Shown: one piece after another, positions 1 through 64,000 of the stretch
Position numbering within the stretch: position 1 is the stretch's first letter
How the letters are laid out: each line of letters begins with the position of its first letter
Assembly: GCA_026418535.1 (NCBI GenBank)
Contig: JAOABC010000005.1
Span: 1 to 64,000 of the forward strand
DNA: 64,000 nucleotides
Source: Hydrogenothermaceae bacterium
GTDB taxonomy: Bacteria; Aquificota; Aquificia; Aquificales; Hydrogenothermaceae
Direction of reading: 5' to 3'
Position numbers and translations under genes: made by a program
The notes under the pieces: model-generated
The model's database searches: none
The model's input: the letters and a program-made list of their open reading frames with translations, nothing else
Told to the model about the DNA's origin: nothing

Positions 1-2532
1 GTTTTTGGAGTAGGCTCGGGGGTAAATTCTCCGGATTAGTTTAAATTCAAACCATTTTCTTATCTCTAAGAATATAAATACGGATAAGAATACCAATACT
101 GGATACTTCCAGTCAGAAATTGGTATGGGTTCACAGTGTAAGAAATCTGATAACAGGTATACTCCTACAATTTGTAGAGGAATACCTACAAATAGGACGG
201 CTAAGTAAAGGTATGGGTTCATCTGGAAGTTCTCTAAAGGTTTGTAGAAGAACGGATAGTCTCGGACAGCTTGCATACCGTGAGCCCACTGGGTGAAGAC
301 TACAGATGTGAAAACTATTGTTACAGCCGTATCTAATGGATAGTTGTTCTTTAGAAGATATGAGAAAAGAGATATATTCACAACTGTCATGAAAATAGCA
401 AAGGTAAATATCCTGTAGAGCTGAAATTTATCTAAAAACCAGTTTGAGAATACTATTGGCTTTAGAGAAAAAATCCATCTCTCCTCTTTAGTTATAGCTA
501 AAGGTTTATCCTGTATACCATCTGTTATCAGATTTACCCAGAGTATCTGGGTAGCATAGAGAGGTTGAGGTAGAGATAAGACAAAAGCAGAGAAAAGTAA
601 CACCAGTTCTCCTATACTTGTAGATACTAAGTACAGAATTACCTTCCGGAGGTTGTGGGATATCCTTCTTCCCATCCGGATAGCGTCCACGATAACTGAA
701 AGGTCCCTTTCTAACAAAACCATCTTTGCTACTGACTTTGTGGCTTCTGAACCTTTACTCATAGCTATACCAAGGTCTGCTGACTTTACAGCAGGCATGT
801 CGTTCACCCCATCTCCTATCATAACCACCTCTTCACTCTCTTGGAGGATCTTCACGATCCTGTACTTATCTTCCGGGGTAGCCCTGGCTATGACAGATAT
901 TTTCTTTACGATCGACCTTAACTCATCATCTGAGTATTTTGATATTTCCCATCCTTCTAAAGCTAGCTTATCCTCTTGGTATATACCAACCATCTGAGCC
1001 ACTGCTTTGGCTGTTTTTAGACTATCTCCGGTTATCATCATCATGTTTATTCCAGCCTCTTTTGCTGCTTTAACTGCTTCAAAAGCTGTACTTTTAGGTG
1101 GGTCTAAAAAACCTATTAAGCCTGTCATCTTTATTTTGAAGTTAAAAACGTTATCTAAGATATCCTTAACTTCCCCATAACCATAGGCTAAGACTCTTAA
1201 ACCAGATTGAGCCATATTGTCGTATGCTTCCTTTAACTTCTCAACATCTCCTTTATTTACAGCCATCCTCTCTAAAATCTCAAAAGCTCCCTTTACAAAG
1301 ATCAGATCTTTACCATCTACTCTATTTATTGAGGCCATGAGTTTTAACTTCGTGTCGAATGGATACAACCAGACTCTCTTATACTCTTCCCTAAGAGATA
1401 TGTAGTCAAACCCCCTCTCTTCAAGCCATTTTAGCATACCTATCTCTAAAGGGTCTCCTCTTTCTATGTCTGAGTCGTTTGCCAAAGCAAATACTAGATG
1501 GTCCATATCTGGATAAAGAGAAAAAACTTGACTAACCGTTAGTTTATTTTCCGTTATAGTTCCAGTTTTATCTGTACATATGAATGTCGCACTCCCAAGG
1601 GCCTCAACAGCGGGGAGCTGTCTTATTAGAACATTCTTCCTGTATAAAGTTATAGCCCCTACCACTAAAGCTATAGTTATAACGATAGGAAGCCCTTCCG
1701 GAACTGCAGATACAAGCTGGGCAATTATGAGCAATACTAGGTTCTCTAAACTCCTACCTTGAAAGAGTCCTATTAAAAATATGATGGAGAGGAGCAACCC
1801 AATTGTAAGTAGTAATCTCCTTGAAAAACGACCGATAGTCCTCATCAGAGGTGTTGCTCTCTCTTTATGTTTTAGCTTCGTGTAGATCTTTCCCATTTCT
1901 GTGTCTATTCCTATACCGTATACAACTCCTTTGGCTATACCTCTACTTACTGCAGTTCCAGCAAAACCTATGTTTTTTCTTTCATAAACTGGTGTCTCTG
2001 TCGGTAAAACCAACTGAGCATCCTTCTCAACAGGTATAGACTCTCCAGTTAAAATAGACTCATCCACTAAAAAGTTGTTTGTTTCTAGCAGTCTAACATC
2101 AGCAGGGATTATGTCCCCCTCCCTTAAGATAACCATATCACCTAAAGTTATCATATCTGCAGGAAGTTCTACATACTTACCATTCCGGATCAATTCAACC
2201 TTTGGGACTGAAAGTTTCGAAAGCTCCTTTAACTTTGACTTAGCCTTTATTTCCTGGTAGAACCCTACAAAACCATTTACCAAGACTATAACGATTATAA
2301 ACGTGAAGTCCTTTATCTCTCCAAAGTGTAAGGCTATAAAGGAAGCTATTATTAGTATGAGAATAAGGGGACTTGTGAACTGTCTAAGGAAGATATGAAA
2401 GACACCCTCCTCCTCCAGTTCTATCCTGTTTGGTCCGTACTTGTTAAACCTATACTTAGCTTCTTCTTCTCCTAAACCGTTAAGAGATGTCTCAAGTATA
2501 GAGAGAATCTCCTCCGGTGTTTTATCATACAT
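1..2532 (-). CDS. P-type cation-transporting ATPase (type II, Ca2+/Na+-like), 3' end off the window
   Basis: ATP-driven cation pump of the inner membrane, read on the minus strand from ATG at 2532. About 844 codons are visible and only the extreme C-terminus is missing. Motifs seen: TGES actuator loop near residue 163, the M4 motif PEGLP near 278-282, the phosphorylated Asp in DKTGT at residue 321, an ITGDS segment, and the hinge GDGVND near 573-578. M6 reads NLITDG followed by IQDKPLA. PEGLP and the Asn/Asp of M6 are typical of type II pumps (SERCA/PMR1-like). There is no CPx motif or N-terminal heavy-metal domain, so a copper or zinc pump is unlikely. The start overlaps the stop of the upstream small membrane gene by 8 bases, implying translational coupling. 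The ion itself cannot be read from the sequence. Confidence 0.93.
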   Translation of the reverse strand, partial: MYDKTPEEILSILETSLNGLGEEEAKYRFNKYGPNRIELEEEGVFHIFLRQFTSPLILILIIASFIALHFGEIKDFTFIIVIVLVNGFVGFYQEIKAKSKLKELSKLSVPKVELIRNGKYVELPADMITLGDMVILREGDIIPADVRLLETNNFLVDESILTGESIPVEKDAQLVLPTETPVYERKNIGFAGTAVSRGIAKGVVYGIGIDTEMGKIYTKLKHKERATPLMRTIGRFSRRLLLTIGLLLSIIFLIGLFQGRSLENLVLLIIAQLVSAVPEGLPIVITIALVVGAITLYRKNVLIRQLPAVEALGSATFICTDKTGTITENKLTVSQVFSLYPDMDHLVFALANDSDIERGDPLEIGMLKWLEERGFDYISLREEYKRVWLYPFDTKLKLMASINRVDGKDLIFVKGAFEILERMAVNKGDVEKLKEAYDNMAQSGLRVLAYGYGEVKDILDNVFNFKIKMTGLIGFLDPPKSTAFEAVKAAKEAGINMMMITGDSLKTAKAVAQMVGIYQEDKLALEGWEISKYSDDELRSIVKKISVIARATPEDKYRIVKILQESEEVVMIGDGVNDMPAVKSADLGIAMSKGSEATKSVAKMVLLERDLSVIVDAIRMGRRISHNLRKVILYLVSTSIGELVLLFSAFVLSLPQPLYATQILWVNLITDGIQDKPLAITKEERWIFSLKPIVFSNWFLDKFQLYRIFTFAIFMTVVNISLFSYLLKNNYPLDTAVTIVFTSVVFTQWAHGMQAVRDYPFFYKPLENFQMNPYLYLAVLFVGIPLQIVGVYLLSDFLHCEPIPISDWKYPVLVFLSVFIFLEIRKWFEFKLIRRIYPRAYSKN

Positions 2533-2770
2533 CCTTACCTTTCTCCCTCTGGACGGCCTCCTGGTTCTTCTTTACAAACCACATACTACCGGCAAACATA
2601 ATAACAATGCCTATTATGATGATAATACCCTCCCAAAAAGAGCCTGCATTACAGAAAACACCAAAAGAGGAGTAAGGATCACACTGTTTTAAGTCTGATA
2701 TATCTAGAGGGCTCTTTTCCTGGGAGAATGCAGATCCAAAGAATAGAAGAATGAAGAAAAGATATTTCAT
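2525..2770 (-). CDS. Small exported single-pass membrane protein, unknown function
   Basis: An 81-residue protein with an N-terminal hydrophobic signal sequence (MKYLFFILLFFGSAFSQ), a short exposed segment with two Cys near residues 30-40, one strongly hydrophobic helix rich in Ile at about residues 50-68, and a charged C-terminal tail. I do not recognise a family. Its stop codon overlaps the start of the P-type ATPase, so the two are probably made together and it could be a small accessory subunit of the pump. That role is inference from position only. The upstream Xer gene ends 11 bases before its start, so all lie in one minus-strand transcription unit. Confidence 0.7.
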   Translation of the reverse strand: MKYLFFILLFFGSAFSQEKSPLDISDLKQCDPYSSFGVFCNAGSFWEGIIIIIGIVIMFAGSMWFVKKNQEAVQREKGKDV

Positions 2771-2781
2771 TTTATGTTACC

Positions 2782-3660
2782 TCAGAAGTTTATTTTTTCT
2801 GCCAGAACTTTTGTTGCTTTTAGAAGTTGCTTTTGACCTACCTTTGCATACCTTGCAGTAGTGATTGGAGAAGTATGTCCTATCAACTCTTGAATAACTC
2901 TAAGTTCTGTTCCAGCTTGAAGAGCCATCGTAGCAGCTGTATGCCGCAGCTTGTGAGGATGCAAAAGTACTCCGGCTTTATTCCCAAGTTCCCTTATCTT
3001 CCTCCAAAAAGAGTGATAGGATATAGGAAAAACTATATCAAACTGATGACTTTTAAGATAATCTATTAACATCACAAGTGGCTTTCCTGTTATAGGTACC
3101 TCCCTCTCTTTATCTCCCTTTCCCTTAAACTTTATGAAAGCTATATCTTCATCCACTATATCCTCTCTAATTGCCGTATCCACACCGAAAGTTTTTTCAT
3201 CTCTGTATATTACTATACTATCCCTTCTTACACTCAACAGCTCAAATGAACGAAATCCAGTTAGAACCATGAGAGTTATAGCAGTCTTCATAGTGCTATC
3301 GTTTATACTCTCTAAAACTCTCTTTAACTCCTCATCTGAGAGGGAGGATGGAATCCTCTGGGATATCTTAGGTCTGTGAGACTTTGTTATAGGGGAAGTC
3401 TTAACTATCTCAAGGTCTATAAGATAATGGAATGGTGAGTTCAGAGAGGCTAATTTTCTGGCTATAGTGGAAGACTTATTGTTCTTAGACTGAAGCACCA
3501 TCCTGAACTTTGCTATATCTGCTTTTGACACATCTGACACATTCTTATCCCCTACTATATCTAAAAACTGCCTTAAATCCACTCTGTAGTTTTTCAGAGT
3601 ATTCGGAGACCTATCCTGTATGTAAGACAGAAAAAGATCAACAGACTCACTGAGTCTCAT
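2782..3660 (-). CDS. Tyrosine recombinase, XerC/XerD family
   Basis: A 292-residue site-specific recombinase. The N-terminal SAM-like core-binding domain covers about residues 1-90 and the catalytic domain about 105-292. The catalytic set is complete: Arg137 in TGFR, Lys in the KGKGDK beta-hairpin (180-184), His236 and Arg239 in HKLRH, His262 in LIGH, and the nucleophile Tyr271 in TTARY. The length matches XerC/XerD (about 300) rather than phage integrases. It overlaps the end of ubiX by 14 bases. Because it sits between housekeeping genes with no att-like repeats nearby, chromosome-dimer resolution at a dif site is more likely than an integrase role. The dif site was not found in this window. 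Which Xer paralogue it is cannot be decided here. Confidence 0.9.
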   Translation of the reverse strand: MRLSESVDLFLSYIQDRSPNTLKNYRVDLRQFLDIVGDKNVSDVSKADIAKFRMVLQSKNNKSSTIARKLASLNSPFHYLIDLEIVKTSPITKSHRPKISQRIPSSLSDEELKRVLESINDSTMKTAITLMVLTGFRSFELLSVRRDSIVIYRDEKTFGVDTAIREDIVDEDIAFIKFKGKGDKEREVPITGKPLVMLIDYLKSHQFDIVFPISYHSFWRKIRELGNKAGVLLHPHKLRHTAATMALQAGTELRVIQELIGHTSPITTARYAKVGQKQLLKATKVLAEKINF

Positions 3661-4228
3661 CTTCTCTCCACCTTTTGTACAAATTGCGATCTAAACCAAA
3701 CTGGTCTAATATCTTACCAACTACAAAGTTTACCATATCCTCAACACTCCTTGGTCTGTGGTAGAAGCCTGGGGATGCTGACATAACCACAGCACCGGCT
3801 AGGGCTACCCTCTTCATATTCTCTATATGGATAAGGTTATAGGGCATCTCTCTAACCAGCAACACTAACCTTTTCTTCTCTTTGAGAGCAACGTCACAGA
3901 CTCTATGGATTAAATTCGAAATTACCCCGTTTGCTACTGCAGATAGAGTAGAGATGGAACAAGGAGCCACTATAACACCTTCTGTCTTTATTAGTCTCGA
4001 ACCACTTGATATTGGAGAGGCTAAATCTCTGTTTGAATGGACTTCCACGTTCGAGTTTAAGCTTCTTAAGAATTCTGATTTGGTTATACCTTCCTCCTTT
4101 TCCATTACTGTATAGGCAGTGCTAGATACGATGAGGTTGACTTTTCCGTGTTTAGAGAGTTCTTCCACGACTCTTTTACCGTACACGAAACCACTAGCTC
4201 CTGATATTCCAACTATGTAAGTTTTCAT
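3647..4228 (-). CDS. ubiX: Flavin prenyltransferase UbiX
   Basis: Makes prenylated FMN, the cofactor of UbiD-type decarboxylases, from FMN and dimethylallyl phosphate. The N-terminal motif GISGASG with the flavoprotein fold, the APCSISTLSAVANG segment, the REMP loop and the C-terminal SPGFYHRP segment are all characteristic. Length is 193 residues from the ATG at 4228, the family's usual size. An upstream in-frame TTG at 4246 would add six residues ahead of the flavin-binding motif and lacks a convincing ribosome site, so I prefer 4228. The gene faces away from the dedA gene across a 31-base gap, so two divergent promoters must be compact or overlap the coding starts. No ubiD lies in the window. 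Confidence 0.93.
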   Translation of the reverse strand: MKTYIVGISGASGFVYGKRVVEELSKHGKVNLIVSSTAYTVMEKEEGITKSEFLRSLNSNVEVHSNRDLASPISSGSRLIKTEGVIVAPCSISTLSAVANGVISNLIHRVCDVALKEKKRLVLLVREMPYNLIHIENMKRVALAGAVVMSASPGFYHRPRSVEDMVNFVVGKILDQFGLDRNLYKRWREDETQ

Positions 4229-4259
4229 ACTATAATAATAGCACAAGCCCGGAGGATGT

Positions 4260-4832
4260 ATGATCGAAAACTTAGAGCAGTTTATGAGGGATTACGGCTA
4301 CTTAGCCGTGTTTATAGGAACATTCTTAGAGGGAGAAATATTCCTTTTAGTCGCAGGCTTCTTTGTAAAACATGAGTTTTTACAGCTGATACCTACTTTG
4401 ATATTTTCCATACTTGGCGCTCTATTCCATGAACTGATATACTTCTTCCTTGGTAGATGGAAAGGAAGAGCTTTTCTCCTTGGAAACAGATACACAAAGA
4501 GAAGATACAGGAAAGCAAAGAAACTTATAGATAGGTATGGGGTATTCTCTCTGTTTATAATCCGATTTCTCTATGGCATGAGAATAGTTCCCATGATGCT
4601 GTTTGGTGCCACTGGTTTTAGCTTTTATAAGTTCCTGTTTTTCAATATGATATCTCTTGTAATCTGGGCTGTTATATTCTTAAGTATTGGTTATGGTTTT
4701 GGACACGCTGCCGAAGTTGCATTCGGTAGATTAAAGGATGTTTACTTTATCTTCGGTATTGGGGTAATCATCTTAGGTTTGGTTGTTTATGTGGTCTACC
4801 ACCTGAAAAGTAAAAAAGCTGTAGGGAGATAG
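4260..4832 (+). CDS. DedA family inner-membrane protein
   Basis: A 190-residue polytopic membrane protein of the DedA/VTT family, whose members flip lipids such as undecaprenyl phosphate or phosphatidylethanolamine. Seen: an N-terminal LEGEIFLLVAGFF segment, a central basic loop with KRRYRKAKKLIDRYG, and the family signature FIIRFLYGMRIVPMMLFGATG followed by two C-terminal helices. An upstream GGAGGA precedes the ATG at a short spacing. The gene stops one base before the start of pyrB. This is the first of two DedA genes here (the other is at 19549) and they are not close copies. Substrate is unknown. Confidence 0.88.
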   Translation: MIENLEQFMRDYGYLAVFIGTFLEGEIFLLVAGFFVKHEFLQLIPTLIFSILGALFHELIYFFLGRWKGRAFLLGNRYTKRRYRKAKKLIDRYGVFSLFIIRFLYGMRIVPMMLFGATGFSFYKFLFFNMISLVIWAVIFLSIGYGFGHAAEVAFGRLKDVYFIFGIGVIILGLVVYVVYHLKSKKAVGR

Positions 4833-4833
4833 G

Positions 4834-5766
4834 ATGAAAGACCTTGTTAGCATCTCTGAACTATCCAAAGAGAACATAGAAAATATCTTTCAGATAACAA
4901 AAGAATATAAGGAAAGATTTAAAGATGGAGAGAGAAAATTCTCTGACCTAAAAGGATACTCTATCCTCCTTGTGTTTTTTGAGAACTCTACTCGAACTAG
5001 AACCTCTTTCGAACTTGCTGGAAAGATACTGGGAGCTGATACAATAAACATCTCCTCCTCATCCAGCTCTGTTAAAAAAGGGGAGAATCTGTACGACACA
5101 GTTAAAACATTGGAAGTTATGAATACAGACTTTATAATTTTGAGACATTACATGTCCGGAGCTGCATCTATCGTGGGCAGGTCTGTTAGATCAAGAGTGA
5201 TAAATGCTGGAGATGGAACCAACGAACATCCAACCCAAGCTCTCTTGGACGCTTTCACCATACTTGAAAAAAGGGGAAGTCTAGAGGGCCTTAACGTAGC
5301 TATAATAGGGGATATACTCCATAGTAGAGTAGCAAGGTCTAATGTAAAGCTACTTAAGAAGTTTGGGGCAAAGATCACCCTCTGTGGCCCTATAACTATG
5401 ATTCCAAGGTTTGCAAGCGCCCTTGGGGCAGACTACATAACCACAGATGCAGATGAGACTGTAAGGGATAAAGATGTAGTTATATTTCTACGGATTCAAC
5501 TTGAGAGACAGGATAAACCATACTTCTCTACGTTGAATGAGTATTCTGTTCTATATGGGTTAAACGATAAGAGGATAGGATTAATGAGAAAAGATACTCT
5601 CATCATGCACCCAGGTCCAGTAAACAGAGGAGTGGAGATTAAAAGTGAGTTTGTCTATGGAGGTAGAAGTGTGATCCTAGACCAGGTGGAGAACGGTCTT
5701 TTTGTGAGGATGGCTGTTTATAGGTACCTGTCATTGAAAGACGGGGAAAAGAAGATAAATTCTTAA
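4834..5766 (+). CDS. pyrB: Aspartate carbamoyltransferase catalytic subunit
   Basis: Condenses carbamoyl phosphate with aspartate, the first committed step of pyrimidine synthesis. The 310-residue protein shows the carbamoyl-phosphate loop STRTRTSFE (about residues 52-60), HPTQALLD (about 131-138) and the aspartate-binding HPGPVNRGVEI (about 260-270). A Ser-rich stretch SSSSSSVKKGE matches the flexible 80s loop. The aspartate-side motif distinguishes it from the neighbouring ornithine enzyme. It follows dedA by one base and precedes argF by 16, so two sister carbamoyltransferases lie in tandem. No pyrI regulatory subunit is present in this window. Confidence 0.95.
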   Translation: MKDLVSISELSKENIENIFQITKEYKERFKDGERKFSDLKGYSILLVFFENSTRTRTSFELAGKILGADTINISSSSSSVKKGENLYDTVKTLEVMNTDFIILRHYMSGAASIVGRSVRSRVINAGDGTNEHPTQALLDAFTILEKRGSLEGLNVAIIGDILHSRVARSNVKLLKKFGAKITLCGPITMIPRFASALGADYITTDADETVRDKDVVIFLRIQLERQDKPYFSTLNEYSVLYGLNDKRIGLMRKDTLIMHPGPVNRGVEIKSEFVYGGRSVILDQVENGLFVRMAVYRYLSLKDGEKKINS

Positions 5767-5782
5767 AAATCCGGAGGATGTT

Positions 5783-6697
5783 ATGAAAAGAGATTTCTTA
5801 TCTGTTTCTGACTTTTCTAAAGAAGAAGTTATAGAGATCATCAGATATGGAATTGAGCTAAAGAGGAACAAATTTAAAGATAGAACTATCTCTGGAAAAT
5901 CTATAGGTCTCATCTTTATGAAACAGTCTACACGAACTAGACTCTCTTTTGAGGTGGGAGTTTACCAAATGGGAGGACAACCTATCTACATCTCCGGATC
6001 CTCAACTCAGATGAGCAGAGGTGAGGATATCAAGGACACTGCAAGGGTTATGTCCAGATACCTTGATGGGATAGTTATAAGAACATTCTCTCATAAGGAA
6101 GTTCAGGATTTGGCAAGGTATAGCTCTATCCCAGTTATAAACGCACTGACAGACTACCTACACCCTTGCCAGGTGATGGCAGACCTGATGACTATGTACG
6201 AGAGATTTGGGACTTTAAAAGGGAAAAAGGTTACCTACATAGGAGATGGTAACAACATGGCAAACACATGGCTTATAGCCTGTGGTCTTATGGGCATAGA
6301 CATATCCATAGCCACTCCGGAAGGATACGAACCTAACGGTAAGGCGGTCTTAGAAGCGGTAGAACTTGCGAAGAAATCCGGAGCAAAGATAGAACTGACC
6401 ATCGACCCCTTAGAGGCGGCAAGATCTGCTGACGTTCTCTATACAGATGTTTGGGTGAGTATGGGACAAGAGGGTGACAAAGATAAAAAGAAGGTCTTCG
6501 AAGGCTACAGCATAAACGAGAAAGTTCTAAGTGAAGCGAAGGATAGGTGTATAGTGATGCACTGTCTACCAGCTCACAAAGGAGAAGAGATCACAGAGGA
6601 TATATTTGAGAGATACTCAGATATAATATTCGATCAAGCTGAAAATAGACTACACATCCAGAAGGCCATAATGAGTTTTCTCTTCAGAAACCTCTAA
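5783..6697 (+). CDS. argF: Ornithine carbamoyltransferase
   Basis: Forms citrulline from ornithine and carbamoyl phosphate in arginine synthesis. The 304-residue protein contains STRTRLSFEVG, HPCQVMADL and the C-terminal ornithine-site motif MHCLPAHKGEEI, whose Cys is the family marker. The ribosome site GGAGG lies inside a TCCGGAGGATG sequence just before the ATG. Adjacency to pyrB means both users of carbamoyl phosphate can be expressed together. The next gene starts ten bases after its stop. Confidence 0.96.
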   Translation: MKRDFLSVSDFSKEEVIEIIRYGIELKRNKFKDRTISGKSIGLIFMKQSTRTRLSFEVGVYQMGGQPIYISGSSTQMSRGEDIKDTARVMSRYLDGIVIRTFSHKEVQDLARYSSIPVINALTDYLHPCQVMADLMTMYERFGTLKGKKVTYIGDGNNMANTWLIACGLMGIDISIATPEGYEPNGKAVLEAVELAKKSGAKIELTIDPLEAARSADVLYTDVWVSMGQEGDKDKKKVFEGYSINEKVLSEAKDRCIVMHCLPAHKGEEITEDIFERYSDIIFDQAENRLHIQKAIMSFLFRNL

Positions 6698-6707
6698 GGA
6701 GTGAGAT

Positions 6708-8141
6708 ATGGAGACTAAGAAAGTGTACAGAAGGCACGACAGGAACCAGATACCTCTTCTCTCCCCTGAAATAAGGAAGACTACATTTAAAGAGTATATC
6801 CTTGGTTATGGACACACAGCTGCGAAAGATGAGGCTAACAGGTGTATTCTGTGTAAAAAGCCTCCTTGTAGAGAACACAACGGCTCTTATGGTTGCCCTG
6901 TGTATGGAGATATAAACCTATGGATAGAGCAGATCCAAAAAAATAACCTCATAGAGGCTTACAGGATACTGAGAGAGAAAAACCCTTTCCCATCTGTGTG
7001 TGGAAGGGTATGTCCTCAAGATAGACTGTGTGAGAGCACCTGTGTTCTAACATTCAAAGACAATGGCCAAGCTGTAGGAATAGGAGGATTAGAGAGGTTC
7101 GTTGGGGACTCTATAAGGATGTCTGGGATAGACTGGATAGACCCTAAAGAGCGCCCAACCGGCAAGAGGGTGGCAGTGATCGGGTCAGGACCAGCTGGAC
7201 TCTCTGCCGCTTACTTCCTTGCAAAGAAGGGACATTCTGTGGTTGTATTTGAGTCTCTACCTTTTACTGGTGGAGTTATGAGATATGGAATCCCAAGGGC
7301 AAGGCTTGACAGGGAGGTGTTGGACTGGGAGATATCCTTGATACAGAAGCTTGGAGTAGAGATAAGGACAGGAATAACAGTTGGAAAAGATATATCTATA
7401 AACCATCTCCGGAGAGAGTTCGACGCGGTATTTATAGGTGTTGGTTCCGGAAGAGGAAAGAAGATGGGTGTACCGGGAGAAGATCTAAAAGGTGTTTATA
7501 CCGCCATATCATTCCTGATGAAAGCTAACGTGGATTTTGTATCCCCTATGTTGGCTCCAGATGTGGATATTGAACTCCCTAGAGGGAAGAGAGTGGTAGT
7601 GGTTGGAGGTGGTTTTACAGCAGCAGACTGTATGTACACTTCAGTGAGGCTTGGAAATGAGACTCACCTGGTCTATAGAAGAACAAGGGATACATCCTCA
7701 GCCAGACAAGATGAGTGGGATCATTTAGAGGAAGAGGGAGTTATTCTACACTGGTTAACCCAGCCTGTTGAGGTTATTGGGGATGAAAAGGGAAGTGTGG
7801 TAGGCCTTAGATGTGTGAAGATGGAACTCATCCCTGACCAGAAAGCTGGAAGACCAAAACCTGTAAAGGTTCCAAACTCAGAACATATAATAGAGTGTGA
7901 TGCAGTTATAATGGCAATAGGTCAAGGGGACAACCCACTGGCCTATAAAGACTTAGAGGGATTGAGTATAGACAAGTGGAACAACCTATCCACTGTAGAT
8001 ACAAATTTTAAGACTAACATTGAGGGTGTGTTTGCTGGGGGTGATGTGGTAAACGGTGGTGATACTGTAGTTGTGGCTATAAGGCACGGTAGGGATGCTT
8101 CAGAAAGCATAGATCATTACTTGAAAACCGGAGAGTGGTAG
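6708..8141 (+). CDS. Glutamate synthase small subunit-like NAD(P)H-dependent oxidoreductase (GltA/GltD type)
   Basis: A 477-residue flavoprotein of the GltD/NfnB family. The N-terminal domain carries Fe-S ligands in CILCKKPPC, then GCPVYGDI, then the second set in VCGRVCPQDRLCESTC. It is followed by an FAD-binding Rossmann motif GSGPAGLSAAYFLA (about residues 156-169), an NAD(P)H motif VVGGGFTAADC and the C-terminal GVFAGGDVVNGGDTVVVAI. The length and single-subunit layout match the stand-alone TIGR01316-like homologues common in thermophiles, annotated as NADPH glutamate synthase. No gltB large subunit or NfnA partner is adjacent, so glutamate synthase, transhydrogenase or ferredoxin-linked activity are all possible. 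It sits in the pyrB-argF operon. Confidence 0.88.
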   Translation: METKKVYRRHDRNQIPLLSPEIRKTTFKEYILGYGHTAAKDEANRCILCKKPPCREHNGSYGCPVYGDINLWIEQIQKNNLIEAYRILREKNPFPSVCGRVCPQDRLCESTCVLTFKDNGQAVGIGGLERFVGDSIRMSGIDWIDPKERPTGKRVAVIGSGPAGLSAAYFLAKKGHSVVVFESLPFTGGVMRYGIPRARLDREVLDWEISLIQKLGVEIRTGITVGKDISINHLRREFDAVFIGVGSGRGKKMGVPGEDLKGVYTAISFLMKANVDFVSPMLAPDVDIELPRGKRVVVVGGGFTAADCMYTSVRLGNETHLVYRRTRDTSSARQDEWDHLEEEGVILHWLTQPVEVIGDEKGSVVGLRCVKMELIPDQKAGRPKPVKVPNSEHIIECDAVIMAIGQGDNPLAYKDLEGLSIDKWNNLSTVDTNFKTNIEGVFAGGDVVNGGDTVVVAIRHGRDASESIDHYLKTGEW

Positions 8142-8183
8142 GTTAAAATTAATCTATCCAAGAATCTTTGGAGGACTAGAGAG

Positions 8184-8615
8184 ATGAAACGTTTAGTCTC
8201 TGGTATTTTAGGCTTGGCTATCTTAGGGTTCGGTGCTGTACTACCAGCAAATGCTATGGAACATTCCCATCATCACACCGTAGATACCAAAGATAACATC
8301 ACCATCTTGATTAACCTAACAAAGGATAAAGGACAGACTGTTGATATGGCCTTTAGTTTCCTGGAAGTATCCTTACAGAGAGGAAACGAGACTGTAATAT
8401 GGTTAAACTCTGATGGTGTGAAGATTGCTTCCCAAGGGTCAAAGGAAGCGGCAAAAATAAAAGAGTTTATATCAAAAGGTGGAAAAGTCTACGTTTGCCC
8501 TGTTTGTGCAAAAAAAGCAGGTGTAACCAAACTTGTAGAGGGAGCAGAGTTTGCAAATCCAGATATAATATTCACTCTCTTATCAAAGGATAAAACTAGA
8601 GTGGTTAGCTGGTAA
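8184..8615 (+). CDS. Exported DsrE-family protein (predicted sulfur-handling)
   Basis: A 143-residue protein with a signal peptide (about residues 1-24, cleavage after ANA) and a His-rich start of the mature part (HSHHH). The rest has the DsrE/F fold pattern: ITILINLTKD, an amphipathic helix, VIWLNSDGVKIAS and a C-terminal motif with Cys105 and Cys108 in VYVCPVC. Other DsrE-type proteins carry sulfur on such Cys, so a periplasmic sulfur-transfer role is likely but inferred. A 42-base gap separates it from the gltD-like gene, enough for its own promoter. It ends 11 bases inside the 3' end of the convergent radical SAM gene. The His-rich stretch could bind metal. Confidence 0.8.
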   Translation: MKRLVSGILGLAILGFGAVLPANAMEHSHHHTVDTKDNITILINLTKDKGQTVDMAFSFLEVSLQRGNETVIWLNSDGVKIASQGSKEAAKIKEFISKGGKVYVCPVCAKKAGVTKLVEGAEFANPDIIFTLLSKDKTRVVSW

Positions 8616-9531
8616 GACTCTTAGCCTTCACAAAATTTAGGTTTCCTACAGATATCTCCATAAGGATGCCTTCTGAGAGGAGCTGGGATATACTCCTCTT
8701 TGTACACTCATCAAATAGATGTTCTATGTCTGAGTACGTGTATGCTCTATTTTTAAACGTGTGGATTATGTCATCCTTGTCTAAGTGGATCTTTGTTACA
8801 TCACCCCCATCCTTCCTAACCGCAACATTTACGTTTAGCCCCTCAAATAGTTTTGAAAGGTTGTACAGTCTTTGGTTGCTGACAGGCTTAACTCTATAAG
8901 CAGGTGGTCTATCTACAGTTGAGATATCAACCCTATCTGGTTGTATTCTACGACAAGCCTCTACAACTTTCTGTATAACCTCTTCTCTGTCATTTACATT
9001 TGCTACTACCAGTACTTCTAAAACTAGAGTTCCTCTATATTCTCTTCGGAAGGAAACCATACTTTCTATCAATTTCTCCACTTCTATACCCTTCAAGGGT
9101 CTATCTATCTTCTCAAAGGTTTTTTGGTCTGCTGCATCCAGAGATAGCTTAACTATATCAAACTTCTTCAGAGCCCCCCTAACGTTAACATTCCCTATCA
9201 TACTGCCGCTTGACAGTATAAGGGTCTTTGAACTACCCTTTATGGTATTCACTCTCTCTATCAGTTCTTCTAACCTTGAGTACAGAGTTGGTTCCCCGTT
9301 AGCTGTTATCGTTATCACATCTGGATAGCTGTTCTTTGACAACCAGTCAGATAGCTCTTTTACTATATCTTCCGGATCAGGCTCTAGCTCTATTCTGTTT
9401 GCAGGTTTTGCTCTCTCTAACTCACAGTATAAACAGTCAAAATTACAGCTCTTTTTATCTGGAGACAGATCTATACCTAAAGAAAGCCCAAATCTTCTTG
9501 ATATAACTGGTCCGAATACGTATCTGTACAT
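8605..9531 (-). CDS. Radical SAM protein (COG0731-like)
   Basis: A 308-residue radical S-adenosylmethionine enzyme. The iron-sulfur ligands are Cys29, Cys33 and Cys36 (C-x3-C-x2-C) in the segment SCNFDCLYCE, followed by a SAM-binding region with ITANGEPTLYSRLEELI. The N-terminal GPVISRRFGLSLGIDL pattern is typical of the COG0731 group of uncharacterised wybutosine-synthase-like radical SAM proteins. The C-terminal part (about 225-308) looks like a small winged-helix domain and has no extra Cys cluster. The gene is transcribed alone on the minus strand. Its specific reaction is unknown. Confidence 0.85.
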   Translation of the reverse strand: MYRYVFGPVISRRFGLSLGIDLSPDKKSCNFDCLYCELERAKPANRIELEPDPEDIVKELSDWLSKNSYPDVITITANGEPTLYSRLEELIERVNTIKGSSKTLILSSGSMIGNVNVRGALKKFDIVKLSLDAADQKTFEKIDRPLKGIEVEKLIESMVSFRREYRGTLVLEVLVVANVNDREEVIQKVVEACRRIQPDRVDISTVDRPPAYRVKPVSNQRLYNLSKLFEGLNVNVAVRKDGGDVTKIHLDKDDIIHTFKNRAYTYSDIEHLFDECTKRSISQLLSEGILMEISVGNLNFVKAKSLTS

Positions 9532-9603
9532 AGCTTAAATTTAACTCATACTATCTGATTTTTGTATGACAAATATGCCGTTATATAGATATCTTTTGAG
9601 AAA

Positions 9604-9617
9604 GGGGCTTAAGCCCC
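9604..9617 (-). terminator. Hairpin terminator candidate after the YdcH-like gene
   Basis: A perfect 14-base palindrome GGGGCTTAAGCCCC lies eight bases downstream of the minus-strand stop at 9625. On the minus strand it is followed by TTTCTC, a weak T-rich tail. It would separate the ahcY/YdcH transcript from the radical SAM gene. The poor T tract keeps confidence modest. Confidence 0.5.
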
Positions 9618-9624
9618 TAATAGA

Positions 9625-9846
9625 TCAGTGATTTTTCAATAGATCTTTTATCTTGAGTTCCATCATATCTTTTAGGTAGAGCTTTCTCCTCTTCATCCTC
9701 TCTTCTTCTGCTTCAAGCTCTGGGTCCGGAGGAAAGTGTTTCTCTAACTTCGAGATCTTCCACTCTAGGTCTTTGTGTTCCTCATACATGTGTCTAAACT
9801 CTTTGTCTTCTTCAAGAAGCTTTTTGATGGCTTCTTCTCTAGTCAT
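9625..9846 (-). CDS. DUF465/YdcH-family small coiled-coil protein
   Basis: A 73-residue, highly charged, almost entirely helical protein. The pattern EEHKDLEWKISKLEKHFPPDPELEAEE followed by KRRKLYLKDMMELKI is the two-helix hairpin of the DUF465/YdcH family (LxxEHxxLdxxI, then a loop, then KkxKLxLKDxi). The family is cytoplasmic and its role is not established. It lies 24 bases downstream of ahcY and is probably cotranscribed. The hairpin at 9604-9617 follows its stop. Confidence 0.85.
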   Translation of the reverse strand: MTREEAIKKLLEEDKEFRHMYEEHKDLEWKISKLEKHFPPDPELEAEEERMKRRKLYLKDMMELKIKDLLKNH

Positions 9847-9870
9847 GTCGACTCTCCTTTATGCTAGTTT

Positions 9871-12104
<2,234 letters not shown>

Positions 12105-12179
12105 TAGAGAATATTTTAACACTAAAGAGATGTGTTTTAAGGCTGGGTTTTCCACTACAATAATGTTATGGGAGAAGTT

Positions 12180-12801
12180 ATGGAAGTTTACAGGCTACTG
12201 TTGGACAAGTTTGGATATCAGGATTGGTGGCCTGTCCATCCTGGTCAGGATAGGGTCATAGAGATAAGTGTTGGAGCGGTCTTAACCCAGAATACCTCCT
12301 GGAAGAATGTAGAGAAGGCTCTGGAAAATCTTATCAGAAATCAAGCTATCTCCTTTCAAAAGATATTGGAATTACCTTTAGAGGACCTCCAAAACCTTAT
12401 CAGACCTGCAGGATTCTTCCAAAGAAAAGCTGTGGTTTTAAAAGAGTTAGCGGAACTTTTCCTTACAGAGGAAGAAATAGACAGAGAAAAGCTTTTAAGT
12501 ATAAAAGGAATAGGTAAAGAAACTGCAGACTCAATCCTTCCTGTACGCTTTGGATAAACCTTACTTTGTGATAGACAGCTACACAAAGAGACTTTTTTCG
12601 AGACTAGTATTTTGTGAAGAGAGTATATCTTACGATGATCTACAGCAGATTATGAAAAAAAACCTACCAGAAGACCTCCAGGTCTACAAAGAGTTCCACG
12701 CCCTAATAGTTCAGCAGTGTAAAGAGTACTGCAGGAAGAGACCCGTCTGTAAGGTATGCCCTCTGAAGAGCTACTGTACCTTTCCTAAAAATACTGAATA
12801 G
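12180..12801 (+). pseudogene. HhH-GPD DNA glycosylase (COG2231/endonuclease III-like) with an apparent frameshift
   Basis: Two overlapping reading frames make one base-excision glycosylase. Frame 1 (12180-12557) holds the HhH-GPD start with SVGAVLTQNTSW and the hairpin IKGIGKETADSI. Frame 2 resumes at 12541 with LYALDKPYFVIDSYTKRL and ends in the Fe-S motif C-x5-C-x2-C-x5-C near the C-terminus. One extra base at about 12538-12541 (CTTCCTG where CTTCTG would keep frame) breaks the gene. The catalytic Asp is kept in VIDSYT. The Lys of bifunctional Nth (GVGRKT) is Glu here (GIGKET), as expected for a monofunctional glycosylase. I prefer the ATG at 12180, which has GGGAG upstream, over 12168. Sequencing error, real inactivation or recoding cannot be told apart here. 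Confidence 0.85.
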
Positions 12802-12835
12802 ATTCAGCAACCTTAACAGGAAGTAGTTTTTTATA

Positions 12836-13606
12836 TTAAAGATGTCTTCGGACAATATCAAAGAGCACACTGTATACATTTTCTCCCCCTGCTATCACAT
12901 TTCCGGAGGACAGGTCTTTCTTTCCCTGGAAGTCCGTAAACTTCCCCCCAGCCTCTTCTACTAAAAGAGTCCCTGCAGCTATATCCCAGACAGAGAGCTT
13001 CATCTCAAAAAAGCCATCAAATACACCCTCAGCAACCATAGCAAGATCTATAGCTGCAGCTCCTGGCCTTCTAACCCCAGAGAAAGTTATAAAAGCATCT
13101 CTCAACATAGCCATATAACTATCTAGCTCTTCTGTATCTCTGAAAGGAAATCCGGTAGCAACAACCGCATTCCCAACAGGCCTACTAGAAACCCTTACTC
13201 TTTGACCATTAAGGTAAGAGCCTCCGCCCCTTTCAGCGTAGTACAGCTTATCAAGCATCGGGACGTATATAGCTCCCACGAGACATTCCTCTTCTCTCTG
13301 GAGAGCTACAGATACAGCAAAGATCTCAAATCCAGATATATAGTTCTTAGTTCCGTCTAAGGGGTCTACTATCCAGACGAACTCACTACTCCCAAACCTA
13401 CCTTCTTCTTCCCCCAAGAAAGAGTGGTCTGGGTAAACTGATAGGATGTAGTTCTTTATTCTCTCCTCAGAGAGTCTATCTACATAGGTAACGAAGTCTC
13501 GGACTCCCTTTGACTCTACATCTGCAGTTTTTATCTTCTTAAAGTTCTCTTTTAGGATACTTCCACCTATTATAGCTGCCTCTTTTGCCACCTGTAAAAA
13601 ACTCAA
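12836..13606 (-). CDS. suhB: Inositol monophosphatase family protein (SuhB/IMPase-like)
   Basis: A Mg-dependent sugar or inositol phosphate phosphatase of 256 residues. The metal-site motifs are FLGEEEG (about residues 61-67), WIVDPLDGTKNYISGF (about 73-88) and the C-terminal WDIAAGTLLVEEAGG. Starting at the TTG at 13606 puts an AGAGG ribosome site, within the end of pgk, at good spacing and leaves one base between the genes. Substrate could be inositol-1-phosphate, fructose-1,6-bisphosphate or NADP, since thermophile members are often multi-substrate. The link to pgk hints at carbon metabolism, but that is inference. Confidence 0.9.
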   Translation of the reverse strand: MSFLQVAKEAAIIGGSILKENFKKIKTADVESKGVRDFVTYVDRLSEERIKNYILSVYPDHSFLGEEEGRFGSSEFVWIVDPLDGTKNYISGFEIFAVSVALQREEECLVGAIYVPMLDKLYYAERGGGSYLNGQRVRVSSRPVGNAVVATGFPFRDTEELDSYMAMLRDAFITFSGVRRPGAAAIDLAMVAEGVFDGFFEMKLSVWDIAAGTLLVEEAGGKFTDFQGKKDLSSGNVIAGGENVYSVLFDIVRRHL

Positions 13607-13607
13607 A

Positions 13608-14807
13608 CTAAACCTCTTTAGTAGTGATAGCTTGGAGACAAGGAAGCTGTTTACCCTCTAACAGTTCTAAGAAAGCTCCACCACCAGTTGAAAGATAGCT
13701 TATCCTGTCCACAACACCAGCCTTATGGATAGCATAGTCTGTATCCCCACCTCCAGCAATTGACAGAGCAGGACTGTCTGCAATTGCATGGGCAAGCTCA
13801 AAAGTTCCCATCTTGAACTTATCTATCTCAAACACCCCCATAGGTCCATTCCAAACTACAGTCTGGGCGTCCTTTATAACTTCTTTAATCAGAACCACAG
13901 AGGCATGTCCTATATCAAGTCCAAGCCAACCATCCGGTATCTCTTGATAAGGCACTTCTATAACAGGGGTCTGGTCAGAAACAGCCTTACCACATATGAA
14001 ATCAACTGGTAAGTAGAACTTAACACCCTTTCTCTTAGACTTATCAATTATCTCAAGAGCTTTATCTAGCATCTCATCTTCAACGAGTGAAGAACCTACT
14101 TTATAACCTTGAGCCTTCAGGAAGGTAAAGGCCATAGCTCCACCTATGAATATCTTGTCGACCTTATCTAACAAGAACTCTATTACACCGAGCTTAGAAG
14201 AGACTTTAGACCCTCCCAAAAAGGCAACCACTGGTCTCTGGGGATTTAGTAGGGCCTTTCCAAAGTAGTCTAATTCTCTTTCCAATAAAAATCCCATAAC
14301 AACAGGTTTAACAAATTCCTTTATTCCATAAACAGAAGCATGCTTTCTATGACAGGTTCCAAAGGCATCTACCACATACACATCAGCAAGCTTTGCCAAA
14401 TTCTCTGTAAACTTAGGATCGTTAGACTCCTCTTCTTTATGGAATCTCAAGTTCTCAAGGAGTATTATATCTCCGGGCCTTGCTTTTGATACAGACTCTT
14501 CTACAAAAGAACCTACACAATCTGGTAAAAACTCAACCTCTTTCCCTATCAACCTCTCCAGTCTTTTTGCAACAGGATACAGAGAATACTTTGGCTCTGG
14601 TTTTCCTTTTGGTCTTCCAAGATGAGACGCCAACACTATAGTAGCACCTTGGTCTAACAGATAGTTTACTGTAGGGATAGTTTCCCGTATCCTAACGTCA
14701 TCCTCTATGTTACCGTGATCATCAAGAGGAACGTTATAGTCAACCCTAACAAAAACCTTCTTACCTTTAACATCCACATCCTTTAGAGTTATGTAGTTGT
14801 TAAACAT
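13608..14807 (-). CDS. pgk: Phosphoglycerate kinase
   Basis: Interconverts 1,3-bisphosphoglycerate and 3-phosphoglycerate with ADP/ATP, acting in gluconeogenesis for an autotroph. At 399 residues it is the normal bacterial monofunctional size. The N-terminal substrate motif KVFVRVDYNVPLDD is followed by the basic-patch ASHLGRPKGKPEPKYSL, VVDAFGTCHRKHAS, the hinge LGGSKVSSKLGVI, a WNGPMGVFEIDKF nucleotide-loop segment and the C-terminal SIAGGGDTDYAIHKAG and STGGGAFLELLEG. It overlaps nothing and is followed closely by the phosphatase gene. Confidence 0.97.
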   Translation of the reverse strand: MFNNYITLKDVDVKGKKVFVRVDYNVPLDDHGNIEDDVRIRETIPTVNYLLDQGATIVLASHLGRPKGKPEPKYSLYPVAKRLERLIGKEVEFLPDCVGSFVEESVSKARPGDIILLENLRFHKEEESNDPKFTENLAKLADVYVVDAFGTCHRKHASVYGIKEFVKPVVMGFLLERELDYFGKALLNPQRPVVAFLGGSKVSSKLGVIEFLLDKVDKIFIGGAMAFTFLKAQGYKVGSSLVEDEMLDKALEIIDKSKRKGVKFYLPVDFICGKAVSDQTPVIEVPYQEIPDGWLGLDIGHASVVLIKEVIKDAQTVVWNGPMGVFEIDKFKMGTFELAHAIADSPALSIAGGGDTDYAIHKAGVVDRISYLSTGGGAFLELLEGKQLPCLQAITTKEV

Positions 14808-14821
14808 AACTTCCCCCTTGT

Positions 14822-15169
14822 TTAGATGTCTTCTTCGTTTTCTCCTTCTATAGAGTCAAAGAGATTTAGACCTTCTATTTCAGTTCCTTTTATCTTTAGA
14901 GCAGTTTCCCTTAAAAGCTCAAGGTAAACAGATATCTCTTTATAGGCATCTAACATGGCAGAGAGCTTTATGATCTGTTCTGGAGGTAGTTTACCTTCAT
15001 AAGTCTTTATTGCTTTTTTTATAGCTGCTTTCGTTATAACTATTTCTCCTGCCTTCTTCTGCCACTCACTCCAAAACTCGTTAGTAGCAAGAGGACTCTT
15101 TACTATGAACCTCTCCAGATTGGTGATCTCTTGAGCCAGAAGCATCTGAAAATCTGTTAAGTTTTCCAT
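14822..15169 (-). CDS. Conserved-looking hypothetical protein, mostly helical
   Basis: A 115-residue soluble protein with no signal peptide or membrane helix. It is rich in Lys, Glu and Leu, predicted largely alpha-helical, and has an acidic C-terminal tail ending EGENEEDI. I recognise no domain. It lies 17 bases after guaB and 14 bases before pgk on the same strand, so it is almost certainly cotranscribed with both. Codon usage matches the neighbours, supporting a real gene. Confidence 0.7.
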   Translation of the reverse strand: MENLTDFQMLLAQEITNLERFIVKSPLATNEFWSEWQKKAGEIVITKAAIKKAIKTYEGKLPPEQIIKLSAMLDAYKEISVYLELLRETALKIKGTEIEGLNLFDSIEGENEEDI

Positions 15170-15186
15170 ATTTATTACCTCTAAAA

Positions 15187-16822
<1,636 letters not shown>

Positions 16823-18052
16823 TTGGCAAAGGTTAGGGCTTTAAAGTGTAAAGAATGTGGAGCTGAGTATAAAGTTGAACCGCTTCACGTCTGTGAGTTC
16901 TGCTTTGGTCCCCTTGAGATAGTTTACGACTACGAAGAGATAAAGAAGAATATATCCAGAGAGAAGATAGAGAAAGGCCCTAAGAGTCTGTGGAGGTATG
17001 TAGACTTACTACCTGTTGAAAATCCAACTGTAGGTCTATCTGCTGGATTTACCCCTCTAACAAAGGCAGAGAACTTAGGAAAACTCCTTGGACTGAATAA
17101 TCTCTACATAAAAGATGACTCTGTAAATCACCCTACTCTCTCCTTCAAAGACAGGGTTGTTGCAGTTGCCCTCTCAAAGGCAAAAGAGTTTGGTTTTGAC
17201 ACAGCAGCATGCGCATCAACAGGAAATCTTGCTAACTCTGTAGCAGCCCATGCAGCATCTGCAAGTATGAAATGTTATGTATTCATTCCTTCCAACCTAG
17301 AGACTAACAAGATAATAGGTAGTCTTGTGTTTAACCCTACAGTTGTAGCAGTTGACGGAAACTACGATGATGTAAACAGACTCTCTTCAGAGATCGCAAA
17401 CGAGTTTGGTTGGGCTTTTGTAAATATAAACGTCAGACCATTTTATTCAGAAGGTTCAAAAACATTAGCTTATGAAGTTGCAGAGCAACTTGGATGGAGA
17501 ATTCCGGATGTGGTAGTAGCTCCCCTTGCATCTGGTTCTCTATACACCAAAATATGGAAAGGGTTTAACGAGTTAAGAGAGGTTGGTCTTGTGGATAGAA
17601 ACCTTCCAAGGATGTTAGGGGCTCAGGCTGAAGGTTGTAGTCCAATCTACCAAGCATTTAAAGAGGGTAGAGACTTTATAAAACCGGTAAAACCAAACAC
17701 AATAGCAAAATCAATAGCTATAGGAAACCCAGCAGATGGTCCTTATGCAGTAAAAGTAGCCAAAGAAAGTAGGGGAGACATACAGATAGCCACAGATGAA
17801 GAAGTTATAGAAGGTATAAAGCTACTTGCAAAAACAGAGGGCATATTTACAGAAACAGCAGGTGGAACTACCATAGCTGTCCTTAAGAAGTTCGTAGAAG
17901 CCGGATTGATAGGAAAAGATGAAGTGGTAGTAGCTTACATAACAGGAAATGGTTATAAAACTATGGAAGTTTTAGAAGGAAAGTTAAATAAACTTATCCA
18001 TATAAAACCATCTTTAATAGAGTTCAAACAGAAAGTTACAGGCAAGAAGTAA
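16823..18052 (+). CDS. thrC: Threonine synthase (or PLP beta-replacement homologue)
   Basis: A 409-residue fold-type II PLP enzyme. Residues 8-30 form a zinc-ribbon with CKECGAEY and CEFCFGPLEI. The PLP Lys lies in the sequence LSFKDRV near residue 110. ASTGNLANSVAAHAA and the C-terminal TAGGTTIAVLKKF complete the threonine synthase pattern. Start is TTG at 16823 with GGAGG six bases upstream; a nearby GTG at 16818 is out of frame. Usual role: O-phosphohomoserine to threonine. Because it is followed within 35 bases by a CysO-like sulfur carrier, a role in sulfur amino acid formation from a protein thiocarboxylate is a reasonable alternative. That is inference from context. Confidence 0.9.
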   Translation: MAKVRALKCKECGAEYKVEPLHVCEFCFGPLEIVYDYEEIKKNISREKIEKGPKSLWRYVDLLPVENPTVGLSAGFTPLTKAENLGKLLGLNNLYIKDDSVNHPTLSFKDRVVAVALSKAKEFGFDTAACASTGNLANSVAAHAASASMKCYVFIPSNLETNKIIGSLVFNPTVVAVDGNYDDVNRLSSEIANEFGWAFVNINVRPFYSEGSKTLAYEVAEQLGWRIPDVVVAPLASGSLYTKIWKGFNELREVGLVDRNLPRMLGAQAEGCSPIYQAFKEGRDFIKPVKPNTIAKSIAIGNPADGPYAVKVAKESRGDIQIATDEEVIEGIKLLAKTEGIFTETAGGTTIAVLKKFVEAGLIGKDEVVVAYITGNGYKTMEVLEGKLNKLIHIKPSLIEFKQKVTGKK

Positions 18053-18084
18053 TCAAAACTAAACTTAAAATAAGGAGGTTTCAC

Positions 18085-18366
18085 ATGGCTATAACTGTAA
18101 GGATACCAACAGCTTTAAGAAGGATAACACAAGGTCAAGGAGAAGTAACTGTTGAAGCTTCTACCATAGGAGAGTTAATCGATGCTTTAGAAAGAGAATT
18201 TCCCGGAATGAAAGACAGACTTACGGATGAGAGTGGAGAGATAAGGAAGTTTGTAAATTTCTTCGTAAATGATGAGGATATAAGATTCTTACAAGGTAAA
18301 GATACATCAATAAAAGACGGAGATACAGTTGCAATAATACCAGCAATAGCAGGTGGAAGAGGTTAG
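18085..18366 (+). CDS. CysO/MoaD/ThiS-family sulfur carrier protein with C-terminal GGRG
   Basis: A 93-residue beta-grasp protein. The strings KFVNFFVNDEDIRFLQG and IKDGDTVAIIPAIAGG closely resemble Mycobacterium CysO, the thiocarboxylate donor for cysteine synthesis, more than MoaD or ThiS as I recall those sequences. CysO ends at Gly-Gly, whereas this protein has two further residues, Arg-Gly. Either the tail must be trimmed before activation, as for QbsE or HcyS carriers that need a JAMM protease, or the final Gly itself is used. It lies between thrC and a NIL-domain gene, four bases from the latter. Good GGAGG ribosome site upstream. No E1-like activase or JAMM protease is in the window. 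Confidence 0.85.
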   Translation: MAITVRIPTALRRITQGQGEVTVEASTIGELIDALEREFPGMKDRLTDESGEIRKFVNFFVNDEDIRFLQGKDTSIKDGDTVAIIPAIAGGRG

Positions 18367-18369
18367 ACT

Positions 18370-18612
18370 ATGAATGCCATGAAATTAAAACTCATATATC
18401 CTCAAGAGAAGATAAAAGAGCCTATTTTGAGCAAACTTTGCAAAAGTTTTGAAGTAGATATAAATATCCGGAAGGCAAACGTTCAAGAGAAGGTTGGGTG
18501 GTTAGAGCTTGAGCTAACTGGTAAAGAAGAAGAGATAGAGAAAGCTATCCAGTGGCTATCCCAGCAAGGAATTGATGTATCACCCATAGAAGGACAGGTT
18601 TTTGTAGAGTGA
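18370..18612 (+). CDS. NIL-domain protein
   Basis: An 80-residue ferredoxin-fold (ACT-like) protein matching the NIL domain: MKLKLIYPQEKIKEPILSKL, INIRKANV and WLELELTGKEEEIEKAIQWLSQQGIDVSPI. NIL domains are found at the C-terminus of methionine ABC transporters (MetN) as ligand sensors and as stand-alone or ferredoxin-fused proteins in sulfur amino acid gene clusters of anaerobes. The stand-alone form next to a CysO-like carrier and ThrC supports a sulfur-assimilation operon. The stop overlaps the GTG start of the next gene by four bases. An internal Met at 18379 could also start the protein. Confidence 0.85.
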   Translation: MNAMKLKLIYPQEKIKEPILSKLCKSFEVDINIRKANVQEKVGWLELELTGKEEEIEKAIQWLSQQGIDVSPIEGQVFVE

Positions 18613-19535
18613 AGGGAAAAAAGATTGCTATAGTTGACATAGGGACATACTCAACCCGGATGCTGATAGTTGCTATTCATCCGGACAACTTCTTCCAAGA
18701 GATTTTTTCTATAGGCAGGATAACATCCCTTGGAAGAAATTTGAAGCAGACTGGAATGCTCCAGAAAGACGCCATGGAAGAGACCATCTCTACTCTGAGA
18801 GAATACTCTATGCTGGCCAGGGAGTATCAAGTCAGCAAGATAGTAGCGGTTGCAACTCAGGCTTGTAGAGAAGCAAAGAACGCAGACGAATTTCTAGAAA
18901 AGGTAAAACATCTTGGGATAGACGTTAGGGTGATTTCTGGAGAAGAGGAGGCAAGACTATCCTTCTTTGCCACAGCAAGAGCCTTAGAAATCCAAGACAG
19001 ATTTGTAGTGATAGACCAAGGTGGTGGTAGTACAGAGTTTGCCTACGGTAAAAGTCCAAACTTGATAAAGGGTGTATCCTTCCCCTTTGGAATAGTCAAC
19101 CTAACGGAGAATTTCATAAGATCAGACCCACCAGCTCGAGAAGAGATCCTAAGCCTTAAGGAGTATATAAAAGAGCAGATATCAAAGGTATATCCAATTA
19201 TGAAGGACAACAGTCAGTTGGTAGGTTTAGGCGGGACCATAACAACTGTGGTAGCATTGGAAAAGCAGCTCTTTCCTTATAACTCAAAGAAAGTTCATGG
19301 TTCAGTTTTAACTTATGATACTATAACAAAGTGGTTAAACAGACTCTCCTCCATGACAGTAAATCAAAGAAAAGCTATACCGATGATAGAGGACAGAAGA
19401 GCAGAAGCTATAATTTCCGGAATAGTTATATTTCAGACTGCTTTGGAAGTATTCAAAAAAGACTTGATAAGAGTATCAGAATGGGGAATAAGACATGGTA
19501 TACTGCTCTCCCTGTTAGAAAATAGAGGGATTTAA
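18609..19535 (+). CDS. Ppx/GppA-family phosphatase
   Basis: A 308-residue ASKHA-fold enzyme of the exopolyphosphatase/guanosine pentaphosphatase family. Seen are the phosphate-1 motif VDIGTYSTRMLIV near the N-terminus, EEEARLSF, the phosphate-2 motif DQGGGSTEF and GLGGTITT. It lacks the C-terminal HD domain of the long E. coli enzymes, matching the short form. In Aquifex the short form has been crystallised as a Ppx/GppA enzyme. Start is GTG within a GTGA overlap with the NIL gene. Whether it hydrolyses polyphosphate, pppGpp or both is unknown. Confidence 0.9.
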   Translation: MKGKKIAIVDIGTYSTRMLIVAIHPDNFFQEIFSIGRITSLGRNLKQTGMLQKDAMEETISTLREYSMLAREYQVSKIVAVATQACREAKNADEFLEKVKHLGIDVRVISGEEEARLSFFATARALEIQDRFVVIDQGGGSTEFAYGKSPNLIKGVSFPFGIVNLTENFIRSDPPAREEILSLKEYIKEQISKVYPIMKDNSQLVGLGGTITTVVALEKQLFPYNSKKVHGSVLTYDTITKWLNRLSSMTVNQRKAIPMIEDRRAEAIISGIVIFQTALEVFKKDLIRVSEWGIRHGILLSLLENRGI

Positions 19536-19548
19536 TCCGGAGACAGGA

Positions 19549-20157
19549 TTGGAGATAATAGAGGTAGTCCTACACTTAGATAAGTATCTATCAAACCTAA
19601 TATCAGGGTATGGTAACTTAGTATACTTCATACTTTTCATGATAATTTTCTCAGAGACAGGGTTTGTGGTTACTCCATTCTTACCTGGAGACTCTCTACT
19701 ATTTGTCCTTGGAAGTTTTGCAGGGACTGATACCCTAAATATACTAATCCTCTATCCTCTACTCCTTACAGCTTCTATACTTGGAAATACGGTAAACTAC
19801 TTCATAGGTCTGAAATTTGGAAGGAAGATAATCCAGCATACGAACATCATAAAAGAGGACTACATAATTCAAACAGAGAAGTTCTTTGCAAAGCACGGAA
19901 GCAAGGCTGTTATCCTGTCAAGGTTTTTACCTTTCTTTAGGACTTTTGTCCCTTTCTTTGCAGGCCTTGGAAAAATGGATACAGCTAAATTCATGTTCTA
20001 CAACATCTTAGGAGGCTTCCTCTGGATAACATCCTTCATATTAGCCGGATACTTCTTTGGAAACATCCCAATTGTAAAGGAAAACTTTACACTCTTTATA
20101 TACCTGATAATAGCTCTTACAGTTCTACCGGTTGTGTATAAAAGCATAAAGGGATGA
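19549..20157 (+). CDS. DedA family inner-membrane protein (second copy)
   Basis: A 202-residue polytopic protein of the DedA family, closer to the E. coli DedA/YghB type than the gene at 4260. It has GFVVTPFLPGDSLLFVLGSFAG, then GNTVNYFIGLKFG, KTFFAKHGSK-like loop text and the signature SRFLPFFRTFVPFFAGLGKM. The acidic and basic residues of this signature are typical of proton-coupled lipid flippases. The start is TTG at 19549, three bases after a partial AGGA ribosome site. Its stop overlaps the ATG of comEC (ATGA), indicating coupling. Confidence 0.88.
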   Translation: MEIIEVVLHLDKYLSNLISGYGNLVYFILFMIIFSETGFVVTPFLPGDSLLFVLGSFAGTDTLNILILYPLLLTASILGNTVNYFIGLKFGRKIIQHTNIIKEDYIIQTEKFFAKHGSKAVILSRFLPFFRTFVPFFAGLGKMDTAKFMFYNILGGFLWITSFILAGYFFGNIPIVKENFTLFIYLIIALTVLPVVYKSIKG

Positions 20158-21863
20158 TCTACCCCTGGCTGTATCTGTTTATAGCCCTATCCTCCGGAGT
20201 GACCATAAACAGCTTTCTAAACATCCACACACCTTACACAATACCTATTTTAGTCTTATCTCTTACTCTTTTTTTTAGAGATTTACCTTCTTACATCCTA
20301 CTTGTAGTCTCATCTTTTTTGATAGGGCTATCCGTTAGTTATAAAGATAACCTAGAGATAGATAAGAAGGATGTATTTGTTGAGTGCATCTCAACCCAAA
20401 TTCCTACAAAGTATAAGAACTACCAGATGTTTAGTTGCAAGGTAGTGGGCTCTGAAGTTCCACAGCTAAAAGGTAAGAGTTTAGAAGTAAGGACTGACCA
20501 AAAAGATATATTCTTACTCTCCAGAGTGATCTTTATTGGGAATGTTGTGTCTGAAGATGGTAGGATAAAAGCCTTTCCAAGGAAAGGCTTCATAAAAGTG
20601 GATAACTCATCTAACTATATCTTTTTTATCAAAGAGTTCAAGGATAGTCTCATAGAGAGGTATAGATATACGGCACTAAGTGAAGATACACTATACCTTG
20701 GACTGGGGCTTATCTTCGGAGAGAGAAGCTCCTTAGGTTTAGATGAGTATCAGAGGCTTGTAAAGTCTGGACTTGCCCATATTTTGGCTATCTCCGGAAG
20801 TCATATAGCTATGTTAATAATAATCCTAAACTTCTCTCTTTTCTTTTTACCAATCTGGTTAAGGTACAGTTTTATAGCTGCTTTACTTCCTCTCTATGCA
20901 CTGTTTACAGGTTTATCTATTCCTGTTGTAAGAGCATCATTGATGGGCGTTGTTTTTTCTGTATCAAAAATAAAGTACTTCAAATTTAACAGCTTAAACG
21001 TATTGTTCTTGATAGCTTATTTATATGTCTTAGTATTTCCGGAGAGTCTATTCTCTGTCTCTTTTCAGCTCTCATTCATAGCAGCACTTGGCATCATACT
21101 GGGAATGGAAATCTTCAAAGACAAATCTTTAGTAATAATCGCATTTGGAACTTCTTGGATAGCAACCTTGTTTACTATACCAGTTGTTATGTTACACTTT
21201 GGGAATGTTTCTCTAAACTCCATACTATCAACACCTATAGCTTCGATCCCACTGTACCCTTACCTCTATTTAGCCTTTATAAATGTCTTTACTGGGTTTA
21301 CTCTAGAGCCCCTGGTCAAACTTATGGACCTATTTGGCGTCTTATTCCTTCAGACTGCCTATCTCTTTGAAAATCTACCTTTCTACTATACAGGCTTTAA
21401 TCCATCTGTTGTGTTCATAAATCTGTTTTACATCACGTCAGTAGTGTTTTTACTCTCAGACCTAAGAGTATCTCAAAAGGTCTTTGTCGTTTCTCTCTTT
21501 GCGGTTGTATTTGCTGTGTTTTCTAAGGTTGAGAAGAAAGATTTTAGGGTATACTCCTTTAAAGGAAAAGACTATCCGGTAGTGGTGGTCGTAGCTAAGG
21601 ATAGATGCTATCTCATAACAGACTTTCCGGTGTACAAGCAACTTAACGTACTAGGCAAAGAGGGATGTAGAGAGAAAACTCTGATCACTGAGAAATTAGA
21701 GAGATTTCCAGATGACTACACATCTACATTCGATAACACTTTACCTTACATATACGAGGTAAGAACAAAGGACTTCCTCTTGAAAAAATGGGTAGAGTAC
21801 AGAGTGTACAAAAACTCAACAGAATATAGAATTAAAAACCAAGATGCTTTAGTAGATTTTTAG
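20154..21863 (+). CDS. comEC: ComEC/Rec2-family DNA uptake channel protein, without metallo-beta-lactamase domain
   Basis: A 569-residue membrane protein. An N-terminal OB-like soluble segment (about 60-170) is followed by the Competence domain with the hallmark HILAISGSHIAMLIIIL and LFTGLSIPVVRASLMGVVF and about eight further helices. The C-terminal roughly 90 residues are soluble but lack the HxHxDH motif of the metallo-beta-lactamase domain found in long ComEC. Known role: transport of single-stranded DNA across the inner membrane during natural transformation. It is last in the ThrC-to-ComEC run of closely spaced genes. A small minus-strand gene overlaps its 3' end by 32 bases. Confidence 0.9.
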   Translation: MIYPWLYLFIALSSGVTINSFLNIHTPYTIPILVLSLTLFFRDLPSYILLVVSSFLIGLSVSYKDNLEIDKKDVFVECISTQIPTKYKNYQMFSCKVVGSEVPQLKGKSLEVRTDQKDIFLLSRVIFIGNVVSEDGRIKAFPRKGFIKVDNSSNYIFFIKEFKDSLIERYRYTALSEDTLYLGLGLIFGERSSLGLDEYQRLVKSGLAHILAISGSHIAMLIIILNFSLFFLPIWLRYSFIAALLPLYALFTGLSIPVVRASLMGVVFSVSKIKYFKFNSLNVLFLIAYLYVLVFPESLFSVSFQLSFIAALGIILGMEIFKDKSLVIIAFGTSWIATLFTIPVVMLHFGNVSLNSILSTPIASIPLYPYLYLAFINVFTGFTLEPLVKLMDLFGVLFLQTAYLFENLPFYYTGFNPSVVFINLFYITSVVFLLSDLRVSQKVFVVSLFAVVFAVFSKVEKKDFRVYSFKGKDYPVVVVVAKDRCYLITDFPVYKQLNVLGKEGCREKTLITEKLERFPDDYTSTFDNTLPYIYEVRTKDFLLKKWVEYRVYKNSTEYRIKNQDALVDF

Positions 21864-22008
21864 TGAAATCTGGATATTTTATAAACAGAAGGTAGAATAG
21901 CAGAGCAAATATAACCAGGTTTAGTATTCTAAAAAACACAGAAGCTACAAGAGTAAATAGTTTGTAAGCTATTAAAAACAGTATAAAAGCTAAAACCAGC
22001 TTCAGCAT
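21832..22008 (-). CDS. Small two-helix membrane protein
   Basis: A 58-residue ORF read on the minus strand from ATG at 22008 to TAA at 21832. It starts MLKLVLAFILFLIAYKLF, has two hydrophobic segments (about residues 2-19 and 26-43), then a basic tail ending LLKHLGF. A GGAG ribosome site lies seven bases upstream. It immediately follows the WecA-like gene in the same direction and its 3' end is antisense to the last 32 bases of comEC. No family is recognised. The ribosome site, membrane pattern and lack of any other gene in this gap support it. Confidence 0.6.
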   Translation of the reverse strand: MLKLVLAFILFLIAYKLFTLVASVFFRILNLVIFALLFYLLFIKYPDFTKNLLKHLGF

Positions 22009-22049
22009 CTTTCAACTCCATAAAACATCTATAAAATTATAGCAGATTT

Positions 22050-23141
22050 TCACTGTTTAGCCCACGTAGGTAGCTTTGATTTTATCAGTCTAAAATAGAT
22101 GAATATGTATAAGCTTGAGAAAACTAGAAACGATATCAAAAGATTATGAGTGGAGTTCCAAAACAGCATAGCAGGATAAACAGCAAATAGGTTAAAAATC
22201 CACAGGAATGTAGAAGTTGCAGGGTTCCGAAACGCTGGGCTGGAAGTTCCAAGAAGTTTTCTTACCAAGATTTTGTAAAAAAGCGTGTGAAAATGGATAG
22301 CATCAGGTTCCATGGGAGATATATTCCTCATTATCTTTTTTCTGTATATAGAGAACAGAGTTTCTACAATCGGGTAAGCGTTTACTATAATAGCAAACCA
22401 AGGAGAGACCTCCGGATTTCTGTAGACAAGGAGTATGGATACCATCCCTATAAAAAATCCAGTTAGGTATGCTCCTCCATCCCCCATGAATATAAGCCCA
22501 TAAGGATAGTTCAGTAAAAAAAACCCGGCTAAAGCTCCTATAAAAGATACACAGACAAGAAAGAGATGATAATCTCCATTTTTATAAGACACATAAGCTA
22601 CAGCAAGCAGTATCATCATAGATACCATACTGGCAAGACCATTAAACCCATCTATTATGTTTACAGCGTTTACTATACCAGCCAAGGCAAACACGGTAAA
22701 GATGAAAGATACTAGAGGAAAAGCAAGAAGAAGATCAAAACCCCATATATCGACCTTTTCTATCTTCACACTTGCAAAGAAGAAAGCCAAAGATGAGCCG
22801 ACAATTATAAGCAATAACCTCTTCCTTGGATCCAAACTCTTTGTAATATCCTCAACTATTCCAGCTATAAAGACAGGTATTGATGGGACTAAAAGGAGTA
22901 AAAAGAACTGAAATATAACCTTGTCCTTAAAGAAGAGGTATACAAGAACAGACAAAAAACCTAACAGTATCCCTATGCCCCCTATCCTGGGAGTAGGGTT
23001 AGTATGAACAGTCTGCGGTCCTATGTGTAACCTGTCCGTGATAAGACTTTTTAACCTTTTTGCAAGAACCACTATCAAAAGGTTTCCTAAAAAACTACCT
23101 ATCAGTGTTATAAATATTATGTTTATACTTAAACCCTCCAA
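22050..23141 (-). CDS. Undecaprenyl-phosphate sugar-1-phosphate transferase (WecA/MraY/Rfe family)
   Basis: A 363-residue polytopic enzyme that starts surface glycan synthesis by loading a HexNAc-1-phosphate on undecaprenyl phosphate. Seen: PRIGGIGILLGF near the N-terminus, a variant of the DDxxD motif (GIVEDITK), NAVNIIDGFNGLASM, FMGDGGAYLTGFFIGM and the cytoplasmic loop PDAIHFHTLFYKI, whose HxH pattern resembles WecA-type UDP-GlcNAc enzymes rather than MraY. Its position as the first gene after Wzz in a polysaccharide locus fits the initiating transferase. It begins three bases after the Wzz stop. Confidence 0.9.
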   Translation of the reverse strand: MEGLSINIIFITLIGSFLGNLLIVVLAKRLKSLITDRLHIGPQTVHTNPTPRIGGIGILLGFLSVLVYLFFKDKVIFQFFLLLLVPSIPVFIAGIVEDITKSLDPRKRLLLIIVGSSLAFFFASVKIEKVDIWGFDLLLAFPLVSFIFTVFALAGIVNAVNIIDGFNGLASMVSMMILLAVAYVSYKNGDYHLFLVCVSFIGALAGFFLLNYPYGLIFMGDGGAYLTGFFIGMVSILLVYRNPEVSPWFAIIVNAYPIVETLFSIYRKKIMRNISPMEPDAIHFHTLFYKILVRKLLGTSSPAFRNPATSTFLWIFNLFAVYPAMLFWNSTHNLLISFLVFSSLYIFIYFRLIKSKLPTWAKQ

Positions 23142-23144
23142 TTC

Positions 23145-24287
23145 CTAGACCCCCTTTCTACTGAGTATAGCTTTCCTTAGCAGAACAATAAACACCGCTA
23201 AGAATAAACTACCCACAAAAGCAACCGCAACCATTAACTCTTTCTTCGGTTTTGATGGTTTCTCTGGATAAGAAGGACTGTCTATAACTTCTACGTAGAG
23301 GTTTTCCTTTAATTCATCTATCCTAGCCTGCTCAAGGAGCTTTGATAGAACTTCATACTTTAATTTTAGCTTTTGGACATCCAAGTACAGACTTATATAC
23401 TCAGGTATGACGGAAAGTGTCTTCTCGGTTGATATAGGTGAGTTTGAGTTAATATCCCCTTCCACCTCCGCTATCTTCTGACTGAGAAAAGATAGTCTAC
23501 TGCTTATTTCCCTTATCTTTGGGTGGTCTGAGTTGTACAGATTAGAGTAAGAACTCTTCTCAGCTTCCAGCTTCAACTTCTCACTTAATAAAGATGCGTA
23601 GAGTTGTAGCTGGCTTTGTAGTTTATTCTCCGGAAGTATAACCTGCTTTTCCTTCTGAAATTGGTTTAGTTTTTCGATGGCTTCCTTTAGTTCACTACTT
23701 GTTTTATTGGCTTCCGTTTCGTAGAATATCCGGTTCATCTTAGCAATACTAAAAGCTTTTTCGTTTAAGATCTGCCGAAGGTTGTTTATTATAGATAGGT
23801 TTATCTCCTGGGCTGTTTCCGGATTTTTCCAATCAACCTTTATAGATATAGTTCCATCTTTCTGACTAACAGAAGTCTTTATATACTCTTTTAACTTTTG
23901 AGCTGCCACAGAATACGGATATCTGTATCTGTCTTTTTCTTTTTTCAGGATCTCGTCTACTAGATTTAACTCTTTTACCACGCTCTCTCTCAGAGCATTA
24001 CTTTCTAACACCGCTTTTATGTTAGATTGGGATTTATCTTCTAATGGCAATCCTGCCAGTTGAGATAGTACAGAGAGAGTTCCTCCTCCACCTTCCTTTG
24101 ATATGGATACTATTACAGCTTCAGAGGTGTAAGTTTTAGGAAGTAGAAAAGACACAATTCCGGTAGAGAGAGTTATAATACCTACAAAGATGGCTATAAA
24201 CTTTCTGGAATCCCAGATTGTGTCCCGGACCTCCAATAAGTCTATCTCTTCAGAGTTAACATGTTGAACTTGTTTTTCTTCCATCAT
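23145..24287 (-). CDS. Polysaccharide chain-length determinant (Wzz/PCP family)
   Basis: A 380-residue inner-membrane protein with a helix at about residues 32-50 (IFVGIITLSTGIVSFLLP) and another near 350-370, flanking a long coiled-coil periplasmic domain. The proline-rich SPSYPEKPSKPKKE segment before the second helix is the Wzz/GNVR signature. There is no C-terminal tyrosine-kinase domain, so it is PCP-1/PCP-2a-without-kinase type. Shares one base with the stop of the export gene upstream, so translation is coupled. It should set glycan length with the polymerase and the Wza-like protein. Confidence 0.9.
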   Translation of the reverse strand: MMEEKQVQHVNSEEIDLLEVRDTIWDSRKFIAIFVGIITLSTGIVSFLLPKTYTSEAVIVSISKEGGGGTLSVLSQLAGLPLEDKSQSNIKAVLESNALRESVVKELNLVDEILKKEKDRYRYPYSVAAQKLKEYIKTSVSQKDGTISIKVDWKNPETAQEINLSIINNLRQILNEKAFSIAKMNRIFYETEANKTSSELKEAIEKLNQFQKEKQVILPENKLQSQLQLYASLLSEKLKLEAEKSSYSNLYNSDHPKIREISSRLSFLSQKIAEVEGDINSNSPISTEKTLSVIPEYISLYLDVQKLKLKYEVLSKLLEQARIDELKENLYVEVIDSPSYPEKPSKPKKELMVAVAFVGSLFLAVFIVLLRKAILSRKGV

Positions 24288-26743
24288 TATAACCTCTTAG
24301 CTAAGATTGCTGTTGATATTGATTGGAATATTATCTGGACTATATCTTTTATAAGAGGTCTCCACATTGTTTGGACTCTTATCTCTGAAGGAACTACAAT
24401 CGTGTCTCCCTCAGATAGCTCGTAGTCATCAAACCCAGAGCCTATAAAAAATCTTCTACCGTAAGACTCCGGAGATACGACCTTACCATTGGCTTTTATT
24501 ATGTGAACTTCTGACCTATCCACGCTTTTTCTATACCCACCTACCATGGATATATAATCTTTAACCTTATATCCCTTTATGTAAGGTAAGTTAATCTGAT
24601 TGTACACATCCCCTAGCACTAGCACATAGTTAGGTCTCTTTGGAACTATTATAACATCACCATCCTGAACTTCTATATTCTGATTAGAGTTCTTGAGCTC
24701 TTCTAAACTGCGTGGAATATCTATAGCTATCCTTCCAAGACCTATTTCTGCCTTCTTCCTTAGAGTTTCTAGAGCTTGCTTTTGTTTCTCTATAGCCATA
24801 ACAGTGGCCTCTTTTTCTTCTGAACTGCCCCCAATAGAAATAGCTTGGGACTGCTTTAAAAACTGCTCCTGTAACATAGAAAATGTAAGCTCAAGCCTCT
24901 CTAACTGAAGCTTTTTAGCACTTTCTCTTACAAATATCAGCGCAGTAGGATAAGCATAAGAAGTGTAGCCTCCGGCTTTCTCTATCACATCAGACAACTT
25001 CATCCCTTCTTGTAAAGTGTATTTACCCGGGTATATCACCTCCCCAATTATCGTGACAGATGGTGATTTCTCCACGGTTTCCATTTTTTTGACTATAATC
25101 ACATCTCCTGGCTTTAGCTCAATGTTCTGAGAGGTATCGTTTTTTACTATAAGGTCATTTAGATATACAACTGTAAGATTTAGGCCGTTATCTCTTGTTA
25201 TCAGAACTTTTAATTCTTTGATTGGTACTCTAAATTTTACTGTGTTAAACACATCTATCAACTTCATACCACTATAGTAAGGAATCGTTCTTTCTTCCTC
25301 CACCTCTCCGGATAAATATACAGGTTCAAAATCGTATTTACTGTAGACAAATACCTTATCCTTTGGTTGCAGACTCATGTCTACCGAGTTACTTAGTATA
25401 TCTTCCACTTTATAGCTATAATTTATTTTATCTACCCTAACTATTCTTAAAAAACCGGCATTTTCCTTTAGTTTTACCTTAAGGACTAACTCTTTTAATG
25501 TTTTTGTGTCTTTTAGGGAATATAGACCCGGATAGTATACCTCACCGCTTACATTTATAGCATTTTCGAATACTTCCGGCTTTTGACCGAAGAATACAAA
25601 ATCTCCGTTCTGCATCTTCATACTTGTAAACTTCCTATCCTCCAGACTTCCTTCAAACAGCTCTACTCCATCCTTAGAATACCTGGAGACTCTAACTACA
25701 ACATCACTAACCGAAGGGTTGAACCCTCCAGCAAAGTTCACTATATCCTGCAACTCTCTTTCGTTCTTTATCTCATATATAGCTGGCCTCTTTACTTCTC
25801 CAAATATTGCTACCACATCACCAATAGGATGAACGTACACTACATCTCCATCTCTCAACCTCATGTCTACAGGAATACCTTTAATGAATAGGTCATACAA
25901 GTCTACATCTATTACCTTTACCTTGCCTTCCTCTTTTCTCCTTATCTCTATTTTCCTTAAAGAGCCTACTTTAGAAACCCCTCCCACCTTTATCAGAGTG
26001 TTCATAAGTGTGTCTAGGGAATCTACAGATACCATACTAGGTTTATTAACAAAGCCAGTTATATAAACATTAAAAGTCCTAAGTTTTGTAAGGACTATAT
26101 CGACTCTCAGATTTTTAAACTTAGAACCTAACATCCGAGAGAGGTGGTTCTTAAGATCAGCTATTTTCATCCCGGATACAGACACTATGCCTACATTCGG
26201 CACATATACAGTCCCATCTCTTGATACAGACAGATTCATCTCTCTGTCTACTATCATCATATCCACGGGATCTCCCCAAAGATAGACTTTAAACCCATCT
26301 CCGAACCCTAGAACGTAGTCATCAGAAACAGGAGAGGTGGATTTAGGAGTTTTTTTGAAGAACCCGTATCCAAACTGGGAAATACTTTTATCCCCTAGGA
26401 TATCCTTATAAAGATTGTTGTATTTAGACTCTATTTCTGACTGCTTCACAATCTCAGCTTTTAGGTTTGCTTCCCACTCTTCTACTTTTTCCTCCTCTTC
26501 TTCCTTAGGTTTAACCTCCCTTTGTTGCGCTATATTATCTCTTATAATTTCTTTATACATACTCTCAGGAATCAGAGACTGTTGCATATTAAGCCGATGG
26601 ACCGGAGCAGTTGAAGGTAAAGGAAGAAGATTTGTGTTTTGTTGAGTAGGGTTAGGAGTCTCTCCTTTTACGAACGAGTTAAAAAGTAGGATAACCAAGA
26701 AAAAGAATTTCAGTAGGTCAGTTTTTCTAGAATAGATAACCAA
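24287..26743 (-). CDS. Wza-like polysaccharide export protein with multiple SLBB domains
   Basis: An 818-residue exported protein. After a signal sequence and a charged linker (about 60-130) comes a Poly_export domain (YVLGFGDGFKVYLWGDP onward) and then a series of SLBB beta-grasp modules. Examples are VYITGFVNKPSMVSVDSLDTLMNTLIKVGGV and EVIYPGKYTLQEGMKLSDVIEKAGG. It is far longer than E. coli Wza (about 380) and resembles the multi-SLBB proteins of Bacteroidetes and Aquificota. No lipobox Cys is seen. Start is TTG at 26743, supported by GGGAGG seven bases upstream inside the 3' end of the Wzi-like gene, giving a 17-base overlap. Confidence 0.88.
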   Translation of the reverse strand: MVIYSRKTDLLKFFFLVILLFNSFVKGETPNPTQQNTNLLPLPSTAPVHRLNMQQSLIPESMYKEIIRDNIAQQREVKPKEEEEEKVEEWEANLKAEIVKQSEIESKYNNLYKDILGDKSISQFGYGFFKKTPKSTSPVSDDYVLGFGDGFKVYLWGDPVDMMIVDREMNLSVSRDGTVYVPNVGIVSVSGMKIADLKNHLSRMLGSKFKNLRVDIVLTKLRTFNVYITGFVNKPSMVSVDSLDTLMNTLIKVGGVSKVGSLRKIEIRRKEEGKVKVIDVDLYDLFIKGIPVDMRLRDGDVVYVHPIGDVVAIFGEVKRPAIYEIKNERELQDIVNFAGGFNPSVSDVVVRVSRYSKDGVELFEGSLEDRKFTSMKMQNGDFVFFGQKPEVFENAINVSGEVYYPGLYSLKDTKTLKELVLKVKLKENAGFLRIVRVDKINYSYKVEDILSNSVDMSLQPKDKVFVYSKYDFEPVYLSGEVEEERTIPYYSGMKLIDVFNTVKFRVPIKELKVLITRDNGLNLTVVYLNDLIVKNDTSQNIELKPGDVIIVKKMETVEKSPSVTIIGEVIYPGKYTLQEGMKLSDVIEKAGGYTSYAYPTALIFVRESAKKLQLERLELTFSMLQEQFLKQSQAISIGGSSEEKEATVMAIEKQKQALETLRKKAEIGLGRIAIDIPRSLEELKNSNQNIEVQDGDVIIVPKRPNYVLVLGDVYNQINLPYIKGYKVKDYISMVGGYRKSVDRSEVHIIKANGKVVSPESYGRRFFIGSGFDDYELSEGDTIVVPSEIRVQTMWRPLIKDIVQIIFQSISTAILAKRL

Positions 26744-28148
26744 TTGACATACCTCCCGTATAAATTGTTGTACTTCCTTGTTTTATGTAAAACTGTGTAG
26801 GAAGAGTTGAGTAGTTTAAATTCTCTGTAAAATCTACCCTGATATAGGGAGATATCTCGAATTTACCTCTTTTTAAGTTTATTCTGTACGTTATGTAGTA
26901 ATCTTTGAACCTATCTGGAAGAGTTATATCTGTAGGCTGTTTAATAAACCCTACCTCAAGGTGGTTATCCACTTCCTTGTCTAATATGCTTAAGAGTAAA
27001 AAGGTGTGGGTCACACTTCTTCCGTACGGATATCCAAGAACAAAACTTTTATAGCTTAAACCCTCTACAGGATAATTATGGTTTATATACATAGTTTTAC
27101 CAGTATTTGTAAGCTCCCAGTTTAGCAGGTATCTACCTCTCTTTACCTTTACACCTAAAGTTTGAGCATTATCATGAAATTTAAACAGTACAAGGGGAAA
27201 GTGTAGTTTTTTCGGATCTCCTTTTTTTAGAGGAGATTCTATGTCTGTAGCGTTATTTTCATAATAAACTTGGAATATATCGAGTTTGTCGAAAAATAGG
27301 TTTAACCTTACATCGTATCCAAGATAGGAGTCGTTATCGAACCTTCCCCCCAATGTCTCCTCTCTACCTATAAAAACTCTAGGATATTCTTTTATCCGGT
27401 AAGATGACCTTCCTTCACCACCAAAAAGAACAGCTCTGTTTATACCTATCTCTAAGTATCTGTTTGGCTTATAATCTCCTCTAATAAAGAATAAGCTTGG
27501 GTCAGAATGGTCTTTCCTGTCTTCCAAAAACTTTCCATACATTACCGTAAAATCCAGTAGTCCGAAGAATTCTAAAGGCCTTTTACTCTGTATTCTTGCC
27601 TGATAGAATGGTGGGTTAGTAGAAGATAAAAGATTTCCATACCTTGAAGGACCCACTTTGATGTTATCTTTTCCTATAAATAAGAAAAGCTTTTCAAAAT
27701 TAAAAGTTACAAATGCTCTATGAACTGATAACTTGTTTTCTTCTTGGTTAAAGTAGTTTCTAAGTTGATATTGTAAGTTTATCTTGCCAGAAAGTGAAAA
27801 GCTACCTTCTAAAGTTGAGATAAGATTTAGTCCCTCTTTTAATCTTATTCCCTCCTTCTCCAAGATTATAGATACAGCACTTTCCTTTGAGTTATAGAAA
27901 GTATCCGATTTCACAGATTTAAAGAGTTCTACTCTTTTACAGTATTCCGGACTATAACCTAAAAACACCTGAACTTTTTCACAGCTATAAGGCTTGAGAG
28001 ATGTTATTCCATAAGGAGAATCCTTAGAAATGTCTACTAATTGGTATGTATCAAAATTGTCTGTAGGTAAGTATAATGCTTCTATATCACTCCCAAAAGA
28101 AACTCCGAAGCAAAATAAGAAAAAAACTTTCAAAGATAAATTTTTCAT
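26727..28148 (-). CDS. Outer-membrane beta-barrel protein, Wzi (capsule assembly) family
   Basis: A 473-residue protein with a signal peptide (MKNLSLKVFFLFCFGVSFGS) and then alternating aromatic beta-strands to a C-terminus ending IGYLF. Features that recall Wzi are an N-terminal helical part, an FIGKDNIKVGPSRYGNLL segment and strands such as FGLLDFTVMYGKFLED. Wzi proteins sit in the outer membrane and help anchor or assemble surface polysaccharide, which fits its place beside the Wza-like gene. Overlaps the next upstream glycosyltransferase gene by four bases. Confidence 0.8.
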   Translation of the reverse strand: MKNLSLKVFFLFCFGVSFGSDIEALYLPTDNFDTYQLVDISKDSPYGITSLKPYSCEKVQVFLGYSPEYCKRVELFKSVKSDTFYNSKESAVSIILEKEGIRLKEGLNLISTLEGSFSLSGKINLQYQLRNYFNQEENKLSVHRAFVTFNFEKLFLFIGKDNIKVGPSRYGNLLSSTNPPFYQARIQSKRPLEFFGLLDFTVMYGKFLEDRKDHSDPSLFFIRGDYKPNRYLEIGINRAVLFGGEGRSSYRIKEYPRVFIGREETLGGRFDNDSYLGYDVRLNLFFDKLDIFQVYYENNATDIESPLKKGDPKKLHFPLVLFKFHDNAQTLGVKVKRGRYLLNWELTNTGKTMYINHNYPVEGLSYKSFVLGYPYGRSVTHTFLLLSILDKEVDNHLEVGFIKQPTDITLPDRFKDYYITYRINLKRGKFEISPYIRVDFTENLNYSTLPTQFYIKQGSTTIYTGGMSIGYLF

Positions 28149-29236
28149 TTCAAGAGAAAAAGCTTACTAACAAAGTTTTCTAAAGAGAAATTTAAAGCTT
28201 TTTTATAAGCTCTCTCTTTAATCTCTTCCAAATCTACTTTTCCATCCAGTATGTTTTTTATAGCACCAAACATGGCTTCCTCGTCAAAGGATTTTACTAT
28301 TATACCACATCTTCCGTTCTCTGTTACCTCCAGCATCGGTTTTATATCAAAAGAAACTATAGGCACTTTAAAATACATAGACTCTATAGCTACAAGTGGC
28401 AATCCCTCAAAAATAGATGTAAGGACGAAGAGTTTTGCCTTCCGGAAGTAAATCCAAGGATTTTCTTTATAACCCACTAACCTAATCTTACCCTCTAAAG
28501 ACAGCTCTTTAACCATTCTCTCTAAATAACTCTTCAAATTTCCATCTCCTACGATAATTAGCTTTAGGTTTTTATATAACTTAGATAATCTACTAAAAAT
28601 CCTAATTAGAGCTTCTTGATTTTTCTGTTCTACCAATCTTCCTATATTCAAAATATAATTATCGTCTTCTATATCTTCTTCCTTTGAAAGTTTATCTATT
28701 CTTCCAAAGTTTATAAAATTTGGGAGAAAAACAAGCTTTTTATCATCTATGAAAAATGCTTTTTTTACGTCTTCTAAAATGGCTTCAGAAGGTGCAGAGA
28801 TATAGCTTAGCTTATTAAGTATAGTCTTAACAAAATATCTGTAAGGCGTATAGATATTATTCCTATAAGAAAGAAAGTTATTTGCATTATGAATACTGCC
28901 TATATAAAGAGTATCTGGATTTCTATAGAATAGAGTACTTAAACCAAGATTTATACTCATGGGCCTCATGAAACTATAAGCAATATCCGGATTAAACTCT
29001 TTTATTATCTTGGACAATCTGTACGCATAAGCCAAATCACCGTTAATTCTCCTTTCTTTCTTTAAAGCTACATAATTTACATTAATCTTTTCTTCAACAT
29101 AATCCTTATTACCCACCACCAAAACATCGCAATCTTTTGAAACCAAAAACTCCACCAAATCTCTTACTAAAATAGTAATCGCCGTTCCATTAATAACCTT
29201 TCTCCCAAGATGATTGGTATATATTAGTATTTTCAT
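28145..29236 (-). CDS. Glycosyltransferase family 4
   Basis: A 363-residue GT-B glycosyltransferase. The N-terminal domain begins MKILIYTNHLGRKVINGTAI. The C-terminal nucleotide-sugar domain has ILNIGRLVEQKNQEALI, LIIVGDGNLKSYLE and the retaining-enzyme motif SIFEGLPLVAIESM, where the Glu of E-x7-E is kept. The product linkage is unknown. It is the first intact glycosyltransferase downstream of the decayed zone and its stop overlaps the Wzi-like gene start. Confidence 0.9.
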   Translation of the reverse strand: MKILIYTNHLGRKVINGTAITILVRDLVEFLVSKDCDVLVVGNKDYVEEKINVNYVALKKERRINGDLAYAYRLSKIIKEFNPDIAYSFMRPMSINLGLSTLFYRNPDTLYIGSIHNANNFLSYRNNIYTPYRYFVKTILNKLSYISAPSEAILEDVKKAFFIDDKKLVFLPNFINFGRIDKLSKEEDIEDDNYILNIGRLVEQKNQEALIRIFSRLSKLYKNLKLIIVGDGNLKSYLERMVKELSLEGKIRLVGYKENPWIYFRKAKLFVLTSIFEGLPLVAIESMYFKVPIVSFDIKPMLEVTENGRCGIIVKSFDEEAMFGAIKNILDGKVDLEEIKERAYKKALNFSLENFVSKLFLLK

Positions 29237-29281
29237 ATAAATACTCTCATTTAGAATGATGAAGTTGTAAATCTCGGAGTA

Positions 29282-30488
29282 TCAAACTTTCAAACCCTTG
29301 GCTTTATTTCCGTTCATAACCTCTTCAATAGCTTTTATCAAGTTATTTTCATATATAGACCATGTAAAGTTATTTTTTACAAATTCTCTGCTATTATGTT
29401 TAAGATACATATATTTTTTTGGATCTCTCTTAATACTATTTATTATATCTGCTATATTCTTTGGATCGTCTTCCACTATATAGTGTTTCCAGTTTTCACC
29501 TCCTATTGGTATTGAAGCAAGTTTGGATACCATATTTATAGTTCCTAACGCCATACTTTGTAAAATCTTATTTTGTATTCCGCCTCCTGTTTGCATAGGT
29601 GCAACCACGACGAGAGACGATTTTATTATTTCATAAGGGTCTTCTACATAACCTGTAACTACTATGTTATTATGTTTTTTTTTGCATATTTAGTAGCATT
29701 TTTGGAGGATAGGCGCCTACTATGCAAAACTTAATATCTTTGTCTAGTATTGGTAATACGTTTTTTATAAACCATAATACAGCATCAATATTAGGCTGGT
29801 AATCCATTTTTCCAAAAAAAGTAATATAGTTTTTGTATTCTGGATTATATTTTTCGTAAGAAAATAGTATATCCTCTACTCCGTTAGGATTCCATATTGT
29901 TTTTGAAGGTTCATTAAAAAACTCCATTTCTTTCTTATTTACGAATAATGTTTTATCAAAGAGTTCTATACATTTTTTTTCGTAGCTAATCAATCTATCA
30001 CTTTCTAATTTATATAGTATCTTCCAGAATTTAGAGTTTGTTTTATTTATAGCATTTTTGTAGTGTAACGCTATAGAGTCTGTCATTATTAGAATTTTAG
30101 GTTTATCTATATTAATAACATACTCGCTGGTTCTAATTAAACTTGTTATTATTAAATCAAACTTAGATATAATTGAATTTATATATGCTTTAACGTCTTT
30201 GAAAAAATAATAGTTAATTTGTATCGGTTTATTTGAAAAAATACCCTTAAAAGCATTTGCATAGTATGAAAGCTTATTCTTTTTAAAAATTCTACACGAA
30301 AATCCGTTTTCTTCCGCAAACTTATAGAATTCAACAGGCACGTCTGTATCTGTTAAAGAAACAAGGTGGACATCAAAATGTTTAGTAAGTATCTTTAACA
30401 ACCAGTAATTTTTTAACCTATCCCCTCCTACCGGAGGATAAGGAAGCCGTGGCGATATAAAAAGCACTGTAGATCTTTTGTATAACAT
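29282..30488 (-). pseudogene. Glycosyltransferase (GT4-like) broken at a run of nine A; possible phase-variable gene
   Basis: The N-terminal frame (29670-30488, 273 codons) starts MLYKRSTVLFISPRLPYPPVGG and runs to GAYPPKMLLNMQKK, where it stops. The C-terminal frame (29282-29608 and upstream) holds VVAPMQTGGGIQNKILQSMALG and should follow directly. The break is a homopolymer of nine T on the plus strand (29675-29683), read as nine A in the gene. With eight A the frame would read QKKHNNIVVTGYVEDPYEI and stay open to the end, about 401 residues. So a one-base slip switches the protein between full and truncated. Sequencing error in the homopolymer is the main alternative. Confidence 0.85.
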
Positions 30489-30781
30489 TTTCCACCTCTA
30501 TTATGTTTAGAGACTTAATACCCTTATATTCACTACGAGACTCCATCACAAATAAGTATGGCAAGCTACCAAACCTTTATTTTCTCCCTTTGCTTATGTT
30601 TGCTATTAACAATATTGTATTTATTATAAACTAAGGAAGCTTTATAAGTAAAGATTTTTTTATTTTAGACACTATAAAAGGAATTTGCATTTAAAAAAGA
30701 CATAACTAATTAAAGTTACAAAAATACAGAGGATAAAATTTAGGAAAAACCGACAAGTCGGATATGTTTTCTGAAAATTTT
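30489..30781. other. Non-coding A+T-rich gap in the decayed zone
   Basis: Very A+T-rich and without an open frame of useful length on either strand. It holds one hairpin with a CUUG-type loop (30746-30762, listed separately). Presumably it is degraded coding DNA and the promoter area for the 30488 gene. No tRNA or conserved RNA is recognised. Confidence 0.5.
30746..30762 (-). terminator. Short CTTG-loop hairpin followed by T5, minus strand
   Basis: On the minus strand the sequence reads CCGA-CTTG-TCGG then TTTTT. A four-base stem closed on the very stable CUUG tetraloop with a T tract resembles a small intrinsic terminator. It would end transcripts from the broken polymerase and glycosyltransferase remnant before the 30488 gene. 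The stem is short. Confidence 0.4.
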
Positions 30782-30865
30782 CTAAGAAAATCCTATTTCA
30801 TCTACAAAATCAACTTTGAAGTGCCTTGCCAGCATCTCAGGAAGCCAGTAGTTTTTAATATTGTA
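30782..30865 (-). pseudogene. Remnant of a second glycosyltransferase N-terminus
   Basis: A 27-codon frame between stops contains KNYWLPEMLARHFKVDFV. This matches the early part of the adjacent intact-frame glycosyltransferase (LKNYWLLKILTKHFDVHLV at its residues 26-44). No start codon and no continuing frame exist, so it is a fragment left from deletion. The similarity is seen directly, and the deletion history is inferred. Confidence 0.5.
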
Positions 30866-32073
30866 TTACCCTATTAGAGTATAAGAAAACTGACAAGATA
30901 ATAGCAGGACTTTCAATATAATCTCCGTTTGTTTATATACAGAATCCAATTCAGAAATAAACTTTTTTAAATTATCTAGATATGCAAGCCAAAACCAAAT
31001 AACTGGAAAAGTTAATACACCCAACATACTTGAGGAGCATATATATACCCAGCAAAATTCCTGCAAGTTTTCTATCTTTTCTCCCAAAATCTTTTACTGA
31101 CTTTAAGACTAGTAAAAGAACTAATAAGGATAACAAAACTCCTCCATAAACAAATATCTTTGACTGTAAAGAAGTCAGCAAACTCTGGTATGGTTTCAAA
31201 TAAATATTCAAAGTTAGAGGGAAAAATTTGGTAAAAGTAATAAGTTTCTGAACCCAACCCTCTACCAAAAAGTATAAAAATAGATCTATCACTTCGCTTA
31301 TGTTTGATAATACATATGGAATAACAAAAAATATTTGACATCTATCTGAAAAGCTATGAATACTATACATCTTGTCTGAGTCGGAAAAAGAGACTATTAA
31401 AGATTCTATCATATAACTGGCATAGTTATTTTTATACAAAATAAAAAGGAAAGTATATAATAAAAGAAATGCTAAAAAGAGTGCCATGCTAGTTTTGAGA
31501 AAAAATTTAATATTCCTAAAGCTTAGTATAATTATACACGAAATTATAACAAATAAAGCATAAATGCCGTACTTGAAAAAGTAGTCAAAAGTGCTACAAT
31601 AGTAGTTATTCATGACAATATGTATTCCTTTTGTTCTATTCCCTCCTGTTAAGATAAGCTCCGGTATATCTAATACGAATAAAACATATAACCCGTACAA
31701 TAAGAAAAGCTTTATATGCTCCTTAGTAGATTTTTTAAACAAATATGATAAAAAACAAAAAGACTTATTCCCAAAAACAAAGAAATATTCTGCCTTAGAA
31801 AATTTTGAAAAAACTCAAAATTTGAAACAAAAAGGTTAAAAAGATTTATAATATTAAGATATAAAAATATACCAAATATAAAAATAGTTATTTTCCTAAG
31901 CTTCACCACTTTTAAAAAAGCTACCCAAAAAATAGAAAAAACAAAATAGTTAATGGAAATGTTTGTACTGGGAGCACACCGAGATTTGAAATGACGCCTT
32001 CACTATAAAAAGATAAAGATAAAATAAAAACTAATACTCTACTACTAATACTATTAGTTAAGCGTTTATCCAA
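30866..32073 (-). pseudogene. Multi-spanning membrane protein, likely Wzy-type polymerase, split by about three indels
   Basis: Successive frames on the minus strand each encode hydrophobic segments and together would make about 400 residues, the usual Wzy size. Pieces: from TTG at 32073 (ribosome site AGAGG) to 31921; then 31712-31909, with KLRKITIFIFGIFLYLN; then 30972-31742, with LFLLYGLYVLFVLDIPEL; then 30866-31087, with FPVIWFWLAYLDNL. The joins fit single-base changes at a T6 run near 31928, an A6 run near 31735 and a GGG near 31035. The order of frames and continuous hydrophobic pattern support one ancestral gene. No motif proves polymerase function, and an intact Wzy/WaaL-like gene exists at 45574. 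Confidence 0.65.
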
Positions 32074-32084
32074 ACCAACACCTC

Positions 32085-32977
32085 TCTTACATCTAATTTT
32101 GTACTGAATAACCGGGTTTACAGTGTTTAATTTAAAAACAAATCTTACTAAGAGTTTCAGTTTTAGCTGATAACAAATCTTATACACTCCAAGAAACTCC
32201 ATCATTGTCTAAAAATTGCTTTTTGTTTTACTAGAAACATTTCGTTATGAAAAACATGAACAATATCACCATATATCAAATTTATATCTTTATTATGATT
32301 CCTAAAAACAGATTCTCTATCCAGTTAAAATCAAAATAATCATCACTTCCTAAAAAGGATAACCAATGACCAAAAGAGAGAGTTAGTACCTTATTCCAAG
32401 CGTAAATACCTTTGTCCTTTTCACTAACCCAATAATCTATATAACGTTCATATTTATTGATAAGATCTAAAGTTTTATCTGCTGACCCACCATCTATTAT
32501 TATATACTCAACATTAGGATAAGTTTGGTTTATTACACTTTGAATTGTTTCTTCTAAATATTTTTCACCATTAAACACAACGGTTATTACAGTAATAAGC
32601 GGAAGTTTTGTAATTTCATCCAAGTCAATATCCGGACTCTTTTCCTTAAGACTTCCAAGATAATCTTTTTATTTACTTGCACATTTTCCGGAGCAGGCTT
32701 TACAGGATCCCCATCTAAATCACAAACGTACCTTTATTATCCACAAGTTTATAACTAAACTTAAAATATCCTTTAGTTCTTAAGATACCTTTTCCTTTCC
32801 TCCCTTCACCCTCTGGAAGAAAGAACAAAGTCTCATATTTATCTTCCGGATTGCCTATAAACTTAGAGTCCTGTATCCTAAATTCCGGAAGGTTTATACT
32901 AAATTTAAATTCTGGAGAAATAGTGTCAAAAATTTTTAATCGGATTCTACCTACTTTAAGTGAAAGTTTCTCTATTT
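32085..32977 (-). pseudogene. Decayed GT2 glycosyltransferase with an extra N-terminal domain
   Basis: A gene in ruins on the minus strand. From about 32977 to 32715 a frame encodes an unrecognised beta-rich domain (FSINLPEFRIQDSKFIGNP, then ETLFFLPEGEGRKGKG). After shifts near 32740 and 32670 it joins the GT2 part (32282-32623), which has LITVITVVFNGEKYLEETI, the DGGSADKT motif and FLGSDDYF. Another shift near 32300 continues with INLIYGDIVHVF to a stop near 32213. The next frame begins FLDNDGVSWS, which in intact GT2 proteins comes roughly 70 residues later, so an internal deletion is likely. The tail (KLKLLVRFVFKLN) runs on towards 32085. Boundaries are approximate. Confidence 0.65.
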
Positions 32978-33937
32978 TTAAAACCTGAGAAGTTTTATCT
33001 TCATTTTATTCACAAACCATCTTAATACTTTTTGTGTTAAAAATAAATAGTCTATTCTGTAATCTTTATTAAACAGATAGTAGTTTTCAATTCTATCAAG
33101 ATTATACCGTCTCGCATCCTCCCTAAACCTTAAAGAGTTTAGGTAAATCATAGTATTGTTCTTTTTTATCAAATCTTTTCTAAAGTTTTCCACGAAATAT
33201 GATTTCGCCAATAGATAATGAAGAGCAATTTTAGAAGCTCTAGAAGAAATAGATATAGATTCTTTGTGGGCTCTAAAGAATGAAAGTTTCTCATTTATGA
33301 AAGCAAAGTACTTATATCTTATAGCTGTAAGTAGAAATATAAGCAAATCATTTCCTATAGCATGCATAGCAAAATCACTATTAACCTTATTTGGAACATC
33401 TACTATTAAACTTTTTTTTAGGTCTTCTAATCTAAATAGAGCACAGCCTGGCGAAACAGGAAAATTTCCATCAATTAGTATACCGTGTATATACCTTTCT
33501 ATTTCATAAACGCCAGTATCTCCTATATTATACGTAATCATACCTTTTTCAGTATCGTCACCAAAAATCTCCGTTGTGGTAAAAACAAATCCCACTTCTT
33601 TATCTTGTAAAAAAGGTATAGTTTTTTCTAAAAAATCTGGAGATATTAAATCATCAGACCACAAAATCTTACCATATTCTCCAGATGCTAAATCTATACA
33701 TCTCTTCCAGTTTTTGACAGGACCAATATTTTCTTCATTTCTATAGATTTTAATCCTCTTATCTGTAGAGGCCATCTCTTTAAGAATATTCCACGTGTTA
33801 TCAGTACTATTGTTATCAACAACTATAATTTCAATATTCTCATATGTTTGCTCCATAGCACTTCTAAGAGTGTCCCGAATATAAAGCTCTCTATTATAAA
33901 CAGGAACTAATATGCTACATAATTTATCTTTCATCAA
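32978..33937 (-). CDS. Glycosyltransferase family 2
   Basis: A 319-residue GT-A inverting glycosyltransferase. It begins CSILVPVYNRELYIRDTLRSA, has the nucleotide-binding VVDNNSTDNTW, and the metal-binding motif in ILWSDDLISPDFL, with a basic C-terminal region. There are no membrane segments. This is the first intact glycosyltransferase upstream of the decayed zone and its start overlaps the end of the flippase gene by four bases. Donor and acceptor sugars are unknown. Confidence 0.9.
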   Translation of the reverse strand: MMKDKLCSILVPVYNRELYIRDTLRSAMEQTYENIEIIVVDNNSTDNTWNILKEMASTDKRIKIYRNEENIGPVKNWKRCIDLASGEYGKILWSDDLISPDFLEKTIPFLQDKEVGFVFTTTEIFGDDTEKGMITYNIGDTGVYEIERYIHGILIDGNFPVSPGCALFRLEDLKKSLIVDVPNKVNSDFAMHAIGNDLLIFLLTAIRYKYFAFINEKLSFFRAHKESISISSRASKIALHYLLAKSYFVENFRKDLIKKNNTMIYLNSLRFREDARRYNLDRIENYYLFNKDYRIDYLFLTQKVLRWFVNKMKIKLLRF

Positions 33938-35265
33938 AGACTTCCTCCTCTTTTAGTTAATATTAAAAAAGATTGTATTGGTCCAGCTATAGAAAAAAGC
34001 GACAGAGATAATATAGACGCTATAATAATACCTTCAACTCCTGTATTAAAAAATTTAACAAAGAAAAATGAAAGAGGTATATTTAAGAAAATTCCAAATA
34101 ATGAAGTATACAACTGGATATCTAATTTATCGATAGCATTTATAAACATAGCAAAAATATTATTCCATACAGAAACTAAAACAAATATAGCTATAGATAT
34201 AGTAATCTTATAATCTAAAGATATGTTCCCAACCCATATATTTATAATTTCTCTAGATGAGACAGTTAAAATAAATACCACTATCAAAATAAAAAAATAA
34301 AATTTAAACTGCTTTTTCATTGTGTTTCTTATCCATTTAAAATCACCTTTGTGATAAGCACTACTATATGCTGGCCAGAGAGGTGTTGAGATAATCCCAT
34401 AGAAAACAGTTATCACAGAGAAAAGTTTATAAACAACATCGTATGCAGTTACATACTCCGGACCGAATAACTGAGTAATTAAAATCTTATCTGTAGTAAA
34501 AATAACCAACACAGCTACTTGTATTATGAAAAACTTATAACTCAATGATATTAAAGACTTTATATAATTGGTATCAAAAAAGCGAAAAGAAGGTATAAAT
34601 TGCTTATTTTTTGTATAAAAATATACAGAGATTAAAATAGTAGAAAATAAAATAGAGAAGCCATAGAAAATAGATATTAACACCAAAGATGGACTGAAGA
34701 AGCTATATAATATCCATAAACATATCAAAATTAAAAGATTTATCAAAAACTGAGAAAAAACGGCTACAGAAGTCTTTTGTAGTCCACTAAAAATTTGGTT
34801 TATTAAACCAAATATAAAATTTAAAAATATAAAAAAAGCAGATATATTTATAGCAAAATAAAGCTCTTTATTTGGTATTGAAGTTGTATTAAAAATTTTT
34901 TGCCAATTTAAAAATGCATTAAGAAATAAAAACAAACTAAGAACTACTAAAGATATCAAAGTTGCCATCACATAAGCGTTTGATATGTACTTTTTAACTT
35001 TCAAAAAGTCATTTTTTGCCATATATTCAGAAATTTTATTCTTTAATCCATTGCCTATACCAAGGTCGAAAAAAACTATCCACGAAAGAATAGAAAGTAT
35101 TGTGCTCCAAACTCCATATCTCTCAACCCCTAAATATTTTATCATCAGCGGTAGTGAAAGTAAGCTCAAAGCCAATGCAAACCCCTTAAATATAAATGAG
35201 TATAAAACCTGTCTTTTATAGTTTATACTTCTTATATCTGTATTAATACGTAACCTATACATCAT
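33934..35265 (-). CDS. wzx: Oligosaccharide-lipid flippase (Wzx, MATE/MVF-like)
   Basis: A 443-residue protein with about twelve hydrophobic helices. The N-terminal pattern FKGFALALSLLSLPLMIKYLGVERYGVW followed by FDLGIGNGLKNKISEY is typical of the polysaccharide-synthase/Wzx branch. Its role is to flip the finished undecaprenyl-linked repeat unit to the periplasmic face for polymerisation. It sits between sugar-nucleotide genes and glycosyltransferases and starts one base after the epimerase stop. A+T content rises visibly from here into the decayed zone. Confidence 0.88.
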   Translation of the reverse strand: MMYRLRINTDIRSINYKRQVLYSFIFKGFALALSLLSLPLMIKYLGVERYGVWSTILSILSWIVFFDLGIGNGLKNKISEYMAKNDFLKVKKYISNAYVMATLISLVVLSLFLFLNAFLNWQKIFNTTSIPNKELYFAINISAFFIFLNFIFGLINQIFSGLQKTSVAVFSQFLINLLILICLWILYSFFSPSLVLISIFYGFSILFSTILISVYFYTKNKQFIPSFRFFDTNYIKSLISLSYKFFIIQVAVLVIFTTDKILITQLFGPEYVTAYDVVYKLFSVITVFYGIISTPLWPAYSSAYHKGDFKWIRNTMKKQFKFYFFILIVVFILTVSSREIINIWVGNISLDYKITISIAIFVLVSVWNNIFAMFINAIDKLDIQLYTSLFGIFLNIPLSFFFVKFFNTGVEGIIIASILSLSLFSIAGPIQSFLILTKRGGSL

Positions 35266-36288
35266 CTACACAATAGAATTTATCCAACTTATCATCTTTT
35301 CTATTCCATCTATCTTACTAACACGTGGTTTCCAACCAACAAAATCTCGTATTTTGCCTATATCTGCTATAAACACTTTTTGGTCACTCTCTCTTTCAGG
35401 TAAGGATATGTATCTCATTTTTACATCCAAAGTATTTTCCAAAATGCCAAAAAGCTCTAGTAAAGATAAACTATTTTCTATACCTCCACCTATATTGAAT
35501 GCTTCCCCTTTTGCTTTTTCAATATTTTCTACAACTAAAAAGTATAAGTCTATCATATCATCTATATACAAAACATCTCTAACTTGTTTCCCATTTCCGT
35601 GTATAGTAAAAGGATCTTTGAGAATACCTTTTTTTATTTCAACCGCCTTTTTACAAAACCATCCTATCCAACCTTGATCATATGTAGAAAACTGTCTTCC
35701 ACCAAACATTGAAGAGTGCCTAAACACAACTGTTCTAGTTCCATAAATCCTATAAAAGTCTAACATGTATTGATCTGCAGCACCTTTAGAACAGCCATAC
35801 GGCGAATGAAAGTCTATAGGAATTGATTCTGGAAAACCATTTGGAAAATCAAGAGCTATATACCTTCTATCTAATTCTACATATTTAACCCAGTTTAAGT
35901 CCCCATAAACTTTATTTGTGGAAGAGTAGATAACTATACTATCAGGAGAAAATTTCCTTACAGCATCTAATAAATTAAAGCTACCTACAGCATTTACTTC
36001 AAAATCAAACCTTGGGTTCCTTATTGATGTAGTCATCGCTACCTGCCCTGCAAGATGAAAAATAACATCTGGCTTCTCCTCTTGAACAACCCTCTCTATA
36101 TCTTCTCTAACTCTAATATCTCCATGAATAAACTTAAAGTTTCCTTTAGATTGTAACCACTCTAAATTATTATAAGAACCGGCTCTGTAAAGGTTATCAA
36201 ACACAACTAGATCTTCTTTCCTTTTCAAAACTTCTAAAGATAGATTAGAACCTAGGAATCCACATCCTCCAGTTATAAGATACTTCAT
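35266..36288 (-). CDS. rfbE: CDP-paratose 2-epimerase-like (RfbE) NAD-dependent epimerase
   Basis: A 340-residue extended short-chain dehydrogenase. NAD site [11 protein letters not shown]; the active site has Ser/Thr in [12 protein letters not shown] and Tyr-x3-Lys in [14 protein letters not shown]. The string TNKVYGDL and the [16 protein letters not shown] segment are typical of RfbE/tyvelose epimerase, which converts CDP-paratose to CDP-tyvelose. The neighbouring RfbF, RfbG, RfbH and reductase genes supply the substrate, strengthening the call. A related nucleotide-sugar epimerase of different specificity is possible. Overlaps the RfbH stop by four bases. Confidence 0.8.
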
Positions 36289-37700
36289 TTAGATACCCCC
36301 TTCTCTATAAATTTTTCGAAGACTTTAATCATATAATCCAAACTTTCTTCATCTAAGCCCGGCCAAACTCCTATCCAAAAAGTATTTTTCATAATATAAT
36401 CTGTGTTTGGCAATAAAGAGTAATGTTCCTCACCCAACTGAGCTGATTTAAGCAAAGGACTGCTCCTGATTCTTAATTTTATATCTTGGTTTGTAAATGC
36501 TGGCTGTTTTAATAAATTTCCTGCGAATAATTGTCTAGTTCCAATCCTATTTTGCTCCAAGAAATCTACTATTTCAAATTTACTAAACGGAACATCTTCC
36601 TTCACAGTTATAGGAAATCCAAACCAGGATGGCTCTGAGTTGTCCAAATGTTTTGGAATAATAAAATAACTACTAAATCTTGAAAGGTTTTTATAGAGAA
36701 TTTCAAAATTTCTTTTTCTTTTCTCTATAAAACTTTGCAGTTTATCAAGCTGAGCCAAGCCTATAGCAGCTTGCCAATCCGTTATCTTTAAGTTGTATCC
36801 TATATGAGAATATATGTATTTATGATCATAGCCAGGTGGTAATTTACCCAAACTCCATTTAAACCTCCTTTTGCAAGTATCATCTTTACCTGGCGGACAC
36901 CAACAGTCTCTACCCCAATCTCTAAAAGACATTATTATTTTGTATAACTCATAGTCATTCGTTAAAACAGCACCTCCTTCCCCCATAGTAATATGATGAG
37001 CAGGATAAAAGCTAAGAGTTGATATATGTCCAAATGAACCTGTATACTTACCATTGTATTTTGAACCGAGAGCATCACAGTTATCCTCTATTAACCATAG
37101 ATTATATTTATCAGCTATATGTAATATTTTCTCAACATCAAAAGGATTTCCTAGAGTATGAGCAACGAAAATAGCTTTAGTTTTCTCTGTTATGGATTCT
37201 TCTATCTGGTTCACATCTATATTATAGGTTCCTAACTCTACATCTACAAATACAGGGACTAACTTATTTTGAATAATTGGGGCAACCGTTGTAGGAAATC
37301 CTGCAGCAACAGTGATAACTTCATCACCCTCTCTTAACCTTCTATCTCCCAATTTATAAGATGTTAGAGCAGATATGGCAAGAAGATTAGCAGAAGAACC
37401 AGAGTTTGTAGTTAAAGCATACCTTACACCCAAAAATTGAGATAACTTAGTTTCAAACCTTTCATTAAATCTACCTGTAGTCAGCCACATATCTAATGAA
37501 GCTTCTATCATATTGTAAAGTTCATTCTCATCTAGTACTTTTCCAGAAGGTGGTATATATACACTGGTTTCATTCTTAACCATATCAAAGTAAAGTTTTG
37601 AGAGTTCTTTCAAAGCCTCTTTTATATGGCTAGCAGCGTGGTTATAGTCACCTCCACTTTTGAGCTTTTCTACCTCTTTATAATTTAATAAATTAGACAT
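36285..37700 (-). CDS. rfbH: CDP-6-deoxy-4-hexulose-3-dehydrase (RfbH, E1)
   Basis: PMP- and [2Fe-2S]-dependent dehydrase that removes the C3 hydroxyl in 3,6-dideoxyhexose synthesis. The protein has an aminotransferase fold, but where transaminases keep the PLP Lys it has His, in [13 protein letters not shown]. This is the defining feature of E1 enzymes. Cys in [16 protein letters not shown] fit the Fe-S ligands. The start at 37700 has GGAGG eight bases upstream and gives 471 residues. An in-frame start at 37739 would overlap rfbG and has no ribosome site. E1 normally needs the reductase RfbI (E3), which is not in this window. Confidence 0.92.
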
Positions 37701-37723
37701 TTTATATTCCTCCCATATGTTAA

Positions 37724-38830
37724 TTACTCTGTTGCCCACAAGATATTGTGTTCTTTTGCTGTGCGTACATATTTTTTTATTTGTTCGATGGTAAAATCGA
37801 ACATAGAAATTTTACCTTGATAAAAGTTTTTATACCACTCTACAGTTTCGAAAAGAGATGTTTTAACATCGTAAGCTCGGTTCCATTTTAAGTAAAAATG
37901 AGCTTTACTTGTATCTAACTTTAACAAAGCAGCTTCATGAAAGTCTTCATTACGAATTATGGAGTATTCCCCTTTACCCCATATACTCACAACCAATTTT
38001 ACTATTTCTTCCACTGTTATAATATCATCATCTTCTGGACCAAAATTCCAACCTCCACTGTATTTTGTAGGTTCTTTCCACATTTTGTAGGCTAAATAAA
38101 GATATCCAGATAAAGGTTCAAGAACATGTTGCCAAGGTCTTACAGCTTCAGGTTTTCTCAATTTTATAGTTTCATTTTTAGAGAGCGCCCTGATACAGTC
38201 AGGTATTAATCTATCCTCTGACCAATCGCCACCACCAATAACATTTCCAGCTCTAACAGAAGCAACAGAAACATTATGTTTAACACCATAATCTTTCGGA
38301 TTAAAGAATGAATTTCTGTAAGCAGATGTTAATAGTTCCGCACATCCTTTGCTCGAACTGTAAGGGTCATATCCCCCCATTGGATCTTCTTCTCTATAAC
38401 CATAAACCCACTCTTTATTTTCATAACATTTATCACTTGTGACGTTAATTACAACCCTTACAGAGTCACACTCTCTAACAGCTTCAAATAAGTTTAGAGT
38501 GCCTATCACATTTATCTCATAGGTTTCTTTGGGGTATAAATAAGAGTATCTTACTAAAGGTTGAGCTGCCATATGTATTACTATATCTGGTCTGTATATT
38601 TTTATTGATTCTTTCAACTTAACTATGTCTCTTACGTCTCCTACAATATAAACTATATCCTTCTCAAGATCAAGAATCTCAAATAAATTTGGGTTTGTAG
38701 GAGGAGGTAAAGAGTAACCAATCACTTCTGCTCCAAAGTATTTAAGCCATAACGTTAACCAAGAACCTTTAAATCCAGTATTGCCTGTTATAAATACTTT
38801 TTTACCCTTATAAAACTTTTCAAGTAACAT
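37724..38830 (-). CDS. rfbG: CDP-glucose 4,6-dehydratase
   Basis: Second step of 3,6-dideoxyhexose synthesis, CDP-glucose to CDP-4-keto-6-deoxyglucose. The 368-residue protein has the NAD site [18 protein letters not shown], characteristic of RfbG, then [26 protein letters not shown] and the catalytic Tyr-x3-Lys in [14 protein letters not shown]. The C-terminal [16 protein letters not shown] matches as well. It starts within the end of the upstream reductase gene (11-base overlap) and is followed by rfbH. Confidence 0.94.
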
Positions 38831-39713
38831 GATTATGCTCCATCCACCATTCTATTGTTTTTTGTAGACCTTCTTTAATCGTGGTTTTAGGCTTCCATCC
38901 AAGACTATAAATAGGAGTTAAATTTTTTTCTATATCTATAAATTCATTTTCTCTATATGGAACAGCTCCAAAGTTCATTTTCTTTTCTATATACTTATAC
39001 TTCTTAACTGTTTCATACACAGTTAAAACAAAGTCTTTTATTGTTAATAAATTCCCACTTCCTATATCAATTTCATTGAAACTTTCTTTAAAGAAGCTTT
39101 CATTACTCACCACTATCTCATAAGCATCAATTACATCTTCTATATATATAAAGTCTCTCATTTGTTTACCTTCTGTTAAATTTATCTCATTAGCTTCTCC
39201 AAAGAGTTGGGAAATTAGCCAAATTACAAATTTGTTGTCATCGTCTTTTGGACCATAAATGTGCTCCAGTCTCAAATTTACGACCTTCACACTTTTACTA
39301 AAGTAACTTAACCATTCTAAAAACTGCTTCTTAGAGATCGAATATGGACTTACAAACTTATTAAGCATAGTATCTGTATTAAAAAAAACCTTTACATCAA
39401 AAAATATGGACAATTCCAAAAGTTTTAACGGAAATAAAAGGTTTGCTTCTACTATGCTAGATATAGATTCTTTCTTTCTTCCATAAGAAGTAGCAGTGTG
39501 TAAAACAAAATCCACCTTGTTTTCCTTAAATATAAGGGTTAAATCTGCTTTATCAATATCGTAGAGAACAATTTCACCTGAAATATCACTTATTCTCCAA
39601 ATATTTGAAAAACTTCTCTTTAAACCAACAACTTTATAACCTCTATCCAAAAACCTATAAGCCAAATAACTGCCTAAAAATCCTGTAATACCCGTTATCA
39701 AAATCGTTTTCAC
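38820..39713 (-). CDS. NAD(P)-dependent sugar-nucleotide reductase/epimerase (paratose or abequose synthase-like)
   Basis: A 297-residue extended short-chain dehydrogenase with ILITGITGFLGSYL at the N-terminus, FFNTDTMLNKF and the catalytic Tyr-x3-Lys in SPYSISKKQFLEW. It lies between rfbF and rfbG, where Salmonella and Yersinia carry the CDP-4-keto-3,6-dideoxyhexose 4-reductase (RfbS for paratose, RfbJ for abequose). With the RfbE-like epimerase present, the paratose route is more likely. The GTG at 39713 overlaps the rfbF stop as GTGA and gives the standard N-terminus. An ATG at 39746 would add eleven residues. Function is inferred from fold and context. Confidence 0.75.
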   Translation of the reverse strand: MKTILITGITGFLGSYLAYRFLDRGYKVVGLKRSFSNIWRISDISGEIVLYDIDKADLTLIFKENKVDFVLHTATSYGRKKESISSIVEANLLFPLKLLELSIFFDVKVFFNTDTMLNKFVSPYSISKKQFLEWLSYFSKSVKVVNLRLEHIYGPKDDDNKFVIWLISQLFGEANEINLTEGKQMRDFIYIEDVIDAYEIVVSNESFFKESFNEIDIGSGNLLTIKDFVLTVYETVKKYKYIEKKMNFGAVPYRENEFIDIEKNLTPIYSLGWKPKTTIKEGLQKTIEWWMEHNHVT

Positions 39714-40498
39714 TTTAACAAACTCTTTTCTCCCCAGATTTTCCAAGGTGCATTACCACTATTCCATAAATTTTCTAGTTCTCTCTTGTCTCTCAATGTA
39801 TCCATAGGTTTCCAAAAGCCGGTATGTTTATACGCTACAAGTTGACCATCAATTGCTAATTTTTCCAAAGGATCTCTCTCCCAAATAGTTTCATCACCAT
39901 CTATATAATCAAAAATTTCTGGCTCTAGAACAAAGAAACCACCGTTTACCCAAGATCCGTCTCCCCTTGGTTTCTCTTGAAAATTTTTAACAAAGTCTCC
40001 TTCTAAATCCAACGCTCCAAATCTACCAGATGGCTGAACCGCTGTTAAAGTAGCATACTTTCCATGAGATTTATGAAATTCCAAAAGTTTAACTATATTT
40101 ATATCCCCTACACCATCTCCATATGTTAGCATAAAAGTTTCATTTCCTATATAATCCTTTACTCTCTTAATTCTGCCACCAGTCATTGTGTTTAATCCTG
40201 TATCCACCAATGTCACTATCCACGGCTCTGACTTAATATCATGTATTTCCATTTTGTTGCTTCTTAAGTTTATAGTAATATCAGACATATGAAGAAAGTA
40301 ATTAGCGAAATATTCTTTTATTAAATAACCTTTATAACCAAGGCATATTAAAAACTCATTAAAGCCATAATAGGAATAAATTTTCATTATATGCCATATA
40401 ATAGGTTTACCACCTATTTCTACCATTGGCTTAGGTTTAATATCCGTCTCTTCACTTAATCTGGTTCCAAATCCACCGGCTAATATAACCACTTTCAT
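39710..40498 (-). CDS. rfbF: Glucose-1-phosphate cytidylyltransferase
   Basis: Makes CDP-glucose from glucose-1-phosphate and CTP, the entry to CDP-dideoxy sugars. The 262-residue protein starts MKVVILAGGFGTRLSEETDIKPKPMVEIGG, the RfbF form of the nucleotidyltransferase signature. GDGVGDINI, then the EKPRGDGSWVNGGFFVLEPE segment and the C-terminal GFWKPMDTLRDKREL are the cytidylyltransferase-specific parts. First gene of the dideoxyhexose set, 26 bases after fcl. Confidence 0.95.
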   Translation of the reverse strand: MKVVILAGGFGTRLSEETDIKPKPMVEIGGKPIIWHIMKIYSYYGFNEFLICLGYKGYLIKEYFANYFLHMSDITINLRSNKMEIHDIKSEPWIVTLVDTGLNTMTGGRIKRVKDYIGNETFMLTYGDGVGDINIVKLLEFHKSHGKYATLTAVQPSGRFGALDLEGDFVKNFQEKPRGDGSWVNGGFFVLEPEIFDYIDGDETIWERDPLEKLAIDGQLVAYKHTGFWKPMDTLRDKRELENLWNSGNAPWKIWGEKSLLK

Positions 40499-40524
40499 TT
40501 TCTAACAACCCCCTTAATTTTATT

Positions 40525-41631
40525 TTAGAAAGCATACCAGTCATAGACATCTTTTATACCCTTTTCTAATGGAATGCTATGTCTCCAGTTAAACTGAAGT
40601 AAAGTTTTAACATCCAACAACTTTCTCGGTGTTCCATCTGGCTTAGAAAGATCGTGCTTTATCTCTCCTTTGTATCCTACTATATCTTTTATCATAATGG
40701 CAAGGTCTTTTATCTTTATATCTTTTCCAGTTCCTACGTTTACAAAATAATCCGGACAACAACTCTTCATCTGTTGTGCATCTATATTCTCCATTAAGAA
40801 CACACAAGCATCGGCAAGGTCATCTACATGTAAAAACTCCCTATAAACTTCTCCAGAACCCCAAATTTCTACATAATCCGGAAAAATACCATACTTTTGC
40901 AAAATTTTTAAGATTTCAATCTCTCCTGCAGAACCATCAACACTTTCAATCGAAAACTTTGTTAAGTCCTTCCTGATAGTGCCCCAGTCTTTTTCCATCA
41001 AAGCCTTACCAAGGTGAAACTTCCTTATCAAAGCAGGTAAAACATGACTGGTAAAAAGGTCAAAGTTATCGTTTGGTCCATATAGATTGGTAGGCATAAC
41101 AGATATAAAGTTTGTCCCATATTGCTCGTTATAGTATCTACATAATTTTATAGCTGCTATTTTAGCAACAGCGTATGGTTCATTTGTAGCCTCAAGAGCT
41201 CCAGTAAGTAAATATTCTTCCTTCATAGGCTGTGGCGCATGCTTTGGATATATACAGGAAGAACCTAAGTTTAGAAGTTTTTTAACACCGTACTTATAAG
41301 AAGAGTGAATAACATTTAAAGCTATAGCAAGGTTGTCATATATAAATTCAGCTTTGTAAGTATTGTTTGCCAAAATACCACCGACTTTTGCAGACGCCAT
41401 GAAAACATAATCAGGTCTTTCCTTTTCAAAGAAATATTCCGTTTCATCTTGTCTTGTTAAGTCTAAAGGAAAAAAGCTAACTTTATCTCCATAATTTTCC
41501 AGAGGTCTTCTACGGTGATAGTTAGAGACTATGTTAGAGTAACCTTTTGAGATCAGATTTCTTATAATGCTACTGCCTACCATGCCGGTTCCACCGGCTA
41601 CAAATATCTTGTAATTTTTATTTACCTTCAA
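40525..41631 (-). CDS. fcl: GDP-L-fucose synthase, longer form
   Basis: NADPH-dependent epimerase/reductase converting GDP-4-keto-6-deoxymannose to GDP-L-fucose. NAD site [13 protein letters not shown]; active-site Ser in [19 protein letters not shown]; Tyr-x3-Lys in [14 protein letters not shown]; and [10 protein letters not shown] and [16 protein letters not shown], which are fcl-specific. At 368 residues it is about 50 longer than E. coli Fcl. The extra part lies near residues 215-255, between [12 protein letters not shown] and VEIWGSGE, a surface loop in known structures. The start overlaps the gmd stop by four bases. Confidence 0.94.
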
Positions 41632-42785
41632 CTTTGAGCCCTCTCTGTGTTTGGTATATAAGTTAACTCATGGTCTGTATAGCAGAATCCTTTGTCAATA
41701 CAGGCTGTTATACCACCGCTAGGAGGTTCTAAGCCAAGTCTTTTCAGGTCATAGTCTACCATTATCATCACTAGCTCTTTAAATGTAGTTCTTGGTTCCC
41801 AACCAAGCTTTTCTTTTGCTTTTGTAATGTCTGCCTGCAAATGCTCTACTTCTGTAGGTCTAAAATATTTAGGATCAATTTCTATAATTGTATCTCCCAT
41901 ATTTATTACATTAGCCCATTTTGAATCCACAGATTTAACAATCCCTTTTTCTTCTACACCACTTCCCTTCCATTCAATTTCAACCCCAATATAAGAAAAA
42001 GCTTTATCTACAAACTCTTTCACTGAATGACTTTCTCCAGTTCCTACTACATAATCATCTGGTTCATCTTGCTGAAGCATCAACCACATCATCTCTACAT
42101 ACTCCGGAGCAAATCCCCAGTCTCTCTTTGCGTTTAAATTTCCCAAGTAGAGTTTTTTTTGCTTTCCTGCTAGTATATGAGCCAAGGCTCTGGTTATTTT
42201 TCTTGTTACAAAAGTTTCCCCTCTCCTTGGGCTTTCATGGTTAAATAGTATACCATTACATGCAAATATACCGTAAGCTTCTCTGTAGTTTACAGTCATC
42301 CAATAAGCATAAACCTTGGCTGCCGCATAGGGACTTCTTGGATAGAAAAGGGTTTTCTCACTTTGAGGTGGAGGAGAAGCTCCAAACATCTCAGAAGATG
42401 AAGCCTGATAGAACTTTGTCTTTATACCACTTCTCTTTATGGCCTCTAATATTCTTGTGGTTCCCAATCCAGTTATATCCCCAGTGTATTCCGGCATATC
42501 AAAACTTACTTTAACATGACTCTGTGCCCCAAGGTGATAAACTTCTTCAGGTTTTATATCGTATAGTATTGACGTAAGCTGACCAGGGTCAGAGAGGTCC
42601 CCATAGTGTAAAAATAGTCTTGCTTGTGGAGAATGAGGGTCTACATATATATGGTCTATTCTATGAGTATTAAAAGTACTTGCTCTTCTGATAAGTCCAT
42701 GTACCTCGTAACCCTTACTTAATAAAAACTCAGCCAAATAAGAACCGTCTTGACCTGTTATTCCGGTTATAAGTGCTCTTTTCAT
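41628..42785 (-). CDS. gmd: GDP-mannose 4,6-dehydratase
   Basis: First step from GDP-mannose to GDP-fucose. Beginning at the ATG at 42785, preceded by GGAGGA, the 385-residue protein starts [20 protein letters not shown]. It contains [19 protein letters not shown], the catalytic [11 protein letters not shown] with Tyr-x3-Lys in [12 protein letters not shown], and [11 protein letters not shown], all diagnostic for Gmd. An in-frame start at 42824 would overlap manC and adds a segment outside the fold. Followed by fcl with a four-base overlap. Confidence 0.96.
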
Positions 42786-42798
42786 CAGAATCCTCCTT

Positions 42799-44214
42799 CT
42801 ATACTCTTTTATATCTATCTTCAAACCTTACTATATCATCTTCCCCCACGTACTCTCCAACTTGGACCTCTATAAGCTCAAGAGGTATCTTCCCTGGATT
42901 TATAAGTCTATGTTTTGTGGTTTTTGGTATATAGACGCTTTCGTTCTCTCTTACGAATCTTTCCCGGAGTTGACCATCTTCATCTTCGTATACAACTAAA
43001 GCAGTTCCTTTTACTACTATCCAATGCTCACTTCTGTGGTAATGCATCTGTAGACTTAGACTCTCCTGTGGATTAACTGTTATTCTCTTTATCTTAAACC
43101 TATCTTCCTTATCTAAGAGAGTAAACTTTCCCCAAGGCCTGTGGTCTGTGGTGTGGACTTCAGTAAGAGATCTGGCATCAGGATTTCCTTTTAGGACACT
43201 AACAAGTTGTTTTACTTTCTGACCCTCACCTTTCTTAGTTATCAGGACAACATCATCTGCCTCTACCACTATCAAGTCTTCAACTCCTATAGTACATACT
43301 TTACTCCTCTTGGATATTATAAGATTGTTCTTTGAACCTAAATTGTACACACTCCCTTTTGAAGCGTTTCCAGATTCATCCTTCTCAAGAACTTGGTACA
43401 ATGCCTCAAATGAGCCAACATCAGACCAGTATATATCCATAGGTACAACTGCAGACTTAGATGTCTTTTCCATAACTGCATAGTCTATGGATATATCCGG
43501 CATACTTTTAAACCCTTCTAAGACTTCTTCAAAACTCTTTCCATATATTTTCTCAAATATATCCGGACTACATTGTTTTAATTCTTCTATGAATGTCTCT
43601 GGAGTAAAACAGAACATACCACTGTTCCAGAAGTGTAAACCGGAGTTTATGTACTCCTTTGCTTTTTCGACGGATGGTTTCTCATGAAACCTCTTTACTT
43701 TATAACCACCTTCCAACTCAGCAGCTGGATCTATCTCTATGTATCCATATCCTGTTTCAGGTTCAGTAGGCTTTATTCCAAACGTGACTATGTATCCTAT
43801 CTTTGCTAAGTTTTCACCTGCTATAACGTAATCAAGGAATCTCTCATCCGGATGGATCAGATGGTCAGAAGACAGAACTAAAATAGCTTCTTGTGGGTCT
43901 ATCATATTTTTGTCTATCAAATACAGGACCCCAACAGTAATGGCAGGAGCAGTGTTTCTTCTGATGGGCTCCAGTATTATATTATTAAAATCTAAACTAG
44001 ATATCTCCTTTAACTGATTCTTTACATGAAAGACGTAATCTCTGTTTGTTAAGATTAATATATCCTTTAGATCAACCAACCTTAGAGCCCTTTTAACGGT
44101 TTTCTGGAGCAGACTTTCCTCATCGAATATCTTAATAAACTGTTTAGGATATTTATCCCTAGATAGAGGAAACAGCCTTGTTCCACCACCACCCGACAGT
44201 ATTAAAACTTTCAA
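42799..44214 (-). CDS. manC: Mannose-1-phosphate guanylyltransferase / mannose-6-phosphate isomerase
   Basis: Bifunctional type II phosphomannose isomerase/GDP-mannose pyrophosphorylase of 471 residues. The N-terminal domain has [21 protein letters not shown] and a downstream [14 protein letters not shown]. The C-terminal cupin has [33 protein letters not shown] (metal-binding His) and [16 protein letters not shown]. It supplies GDP-mannose for gmd and fcl. The gmd start lies 14 bases beyond its stop. The phosphomannomutase that feeds it is not in the window. Confidence 0.95.
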
Positions 44215-44229
44215 CTTAACCTCCTGTTA

Positions 44230-45519
44230 TCATAGCCTCCAGTATATAAAACCTTCTTCTAGAGCTTTTTCTTTACTATATAACCCCTTTACATCTATCA
44301 AGACCGGATTTGAATTCATCAGGTCTTTAAACACTTTAAAATCTAAATCCTCTATAAATGGCCTGTGTTTTACTGCCACTATTGTACAATCGTAAGGCTT
44401 TTCTGTAAAGAGGTCCTCAACCAGGTCTATTCCGTACTCTTTTTTTACTTCCTCCGGATAGGCAAAAGGGTCTGTTATGTAGACCTCTACTCCATACTCT
44501 TGGAGTTCTCTGTATATGTCTATTACTCTTGTGTTTCTTATATCTGAGATGTTTTCCTTAAAGGTTAGACCCATTATCAAGACTCTACTTCCTTTTACTG
44601 ATTTGCCTGCTTTTATAAGTTTTTTGACTGTCATCTCGGCTACATACTTGCCCATATTGTCGTTTATCCTTCTTCCTGCTAAGATCACCTCTGGATGGTA
44701 TCCCAGTGTTTGGGCTTTAAATGTTAGGTAGTATGGGTCTACTCCTATACAGTGTCCACCAACTAAACCTGGCTCAAACTTTAGGAAGTTCCACTTAGTC
44801 CCTGCCGCTTCTAAAACTGCCTTTGTGTCTATACCCATCTTGTTGAATATGATGGATAGCTCGTTCATAAGGGCTATATTTATATCTCTTTGAGTGTTCT
44901 CTATCACCTTTGCTGCTTCTGCTGTCTTTATATCTGGTGCTATATGTATTCCTGCCGTTATTACACTACCGTACAACTTAGCCAATCTTTTGGTGGTTTC
45001 CGGAGTATCCCCGGAGACTACCTTTACTATCTTGTCTATGGTGTGCTGTTTGTCCCCTGGATTTACCCTTTCTGGAGAGTAGCCTACAAAAAAGTCCTCT
45101 TTCCATCTCATCCCACTCTCTCTCTCCAGTAATGGAACACACTCCTCCTCAGTCAGACCAGGGTACACTGTAGATTCATATACCACTATACTGCCCTTTT
45201 TCATGTACATACCGACTGTTCTTGTAGCAGATAAGATAGGTCTTAAGTCTGGGATGTTGTGTTGGTCTATAGGTGTGGGAACTGTTACTATTATCACGTC
45301 CCCTTGGGATATCTTAGAAGGGTCTGTTGTGTATTCTATGTTTACAGATTTTAACTCCTGAGAGTCTACCTCTTTAGTCTTATCATAACCGTCCTGTATA
45401 TCTCTCACTCTTTCCGGATTTATGTCGTATCCTATAACTGGATACCTTTTGGCAAAGAGGACAGCCAAAGGTAGCCCTACATATCCTAACCCTACTATAC
45501 AGATTTTTGTTATGATCAA
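44230..45519 (-). CDS. Nucleotide-sugar 6-dehydrogenase (UDP-N-acetylhexosamine type)
   Basis: NAD-dependent oxidation of a UDP-HexNAc to its uronic acid (WecC/TviB/WbpA-like branch). The 429-residue protein has the NAD site ICIVGLGYVGLPLAVLFA, the catalytic Cys in VGGHCIGVDPYYL and TFKENISDIRNTRV near the C-terminus. The ERVNPGDKQHTI and VENTQRDINIALMNEL segments place it nearer TviB/WbpA than UDP-glucose dehydrogenase. The start is odd: the TTG at 45519 lies only about two bases after GGAGG, closer than normal, so the true initiation codon could be a few codons later at a non-standard ATA or ATC. It diverges from the polymerase-like gene at 45574. Confidence 0.85.
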   Translation of the reverse strand: MIITKICIVGLGYVGLPLAVLFAKRYPVIGYDINPERVRDIQDGYDKTKEVDSQELKSVNIEYTTDPSKISQGDVIIVTVPTPIDQHNIPDLRPILSATRTVGMYMKKGSIVVYESTVYPGLTEEECVPLLERESGMRWKEDFFVGYSPERVNPGDKQHTIDKIVKVVSGDTPETTKRLAKLYGSVITAGIHIAPDIKTAEAAKVIENTQRDINIALMNELSIIFNKMGIDTKAVLEAAGTKWNFLKFEPGLVGGHCIGVDPYYLTFKAQTLGYHPEVILAGRRINDNMGKYVAEMTVKKLIKAGKSVKGSRVLIMGLTFKENISDIRNTRVIDIYRELQEYGVEVYITDPFAYPEEVKKEYGIDLVEDLFTEKPYDCTIVAVKHRPFIEDLDFKVFKDLMNSNPVLIDVKGLYSKEKALEEGFIYWRL

Positions 45520-45573
45520 ACCTCCTCTTAAATTTTATCATGATATTATATATTACAGTCTAAGAGGTGGTGC

Positions 45574-46743
45574 ATGAAAAAGAAAGAAGAGTACATAATC
45601 TACGGCTTGATAGTATCTGCTTTTGTTTCTATCTCTGTATTTGAATCTCTTACCTCTATTCTGCTTTTGTACACTGTATATTTTTCTGTTAAAAAAAGCA
45701 TAAATATCAGAGGAAAACTTCTTGGTGGACTATCTCTTTACTCTCTTCCAACTCTCATAAGTACCTCTCTGTACGGCTCTGTAGGGAAGGCTGTAGAACA
45801 GTCTGTTTTTCCTTTTCTGTATTTATTAAAAGATAGGGTGAAGCTAGGTTTAGATAGTTTTAAGAAAGTTAACTTGATCCTTATAGGAATAGGCTGGATT
45901 CTGGCACCGGTAGCTTTATATAAGTATCAATTCTTAGGTGAGTATGGAATGTTATGGGGAGGACCTTTTGAAATAGGTATGTGGTTCTCACTTTTTTCTA
46001 TAGCTTCCCTATCTATGTTTATACTTTCATCTAAGTATAAAGAAACTGTTAAGATGATCTTCTACGGCTCATCCTTTACAGTTTTCACGATTTTTGCCCT
46101 ACTTTCAGCAAGAAGAAACTCCATACTAGGCTTTTTTGTTACACTGGTAATAATGATGTTTATCTACCGGAGGCTTATACCAAAGAAAATCTTAACAGTC
46201 ATATTCTCTGTAGTGCTGGTATCCGGATTGATCTTTTCACTCTACTTGGTAAAAAGAGATGTTAGGTTTGAGGTTTTATACAAAGTGGCAAGGGGAGAGG
46301 TTAGTCTAAACGATGAAACTGCAAACCTTATTGCAAGTGGAAGATGGCAACTTCTCAATGAAGGTTTAGAGGTGATAAAAAAAGATATACAGAATCTAAA
46401 CCTGTTCAATCTCTTTGTAGGGCACGGTGTTGGTTGTGGAAACAGACTTAAACCAAAATCTTTCAACGGAAGTGACTATGAGTCTACTATCTTCATATCA
46501 GAGTTCATAGTAAGAGGAATCTTTGGACTACTGGGTATATTTCTGATGATGTTCTCCTACTACAGGTTCATATTTAGCTTAAAGTTCTCATTAGTGGAAG
46601 ATCTGCTGTTAGCCCCTTCTTTACTTATGCTATCTTGTATATTCATAGGGTCTATATTTTCTGTGTTCTGGGATGCCTTGTTACCACTTTACCTTCTTAT
46701 GTTTGGAGTATCTGAGAACTATCTAAAGAATAGACCTCCATAA
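45574..46743 (+). CDS. O-antigen ligase/polymerase-like membrane protein (Wzy/WaaL family)
   Basis: A 389-residue protein with about ten hydrophobic helices and a large periplasmic loop (about residues 225-325) preceding the last helices, the Wzy_C architecture. The loop contains SGRWQLLNEGLEVI and LFVGHGVGCGNRL, typical of the family. It either polymerises repeats or ligates glycan to lipid A core. With the Wzy-like gene at 31 kb broken, it may be the only remaining member here. It is the only plus-strand gene of the locus and overlaps the convergent aminotransferase by 21 bases. Confidence 0.82.
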   Translation: MKKKEEYIIYGLIVSAFVSISVFESLTSILLLYTVYFSVKKSINIRGKLLGGLSLYSLPTLISTSLYGSVGKAVEQSVFPFLYLLKDRVKLGLDSFKKVNLILIGIGWILAPVALYKYQFLGEYGMLWGGPFEIGMWFSLFSIASLSMFILSSKYKETVKMIFYGSSFTVFTIFALLSARRNSILGFFVTLVIMMFIYRRLIPKKILTVIFSVVLVSGLIFSLYLVKRDVRFEVLYKVARGEVSLNDETANLIASGRWQLLNEGLEVIKKDIQNLNLFNLFVGHGVGCGNRLKPKSFNGSDYESTIFISEFIVRGIFGLLGIFLMMFSYYRFIFSLKFSLVEDLLLAPSLLMLSCIFIGSIFSVFWDALLPLYLLMFGVSENYLKNRPP

Positions 46744-47886
46744 CTTTGTAGCTTCTCTACAATCCTCCAGTGTTGGAACTAGGGCAATACGGAAGTATCT
46801 ACTTTCACAACTTCCATCTGATACCTCTTTACCACTACAGAAGTTCTCTCCTATCGATACCACTATACCCTTCTCAAGGAGTTTTTTAGCGTACTCTCTA
46901 GAGGAAACTCCAGATGGAGTCTTTATCCAGAAATAGAAAGTAGCCTTTGGATGTATGTACTCTATACCCACCTTCTGGAAGAACTCTAAAAAAAGATCTC
47001 TTTTAGCTTGGAATACAAGGTTTCTTTCAGCTACATGTCTGTCATCTTCCCAAGCAGATTTTGCAGCAAGTTGGATAAAGTCAGGGGAGGCAACACCAAA
47101 GTTTGCTCTCTCTTTGCGGAATAGAGAGATGATCTTCTCGTCCCCTGCTACAAAACCAGACCTGTATCCCGTCATACCACTCCTCTTTGAAAGAGAGTGG
47201 AAGACTACCACGTTCTCCATGCCAAACTCAAGGGCTGAGTTTGGTTTTTCCTCAAAATAGATCTCTGAGTAACATTCATCAGAACACAGTATTATGTTGT
47301 ACTCTCTACAGAGATCTATCATCTCTCTGTAGTAAGAAGGAGTAGCTGTTGCTCCAGTAGGGTTGTGGGGATAGTTTATCCACACTATCTTCGTTTCTTC
47401 AAGGACAGACTTGTCTAATCTATCAAGTCTGAGAAGAAATCCATCCTCTTCCCTAAGCTTTACAGGGTTTGGGATTCCTCCAGCATAGATAGTTCCCCTC
47501 TCGTAGACAGGATAAGCAGGGGTTCCAAATATTACTCTCCTTTTATCCTCATTTGTGTCTATAAACACTAAGGAGAAGTGGAATATAGCTTCTTTGGAAC
47601 CTGCTGAGGGTATTATCTGAGTATCCGGATTTAAACTCACTCCAAACCTTCTTTTAAAGTAGGAGGCTATAGAATCTCTTAAATCTTTCCTACCTGCTAC
47701 AGAGGGATACTGACTAACTTCTGGAACTGCCTCTACAAGAGCCTTTCTTATAAAGTTTGGTGTAGGTTCTCTTGGGTCTCCTGTTCCAAAGTCATATATC
47801 TTTACACCTTTTTCCTTCAGAGAAGCCTTTATCCTATTTAGCTCCTCCATAGGGTAGCTCTTAAGATTCTCTATCTCTTTTCTCAT
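46723..47886 (-). CDS. Class I/II PLP aminotransferase (DapC-like)
   Basis: A 387-residue fold-type I aminotransferase. Seen: YDFGTGDPREPTP near the N-terminus, the YPHNPTGATATP segment with the conserved Asn, the PLP Lys in FHSLSKRSGMTGYRSGF, and the substrate Arg near the C-terminus in SRYFRIALVPT. The sequence resembles bacterial succinyldiaminopimelate aminotransferase (DapC) and alanine/aspartate transaminases, so lysine synthesis is likely, but I cannot exclude another amino acid. It overlaps the small membrane gene upstream by 26 bases, consistent with coupling. Confidence 0.82.
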   Translation of the reverse strand: MRKEIENLKSYPMEELNRIKASLKEKGVKIYDFGTGDPREPTPNFIRKALVEAVPEVSQYPSVAGRKDLRDSIASYFKRRFGVSLNPDTQIIPSAGSKEAIFHFSLVFIDTNEDKRRVIFGTPAYPVYERGTIYAGGIPNPVKLREEDGFLLRLDRLDKSVLEETKIVWINYPHNPTGATATPSYYREMIDLCREYNIILCSDECYSEIYFEEKPNSALEFGMENVVVFHSLSKRSGMTGYRSGFVAGDEKIISLFRKERANFGVASPDFIQLAAKSAWEDDRHVAERNLVFQAKRDLFLEFFQKVGIEYIHPKATFYFWIKTPSGVSSREYAKKLLEKGIVVSIGENFCSGKEVSDGSCESRYFRIALVPTLEDCREATKLWRSIL

Positions 47887-48094
47887 CTACTCCACCTTCC
47901 TTCTTCCCAAATAAACCAGAAAGAGCGACGAAAACTATAACTATCCCGGCTATAACTGGAAAGAGTGCTATCAGAAACTTCCCAAAGACTAAGATAGGAT
48001 CTGACGTCCCTAAATTGAAAAGTCCAAAGATGTTGTTGAGTACTGCGTACAAGCCTATGACTACACCAAGTATAAGTAGTATCCTTACAGTCAC
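47861..48094 (-). CDS. Small two-helix membrane protein
   Basis: A 77-residue protein with two hydrophobic helices (about residues 3-22 and 36-62) separated by a short loop, and a charged tail EKRDRES. No family is recognised. It lies two bases after the topoisomerase A gene and its end overlaps the aminotransferase start, so all three are one transcription unit. Codon usage matches the neighbours. Confidence 0.65.
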   Translation of the reverse strand: MTVRILLILGVVIGLYAVLNNIFGLFNLGTSDPILVFGKFLIALFPVIAGIVIVFVALSGLFGKKEGGVDEKRDRES

Positions 48095-48096
48095 TT

Positions 48097-50451
48097 TTAC
48101 ACCCTCAAGACCTTTATAATCCTATCGCTCTCGAAATTGAACTTCCTATCTCCGGAAGCTGTTCTCTTGAGTATAGGGAATGTTTCAGTATCTATCCTTA
48201 GCCTTAAAAGTTTACCTCCATAACTGTTCATCATCACGCTGTCTTCCAAGTTTACAGGTATAACTGTAGCCACCCTATCATCTTTACTGAGTTTTACACA
48301 CAGAAGACCTTTCTGTCCTCTTTTCTTAACAGGAATCTCTTCTCTATCTACGAGCTTCATATATCCAAACTCCGTCGCCACGAGTAGATGTCTATCTTCG
48401 CTGAGCAAGAAAGCTCCTGCCACTTCATCTCCCACATCAAGGTCTATAGACTCAACACCTCTAGCCTTATCACCAGTAACCCTAACTTCATTCCTCTCAA
48501 AGATGAGCAGATCTCCGTTCTTGGTGTAGATACCTAGGAATGTGTTCTCTTGGTCTGCGAAGGCGGTTATCACCTCATCATCCTCAGAGAGAGGTATTAT
48601 ACTACGGTTCTGAGACTTGTAGAATATATCTTCATCAAACATCCTCTTTATTATACCTTTCTTTGTAACGATGAATATCCTGTTCTCTTTCCCTTCTCCT
48701 TGGTAGGCAGTTCCAACGATTTCATCCTCTATTGAGAGTCTATCTTCTCCTTTTGGAAGGTCTACTACCAGGTTCCAGAAAGCTCTTCCAGACTTGGTTA
48801 TGAAGATTACAGGCTTTGAGCCTTCCACTTTCTGGATGGACAACACCTTCTCCCCTTCTTCTAAACGGGAAGATACACTGTTTATAACTTTTTGGATGTA
48901 ATCCTCTGATGATATCTCTTCATATTTGAAATTAGCTATCTTTCCGAAGTTCGTAACTGCAAAGTAAAACTCCTCTTTAAAGGTAAGCTCTTTCTCTACA
49001 GAGAAGGTTGTCTTTCTCTCATCTCCGTATTTAAAGAGCATGTAGTCTACCTCCTGGACGAAGACTTTCACCTTCTCTTCATCTCTAGATAGGATTAGGT
49101 TGTATCTGTCTATACTGGCCTGAAGTTCTTTTGATTCCTGAAAGAGTTTCTCCTTCTCGAGGGCTGTAAATCTTGCAAGTCTCATATCCAAGATTGCCTC
49201 TGCTTGCTGTTTAGAGAGCCCAAGTTTGGAGGATAGAACATCTCTGGCTGTTGCTATGTCGTTAGATAACCTAACTATATTTATAACTTCATCTGGATTT
49301 GAAAGAGCTTTTAACAGACCTTCTACTATATGTAGTCTCTTTTGAGCTTTCTCAAGTTCGAACTTGGTTCTTCTGGTTATAACCTCTATCCTGTGTTTTA
49401 TGAACTCAAGTAGTATCTCCTTTAAGGTGAGGACCTTAGGCTGTTTATCTACTAAGACTGTGAAGTTTATAGGGATGTTCTTCTCTAAAGGAGTGCTTTT
49501 ATAGAGCTTCCTTAGGACTTTCTCCGGATTTGCATCCCTCTTTAGGTCTACCACTATCCTTATTCCGGTTCTGTCAGACTCATCTCTCAGGTCTGATATT
49601 CCTTTTTCCTTTCCGGTTCTAACCAACTCCACTATCTTCTTTATCAGCTCAACTTTGTTAACTTGATAAGGTATCTCGTAGATAACTATCCTCTGTCTGT
49701 TTCCTGGCAGTTTCTCTATCCTTGCCTTACCTTTTACAGTTATGGACCCCCTTGCAGACCTGTAGATACTGACCATCTCTTGGTGGGGTGTAGTTATACT
49801 TCCTCCTGTAGGAAAATCTGGACCTTTCACAAACTGACATATCTCCTCTTCTGTGGAATCTGGAAACTGGGCAAGATACTTAAGAGCCTCTCCTATCTCT
49901 TTAAAATTGTGGGGTGGTATACTGGTAGCAAGGCCGACTGCTATTCCGGAAGCCCCATTACATATGAGATTCGGGAATTTAGAGGGTAGAACTGTAGGCT
50001 CCTGCAGGGAGGAGTCGAAGTTTGCCATCATATCCACAGTATCTTTCTCTATATCCTCCAACATCTCAACAGCAAGTTTTGTAAGACGAGCCTCTGTATA
50101 CCTCATCGCAGCCTGTGGGTCTCCGTCTATAGAACCAAAGTTACCCTGACCATCTATTAGAGGATATCTCATAGTGAAATCTTGAGCCATCCGGACGAGG
50201 GAATCATAAACAGATGTGTCTCCGTGAGGGTGATACTTACCTAAAGTTTCCCCAACAACTCTTGCAGACTTCTTGTAAGGTTTACCTGGCAAAAGTCCCA
50301 GTTCATACATTGCATAAAGTATTCTCCTTTGAACAGGTTTTAGGCCATCCCGGACATCTGGAATAGCTCTTCCTGCTATAACAGACATAGCATAGTCTAT
50401 GTATGCACTCTTGACCTCTTCTTCTATAGACACTTTCTTTATCTCTTCCAT
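48097..50451 (-). CDS. gyrA: Type IIA topoisomerase subunit A (GyrA-like, CTD lacks the canonical GyrA box position)
   Basis: DNA breakage-reunion subunit. The N-terminal part has [31 protein letters not shown], the quinolone region [15 protein letters not shown] and the catalytic Tyr in [10 protein letters not shown]. The tower and coiled-coil region is followed by a beta-pinwheel C-terminal domain. The start at 50451 has GAGG at good spacing and gives 784 residues; a start at 50517 would prefix 22 residues. The canonical QRRGGKG box is not seen in the first pinwheel blade. The closest match, KKRGQKG, lies late in the domain. That resembles the situation described for Aquifex aeolicus, where the enzyme acts as a topoisomerase IV. 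Supercoiling activity is therefore uncertain. Confidence 0.88.
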
Positions 50452-50773
50452 CTTAACCTCATGCCTCAGAGTTTCAAAAATATTATAACACCTTAAAAGG
50501 GACGACTCTTTGCTCATTTCATATTGAAATTTATATTTATTTTTGAAATATTCATCCTTTCGAATATCCTAATTAGTTAATACTATCTAACTCGGTTAAA
50601 AAATCAAAACCTTACTGTTAAGATTTCTTAACTTTTGGCATAAAGTTTGTAAGGTTACATTTTCGACTTAACCCCTTAAAAACATGGTTTTACAGTTGAA
50701 TAGGTTAGTGTTTGCTAATCGAACGGTATTAGTATATCTTTATATGTGAATAAATCTAAACAGGAGGTTTTTC
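50452..50773. promoter_or_regulatory. Divergent intergenic region upstream of the sulfur/molybdoenzyme cluster
   Basis: A 320-base A+T-rich gap between gyrA and the exported rhodanese, with no gene. It contains a 16-base near-palindrome GTTAAGATTTCTTAAC at 50617-50632 (seven-base arms). Right after it, at 50635-50651, is a sigma-54-like sequence, TTGGCA then N6 then TTGTA (the -12 GC reads GT). A sigma-70-like TTGCTA at 50712-50717 with TATCTT at 50735-50740 is the other promoter candidate. A strong AGGAGGT lies just before the rhodanese ATG. All assignments are by eye. Confidence 0.4.
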
Positions 50774-51685
50774 ATGAAAAATGTCTTGGTTTTGGCTGTA
50801 GCTGGAGTGTTTGCTTCTACAGCGAACGCCTCTGATTTACTAATCTCTGTAGATGAAGCGAAAGCTCTCTTAGGTAAGGCAGTGTTCGTAAATGGAGACA
50901 AGCCAGAAGACTTTGCAAAAGGTCATATACCAGGTTCTGTTAACGCATACGCTCACGACCTGCACTACCTAAGCGACATAAAGAAATGTGCTGGCCTTCC
51001 TATGTGTGAAAAGACTGCAGAGAAGTTTATCTCTGAACTTGGAATAAGCAACAACTCTCACGTTATAGCCTACGATGATGGTAAAGGACCAAACGCTTCT
51101 GGTGTATGGTTCTTTTTATACCTATACGGTGTAGACAAAGTCCAGATGTTAGATGGTGGTTTTGCTACATGGAAAGCAAAGGGTTATGAGGTCGAGACAG
51201 GTCCTGCTAAGAAACCTACTCCAGGTAAGTTCACAGTTAAATTAAGAAAAGATATACTAGCTACCAAAGATGAAGTTCTAAAAGCTTCTAAGGATACTAA
51301 CTACGTTGTTCTAGATGCAAGAAGATTTGAAGAGTACACAGGTAAAACTCTGCTTGATGCTTTAGAATCTCCAGGAAAACATATACAGGTTGCCAGGGGT
51401 GGACACATCCCAGGAGCTAAGTTCTTTGAGTGGAAAAAGATAGCAGGAAACCCTAACGGTGAAGCTGATAAGCCTCTCTTTAAGCCTGCTGATAAAATCA
51501 AGAAAGACTTAGAGAAAGCTGGTATTACTCCGGATAAAACTGTCATTTCTTACTGTCACGTTGGCCTTGGAAGGGGTTCTTTCGTGTATGCAGCCCTAAA
51601 ACTTGCAGGTTATCAAAAATCTAAAGTTTACGTAGGTTCTTGGGACGAATGGGGTAATGACCAATCTCTTCCTATCGAACAGTAA
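50774..51685 (+). CDS. Exported two-domain rhodanese (thiosulfate or polysulfide sulfurtransferase)
   Basis: A 303-residue periplasmic sulfurtransferase. Signal peptide about residues 1-19 (MKNVLVLAVAGVFASTANA). The N-terminal rhodanese domain (about 20-145) has no Cys at the active loop: YDDGKGPNASG. The C-terminal domain (about 155-303) has the reactive Cys261 in ISYCHVGLGRGSF. This inactive/active tandem is normal for SseA/TST enzymes. The active loop ending GLGRG rather than GSGVTA sets it apart from MST-type enzymes. Leading gene of cluster A, but followed by an intrinsic terminator, so it may be made in excess over the downstream genes. Confidence 0.9.
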   Translation: MKNVLVLAVAGVFASTANASDLLISVDEAKALLGKAVFVNGDKPEDFAKGHIPGSVNAYAHDLHYLSDIKKCAGLPMCEKTAEKFISELGISNNSHVIAYDDGKGPNASGVWFFLYLYGVDKVQMLDGGFATWKAKGYEVETGPAKKPTPGKFTVKLRKDILATKDEVLKASKDTNYVVLDARRFEEYTGKTLLDALESPGKHIQVARGGHIPGAKFFEWKKIAGNPNGEADKPLFKPADKIKKDLEKAGITPDKTVISYCHVGLGRGSFVYAALKLAGYQKSKVYVGSWDEWGNDQSLPIEQ

Positions 51686-51697
51686 TATACATCACAT

Positions 51698-51725
51698 AGG
51701 TGGCCTAGAGCCACCTTCTTTTTTA
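51698..51725 (+). terminator. Intrinsic terminator after the exported rhodanese gene
   Basis: Perfect seven-base stem AGGTGGC / GCCACCT with loop CTAGA (51698-51716), followed by TCTTTTTTAT. It lies 13 bases past the rhodanese stop and 22 before the next ATG. It probably attenuates transcription into the YeeE/YedE gene. Confidence 0.85.
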
Positions 51726-51746
51726 TCAGTCTAGGAGGTCAGTATC

Positions 51747-52883
51747 ATGGATCATTCTGAATATCTCATAAAAGGTATCATAATGGGTGCTCTCTTTGGA
51801 GTAGTCCTGTTTAAGGTTGGGGCAGTCAGATACTCAAGAGTTGAGGGTATGCTCCTACTGAGGGACCTTAAAATAATGAAGTTTGCCTTTACCGGAATAG
51901 CCACAGCATCCATCATATACGGACTAGCTGCAATATTCGGTTTTACTGAAAGTAGTAACCTCGCTCCAAGGGTTATGGGATATCTAGGGATAGCACATGT
52001 TATAGGTGGTATCATGTTTGGTATAGCTATGGCTTCTGCGGGCTTTTGTCCTGGAACGTGTGTGGCCAGAGTTGGAGCTGGTAAGTTTTTATCTATAGCA
52101 GGAGTATTAGGTCTTGTGGTTGGTATACTTTTGTATAACTCAATCCAGCCATCTTTGGTAGAAGCAGGCATACTTGGGCATTCAGTCGACATCACGCTGT
52201 ACGGTGTTTTAGGAGTGCCTTACGGACCCTTAGCTGTGGCATGGGGTATCCTTTTCTTAGTGTTTGCTATCATAGCGGATTACTTAGACCCTGCTAAAAA
52301 GCTTTACCAAGAGGAAGAGTATAGGAGTTTAAGTGAGAAGATAATAAAGGGAGAGTGGCATTGGGCTGTTGGTGGTGTGGCTGCAGGCTCAATAATAGCC
52401 ATAGTAACGTCCCATGGAGAGTATTTAGGTTTCTCCGGAGCTTTACTCTCACTTGTTGGATGGATCGGACATGAGATAGGATATCCCCTCTCTAACGCCC
52501 TACCAAAGATAAACGAAAGCACTATGTATAGAGCTGGACTACTTATAGGTGTTCTACCTGGAGCACTAATAGCCGCCCTCATATCTGGTAGATTTAAGTT
52601 CGACCCTGTACCTCCTGCATTTGCTCAGGGAGTAGCCCCTATACCTGTAGTCAGGATAGTTTTGGTCTTCTTTGCTGGACTTTTCCTTGCACTGGGAGCT
52701 ATGATAGGTGGAGGTTGCACAACTGGAGCTTTCTTAGCTGCCTATCCTACACTGTCTGTAGGCAGTATGATTATGTCCGCTACTTACTTTGTAGTTGGAG
52801 TTATAACTGCGAACCTGATATACATGGGAAGATGGGAAAGGTTTATCCAGGCTAAGAAGTCTTCTGACGAAGTATACGACTGA
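51747..52883 (+). CDS. YeeE/YedE-family sulfur-compound transporter
   Basis: A 378-residue inner-membrane protein with about nine to ten helices in two pseudo-repeats. Each repeat carries the family's Cys motif: GFCPGTCVARVGAG (about residues 98-111) and GGGCTTGAFLAAYPTL (about 334-349). In the characterised thiosulfate transporter TsuA these Cys line the conduction path. So uptake or release of thiosulfate or another sulfur species across the inner membrane is likely. Placement between a rhodanese and a membrane-anchored rhodanese-fold protein supports a sulfur-relay role. Good AGGAGG ribosome site upstream. Confidence 0.87.
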   Translation: MDHSEYLIKGIIMGALFGVVLFKVGAVRYSRVEGMLLLRDLKIMKFAFTGIATASIIYGLAAIFGFTESSNLAPRVMGYLGIAHVIGGIMFGIAMASAGFCPGTCVARVGAGKFLSIAGVLGLVVGILLYNSIQPSLVEAGILGHSVDITLYGVLGVPYGPLAVAWGILFLVFAIIADYLDPAKKLYQEEEYRSLSEKIIKGEWHWAVGGVAAGSIIAIVTSHGEYLGFSGALLSLVGWIGHEIGYPLSNALPKINESTMYRAGLLIGVLPGALIAALISGRFKFDPVPPAFAQGVAPIPVVRIVLVFFAGLFLALGAMIGGGCTTGAFLAAYPTLSVGSMIMSATYFVVGVITANLIYMGRWERFIQAKKSSDEVYD

Positions 52884-52902
52884 TCTTTAGAGGTGAAGAG
52901 AG

Positions 52903-53043
52903 ATGAACACGACTGAGAGAGTTTTGTACTGGATAGGAATAATAGTTTTAATAGTGGCTATAATTGGAACAAGCAAGCAGACATCTGAACTGGAAAAAAA
53001 AGAGTCTTCCACTTCGGCGACACAAACTGGAGGTAATCAGTAA
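52903..53043 (+). CDS. 46-residue single-helix membrane peptide
   Basis: ATG at 52903 to TAA at 53043, whose last base is shared with the next ATG (TAATG). The peptide begins MNTTERVLYWIGIIVLIVAI, with one hydrophobic helix (about residues 7-22) and a polar Ser/Thr/Gln-rich tail. An AGAGAG-type ribosome site lies just upstream. Tight coupling to the rhodanese-fold gene and absence of any other frame in the gap support expression. The N-terminal helix and charge pattern resemble those of the next protein (MNPKVERVVYIVVILVLS), so the two may share membrane targeting or be related. Function unknown. Confidence 0.7.
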   Translation: MNTTERVLYWIGIIVLIVAIIGTSKQTSELEKKESSTSATQTGGNQ

Positions 53044-53534
53044 TGAACCCTAAAGTTGAGAGAGTTGTATATATAGTGGTTATTCTAGTTCTCTCTGTCT
53101 ACCTTATCTTCTTAGGGAAGAAGCAGACAGAAATTCAGAGGAATATACCCATAACAGCCCAGGAGCTCTACGATAAACTATCAAGCCCAAAGCTGAAAGT
53201 TCAGATAATAGATGTGAGAGAACTTACATCTGATGACGATGTGGGTGGTTATGAAGACTCAAGAGTACCTGGAGCTATTCCATTCCCAGGATGTGATGAG
53301 TCAAAGATGACATCTGAAAGCTTACAAGAAGCTCTTAAAAGGATAAACCCTTATGCCTATACTGTAATTGTATCTACAAACGGGAACAAAGAGATTTTTG
53401 AGAAATGTGCTCAAAAGTTCAAAAATGTCCAAAACCTTCAAGGTGGAATGGCTGCTTGGCAAGAGGCAGGTCTTCCTGACGAATCAGGTGAATATGTACC
53501 ACCTAAAGCTGGCGGTGGTGGTGGATGTTTATAA
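53043..53534 (+). CDS. Membrane-anchored rhodanese-fold protein with C-terminal Gly-rich Cys arm
   Basis: A 163-residue protein: membrane anchor (about residues 8-24), rhodanese fold (about 37-148: VQIIDVRELT through NLQGGMAAWQEAG), then a tail PPKAGGGGGCL. The position that normally holds the catalytic Cys, after the strand YTVIV, reads STNGNKE, so classical sulfurtransferase chemistry is not expected there. Cys84 and Cys122 lie elsewhere and Cys162 is the penultimate residue at the end of five Gly. The flexible Gly run ending in Cys resembles the SoxY carrier arm (GGCGG). A very similar PKAG...GCL tail ends the protein at 58784. Carrier function is inference. The domain probably faces the periplasm. 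Confidence 0.85.
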   Translation: MNPKVERVVYIVVILVLSVYLIFLGKKQTEIQRNIPITAQELYDKLSSPKLKVQIIDVRELTSDDDVGGYEDSRVPGAIPFPGCDESKMTSESLQEALKRINPYAYTVIVSTNGNKEIFEKCAQKFKNVQNLQGGMAAWQEAGLPDESGEYVPPKAGGGGGCL

Positions 53535-53561
53535 ATAAAAAAATACCCTGGAGGTAAAGTA

Positions 53562-56450
53562 ATGGCAATATCAAGAAGGGACTTTTTAAAAGTTATGTCC
53601 GCAACAGGTGCGGCTACTACCCTTGGAACTTCTTCTGCGTTTGCTAAAAACAGCGCTATGATAATAGAAAACCCAAGGGAGAAGTATCCGAACAGCTCTT
53701 TTGTAGAGAACATGTACAGGAAGGAGTTTGCTTATACATACGGTAGAAAGGAGGAACACGGAACTGCCTACCACTGTGTCAACTGCCAAGGAAACTGTGC
53801 ATGGGACGTATGGGTTCAAAATGGTATCGTCACAAGAGAGAACCAAGCGGCAAACTACCCTCTCCTTAACCCAAAAATACCAGATGCAAACCCAAGGGGT
53901 TGCAATAAAGGTGTCCAGCATTCTCAGGTTATGTACGAGAAGGACAGAATACTGTACCCTATGAAAAGAGTTGGAGAAAGAGGGGAAGGTAAGTGGAAGA
54001 GAATAAGCTGGGATGAAGCAATAACAGAGGTCGCAACGAAGATATACGAGACTATGCTAACGGTAGGACCTCAAGGAAACTATATTCACCTAGGAGCAGG
54101 AATGCTCACAGAAGCAAGAGCAGCTTCCGGAAAAAGACTTGGAACTCTACTCGGTGCTGTCAGGCCTTACATAGCTTCTTACGTTGGTGATATGTTTCCC
54201 GGAGTATCCTTAGTATACGGAGAAGGTAATATAGGTTTTTCTTATGACTTTGTTTATACCGCAAACGTCCAGATCTGGTGGGGACAGGATCCTAACAAAT
54301 CTAGAATTCCAGATGCTCACTGGGTATGGGAAGGTAAGTACAACGGCGGTAAGGTGATCGTTATAACTCCAGATTACAATGCAACCTGTAAGAGTGCAGA
54401 CCTCTGGGTTCCAGTTAGGGCAGGATACGATGGTTTCTTAGCGATGTCTATCATAAACGAGATAATCCAGAAAAAACTCTACAAGCCAAACTTCATAAAA
54501 ACCTTCACAGACCTACCTTTATTAGTCAGGTTAGACAACAAGAAGCTTCTTAGACTTTCAGACATAGACACTAAGGAGCCTATGTTCGATAAGGAAATAT
54601 TCCACAATATGGAAGAGAAAGCTCATGGAAAGCACTTTGAAGAACATGAAGTATTCTTATCTTACAACCTGAAAAACGGAAAGCTAACTGTTATGCCTGG
54701 TTCTGAAGGAAACCCGGTGAAAACATTAAGATTAAAGGATGTAGGTTGGGATATAGACCCTGCATTGGAGGGAGTTTACGAAGTCAAGTTGAAGGATGGC
54801 TCTAAAGTGAAAGTGACCCCTGTGTTTGAACTCGCCAAGGCAGAGGCTCAGAAGTTCGCAGCAGAGAAGGTGTTCAAACTTACGAACGTCCATCCAAAGA
54901 TAGTAGAACAGTTAGCTAAAGATATAGCTCTTCCAAAGGTTGTAACTATATCTATGGGATTTACTATAGGAAAGTACTTCAACGGTATGCTTGCTCAAAG
55001 AGCTATAGCATCTATAACTCCTCTCTGTGGAAGACTTGGACCTTACGGTGGATTTAACTCTGAGAACGAGTGGTCCATAAGTGGTCTTGATATTATCTCT
55101 GGATTTGGTGGAAAGTATCAGCATAGGTTTGCCTCTGGTTTCGTGAGTGAATTCGTCCTTGGAAATATGATGCAAGACTTCGATAAACTATACGAAGAAG
55201 ACACATTCAAACAAGTTATGGGAATGTCTAAGGCTGAGTACAAGAAGAAAGTGGAAGAGATGCTCTCTATGTCAGAAGGAGACAAGGGTGTTAATAAAGG
55301 AAAACCGTATTGGAACGATGTTCAGACATTCCTACTATTTGCAGATGCAAGGTTCAGAAGGAACAAAGGAACTTCTTACAAAAAGGCCTTCTTAGAGAAG
55401 GCTAAGTTCATAGCATACGTTGACTTTAGGATGTCTGACTTTGCAAACTACGCTGATATACTCCTACCTGCAAAATCCCACTACGAGGTATGGGATCTAA
55501 GGACAAATCCTGGATATCACAGGTTTGCAAACCTAGCTCATCCACCTGCAAACTTAAAACCTGTTGGAGAAGCTAAATCGGAGTGGGAGATATGCACTCT
55601 TATAGTAGAGAAACTCCAAGAGATAGCTATGAAGAAGTACAAAGAAACTGGAGACAAAAAGTACATAAAAATACCTGATCCTCAATTCTCAAAAACAGGA
55701 TACAGAGACCTTGACAAGGTAGTAGAAGAGTTTACGATAAACGGAAAACTCAGGACAGATAAAGATGCTGTTGAGTTAGCTCTCGAACACACAGAGCAGT
55801 TCAAACCAAACACTATAGAGTCTATGTTCAAAAGGGGTGGATACCTTACATTGAACGAGAAAGGCGGAAAAACATCTCCTCTGTATCCAGACAAACCTTA
55901 CAACTTCTTTGAGAACAATCTATACCTGTACGAACATTTCGAGACACTATCCGGAAGGATAACTTACTACGTAGACCACGAACTTTGGATACAGGAAGGA
56001 GCCAATGTCCCAACGGCAAAAGAACCAATCAGACCAAGAAAATATCCATTTGTTCTACTTACACCTCATGCAAGATGGTCTATCCACTCCACCTACAAGA
56101 CTTCTACTATACTCATGAGACTCCAAAGAGGAAAGCCTTATATCATGATAAATCCAGAGATAGCTAAGAAGAAAGGCATAAAAGATGGAGACGAGGTAAG
56201 ACTGTATAACTCTCTAGGTGAGTTTTACGCTATGGCTAAAGTATATCCATCTTGTCCTAAAGATGCTGTCATACTAGAGCACGGATGGGAACCTTTCTTC
56301 TACAAGTTCAGAAAAGGACACAACGAGACTGTAGCGTCTCCACTAAACCTACTTGAGCTATCAGACGGTTGGGGACATCTTAAGTTCGGTGGAAATTGGG
56401 ACGGAAACCAACACGCTTATGAGACTTCTTTAGATATAGAAAAAGTTTAA
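53562..56450 (+). CDS. Type II DMSO reductase family molybdopterin catalytic subunit (NarG/EbdA/SerA-like), Tat-exported
   Basis: A 962-residue Mo-bis-PGD enzyme. A Tat signal (SRRDFLK at residues 4-10) gives periplasmic export. The FS0 cluster ligands are His71, Cys75, Cys79 and Cys114 (H-x3-C-x3-C...C), with His first as in nitrate reductase NarG and ethylbenzene, dimethylsulfide, selenate and chlorate enzymes. Asp210 in GDMFPG lies where this family places its Mo-ligating Asp (inference). The C-terminal molybdopterin-dinucleotide domain covers about 835-962. It forms a complex with the next two genes. The substrate is not deducible. The sulfur-handling neighbours point to a sulfur compound rather than nitrate. 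No NarJ/TorD-like chaperone gene is adjacent, which is unusual. Confidence 0.92.
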   Translation: MAISRRDFLKVMSATGAATTLGTSSAFAKNSAMIIENPREKYPNSSFVENMYRKEFAYTYGRKEEHGTAYHCVNCQGNCAWDVWVQNGIVTRENQAANYPLLNPKIPDANPRGCNKGVQHSQVMYEKDRILYPMKRVGERGEGKWKRISWDEAITEVATKIYETMLTVGPQGNYIHLGAGMLTEARAASGKRLGTLLGAVRPYIASYVGDMFPGVSLVYGEGNIGFSYDFVYTANVQIWWGQDPNKSRIPDAHWVWEGKYNGGKVIVITPDYNATCKSADLWVPVRAGYDGFLAMSIINEIIQKKLYKPNFIKTFTDLPLLVRLDNKKLLRLSDIDTKEPMFDKEIFHNMEEKAHGKHFEEHEVFLSYNLKNGKLTVMPGSEGNPVKTLRLKDVGWDIDPALEGVYEVKLKDGSKVKVTPVFELAKAEAQKFAAEKVFKLTNVHPKIVEQLAKDIALPKVVTISMGFTIGKYFNGMLAQRAIASITPLCGRLGPYGGFNSENEWSISGLDIISGFGGKYQHRFASGFVSEFVLGNMMQDFDKLYEEDTFKQVMGMSKAEYKKKVEEMLSMSEGDKGVNKGKPYWNDVQTFLLFADARFRRNKGTSYKKAFLEKAKFIAYVDFRMSDFANYADILLPAKSHYEVWDLRTNPGYHRFANLAHPPANLKPVGEAKSEWEICTLIVEKLQEIAMKKYKETGDKKYIKIPDPQFSKTGYRDLDKVVEEFTINGKLRTDKDAVELALEHTEQFKPNTIESMFKRGGYLTLNEKGGKTSPLYPDKPYNFFENNLYLYEHFETLSGRITYYVDHELWIQEGANVPTAKEPIRPRKYPFVLLTPHARWSIHSTYKTSTILMRLQRGKPYIMINPEIAKKKGIKDGDEVRLYNSLGEFYAMAKVYPSCPKDAVILEHGWEPFFYKFRKGHNETVASPLNLLELSDGWGHLKFGGNWDGNQHAYETSLDIEKV

Positions 56451-56464
56451 GAGGAGGAATATAG

Positions 56465-57616
56465 ATGTCAAAAAGACAGCTTGCTATGGTTATGGATTTA
56501 AATAAATGTATAGGTTGCCAAACCTGTACTGTTGCATGTAAGACCCAGTGGACCAACAGAAACGGAAGAGAATATATGTACTGGAACAACGTTGAAACTC
56601 ATCCAGGGTATGGATACCCAAGGAACTGGATGGAAGCAGGTGGTGGTTTCGACGAAAGCGGTAATCTTAGGGATGGTATTATTCCGGATATGGTGTTAGA
56701 CTACGGTGTTCCGTGGGATTACAACCACGATGAACTGATAAACGGCTCTCTCTTCCAGGCAAAGACGGACAGTTTAGAGTGGGGTCCGAACTGGGACGAG
56801 GATGTAGGTGGTGGAGAGTATCCAAACTCCTACTTCTTCTACATACCAAGGATATGTAACCACTGCTCTAACCCTGGCTGTCTGGCAGCATGTCCAAGGG
56901 AGGCTATATTCAAGAGAGAGCAGGATGGTATAGTTTTAGTTGACCTTGAGAGATGTCAAGGATACAGATACTGTATAGCAGGATGTCCTTACAAGAAAAT
57001 ATACTTCAACCCTAAAATATCTAAATCTGAAAAATGCATATTCTGCTTCCCAAGGGTAGAGAAGGGTCTACCTCCAGCCTGTGCTCATCAGTGTGTAGGT
57101 AGAATAAGATTTGTAGGGTTCTTAGATGACGAAGCAGGTCAAGTTTATAAGTTAGTCCACAAATACAAAGTAGCTCTTCCTTTAAGACCTGACTTTGGAA
57201 CACAACCAAACGTATACTACGTTCCACCTCTGTTTGAGCCACCAAAGTTCGATGAGAACATGCAGCCTGTAGAAGGTTCAAGAAGAACACCTATCGAATA
57301 CTTAGAGCTCCTCTTTGGAAAGGAGGTACACACAGCCCTTGAAACTCTCAGGAAAGAGCAAGAGAAGAGAGCAAGAGGAGAAGAGTCTGAGCTTATGGAC
57401 ATCTTGATAGCGTACTCCCACAGAGACATGTTCAGACTGGACAACAACTACTATCAACAACAGGTGGACAAAAAACTAAAAGGCTCTGAATTCTTCAAAG
57501 TTATAGACCAAAGATACCTACAGGGTGCAAATACCAAAAGAGTGGAGATAAAGGATTACACATTCCACGAGAAGATGCTCCCCCAAAAGGATAGCTCCAA
57601 AGCTAAACACCATTAA
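56465..57616 (+). CDS. Four-cluster ferredoxin subunit of the type II molybdoenzyme (NarH/EbdB/SerB-like)
   Basis: A 383-residue electron-transfer subunit. Cys sets: CIGCQTCTVAC (residues 15-25), CNHCSNPGCLAACP, CQGYRYCIAGCPYKK and CIFCFPRVEKGLPPACAHQC. The third set lacks one Cys, with aromatic residues in its place. That matches the [3Fe-4S] site of this subunit family, where Trp is usual and Tyr is seen here. No signal peptide, so it should be carried out by the Tat signal of the catalytic subunit. It lies 14 bases after it. The C-terminal charged tail (KDSSKAKHH) is metal-binding in appearance but not conserved to my knowledge. Confidence 0.94.
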   Translation: MSKRQLAMVMDLNKCIGCQTCTVACKTQWTNRNGREYMYWNNVETHPGYGYPRNWMEAGGGFDESGNLRDGIIPDMVLDYGVPWDYNHDELINGSLFQAKTDSLEWGPNWDEDVGGGEYPNSYFFYIPRICNHCSNPGCLAACPREAIFKREQDGIVLVDLERCQGYRYCIAGCPYKKIYFNPKISKSEKCIFCFPRVEKGLPPACAHQCVGRIRFVGFLDDEAGQVYKLVHKYKVALPLRPDFGTQPNVYYVPPLFEPPKFDENMQPVEGSRRTPIEYLELLFGKEVHTALETLRKEQEKRARGEESELMDILIAYSHRDMFRLDNNYYQQQVDKKLKGSEFFKVIDQRYLQGANTKRVEIKDYTFHEKMLPQKDSSKAKHH

Positions 57617-57670
57617 TGCAACCAAAAGGGAGTATATCCCCCTATAAATCGAATAACAAGGAGGTTATAG

Positions 57671-58771
57671 ATGAAGTTAAAACTGTTCACCTTAGGTTTG
57701 GTAGGGTGTGTAAGCCTGTCTTTCGCTGACGGTTTTGAGGAGGATGTTATAAACGTAAAGAAGACACAGAAGTTTAATCCTTCAGCTTTAGAGTTTAAAA
57801 AAGTGAAAGTCTATCCACAGACATCCGTTAGCCTGAACGACAAGAACACTAAAGATGCTCAGATACCAGAGTTAGAAGTCGGCTCTGTTACTACCGGAAA
57901 AGAGCTTTACGTAGTAGTGAAGTGGAAAGATTATACCCACTCCGTTCAACCACTTTTTACAACTAACAGATACGGAGATGGTATATCTATCCAGTTTCCT
58001 CTCTCCTACGGTAAAGGAAAAACTCTCCCCTACATAGGTATGGGTAATGAAAAAAATCTGGTTGTAGTCTATCTCAAGAAGAACGTTGAAAACAGAGATT
58101 ATGTAAAGTCCTTTATCTCTGAAGGCTTTGGGTCTCTTACAGAGACTTCATATAAAGACTTTAGCTTAAGTTTAGACTACGATAAGGAGAAGAAAGAGTA
58201 TACAGCAGTACTGAAAAAAGCTATAAAACCTACAGACTTGAAGACTGGAATAATACCTGTATCCTTCGCAGTCTGGGATGGAGATAACGGGAATAGGGAT
58301 GGCGTGAAGAATATATCTAACTGGAAGTTTTTGAAGGTGGAGGGTGTCAATCCAGATAAAGGTTACATTTCCTATCTATCTTGGGGATACGGGAAGATAG
58401 GTAATCCAGAGAGAGGTAGAGAACTCCTTATCCAGAACGGCTGTATAGGTTGCCATAACTTTGCAGACCAGAAAAACGCTCCGGAAGGTTTGGCCCCGAA
58501 CTTATCTAGGATAGGGGGATACAATAACCCAGTATACCTGAAAGAGTCTATAGTTAACCCCTCTGCTGTAGTTATAAGAAACCTTAATATCAACAGACAC
58601 TACGATAAATCCCAAGCTCCGGATAAGAACGGTGCTTATCCTAACAACGAGATGTACAGCTGGTACACAAAAGATAACAAAGGCAAAAAAACATCCAAGA
58701 TGCCTCCTTATAACTACTTAGCAGAGCAAGATTTAAACGATATGGTTGAATATTTAAAGAGTTTAAGATAG
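57671..58771 (+). CDS. EbdC-like heme b subunit fused to cytochrome c
   Basis: A 366-residue periplasmic protein with signal peptide (about 1-19). Residues about 25-225 are the EbdC/DdhC/SerC-type heme b domain: the WDGDNGNRDGVKNISNW segment is typical, with Met124 and Lys213 as candidate axial ligands. Residues about 240-366 are a cytochrome c domain: heme attachment CIGCH at 258-262 and distal Met344 in SKMPPYNYL. Known gamma subunits of this family have only the heme b part, and pass electrons to a separate cytochrome c, so the fusion builds the acceptor in. Follows the Fe-S subunit by 54 bases with its own GGAGG. Confidence 0.88.
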   Translation: MKLKLFTLGLVGCVSLSFADGFEEDVINVKKTQKFNPSALEFKKVKVYPQTSVSLNDKNTKDAQIPELEVGSVTTGKELYVVVKWKDYTHSVQPLFTTNRYGDGISIQFPLSYGKGKTLPYIGMGNEKNLVVVYLKKNVENRDYVKSFISEGFGSLTETSYKDFSLSLDYDKEKKEYTAVLKKAIKPTDLKTGIIPVSFAVWDGDNGNRDGVKNISNWKFLKVEGVNPDKGYISYLSWGYGKIGNPERGRELLIQNGCIGCHNFADQKNAPEGLAPNLSRIGGYNNPVYLKESIVNPSAVVIRNLNINRHYDKSQAPDKNGAYPNNEMYSWYTKDNKGKKTSKMPPYNYLAEQDLNDMVEYLKSLR

Positions 58772-58783
58772 GAGGTTGATGAC

Positions 58784-59182
58784 ATGAAAAAGTTGATCCT
58801 AACCTGTTTAGCTATCACATCTATACAACTCTCATCCGTTGCAGCGAATGTGGGAGAGGAGATTGAACTATCAAGTGCAGTTATAACAGCTAAATCCTGT
58901 GCAGAGAAAGCAAAGGAAACCGGGAGTTATGAACTTCTATCATCCTGTCCTCCAGTTGAGGCAGAAAAAACCGGATACGTCATCTATGATGTTACAGAGA
59001 ACACTTTCTACTCTATAGCACCTAGAAATATATACATCTTCGAACTCGACCATGGTTTTGGTGGAAACATAGATGTAACTGGAAAAGTTGTAGACAAACA
59101 GGGAGAACTTCCTGTTATAGAGGCTCAGCAGTACAAGATATCACCAAAACCAAAAGCCGGGTTTTTCAAAGGATGCTTATAA
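58784..59182 (+). CDS. Exported small protein with C-terminal PKAGFFKGCL tail
   Basis: A 132-residue protein with a signal peptide (about residues 1-21, cleavage after VAA). The mature part has Cys39 and Cys55, then a beta-rich segment (GYVIYDVTENTFYSIAP, FELDHGFGGNIDVTGKVV) resembling an OB-type barrel. It ends PKAGFFKGCL with Cys131 penultimate. I recognise no named family. The last ten residues match the end of the rhodanese-fold protein at 53043 in PKAG and GCL although the bodies are unrelated. It is the last gene of cluster A, 12 bases after the cytochrome fusion and before a terminator. A sulfur-carrier or heme-handling accessory role is possible. Confidence 0.75.
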   Translation: MKKLILTCLAITSIQLSSVAANVGEEIELSSAVITAKSCAEKAKETGSYELLSSCPPVEAEKTGYVIYDVTENTFYSIAPRNIYIFELDHGFGGNIDVTGKVVDKQGELPVIEAQQYKISPKPKAGFFKGCL

Positions 59183-59199
59183 CTCATGCCATACTCAAC

Positions 59200-59223
59200 C
59201 CCGTGTACACCACGGGTTTTTTT
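59200..59223 (+). terminator. Intrinsic terminator ending cluster A
   Basis: Six-base stem CCCGTG / CACGGG with loop TACAC (59200-59216), followed by seven T. It lies 17 bases past the stop of the exported small protein and separates clusters A and B. Confidence 0.88.
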
Positions 59224-59253
59224 CACTTTAAGGCTATTTTATATTTTTTATAG

Positions 59254-59281
59254 TTGAAATAATTTCTATACTTGGTACATT
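59254..59281 (+). promoter_or_regulatory. Candidate sigma-70 promoter for cluster B
   Basis: TTGAAA (59254-59259) and TACATT (59276-59281), 16 bases apart, about 30 bases upstream of the cluster B start. A promoter is expected here because of the strong terminator just before. The -10 match is partial. Confidence 0.35.
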
Positions 59282-59310
59282 ATTATCCTATAAACAACAG
59301 GAGGGATAAA

Positions 59311-59946
59311 ATGAAACTTGGTTTCTTGGTTGATTTGAGTAGATGTATGGGCTGTATGGCCTGTGCTGTTTCCTGTAAAGCGGAAAACGATGTTCCTCTT
59401 AACAGTTGGAGACTCAGAGTTAAGTACATAGACCAGGGAGAGTTCCCGGAAGTAAAGAGACACTTTGTCCCACTTAGATGTAACCACTGTGAAAATGCAC
59501 CTTGTGAGAGGATATGTCCAGTAAGCGCTCTCCACTACCTACCAAACGGCATCGTAAACGTAGACCACAACAGATGTATAGGTTGTGCCTCTTGTATGAT
59601 GGCATGTCCTTATAACGCCATATACATAGACCCGATAACCAACTCAGCAGATAAATGCACATACTGTGCCCATAGGATAGAAGTAGGTATGATGCCTGCC
59701 TGCGTTGTTGCCTGCCCAACCCATGCAAACATCTTCGGAGACCTTGACGACCCAGAGAGCGAGATATCCAAATACTTAAAAGAGCATAAAGACGTGATGG
59801 TAAGAAAACCAGAACTGAACACAAAACCTAAACACTTCTACGTTAGAGGATCTACAGTTGCACTTGACCCTCTTGCTTCTGAGAGACCCGAAGGTTATAC
59901 ACTCTTTACAGAAGTTAAATTTTTAGACCATATAGGAGGGCACTGA
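59311..59946 (+). CDS. Four [4Fe-4S] ferredoxin subunit, PsrB/PhsB/TtrB-like
   Basis: A 211-residue electron-transfer subunit, from the ATG at 59311 which has GGAGG eight bases upstream. An in-frame earlier start at 59272 overlaps the promoter region. Cys sets: CMGCMACAVSC, CNHCENAPCERICP, CIGCASCMMACPYNA and CTYCAHRIEVGMMPACVVACP. This is the normal DmsB/PsrB pattern, with all sixteen Cys kept, unlike the cluster A subunit. It links the catalytic subunit at 60846 with the membrane quinone subunit. Two bases separate it from the NrfD-like gene. Confidence 0.94.
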   Translation: MKLGFLVDLSRCMGCMACAVSCKAENDVPLNSWRLRVKYIDQGEFPEVKRHFVPLRCNHCENAPCERICPVSALHYLPNGIVNVDHNRCIGCASCMMACPYNAIYIDPITNSADKCTYCAHRIEVGMMPACVVACPTHANIFGDLDDPESEISKYLKEHKDVMVRKPELNTKPKHFYVRGSTVALDPLASERPEGYTLFTEVKFLDHIGGH

Positions 59947-59948
59947 TC

Positions 59949-60830
59949 ATGCTTGGAGCAGAAGTAACCTTTGATGTAGCACTGCCAAAAGTAGTATGGG
60001 GATGGCTCGTTTCCACCAACATGTGGGCTAAGAGCATAGCTACCGGAAGTTTCTTACTTGGACTGTACTTTATCAAAAAGTATCCGGATAATGATAACTT
60101 CTTCAGGAAATGGATACCTATACTAGGTCTGATATTCATAGGCATAACCCTCTTGGTCACAGTATTAGACTTACACCATATGTTCAGGTTCTGGAAGATA
60201 TTCCTGTTTGCTCACTTTACATCCGCAGTTACTCTCGGAGCATGGGTGGTATCAGGATTTGTAGTTATCTTACTTATATCTTTCTGGTCTTGGGCTAGTG
60301 GAAACAAGAAACTGTTTGATAGATTTATGATACCTGGAGCAGTCCTCGCATTCTTCTCGACTATATACACAGCAGGGATCATGGGACAGTCAACTGCAAG
60401 GGAGATATGGATATTCCCAGCTGAGATGATACAGATGCTACTCTCTGCAGCGATAGCAGGTTCTGCAGCTTACCTGATAGTCATGTTCTTGTACAACATC
60501 CAGAATGAGAGTATAAAGAGAGAGTTAGGATACATACTCTTAGGTTCTGCGTTCTTATCCGGTTTGATGTACGTAGGGGAGCTAATGTTTGCAAAGATGC
60601 ACAGTGAGTTCTCCTACGAAGTTGCCAAGATACTCGCCTTCGGAGAGCTTGCTCCATTCTTCTGGATAGGTATGATACTTACGTTCGTAGTCCCTATGGT
60701 GATGGTAGGGATAGCTAACGAGAAGAAGAAGTACGAGTACTTACCGATGGCAGGAGCATCAGCGATATTTGGGCTCTGGTTTATAAAACACGCATGGCTT
60801 TTAGGTCCACAGATGTTGCCATTAAGCTAA
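59949..60830 (+). CDS. NrfD/PsrC-like membrane quinone subunit
   Basis: A 293-residue integral membrane protein with about eight helices and no heme-ligand pattern. The SAIATGSFLLGLYF-like start (AKSIATGSFLLGLYF here), the central LDLHHMFRFWKIF loop and WFIKHAWLLGPQ end match the NrfD family subunits that exchange electrons with quinones in polysulfide, thiosulfate, tetrathionate and sulfite enzymes. Couples the periplasmic enzyme of cluster B to the quinone pool. Starts two bases after the Fe-S gene and is followed by GGAGG and the catalytic subunit. Confidence 0.9.
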   Translation: MLGAEVTFDVALPKVVWGWLVSTNMWAKSIATGSFLLGLYFIKKYPDNDNFFRKWIPILGLIFIGITLLVTVLDLHHMFRFWKIFLFAHFTSAVTLGAWVVSGFVVILLISFWSWASGNKKLFDRFMIPGAVLAFFSTIYTAGIMGQSTAREIWIFPAEMIQMLLSAAIAGSAAYLIVMFLYNIQNESIKRELGYILLGSAFLSGLMYVGELMFAKMHSEFSYEVAKILAFGELAPFFWIGMILTFVVPMVMVGIANEKKKYEYLPMAGASAIFGLWFIKHAWLLGPQMLPLS

Positions 60831-60845
60831 GAAGGAGGGCAAAAA

Positions 60846-63800
60846 ATGATAAAAACCAATAGAAGAAACTTCCTAAAGGGAGCCGCTGCAGTTATTGGTG
60901 GAGCAGCTTTAGCAAAGGGTGTGTTTGAGAAGACAGAGGCTGACAATAGAGTTGCTAACAACCAAGAGCTAACCTTTGAACCAAAACGGTTAGACTACTA
61001 TCCCCCCTTCGAAAAGTGGAATGACTGGAAAGAGCCTGCAGGAGACTACTGGAAAAAGGAAGGTGGTACCTTAAGGGATGGAGTGAAGCTTATAAACTAC
61101 ATGCTTATTCCTACAGTTTGCAATAACTGTGAAGCTGCTTGTGGTCTTACAGCATGGATAGACAAGGATACTATGACAGTAAGAAAATTCATGGGAAATC
61201 CTTTCCACAGTGGAAGTAGAGGAAGAAACTGTGCAAAGGGGTATGCAGCCCTATCCCAGATGTATGACCCAGATAGAATTCCTTTCCCTTTAAAGAGAGC
61301 TCCTGGTAGTAAGAGGGGTGAGAATAAGTGGGTCAGAACTACATGGGAAGAAGCTTTAGAGACTATTGGTAAAAGGATGAGAGAAGTCTTACTAAAAGGA
61401 GACCAGATATCTAAAAAACAGATAATGTATCATGTAGGAAGACCGAACGAGAACGGTTTCCACGTGAGAAGGGTAGTCCACAGTTGGGGAGTTGACGGAA
61501 GAAATACTCACACTAACATATGCTCCTCTAACGGAAGATTTGGAAACATCATAACTGTTGGAGATGATAGGACTTCTCCTGATTTTGCAAACTCTAGACT
61601 GATAGTACTTGTATCTTCTCACGCTGCAGATGCTGGACACTACTACCAACAACATGCAGGATATATAGCAGATGCAAGAGCAAAAGGTGCAAAACTTGTA
61701 GTCATAGACCCAAGGATGTCTAACTCTGCAGGTATAGCAGACCTCTGGATACCTGCATGGCCCGGGACTGAAGGGGCTATAAATATCGCTATGATTAGTA
61801 GACTTGTTAGAGAAGAGAAGTTCAACAAGAAGTTTGTAGAAAGGTGGTTTAACTGGAAGCAGTTCCTGTCAGCTAAAGACTACCTAAACTACCTCAAGGA
61901 GAAAGGGTCCCTCACAGAACTACCTACCGGAGAAACATTCGACAACTTTGTGGCAGTTCTAAAAGATATATACAAAGATTATACCTTTGAATGGGCCGCA
62001 CAGGAAGCAAGGATACCAGTATCTATGCTTGATAAACTCTACGAGATGATTCTCTGGGCTGGGGATAGGATAACCCAGTACCACTGGAGAGCTGTGGCAG
62101 CTGGGAACAGAGGTGGATGGATAGGAGCTGGAAGAACAGGAACAATCCTTATGGCTATGATGGGAGCACTTGGAGGACCTGGAGGAACAGGATGGTATAA
62201 GTGGCACACACTCTCCCTAGGGGATAAAGGTGGAGATTCCTGCGTGGCAGAGACTCCAGAACCTGTGAAGGCGTGGAACGAGCTACTGTGGCCACCAGAA
62301 TGGCCAATGTCCACTTATGAACTAAGCTATCTCTTGCCGCATCTACTCATGGATGATGAGTGGAGGGAAAAGTGGAAACAGAAGGGGTTGGAAATACCAG
62401 ACAAAGTAGAGGTTTGGTTCAGTAGGATATATAACCCTGTTTGGATAAACCCAGATGGATTTAGATGGGTAGAGGCTCTCGTGAGAGAGGATAAGTTTGG
62501 TCTAAATATCTACCTCTCTCCTAACTGGGGAGAAACAGCTTTCTACTGTGACTATATTCTTCCTATGGGACTAGCAGGAGAAAGATTTGACCAACAATCA
62601 GAACCTACTAAACCTGAAAAGTGGACGGTCTTTAGGCAACCTGTTCTTAGAATAGCTTTACAGAAAATGGGATGGAAGCCAAATGACCCTGCTAAGGCCA
62701 CCCTTGAAGCTCATAAAAAAGTCGGTTTTGGAGAGGTGTGGGAAGAAGATGAGTTTTTTGTAAACCTTGCTTTTGCTATCGACCCTGATGGCTCCCTCGG
62801 GATAAGAAAATACTGGGAATCCAAACAGAACCCAGGAAAACCTGTAACGATGGAAGAATACTACAATGCTGTATTCTCCAAACTTCCAAAGCTATCTCAG
62901 GTATGTCAGGAGATGGGAGTCACCCCATTTGAGTACATGAGAGATAGGGGAGCTTGGACGGAAGCAACAGACGTATATAACATCCACGAAAAGCCTCTCC
63001 CATACGATCAAGAGAAGAAAGCTTACCAGTACGAAGGAAAGTGGATACCGGAAAGTGAGATAAAGATAGAGGATGACCGCGTATACCATGTAGAGGAAAG
63101 TGGTAAGAAGCACAAGATAGGTATAGTCAAGGATGGTAAAATAATCAATGGATGGAAAACTCCTTCCGGACATATAGAGTTCTTCTCAAAGACGATGGTA
63201 GACTGGAAATGGCCAGAGTATGCTATTCCAATATACCCAAGAAACAGAGAAGACAGAAAACAGATGATACATATAGTCTCCCAAGTTCACCACGATTACA
63301 TAACTGAACCAAACGCCTTCGTTCTTAATCCGATCTATAGACTACCTTACTTAGTCCACACAAGGTCTATAAACTCTAAGTGGTGTATGGAGATAGCACA
63401 AAACCATAACCCTATATGGATACACAAAAAAGATGCTGAGAGACTTGGTATAAAGAGAGGAGACCCTATAAAATTAAGAGTTATAGATACATTAACTGGT
63501 ATAGAGACTGGTTACTTTGTTGGAATGGCCACACCTACAGAAGCTACAAGGCCTGGAGTGTTAGCATGTTCCCACCACAATGGAAGATGGAGACTGATAA
63601 ACGAGGTAAAAATTCCTGGTTTTGAGCATGAACTTGGGGTTATGAGATACGGTAGTGTACTGGTAGATATAAAATCTCAAAACGGAAAGTACTTTATGAG
63701 AACTAAAGAAGGTATTAAACCATTCAAATCATGGCAGTATCCTGAGTTTAACAAAGATACAAAGTATATTTGGTGGAAAGGAACTTCCGGGGTGTTCCAA

Positions 63801-64000
63801 AATGCTGTATTCCCTGCGAACCCAGATCCTATATCAGGTATGCACTGCTGGCACAAGAAAGTGTTAGTAGAAAAAGCTGGTCCGGAAGATAAGATAGGGG
63901 ATGTCTTTGTAGACATAAACAGAACATGGGAAGTTTACAAAGCTTGGAGAGATCAGCTAACAAGACCAGGTCCTGGTCCGGAAGGGTACAGAAGGCCAAA
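60846..64000 (+). CDS. Molybdopterin oxidoreductase catalytic subunit, Psr/Phs/Ttr/Soe-like, 3' end off the window
   Basis: At least 1051 residues are visible. Tat signal NRRNFLKG (residues 5-12). The [4Fe-4S] ligands are Cys92, Cys95, Cys99 and Cys129 (C-x2-C-x3-C), all Cys, unlike the His-first cluster A enzyme. A likely Mo-ligating Cys lies in NICSSNGRFG. C-terminal dinucleotide-binding domain begins about residue 805. Size over 1000 with gene order Fe-S, membrane, catalytic is that of tetrathionate reductase (ttrBCA) and of some sulfur reductase/SoeABC-like clusters. Substrate candidates are polysulfide, elemental sulfur, thiosulfate, tetrathionate or sulfite. Arsenate is less likely. The next residues beyond 64000 are needed to see the end. 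Confidence 0.9.
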   Translation, partial: MIKTNRRNFLKGAAAVIGGAALAKGVFEKTEADNRVANNQELTFEPKRLDYYPPFEKWNDWKEPAGDYWKKEGGTLRDGVKLINYMLIPTVCNNCEAACGLTAWIDKDTMTVRKFMGNPFHSGSRGRNCAKGYAALSQMYDPDRIPFPLKRAPGSKRGENKWVRTTWEEALETIGKRMREVLLKGDQISKKQIMYHVGRPNENGFHVRRVVHSWGVDGRNTHTNICSSNGRFGNIITVGDDRTSPDFANSRLIVLVSSHAADAGHYYQQHAGYIADARAKGAKLVVIDPRMSNSAGIADLWIPAWPGTEGAINIAMISRLVREEKFNKKFVERWFNWKQFLSAKDYLNYLKEKGSLTELPTGETFDNFVAVLKDIYKDYTFEWAAQEARIPVSMLDKLYEMILWAGDRITQYHWRAVAAGNRGGWIGAGRTGTILMAMMGALGGPGGTGWYKWHTLSLGDKGGDSCVAETPEPVKAWNELLWPPEWPMSTYELSYLLPHLLMDDEWREKWKQKGLEIPDKVEVWFSRIYNPVWINPDGFRWVEALVREDKFGLNIYLSPNWGETAFYCDYILPMGLAGERFDQQSEPTKPEKWTVFRQPVLRIALQKMGWKPNDPAKATLEAHKKVGFGEVWEEDEFFVNLAFAIDPDGSLGIRKYWESKQNPGKPVTMEEYYNAVFSKLPKLSQVCQEMGVTPFEYMRDRGAWTEATDVYNIHEKPLPYDQEKKAYQYEGKWIPESEIKIEDDRVYHVEESGKKHKIGIVKDGKIINGWKTPSGHIEFFSKTMVDWKWPEYAIPIYPRNREDRKQMIHIVSQVHHDYITEPNAFVLNPIYRLPYLVHTRSINSKWCMEIAQNHNPIWIHKKDAERLGIKRGDPIKLRVIDTLTGIETGYFVGMATPTEATRPGVLACSHHNGRWRLINEVKIPGFEHELGVMRYGSVLVDIKSQNGKYFMRTKEGIKPFKSWQYPEFNKDTKYIWWKGTSGVFQNAVFPANPDPISGMHCWHKKVLVEKAGPEDKIGDVFVDINRTWEVYKAWRDQLTRPGPGPEGYRRP

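Follow-up and report, generated by a model that had tools for sequence, protein, structure and literature searches.

A rhodanese-fold protein without its loop cysteine and an OB-like protein with the same Gly-Cys-Leu tail look like sulfur carriers of a molybdoenzyme operon

The locus described here raises the question of what work is left to a rhodanese-fold protein, rh2, which has no catalytic cysteine and ends in a glycine-rich arm with a cysteine close to its end. Carrier-bound sulfur oxidation is known to use a few carriers (SoxY, DsrC and the lipoate-binding LbpA). In this study, rh2 and a second protein of the same operon, ob, gave the appearance of being sulfur carriers of a previously undescribed type, and a search of the open-access literature returned no published description of the tail or of the operon. 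The window (the whole stretch of DNA that was analysed, 64,000 nucleotides) contains the following genes of this operon:

50774-51685, + strand: rh1, an exported two-domain rhodanese of the mercaptopyruvate/thiosulfate sulfurtransferase type, with catalytic Cys261 (codon 51554-51556)
51747-52883, + strand: YeeE/YedE-type sulfur transporter (PF04143), between rh1 and rh2
53043-53534, + strand: rh2, with an N-terminal transmembrane helix (about residues 9-26), a rhodanese-fold domain (38-142) and a disordered tail (150-163)
53562-56450, + strand: molybdoenzyme alpha subunit, DMSO reductase type II-like, with a TAT signal (TIGR03479, alignment to PcrA)
56465-57616, + strand: iron-sulfur beta subunit (TIGR03478)
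57671-58771, + strand: gamma subunit of the heme-b type (EB_dh) with a fused C-terminal cytochrome c (domain matches)
58784-59182, + strand: ob, the second carrier candidate, with a signal-peptide-like N-terminus, a small beta domain and the tail PKPKAGFFKGCL, in which Cys131 has codon 59174-59176
59314-59946, + strand: TtrB-like iron-sulfur protein of an adjoining TtrABC-like module (profile match, synteny)
59949-60830, + strand: NrfD-family membrane subunit (Pfam, synteny)
60846-63998, + strand: TtrA-like molybdopterin subunit with a TAT-like N-terminus, which continues past the window to contig position 64061

The loop and the tail of rh2

The rh2 open reading frame encodes 163 amino acids, with a short N-terminus ahead of the single transmembrane helix and the C-terminus VPPKAGGGGGCL (PPKAGGGGGCL). 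Membership of the rhodanese family PF00581 was established in Pfam (42.8 bits against a cut-off of 22.2), and the AlphaFold2 model, which was built from 20 sequences with a mean pLDDT of 78, matched rhodanese domains of the PDB with a best E value of 3.8e-5. Residues 150-163 had pLDDT values below 50, with the tail at about 32-41, and are thus disordered in the model. The domain would be located in the periplasm; the net charge flanking the transmembrane helix, considered under the positive-inside rule, is +1 before it and 0 to +3 after it, which clearly favours neither orientation. The residues of rh2 that matter for the argument are as follows:

53292-53294, + strand: Cys84, invariant (21 aligned sequences)
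53373-53375, + strand: Ser111, at the catalytic cysteine position of the rhodanese loop (alignment and orthologues)
53406-53408, + strand: Cys122, invariant (21 aligned sequences)
53511-53531, + strand: arm of Gly157-Gly161, Cys162 (codon 53526-53528) and Leu163, identical in 32 of 32 sequences

The original prediction, made from the sequence of the window alone, held that the active-site loop had lost its cysteine while the other cysteines lay elsewhere, and this was borne out. The loop S-T-N-G aligns with the C-x-x-G of loop-intact rhodaneses, which places Ser111 on the catalytic position, and the only cysteines of rh2 are Cys84, Cys122 and Cys162. The loop cysteine in C-x-x-G that marks a catalytic rhodanese or sulfurtransferase is therefore absent from rh2, with Ser111 in its place in all 32 sequences. 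Judged from the sequence, a disulfide between Cys84 and Cys122 is possible.

A full-length rh2 orthologue was detected in 31 genomes, all of a single family, probably the Hydrogenothermaceae (Aquificota), and none was detected in the other families among the 136 genomes of the phylum that were searched. The orthologue set contained 32 sequences (30 distinct, from about 9 genera), some genomes being represented by two loci, and the lowest identity to the rh2 of the window among the aligned orthologues was 47%. Throughout this set the loop residue was serine and never cysteine, and the last seven residues were GGGGGCL (32/32), the general form of the tail being PPxxGGGGGCL; Cys162 was likewise invariant in the 21 aligned sequences. 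The prediction that Cys162 would be retained, and the loop cysteine missing, in all orthologues thus held in every sequence, and orthologues with an intact loop and a variable tail, which would have spoken against it, were sought in the 136 genomes and none was found. One detail had to be corrected: the cysteine does follow a five-glycine arm, but it is the penultimate residue and not the terminal one, since Leu163 comes after it. Moreover, the codons of the tail vary synonymously for glycine, cysteine and leucine, with three or four codons at each of Gly157-Gly161 and three at Leu163; the GGGGGCL end is invariant despite these changes, and selection has therefore acted on the tail peptide. 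Together, the serine loop and the tail of the orthologues lend good support to the proposed change of rh2 from an enzyme to a carrier or scaffold, as far as sequences can indicate.

Five matches on genome contigs were set aside as relatives of rh2, being generic rhodanese-containing proteins without the tail. Among plasmid records there were no relatives of ob, and a single distant rhodanese was matched.

The second Gly-Cys-Leu tail and the operon

The whole 1.47-Mb genome was scanned for Gly-Cys-Leu followed by a stop, with a filter for true leucine and stop codons and with the open frames read back. Only two such sites ended an open reading frame of at least 60 amino acids, namely rh2 and ob, which lie 5.6 kb apart in one operon. 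The ob protein, which lies beyond the region covered by the original prediction, is putatively exported, has 132 residues and is unrelated to rh2; it matched no Pfam family. Its model is an OB-like small beta domain, for which a fold search returned many OB-fold proteins, none of them as a significant match. Cys39, Cys55 and Cys131 of ob are invariant, its tail PKPKxGFFKGCL is invariant in 19 of 19 sequences, and in each of the 33 genomes with an ob gene the profile match runs through to the final position of the model. The second tail on ob strengthens the carrier reading and indicates the molybdoenzyme encoded between rh2 and ob as the client.

Synteny was assessed on twenty loci in relatives, and gene order was judged on the complete ones. 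These all show one arrangement, namely rh1, yeeE, rh2, alpha, beta, gamma-cytochrome c, ob, ttrB-like, nrfD and ttrA-like, and in every intact locus rh2 and ob bracket the alpha, beta and gamma genes. In one relative (G002), the ttr-like genes are on a different contig from the cassette encoding the arms, which indicates that this cassette, together with alpha, beta and gamma, is a separable unit. The upstream rhodanese rh1, to which the original prediction tentatively assigned the chemistry through Cys261, has kept its loop cysteine: Cys261 lies in YCHVGxGRG and is invariant in the 21 aligned sequences, as are Cys72 and Cys78.

The enzyme between the two tails shares the alpha, beta and heme-b gamma layout of the DMSO reductase type II family (PcrAB, EbdABC, SerABC and DdhABC). 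The alpha subunit scored 799.8 bits against the TIGR03479 cut-off of 984.75, which leaves it outside the curated type II membership, whereas the beta subunit exceeded its own cut-off (525.4 bits against 480.7, TIGR03478). The nearest solved structures to alpha are PcrA (perchlorate) and EbdA (ethylbenzene), and its YVGDMFPG aligns with the molybdenum-ligand region of PcrA (WYGDHPTG). Unlike the type II enzymes, this one has in addition a gamma-cytochrome c fusion and two GCL-tailed proteins whose genes bracket its own. Alpha matches of comparable strength within the phylum were found only in the family that holds rh2.

Likeness to known carriers and a proposed role in sulfur oxidation

DsrC is a cytoplasmic protein whose partner is the siroheme enzyme DsrAB, whereas the operon of rh2 and ob encodes the parts of an exported molybdoenzyme. 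The DsrC of Desulfotignum ends in GACKMAGLPKPTGCV (LPKPTGCV), and in Allochromatium DsrC the sulfur-binding residue is the penultimate Cys111 (PMC3397948). As in the DsrC/TusE family (PF04358), rh2 and ob have a penultimate cysteine that is preceded by glycine and followed by one aliphatic residue, and the flexible C-terminal arm of that family has its counterpart in the invariant and disordered tail of rh2 and the invariant tail of ob. The DsrC fold, however, is unlike either of theirs, and no match to PF04358 was obtained anywhere in the genome at an E value of 0.01. SoxY, whose swinging arm bears the sulfur (PMC11237559), likewise resembles them as a periplasmic carrier with a cargo cysteine on a glycine-rich C-terminal arm, and within the family that holds rh2 this arm ends in GGCG with the cysteine penultimate. 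In contrast, SoxY has a distinct fold and pairs with SoxZ, whereas rh2 has a rhodanese fold with a transmembrane anchor and ob is OB-like; neither was matched by TIGR04488 (SoxY_true_GGCGG) in an NCBIfam scan. The single-domain rhodaneses (PF00581), a periplasmic one of which has been described in Aquifex according to a title cited in PMC4912159, share both fold and Pfam family with rh2, but in rh2 their catalytic cysteine is replaced by an invariant serine and the chemistry has apparently moved to the C-terminal cysteine. Thus, rh2 and ob have the arm design of DsrC and SoxY but not their folds, which suggests that the two work like these carriers while standing outside their families.

On this basis it is proposed that the pseudo-rhodanese rh2 and ob are sulfur carriers whose arms present cysteine-bound sulfur to the molybdoenzyme encoded between their genes, in an oxidative process, a proposal that we regard as evenly poised between right and wrong. 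The rhodanese fold of rh2 would serve as a membrane-anchored scaffold, with Cys162 on the disordered five-glycine arm as the working group, and ob would bear a like arm (GFFKGCL) on an unrelated fold. A sulfurtransferase would load sulfane sulfur or a thiosulfate-derived group onto the arm cysteine; this would most likely be rh1, acting through Cys261, and loading of rh2 by rh1 is plausible because yeeE lies between their genes in the syntenic loci that were read. The flexible arm would then bring the sulfur to the type II-like enzyme of alpha, beta and gamma-cytochrome c and into its active-site funnel, where the bound sulfur would be oxidised and the electrons would exit through the iron-sulfur clusters, heme b and cytochrome c. 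Such a system would be analogous to SoxY with SoxCD, or to DsrC with DsrAB, in a host whose Sox system has no SoxC. We infer the persulfide loading of the arm cysteines, the molybdoenzyme as their client and the oxidative direction of the system. The arms might instead serve the TtrABC-like module or YeeE, because both are encoded in the same operon.

Delivery to YeeE is the most likely of the rival explanations, unlikely as it is in itself. In this case the cysteine relay of the neighbouring YeeE would receive sulfane sulfur from the membrane-anchored rh2, for import and cytoplasmic oxidation; this would suit the position of yeeE immediately upstream of rh2 in syntenic loci and the Hdr-like gene clusters reported in Aquificales (PMC3665934), but would leave unexplained why ob follows the molybdoenzyme and why the two genes bracket alpha, beta and gamma. 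It is distinctly unlikely that the tails serve for docking or tethering without a sulfur cargo, so that disulfides of Cys162 and Cys131, or recognition of the -GCL end as a signal, would hold a soluble molybdoenzyme at the membrane. The N-terminal transmembrane helix of rh2 agrees with such a role, alpha, beta and gamma matched no membrane-subunit family of Pfam, and the identical -GCL ends of rh2 and ob could constitute one recognition motif; the flexible glycine-rich arm and the invariant near-terminal cysteine, however, are those of the known carriers DsrC and SoxY, and the adjoining genes are for a sulfurtransferase and for sulfur transport.

The direction could also be reversed: one of the two molybdoenzymes, Ttr-like or type II-like, would then reduce sulfur compounds, and the arms would hold polysulfide or product sulfur for it. 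The genomes G009, G010 and G021 jointly lack rh2, ob and the TtrB-like protein of the operon, and genes for sulfur or polysulfide reductase and for tetrathionate reductase have been reported in Sulfurihydrogenibium (PMC3665934). A reductive role is nevertheless considered very unlikely, as the gamma-cytochrome c fusion would suit delivery to a cytochrome-dependent oxidase and the Ttr-like genes and the arm cassette are on separate contigs in G002.

The oxidative carrier reading also has to be seen against the Sox system of the host. SoxY scored above its cut-off in 27 of the 41 genomes of the family and SoxC above its family cut-off in none of the 41, the best SoxC-like match in the genome of the window having 46 bits. 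A Sox system without soxC and soxD has been described in an uncultured hot-spring Aquificae bacterium (PMC4912159), and in a Sulfurihydrogenibium-rich spring system the sox complex was tabulated without soxCD, which was present at one site only (PMC4220137). A carrier-fed molybdoenzyme could complete the oxidation of the sulfane sulfur. A broader claim, tentative and still rather doubtful, is that of a new route for sulfur oxidation in the periplasm: a dead rhodanese and an OB-like protein would have convergently gained the same arm and would feed a type II-like molybdoenzyme, the whole taking the place of SoxCD. If it is true, two new carriers that differ in fold but end in one and the same motif would make the near-terminal cysteine arm a reusable design, it would be explained how bacteria with a SoxC-less Sox system oxidise the remaining sulfane sulfur, and the uncharacterised type II-like molybdoenzyme would gain a testable sulfur substrate.

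Variation in SoxY and among the loci

The soxY gene of the window's own genome (contig C11, 305392-305856; L162, 7393-7857) is the sole TIGR04488 match there, at 305395-305853, and is separate from rh2 and ob. Its tail, VGGCG, is the canonical GGCGG minus one residue, and the carrier cysteine is thus penultimate; SoxY proteins of the family that holds rh2 end in VGGCG or IGGCG. The operon and SoxY do not always occur together: SoxY went unmatched in G014 and G019, both of which have the operon, and G021 shows the reverse, a SoxY but no operon.

In G025 (L067, 13925-13988), rh2 is absent and the N-terminus of alpha is about 120 residues shorter, as if by a single deletion. This genome was set aside as a natural loss of rh2 alone, given the shortened alpha, and the operon is probably broken in this strain. 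In G015 (L074, 749-1585), ob is separated from the ttrB-like gene by an open reading frame of 278 amino acids which, judging from its sequence, could encode a transposase. Three tandem copies of yeeE were found between rh1 and rh2 in G006 (L043, 12165-14457 and 14468-15601), where other loci have one. Finally, the ttrA-like gene is followed (contig C25, 64135-65855; L152, 2136-3856) by genes for a 212-amino-acid TorD-type chaperone look-alike and a 359-amino-acid protein with ferredoxin-like cysteine motifs, which probably form the end of the operon.

Follow-up and report, generated by a model that had tools for sequence, protein, structure and literature searches.

A gamma subunit with heme b and heme c modules in the conserved operon of a candidate sulfur-oxidizing type II molybdenum enzyme

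The closest described relatives of the chain studied here, termed gamma-c, are the heme b gamma subunits EbdC (2ivf_C), DdhC, SerC, and ClrC. These proteins resemble gamma-c in the heme b fold, the Lys and Met ligands, a gene beside those of alpha and beta, and a soluble periplasmic location. DdhC and SerC are single-domain proteins. EbdC and ClrC are likewise single-domain, whereas gamma-c has a C-terminal cytochrome c domain. In the Ideonella chlorate reductase operon, clrC is followed by a distinct gene for a c-type cytochrome, where gamma-c is fused instead, and this operon illustrates the contrast with separate cytochromes c that a preliminary description of this DNA had drawn. The gamma-c operon also differs from EbdC-type operons in having a rhodanese and a small secreted protein, p132.

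The heme b of EbDH is ligated by Met and Lys, and the reported heme b potentials are +256 mV for EbDH and +324 mV for DMS dehydrogenase (PMC8840923). Such a high-potential heme b would favor oxidation with cytochrome c as the acceptor. Perchlorate reductase is described as having a gamma subunit with heme c (PMC8840923). The hemes do not fix the direction of the reaction, since the related type II enzymes that have a heme b gamma subunit include reductases of chlorate and selenate (PMC3578206). A fusion of heme b and heme c was predicted as early as 2013 for alt_NxrC2-4 of Nitrospina gracilis, with one to three heme c sites and a heme b domain in one chain (PMC3578206). These alt_NxrC proteins belong to nitrite oxidizers and are likened to gamma-c by their published description only (PMC3578206). 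In Kuenenia NXR (7b04), the fold of NXR-C is shared with gamma-c and a monoheme cytochrome c, NXR-T, is part of the tubules, but NXR-T forms a chain of its own, at a distance from heme b that is too great for electron transfer (PMC8387239). The fusion idea itself is therefore not new, and the preliminary description, which had noted the fusion and its ligands, is extended here by the clade that carries it, its rhodanese and p132 partners, and its complementarity with SoxC.

Architecture of the gamma-c chain

The window is the whole stretch of DNA analyzed, 64,000 nucleotides from a Hydrogenothermaceae bacterium, and its features are collected in Table 1. The gamma-c reading frame is uninterrupted between the ATG at 57671 and the stop at 58771, with AAGGAGG immediately 5' of it.

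Table 1. Features of the gamma-c operon and its surroundings in the window
Feature	Position	Strand	Remarks
rhod2, secreted two-domain rhodanese, active-site loop YCHVGLGRG	50774..51685	+	PRK11493
YeeE/TsuA-type sulfur (thiosulfate) transporter-like protein	51747..52883	+	Pfam Sulf_transp, E 3.3e-30
rhod1, membrane-anchored rhodanese-like domain, C-terminal GGGGGCL	53043..53534	+	without the usual loop Cys
alpha subunit, 962 aa, twin-arginine signal, Mo-bis-MGD type	53562..56450	+	TIGR03479, E 3.3e-240
beta subunit, 383 aa, four-cluster ferredoxin type, without signal peptide	56465..57616	+	TIGR03478
gamma-c subunit, 366 aa, heme b and heme c modules	57671..58771	+	Sec-type signal peptide
EbdC/NXR-C-like heme b module, residues 25-225	57743..58345	+	Z 20.5 to 2ivf_C
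Met124, proposed axial heme b ligand	58040-58042	+	invariant 67/67, ClrC alignment
Lys213, proposed axial heme b ligand	58307-58309	+	invariant 67/67, ClrC alignment
Class I cytochrome c module, residues 240-366	58388..58768	+	Pfam Cytochrom_C
CIGCH heme c motif, residues 258-262	58442-58456	+	C258/C261/H262 67/67
Met344, distal ligand of heme c	58700-58702	+	66/66
p132, signal peptide, predicted OB-like fold, Cys131	58784..59182	+	C39, C55, FKGCL invariant
Second complex, Fe-S protein	59311-59946	+	adjoins core operon
Second complex, NrfD	59949-60830	+	adjoins core operon
Second complex, Mo enzyme, 1071 aa	60846, continues past window end 64000	+	

In the N-terminal half, Pfam EB_dh matched residues 46-112 with E 1.6e-10 and 41.9 bits, over the cutoff of 33.3. 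NCBIfam TIGR03477 (DMSO_red_II_gam) matched residues 46-221 with E 3.8e-22, at 78.6 bits and under its cutoff of 169.85. Identity to ClrC was 25%. We class the module as a divergent relative of the EbdC-like heme b gamma subunits. A sequence search of solved structures gave NXR-C (E 6.3e-7) and EbdC (E 4.6e-4) as the top matches. An AlphaFold2 model built with 67 homologues as input reached a mean pLDDT of 89.4 and a pTM of 0.88. Foldseek matched this model to NXR-C with E 4.4e-13 and to EbdC with E 3.1e-12. VIA-align superposed model residues 27-225 on EbdC 2ivf_C with Z 20.5 and rmsd 2.4 over 186 aligned residues, and the model on NXR-C 7b04_C with Z 19.3, while carbohydrate-binding modules scored far lower at about Z 12; the comparison covered essentially the heme b half and barely probed the cytochrome half. 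The EbdC fold had been assigned to residues 25-225 in the preliminary description, and the predicted structure agrees with it rather than with a different fold.

Met124 and Lys213, previously named as candidate heme b ligands, are invariant in 67/67 gamma homologues. Lys213 aligns to EbdC residue 201 in the register of the sequence alignment. In the phmmer alignment, a gap places Met124 three residues away from the Met of EbdC, but Met124 aligns to the Met of ClrC. In the C-terminal half, Pfam Cytochrom_C matched residues 247-365 with E 4.9e-10 and 41 bits, over its cutoff of 21.3. Cys258, Cys261, and His262 are invariant in all 67 homologues, and Met344 is found in all 66 that reach that position, the remaining row being truncated. 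The earlier placement of a cytochrome c with CIGCH and a distal Met344 in residues 240-366 thus holds. BLASTP of the fused cytochrome domain against the separate Ideonella cytochrome aligned only 23 residues with E 0.002, and descent from it was not demonstrated.

Identity to the window chain ranged from 31 to 74% across the 67 aligned homologues. Since the chains are only this similar, retention of the six putative ligand residues is selective conservation. All six were present again in 11/11 chains of a second sample found independently of the first DNA pattern. Each of the 66 full-length homologues and each of the 11 second-sample chains combines the heme b module with a single CxxCH. A lone gene fusion or an annotation error is ruled out by this shared two-module architecture. 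The presence of predicted heme b and heme c modules in one gamma chain, with an architecture fixed across the clade, is confirmed far beyond chance. The fusion proposed earlier was accordingly borne out by Pfam, NCBIfam, the AlphaFold2 fold, and the invariant ligands.

A core operon shared by at least four phyla

The alpha and beta genes lie directly upstream of gamma-c. Alpha carries the Mo-bis-MGD domains PF00384 and PF01568. TIGR03479 is by far its best model, yet the score of 799.8 bits is under the cutoff of 984.75, and the alphas of three relatives likewise scored 730-764 bits. We place alpha in the type II DMSO reductase family in its wider sense, as a divergent clade outside the NCBIfam TIGR03479 subfamily. 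The FS0 ligands H71, C75, C79, and C114 and the Mo ligand D210 were conserved in 81/81 rows. The nearest solved relative of alpha is perchlorate reductase PcrA, and its closest plasmid-borne named relative is the chlorate reductase ClrA at 36% identity, the nearest reference only among those used in the tree. Beta scored 525.4 bits with TIGR03478 (DMSO_red_II_bet), over the cutoff of 480.7. NarGHI nitrate reductase was considered and rejected, the operon being without NarI and the narG model scoring 225 bits against a cutoff of 1084. Subunits and model scores together rule out an identity as nitrate reductase or nitrite oxidoreductase.

Alpha has an extra Cys at position 72 (53775-53777), adjoining the FS0 His (HCVNC), in 81/81 and 11/11 sequences; the position is Ser or Gly in ClrA, Halarchaeum, and NarG. 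The 80 alpha loci had been picked with the peptides YHCVNCQ and NCAWDVW, so Cys72 conservation there is not independent. HCVNCQ was also found in 11/11 second-sample alphas, which came from a profile search. Alpha is split into two frames in 3/11 Campylobacterota loci (L172, L179, and L180), with beta, gamma-c, and p132 intact.

Downstream of gamma-c, p132 matched no Pfam or NCBIfam model. Its C39, C55, and C-terminal FKGCL are invariant in 62 aligned rows, and 64/64 complete copies among the 65 homologues adjoining gamma end in FKGCL. A p132 profile matched 19/200 Campylobacterota genomes, exactly the 19 with alpha. The predicted structure is OB-like with weak matches only (best Z 7.3), SoxY is not among the matches listed, and the tail is predicted with low confidence (pLDDT 63 for the final block). 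SoxY has the tail GGCGG, whereas p132 ends in FKGCL. To us, the conserved tail with its penultimate Cys is reminiscent of the SoxY and DsrC carrier arms, in which the Cys is near-terminal or penultimate.

Upstream, rhod2 matched NCBIfam PRK11493 with E 2.2e-34, under the cutoff, and its loop Cys is present in 75/76 homologues. The transporter-like protein matched the TsuA model with E 9e-15, also under the cutoff. Signal peptides are predicted to be of Sec type for rhod2, p132, and gamma-c and of Tat type for alpha. The rhod1 tail is GGGGGCL or a variant such as SAGGGCL in 22/22 copies, and the protein lacks the loop Cys. Rhod1 is kept in Hydrogenothermaceae, Myxococcota, and Bdellovibrionota and was not found beside the Campylobacterota core. 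The second complex (59311..64000) is kept in Hydrogenothermaceae and some Myxococcota and does not lie beside the core in Campylobacterota. For its Mo protein (also at L031:10847-14059), the nearest NCBIfam model is PhsA, far under cutoff. Genes for a chaperone of the NarJ/TorD type and for an Fe-S protein of 360 aa are often found downstream of the core block.

A contig scan with gamma as the query found no relative. With the alpha peptides, the scan gave 144 relatives, and the 80 loci among the matches listed came from Hydrogenothermaceae, Myxococcota, Bdellovibrionota, and many Campylobacterota, including Sulfurimonas, Sulfuricurvum, Sulfurovum, Nitratiruptor, Hydrogenimonas, Thiovulum, and Sulfurospirillum. 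These 80 loci held 66 full-length and 2 cut gamma genes, and 12 on short contigs were without gamma. Three MAGs from sulfidic caves (L103, L112, and L117) that bear the cluster are labelled Helicobacter cetorum, a label that is probably wrong. The shared core block consists of rhodanese, alpha, beta, gamma-c, and p132. It recurred in 11/11 second-sample loci, which represent 11 of the 19 alpha-positive Campylobacterota, namely nine SoxB-positive genomes (G220 among them, with split alpha) and two others with split alpha. All ten genes were together in 17/20 Hydrogenothermaceae loci fetched. Gamma-c was found in 30/37 genomes of the window's family, its own included, and in 0/24 genomes of the order outside that family.

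The alphas formed one clade of 81 rows with SH-aLRT 100, in which Campylobacterota were one group and Myxococcota/Bdellovibrionota were sister to Hydrogenothermaceae; the tree was made by a quick method, has long reference branches, and leaves out EbdA, SerA, DdhA, PcrA, and NxrA. The gamma fusion and the core block, as read from these genes, are thus a property of a whole conserved clade of at least four phyla. The preliminary description was right about the fusion and both ligand pairs and too narrow in treating a single locus; the rhodanese and the Cys-tailed small protein had escaped it, and with Nitrospina alt_NxrC the fusion is not unique. In Aquificaceae, two proteins (L161:7629-9074 and L162:7212-8642) likewise unite a weak EB_dh-like part with a cytochrome c part, but they carry two CxxCH motifs towards the N terminus, and alpha is not directly adjacent. 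They adjoin another c-type cytochrome and perhaps represent a fusion in the opposite order. In the Aquificaceae NXR-like operons (L163-L165), the gamma subunits are without CxxCH, and these operons fall outside the alpha clade.

One member of the clade has been described under other names. A 2022 study reported for Thiovulum stygium an operon with six genes, comprising rhodaneses, genes given as "narH and narG", one related to cytochrome c, and one left unannotated (PMC9938260). It is very likely the same operon as our clade locus L121, because L121 is Thiovulum stygium, so this member had been misread as narGH (PMC9938260). Expression of the operon's rhodaneses was about 5-fold higher than that of another pair, and the study reported finding no sox or sulfite dehydrogenase genes and no known route beyond elemental sulfur (PMC9938260). 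A full-text literature search, with most subscription journals outside its scope, returned no rhodanese-linked type II enzyme with a fused gamma and no characterized enzyme of the gamma-c clade. Two papers discuss rhodaneses and Mo enzymes, and the gamma-c operon is absent from the available portions of their text (PMC10045233, PMC12998232).

Distribution relative to Sox genes

Among 200 Campylobacterota genomes, alpha was present in 19, SoxC over the cutoff in 28, and SoxB (E ≤1e-100) in 29, of which 28 were over the cutoff. Eight of the 29 SoxB-positive genomes had the enzyme only, 20 had SoxC only, one had both, and none had neither. This complementarity gave a Fisher p of 2.1e-6 with kinship ignored. 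The eight enzyme-only genomes represent at least five alpha lineages, judged by identity, with alphas nearest loci labelled Nitratiruptor, Hydrogenimonas, Sulfuricurvum, and Aliarcobacter and one unplaced. Across all 200 genomes, alpha was associated with SoxB (p 0.0003) and showed no association with SoxC (p 0.48). Seven Campylobacterota (G194, G231, G310, G347, G369, G378, and G382) had SoxC without SoxB, in agreement with reported strains that hold soxCDY2Z2 only (PMC12403661). Sulfuricurvum has been reported without soxCD (PMC4288042). SoxC was described as missing from most genera, for which sulfur may accordingly not be the chief source of electrons (PMC5401914).

Sox genes were also searched for in 50 cluster-bearing genomes, the source genome and those of 49 of the 80 alpha loci. 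SoxC was over the cutoff in 3 of these, and SoxB was present in 15, of which 13 had no SoxC. SoxC-family matches at E 0.001 occurred in 26/50, with 23 under the cutoff and partly SorA-like. Presence of the enzyme is not bound to Sox, because 10/19 alpha-positive Campylobacterota and 35/50 cluster-bearing genomes are without SoxB.

The source genome has SoxB and no SoxC match over the cutoff. SoxC was over the cutoff in 0/136 Aquificota genomes, with the same model that detects it in Campylobacterota, and SoxB was present in 80. In the window's family, 26 of the 37 genomes were SoxB-positive and 24 of these had gamma-c, which also occurred in 6 of the 11 without SoxB. The 54 SoxB-positive Aquificota outside this family had no SoxC, and gamma-c was absent from the 24 genomes of the order examined. 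Since SoxB-positive Aquificaceae lack SoxC and gamma-c was not found in those examined, the enzyme is neither obligatory nor the only route without SoxC.

Proposed function and alternatives

Gene context, distribution, and analogy lead us to propose that gamma-c may be the subunit by which electrons leave a periplasmic sulfur dehydrogenase of the type II DMSO reductase family, an enzyme standing in for SoxCD, a reading we believe and doubt in equal measure. More tentatively, and with some doubt prevailing, the complex could be a second, unrelated sulfane dehydrogenase that oxidizes sulfur on the p132 Cys, is charged by the rhodanese, and replaces SoxCD in sulfur oxidizers without SoxC. Alpha would be exported by Tat with beta as a passenger, while gamma-c, p132, and rhod2 would follow the Sec route. 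By family analogy, electrons would pass from Mo through five Fe-S clusters (FS0-FS4) to heme b. Heme b may in turn hand them on to heme c, fused in the same chain. This route from Mo to heme c is a reasonable inference because alpha and beta lie directly upstream of gamma-c. Heme c may then reduce cytochrome c oxidase or another periplasmic acceptor. The substrate might be a reduced sulfur species supplied by the secreted rhodanese, perhaps held as a persulfide on the C-terminal Cys131 of p132, and its oxidation could conceivably be a six-electron reaction like that of SoxCD. The enzyme might thereby act as a sulfane dehydrogenase replacing SoxCD in SoxB-positive bacteria without SoxC and work independently of Sox elsewhere.

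SoxC is a sulfite-oxidase-type Mo protein, whereas alpha belongs to the Mo-bis-MGD DMSO reductase family, so the relation would be one of analogy and not homology. The SoxC model TIGR04555 had no match in the operon, which leaves a functional likeness to SoxCD unaffected. SoxCD would resemble the proposed enzyme in reaction and electron acceptor, and the two are complementary in distribution among SoxB-positive Campylobacterota.

The operon and the genome pattern are also compatible with a dehydrogenase of a free sulfur compound such as sulfite, thiosulfate, or polysulfide, in which the rhodanese would supply or remove the substrate and p132 would be a structural or docking protein whose Cys serves as a disulfide or metal ligand. 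The low-confidence prediction of the p132 tail suits this arrangement, and the SorA-like part of the SoxC-family matches in cluster-bearing genomes places sulfite chemistry nearby. However, a penultimate Cys kept across four phyla fits a swinging arm better, and the similar tail of rhod1 would be a second protein of the operon favoring such an arm. SoxC, with which the enzyme is complementary, acts on carrier-bound sulfur. We consider oxidation of a free compound unlikely, though deserving of weight. Sulfurtransferases such as FdhD mature some Mo enzymes, and a NarJ/TorD-type chaperone occurs in the cluster, which would accord with the rhodanese and Cys-tailed proteins serving in sulfuration of the Mo cofactor and not in catalysis. 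The predicted Sec and Tat signals would have these proteins meet alpha only after cofactor insertion in the cytoplasm, making a role in maturation highly improbable.

A different objection concerns the direction of electron flow. With ClrA and PcrA as the closest named and solved relatives of alpha, the enzyme could be a reductase of an oxyanion or an S- or N-oxide (chlorate, selenate, nitrate, and others), with electrons running from cytochrome c to Mo and the rhodanese protecting against or handling products. Alpha retains Asn N74 next to FS0, as in NarG and PcrA, a residue proposed to coordinate substrate in NXR (PMC8387239), and the narGH annotation in Thiovulum (PMC9938260) points the same way. 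However, the residues around the Mo Asp are unlike those of NarG, PcrA, and ClrA, NarI is missing, and the identity to ClrA is too low for transferring a substrate. The strict linkage to rhodanese and p132 and the SoxB/SoxC pattern argue for sulfur, and we judge a reductase to be rather improbable.

In gamma-c, a type II Mo enzyme is seen to have a cytochrome c built into one of its own subunits. If the sulfane dehydrogenase reading is true, a DMSO-reductase-family enzyme unrelated to SoxCD would perform this reaction with p132 as a new periplasmic carrier. The hosts of the cluster are bacteria from vents, sulfidic caves, and hot springs. For sulfane sulfur oxidation in Campylobacterota and Hydrogenothermaceae without SoxC, the operon provides a concrete candidate of five genes and one mutable cysteine.
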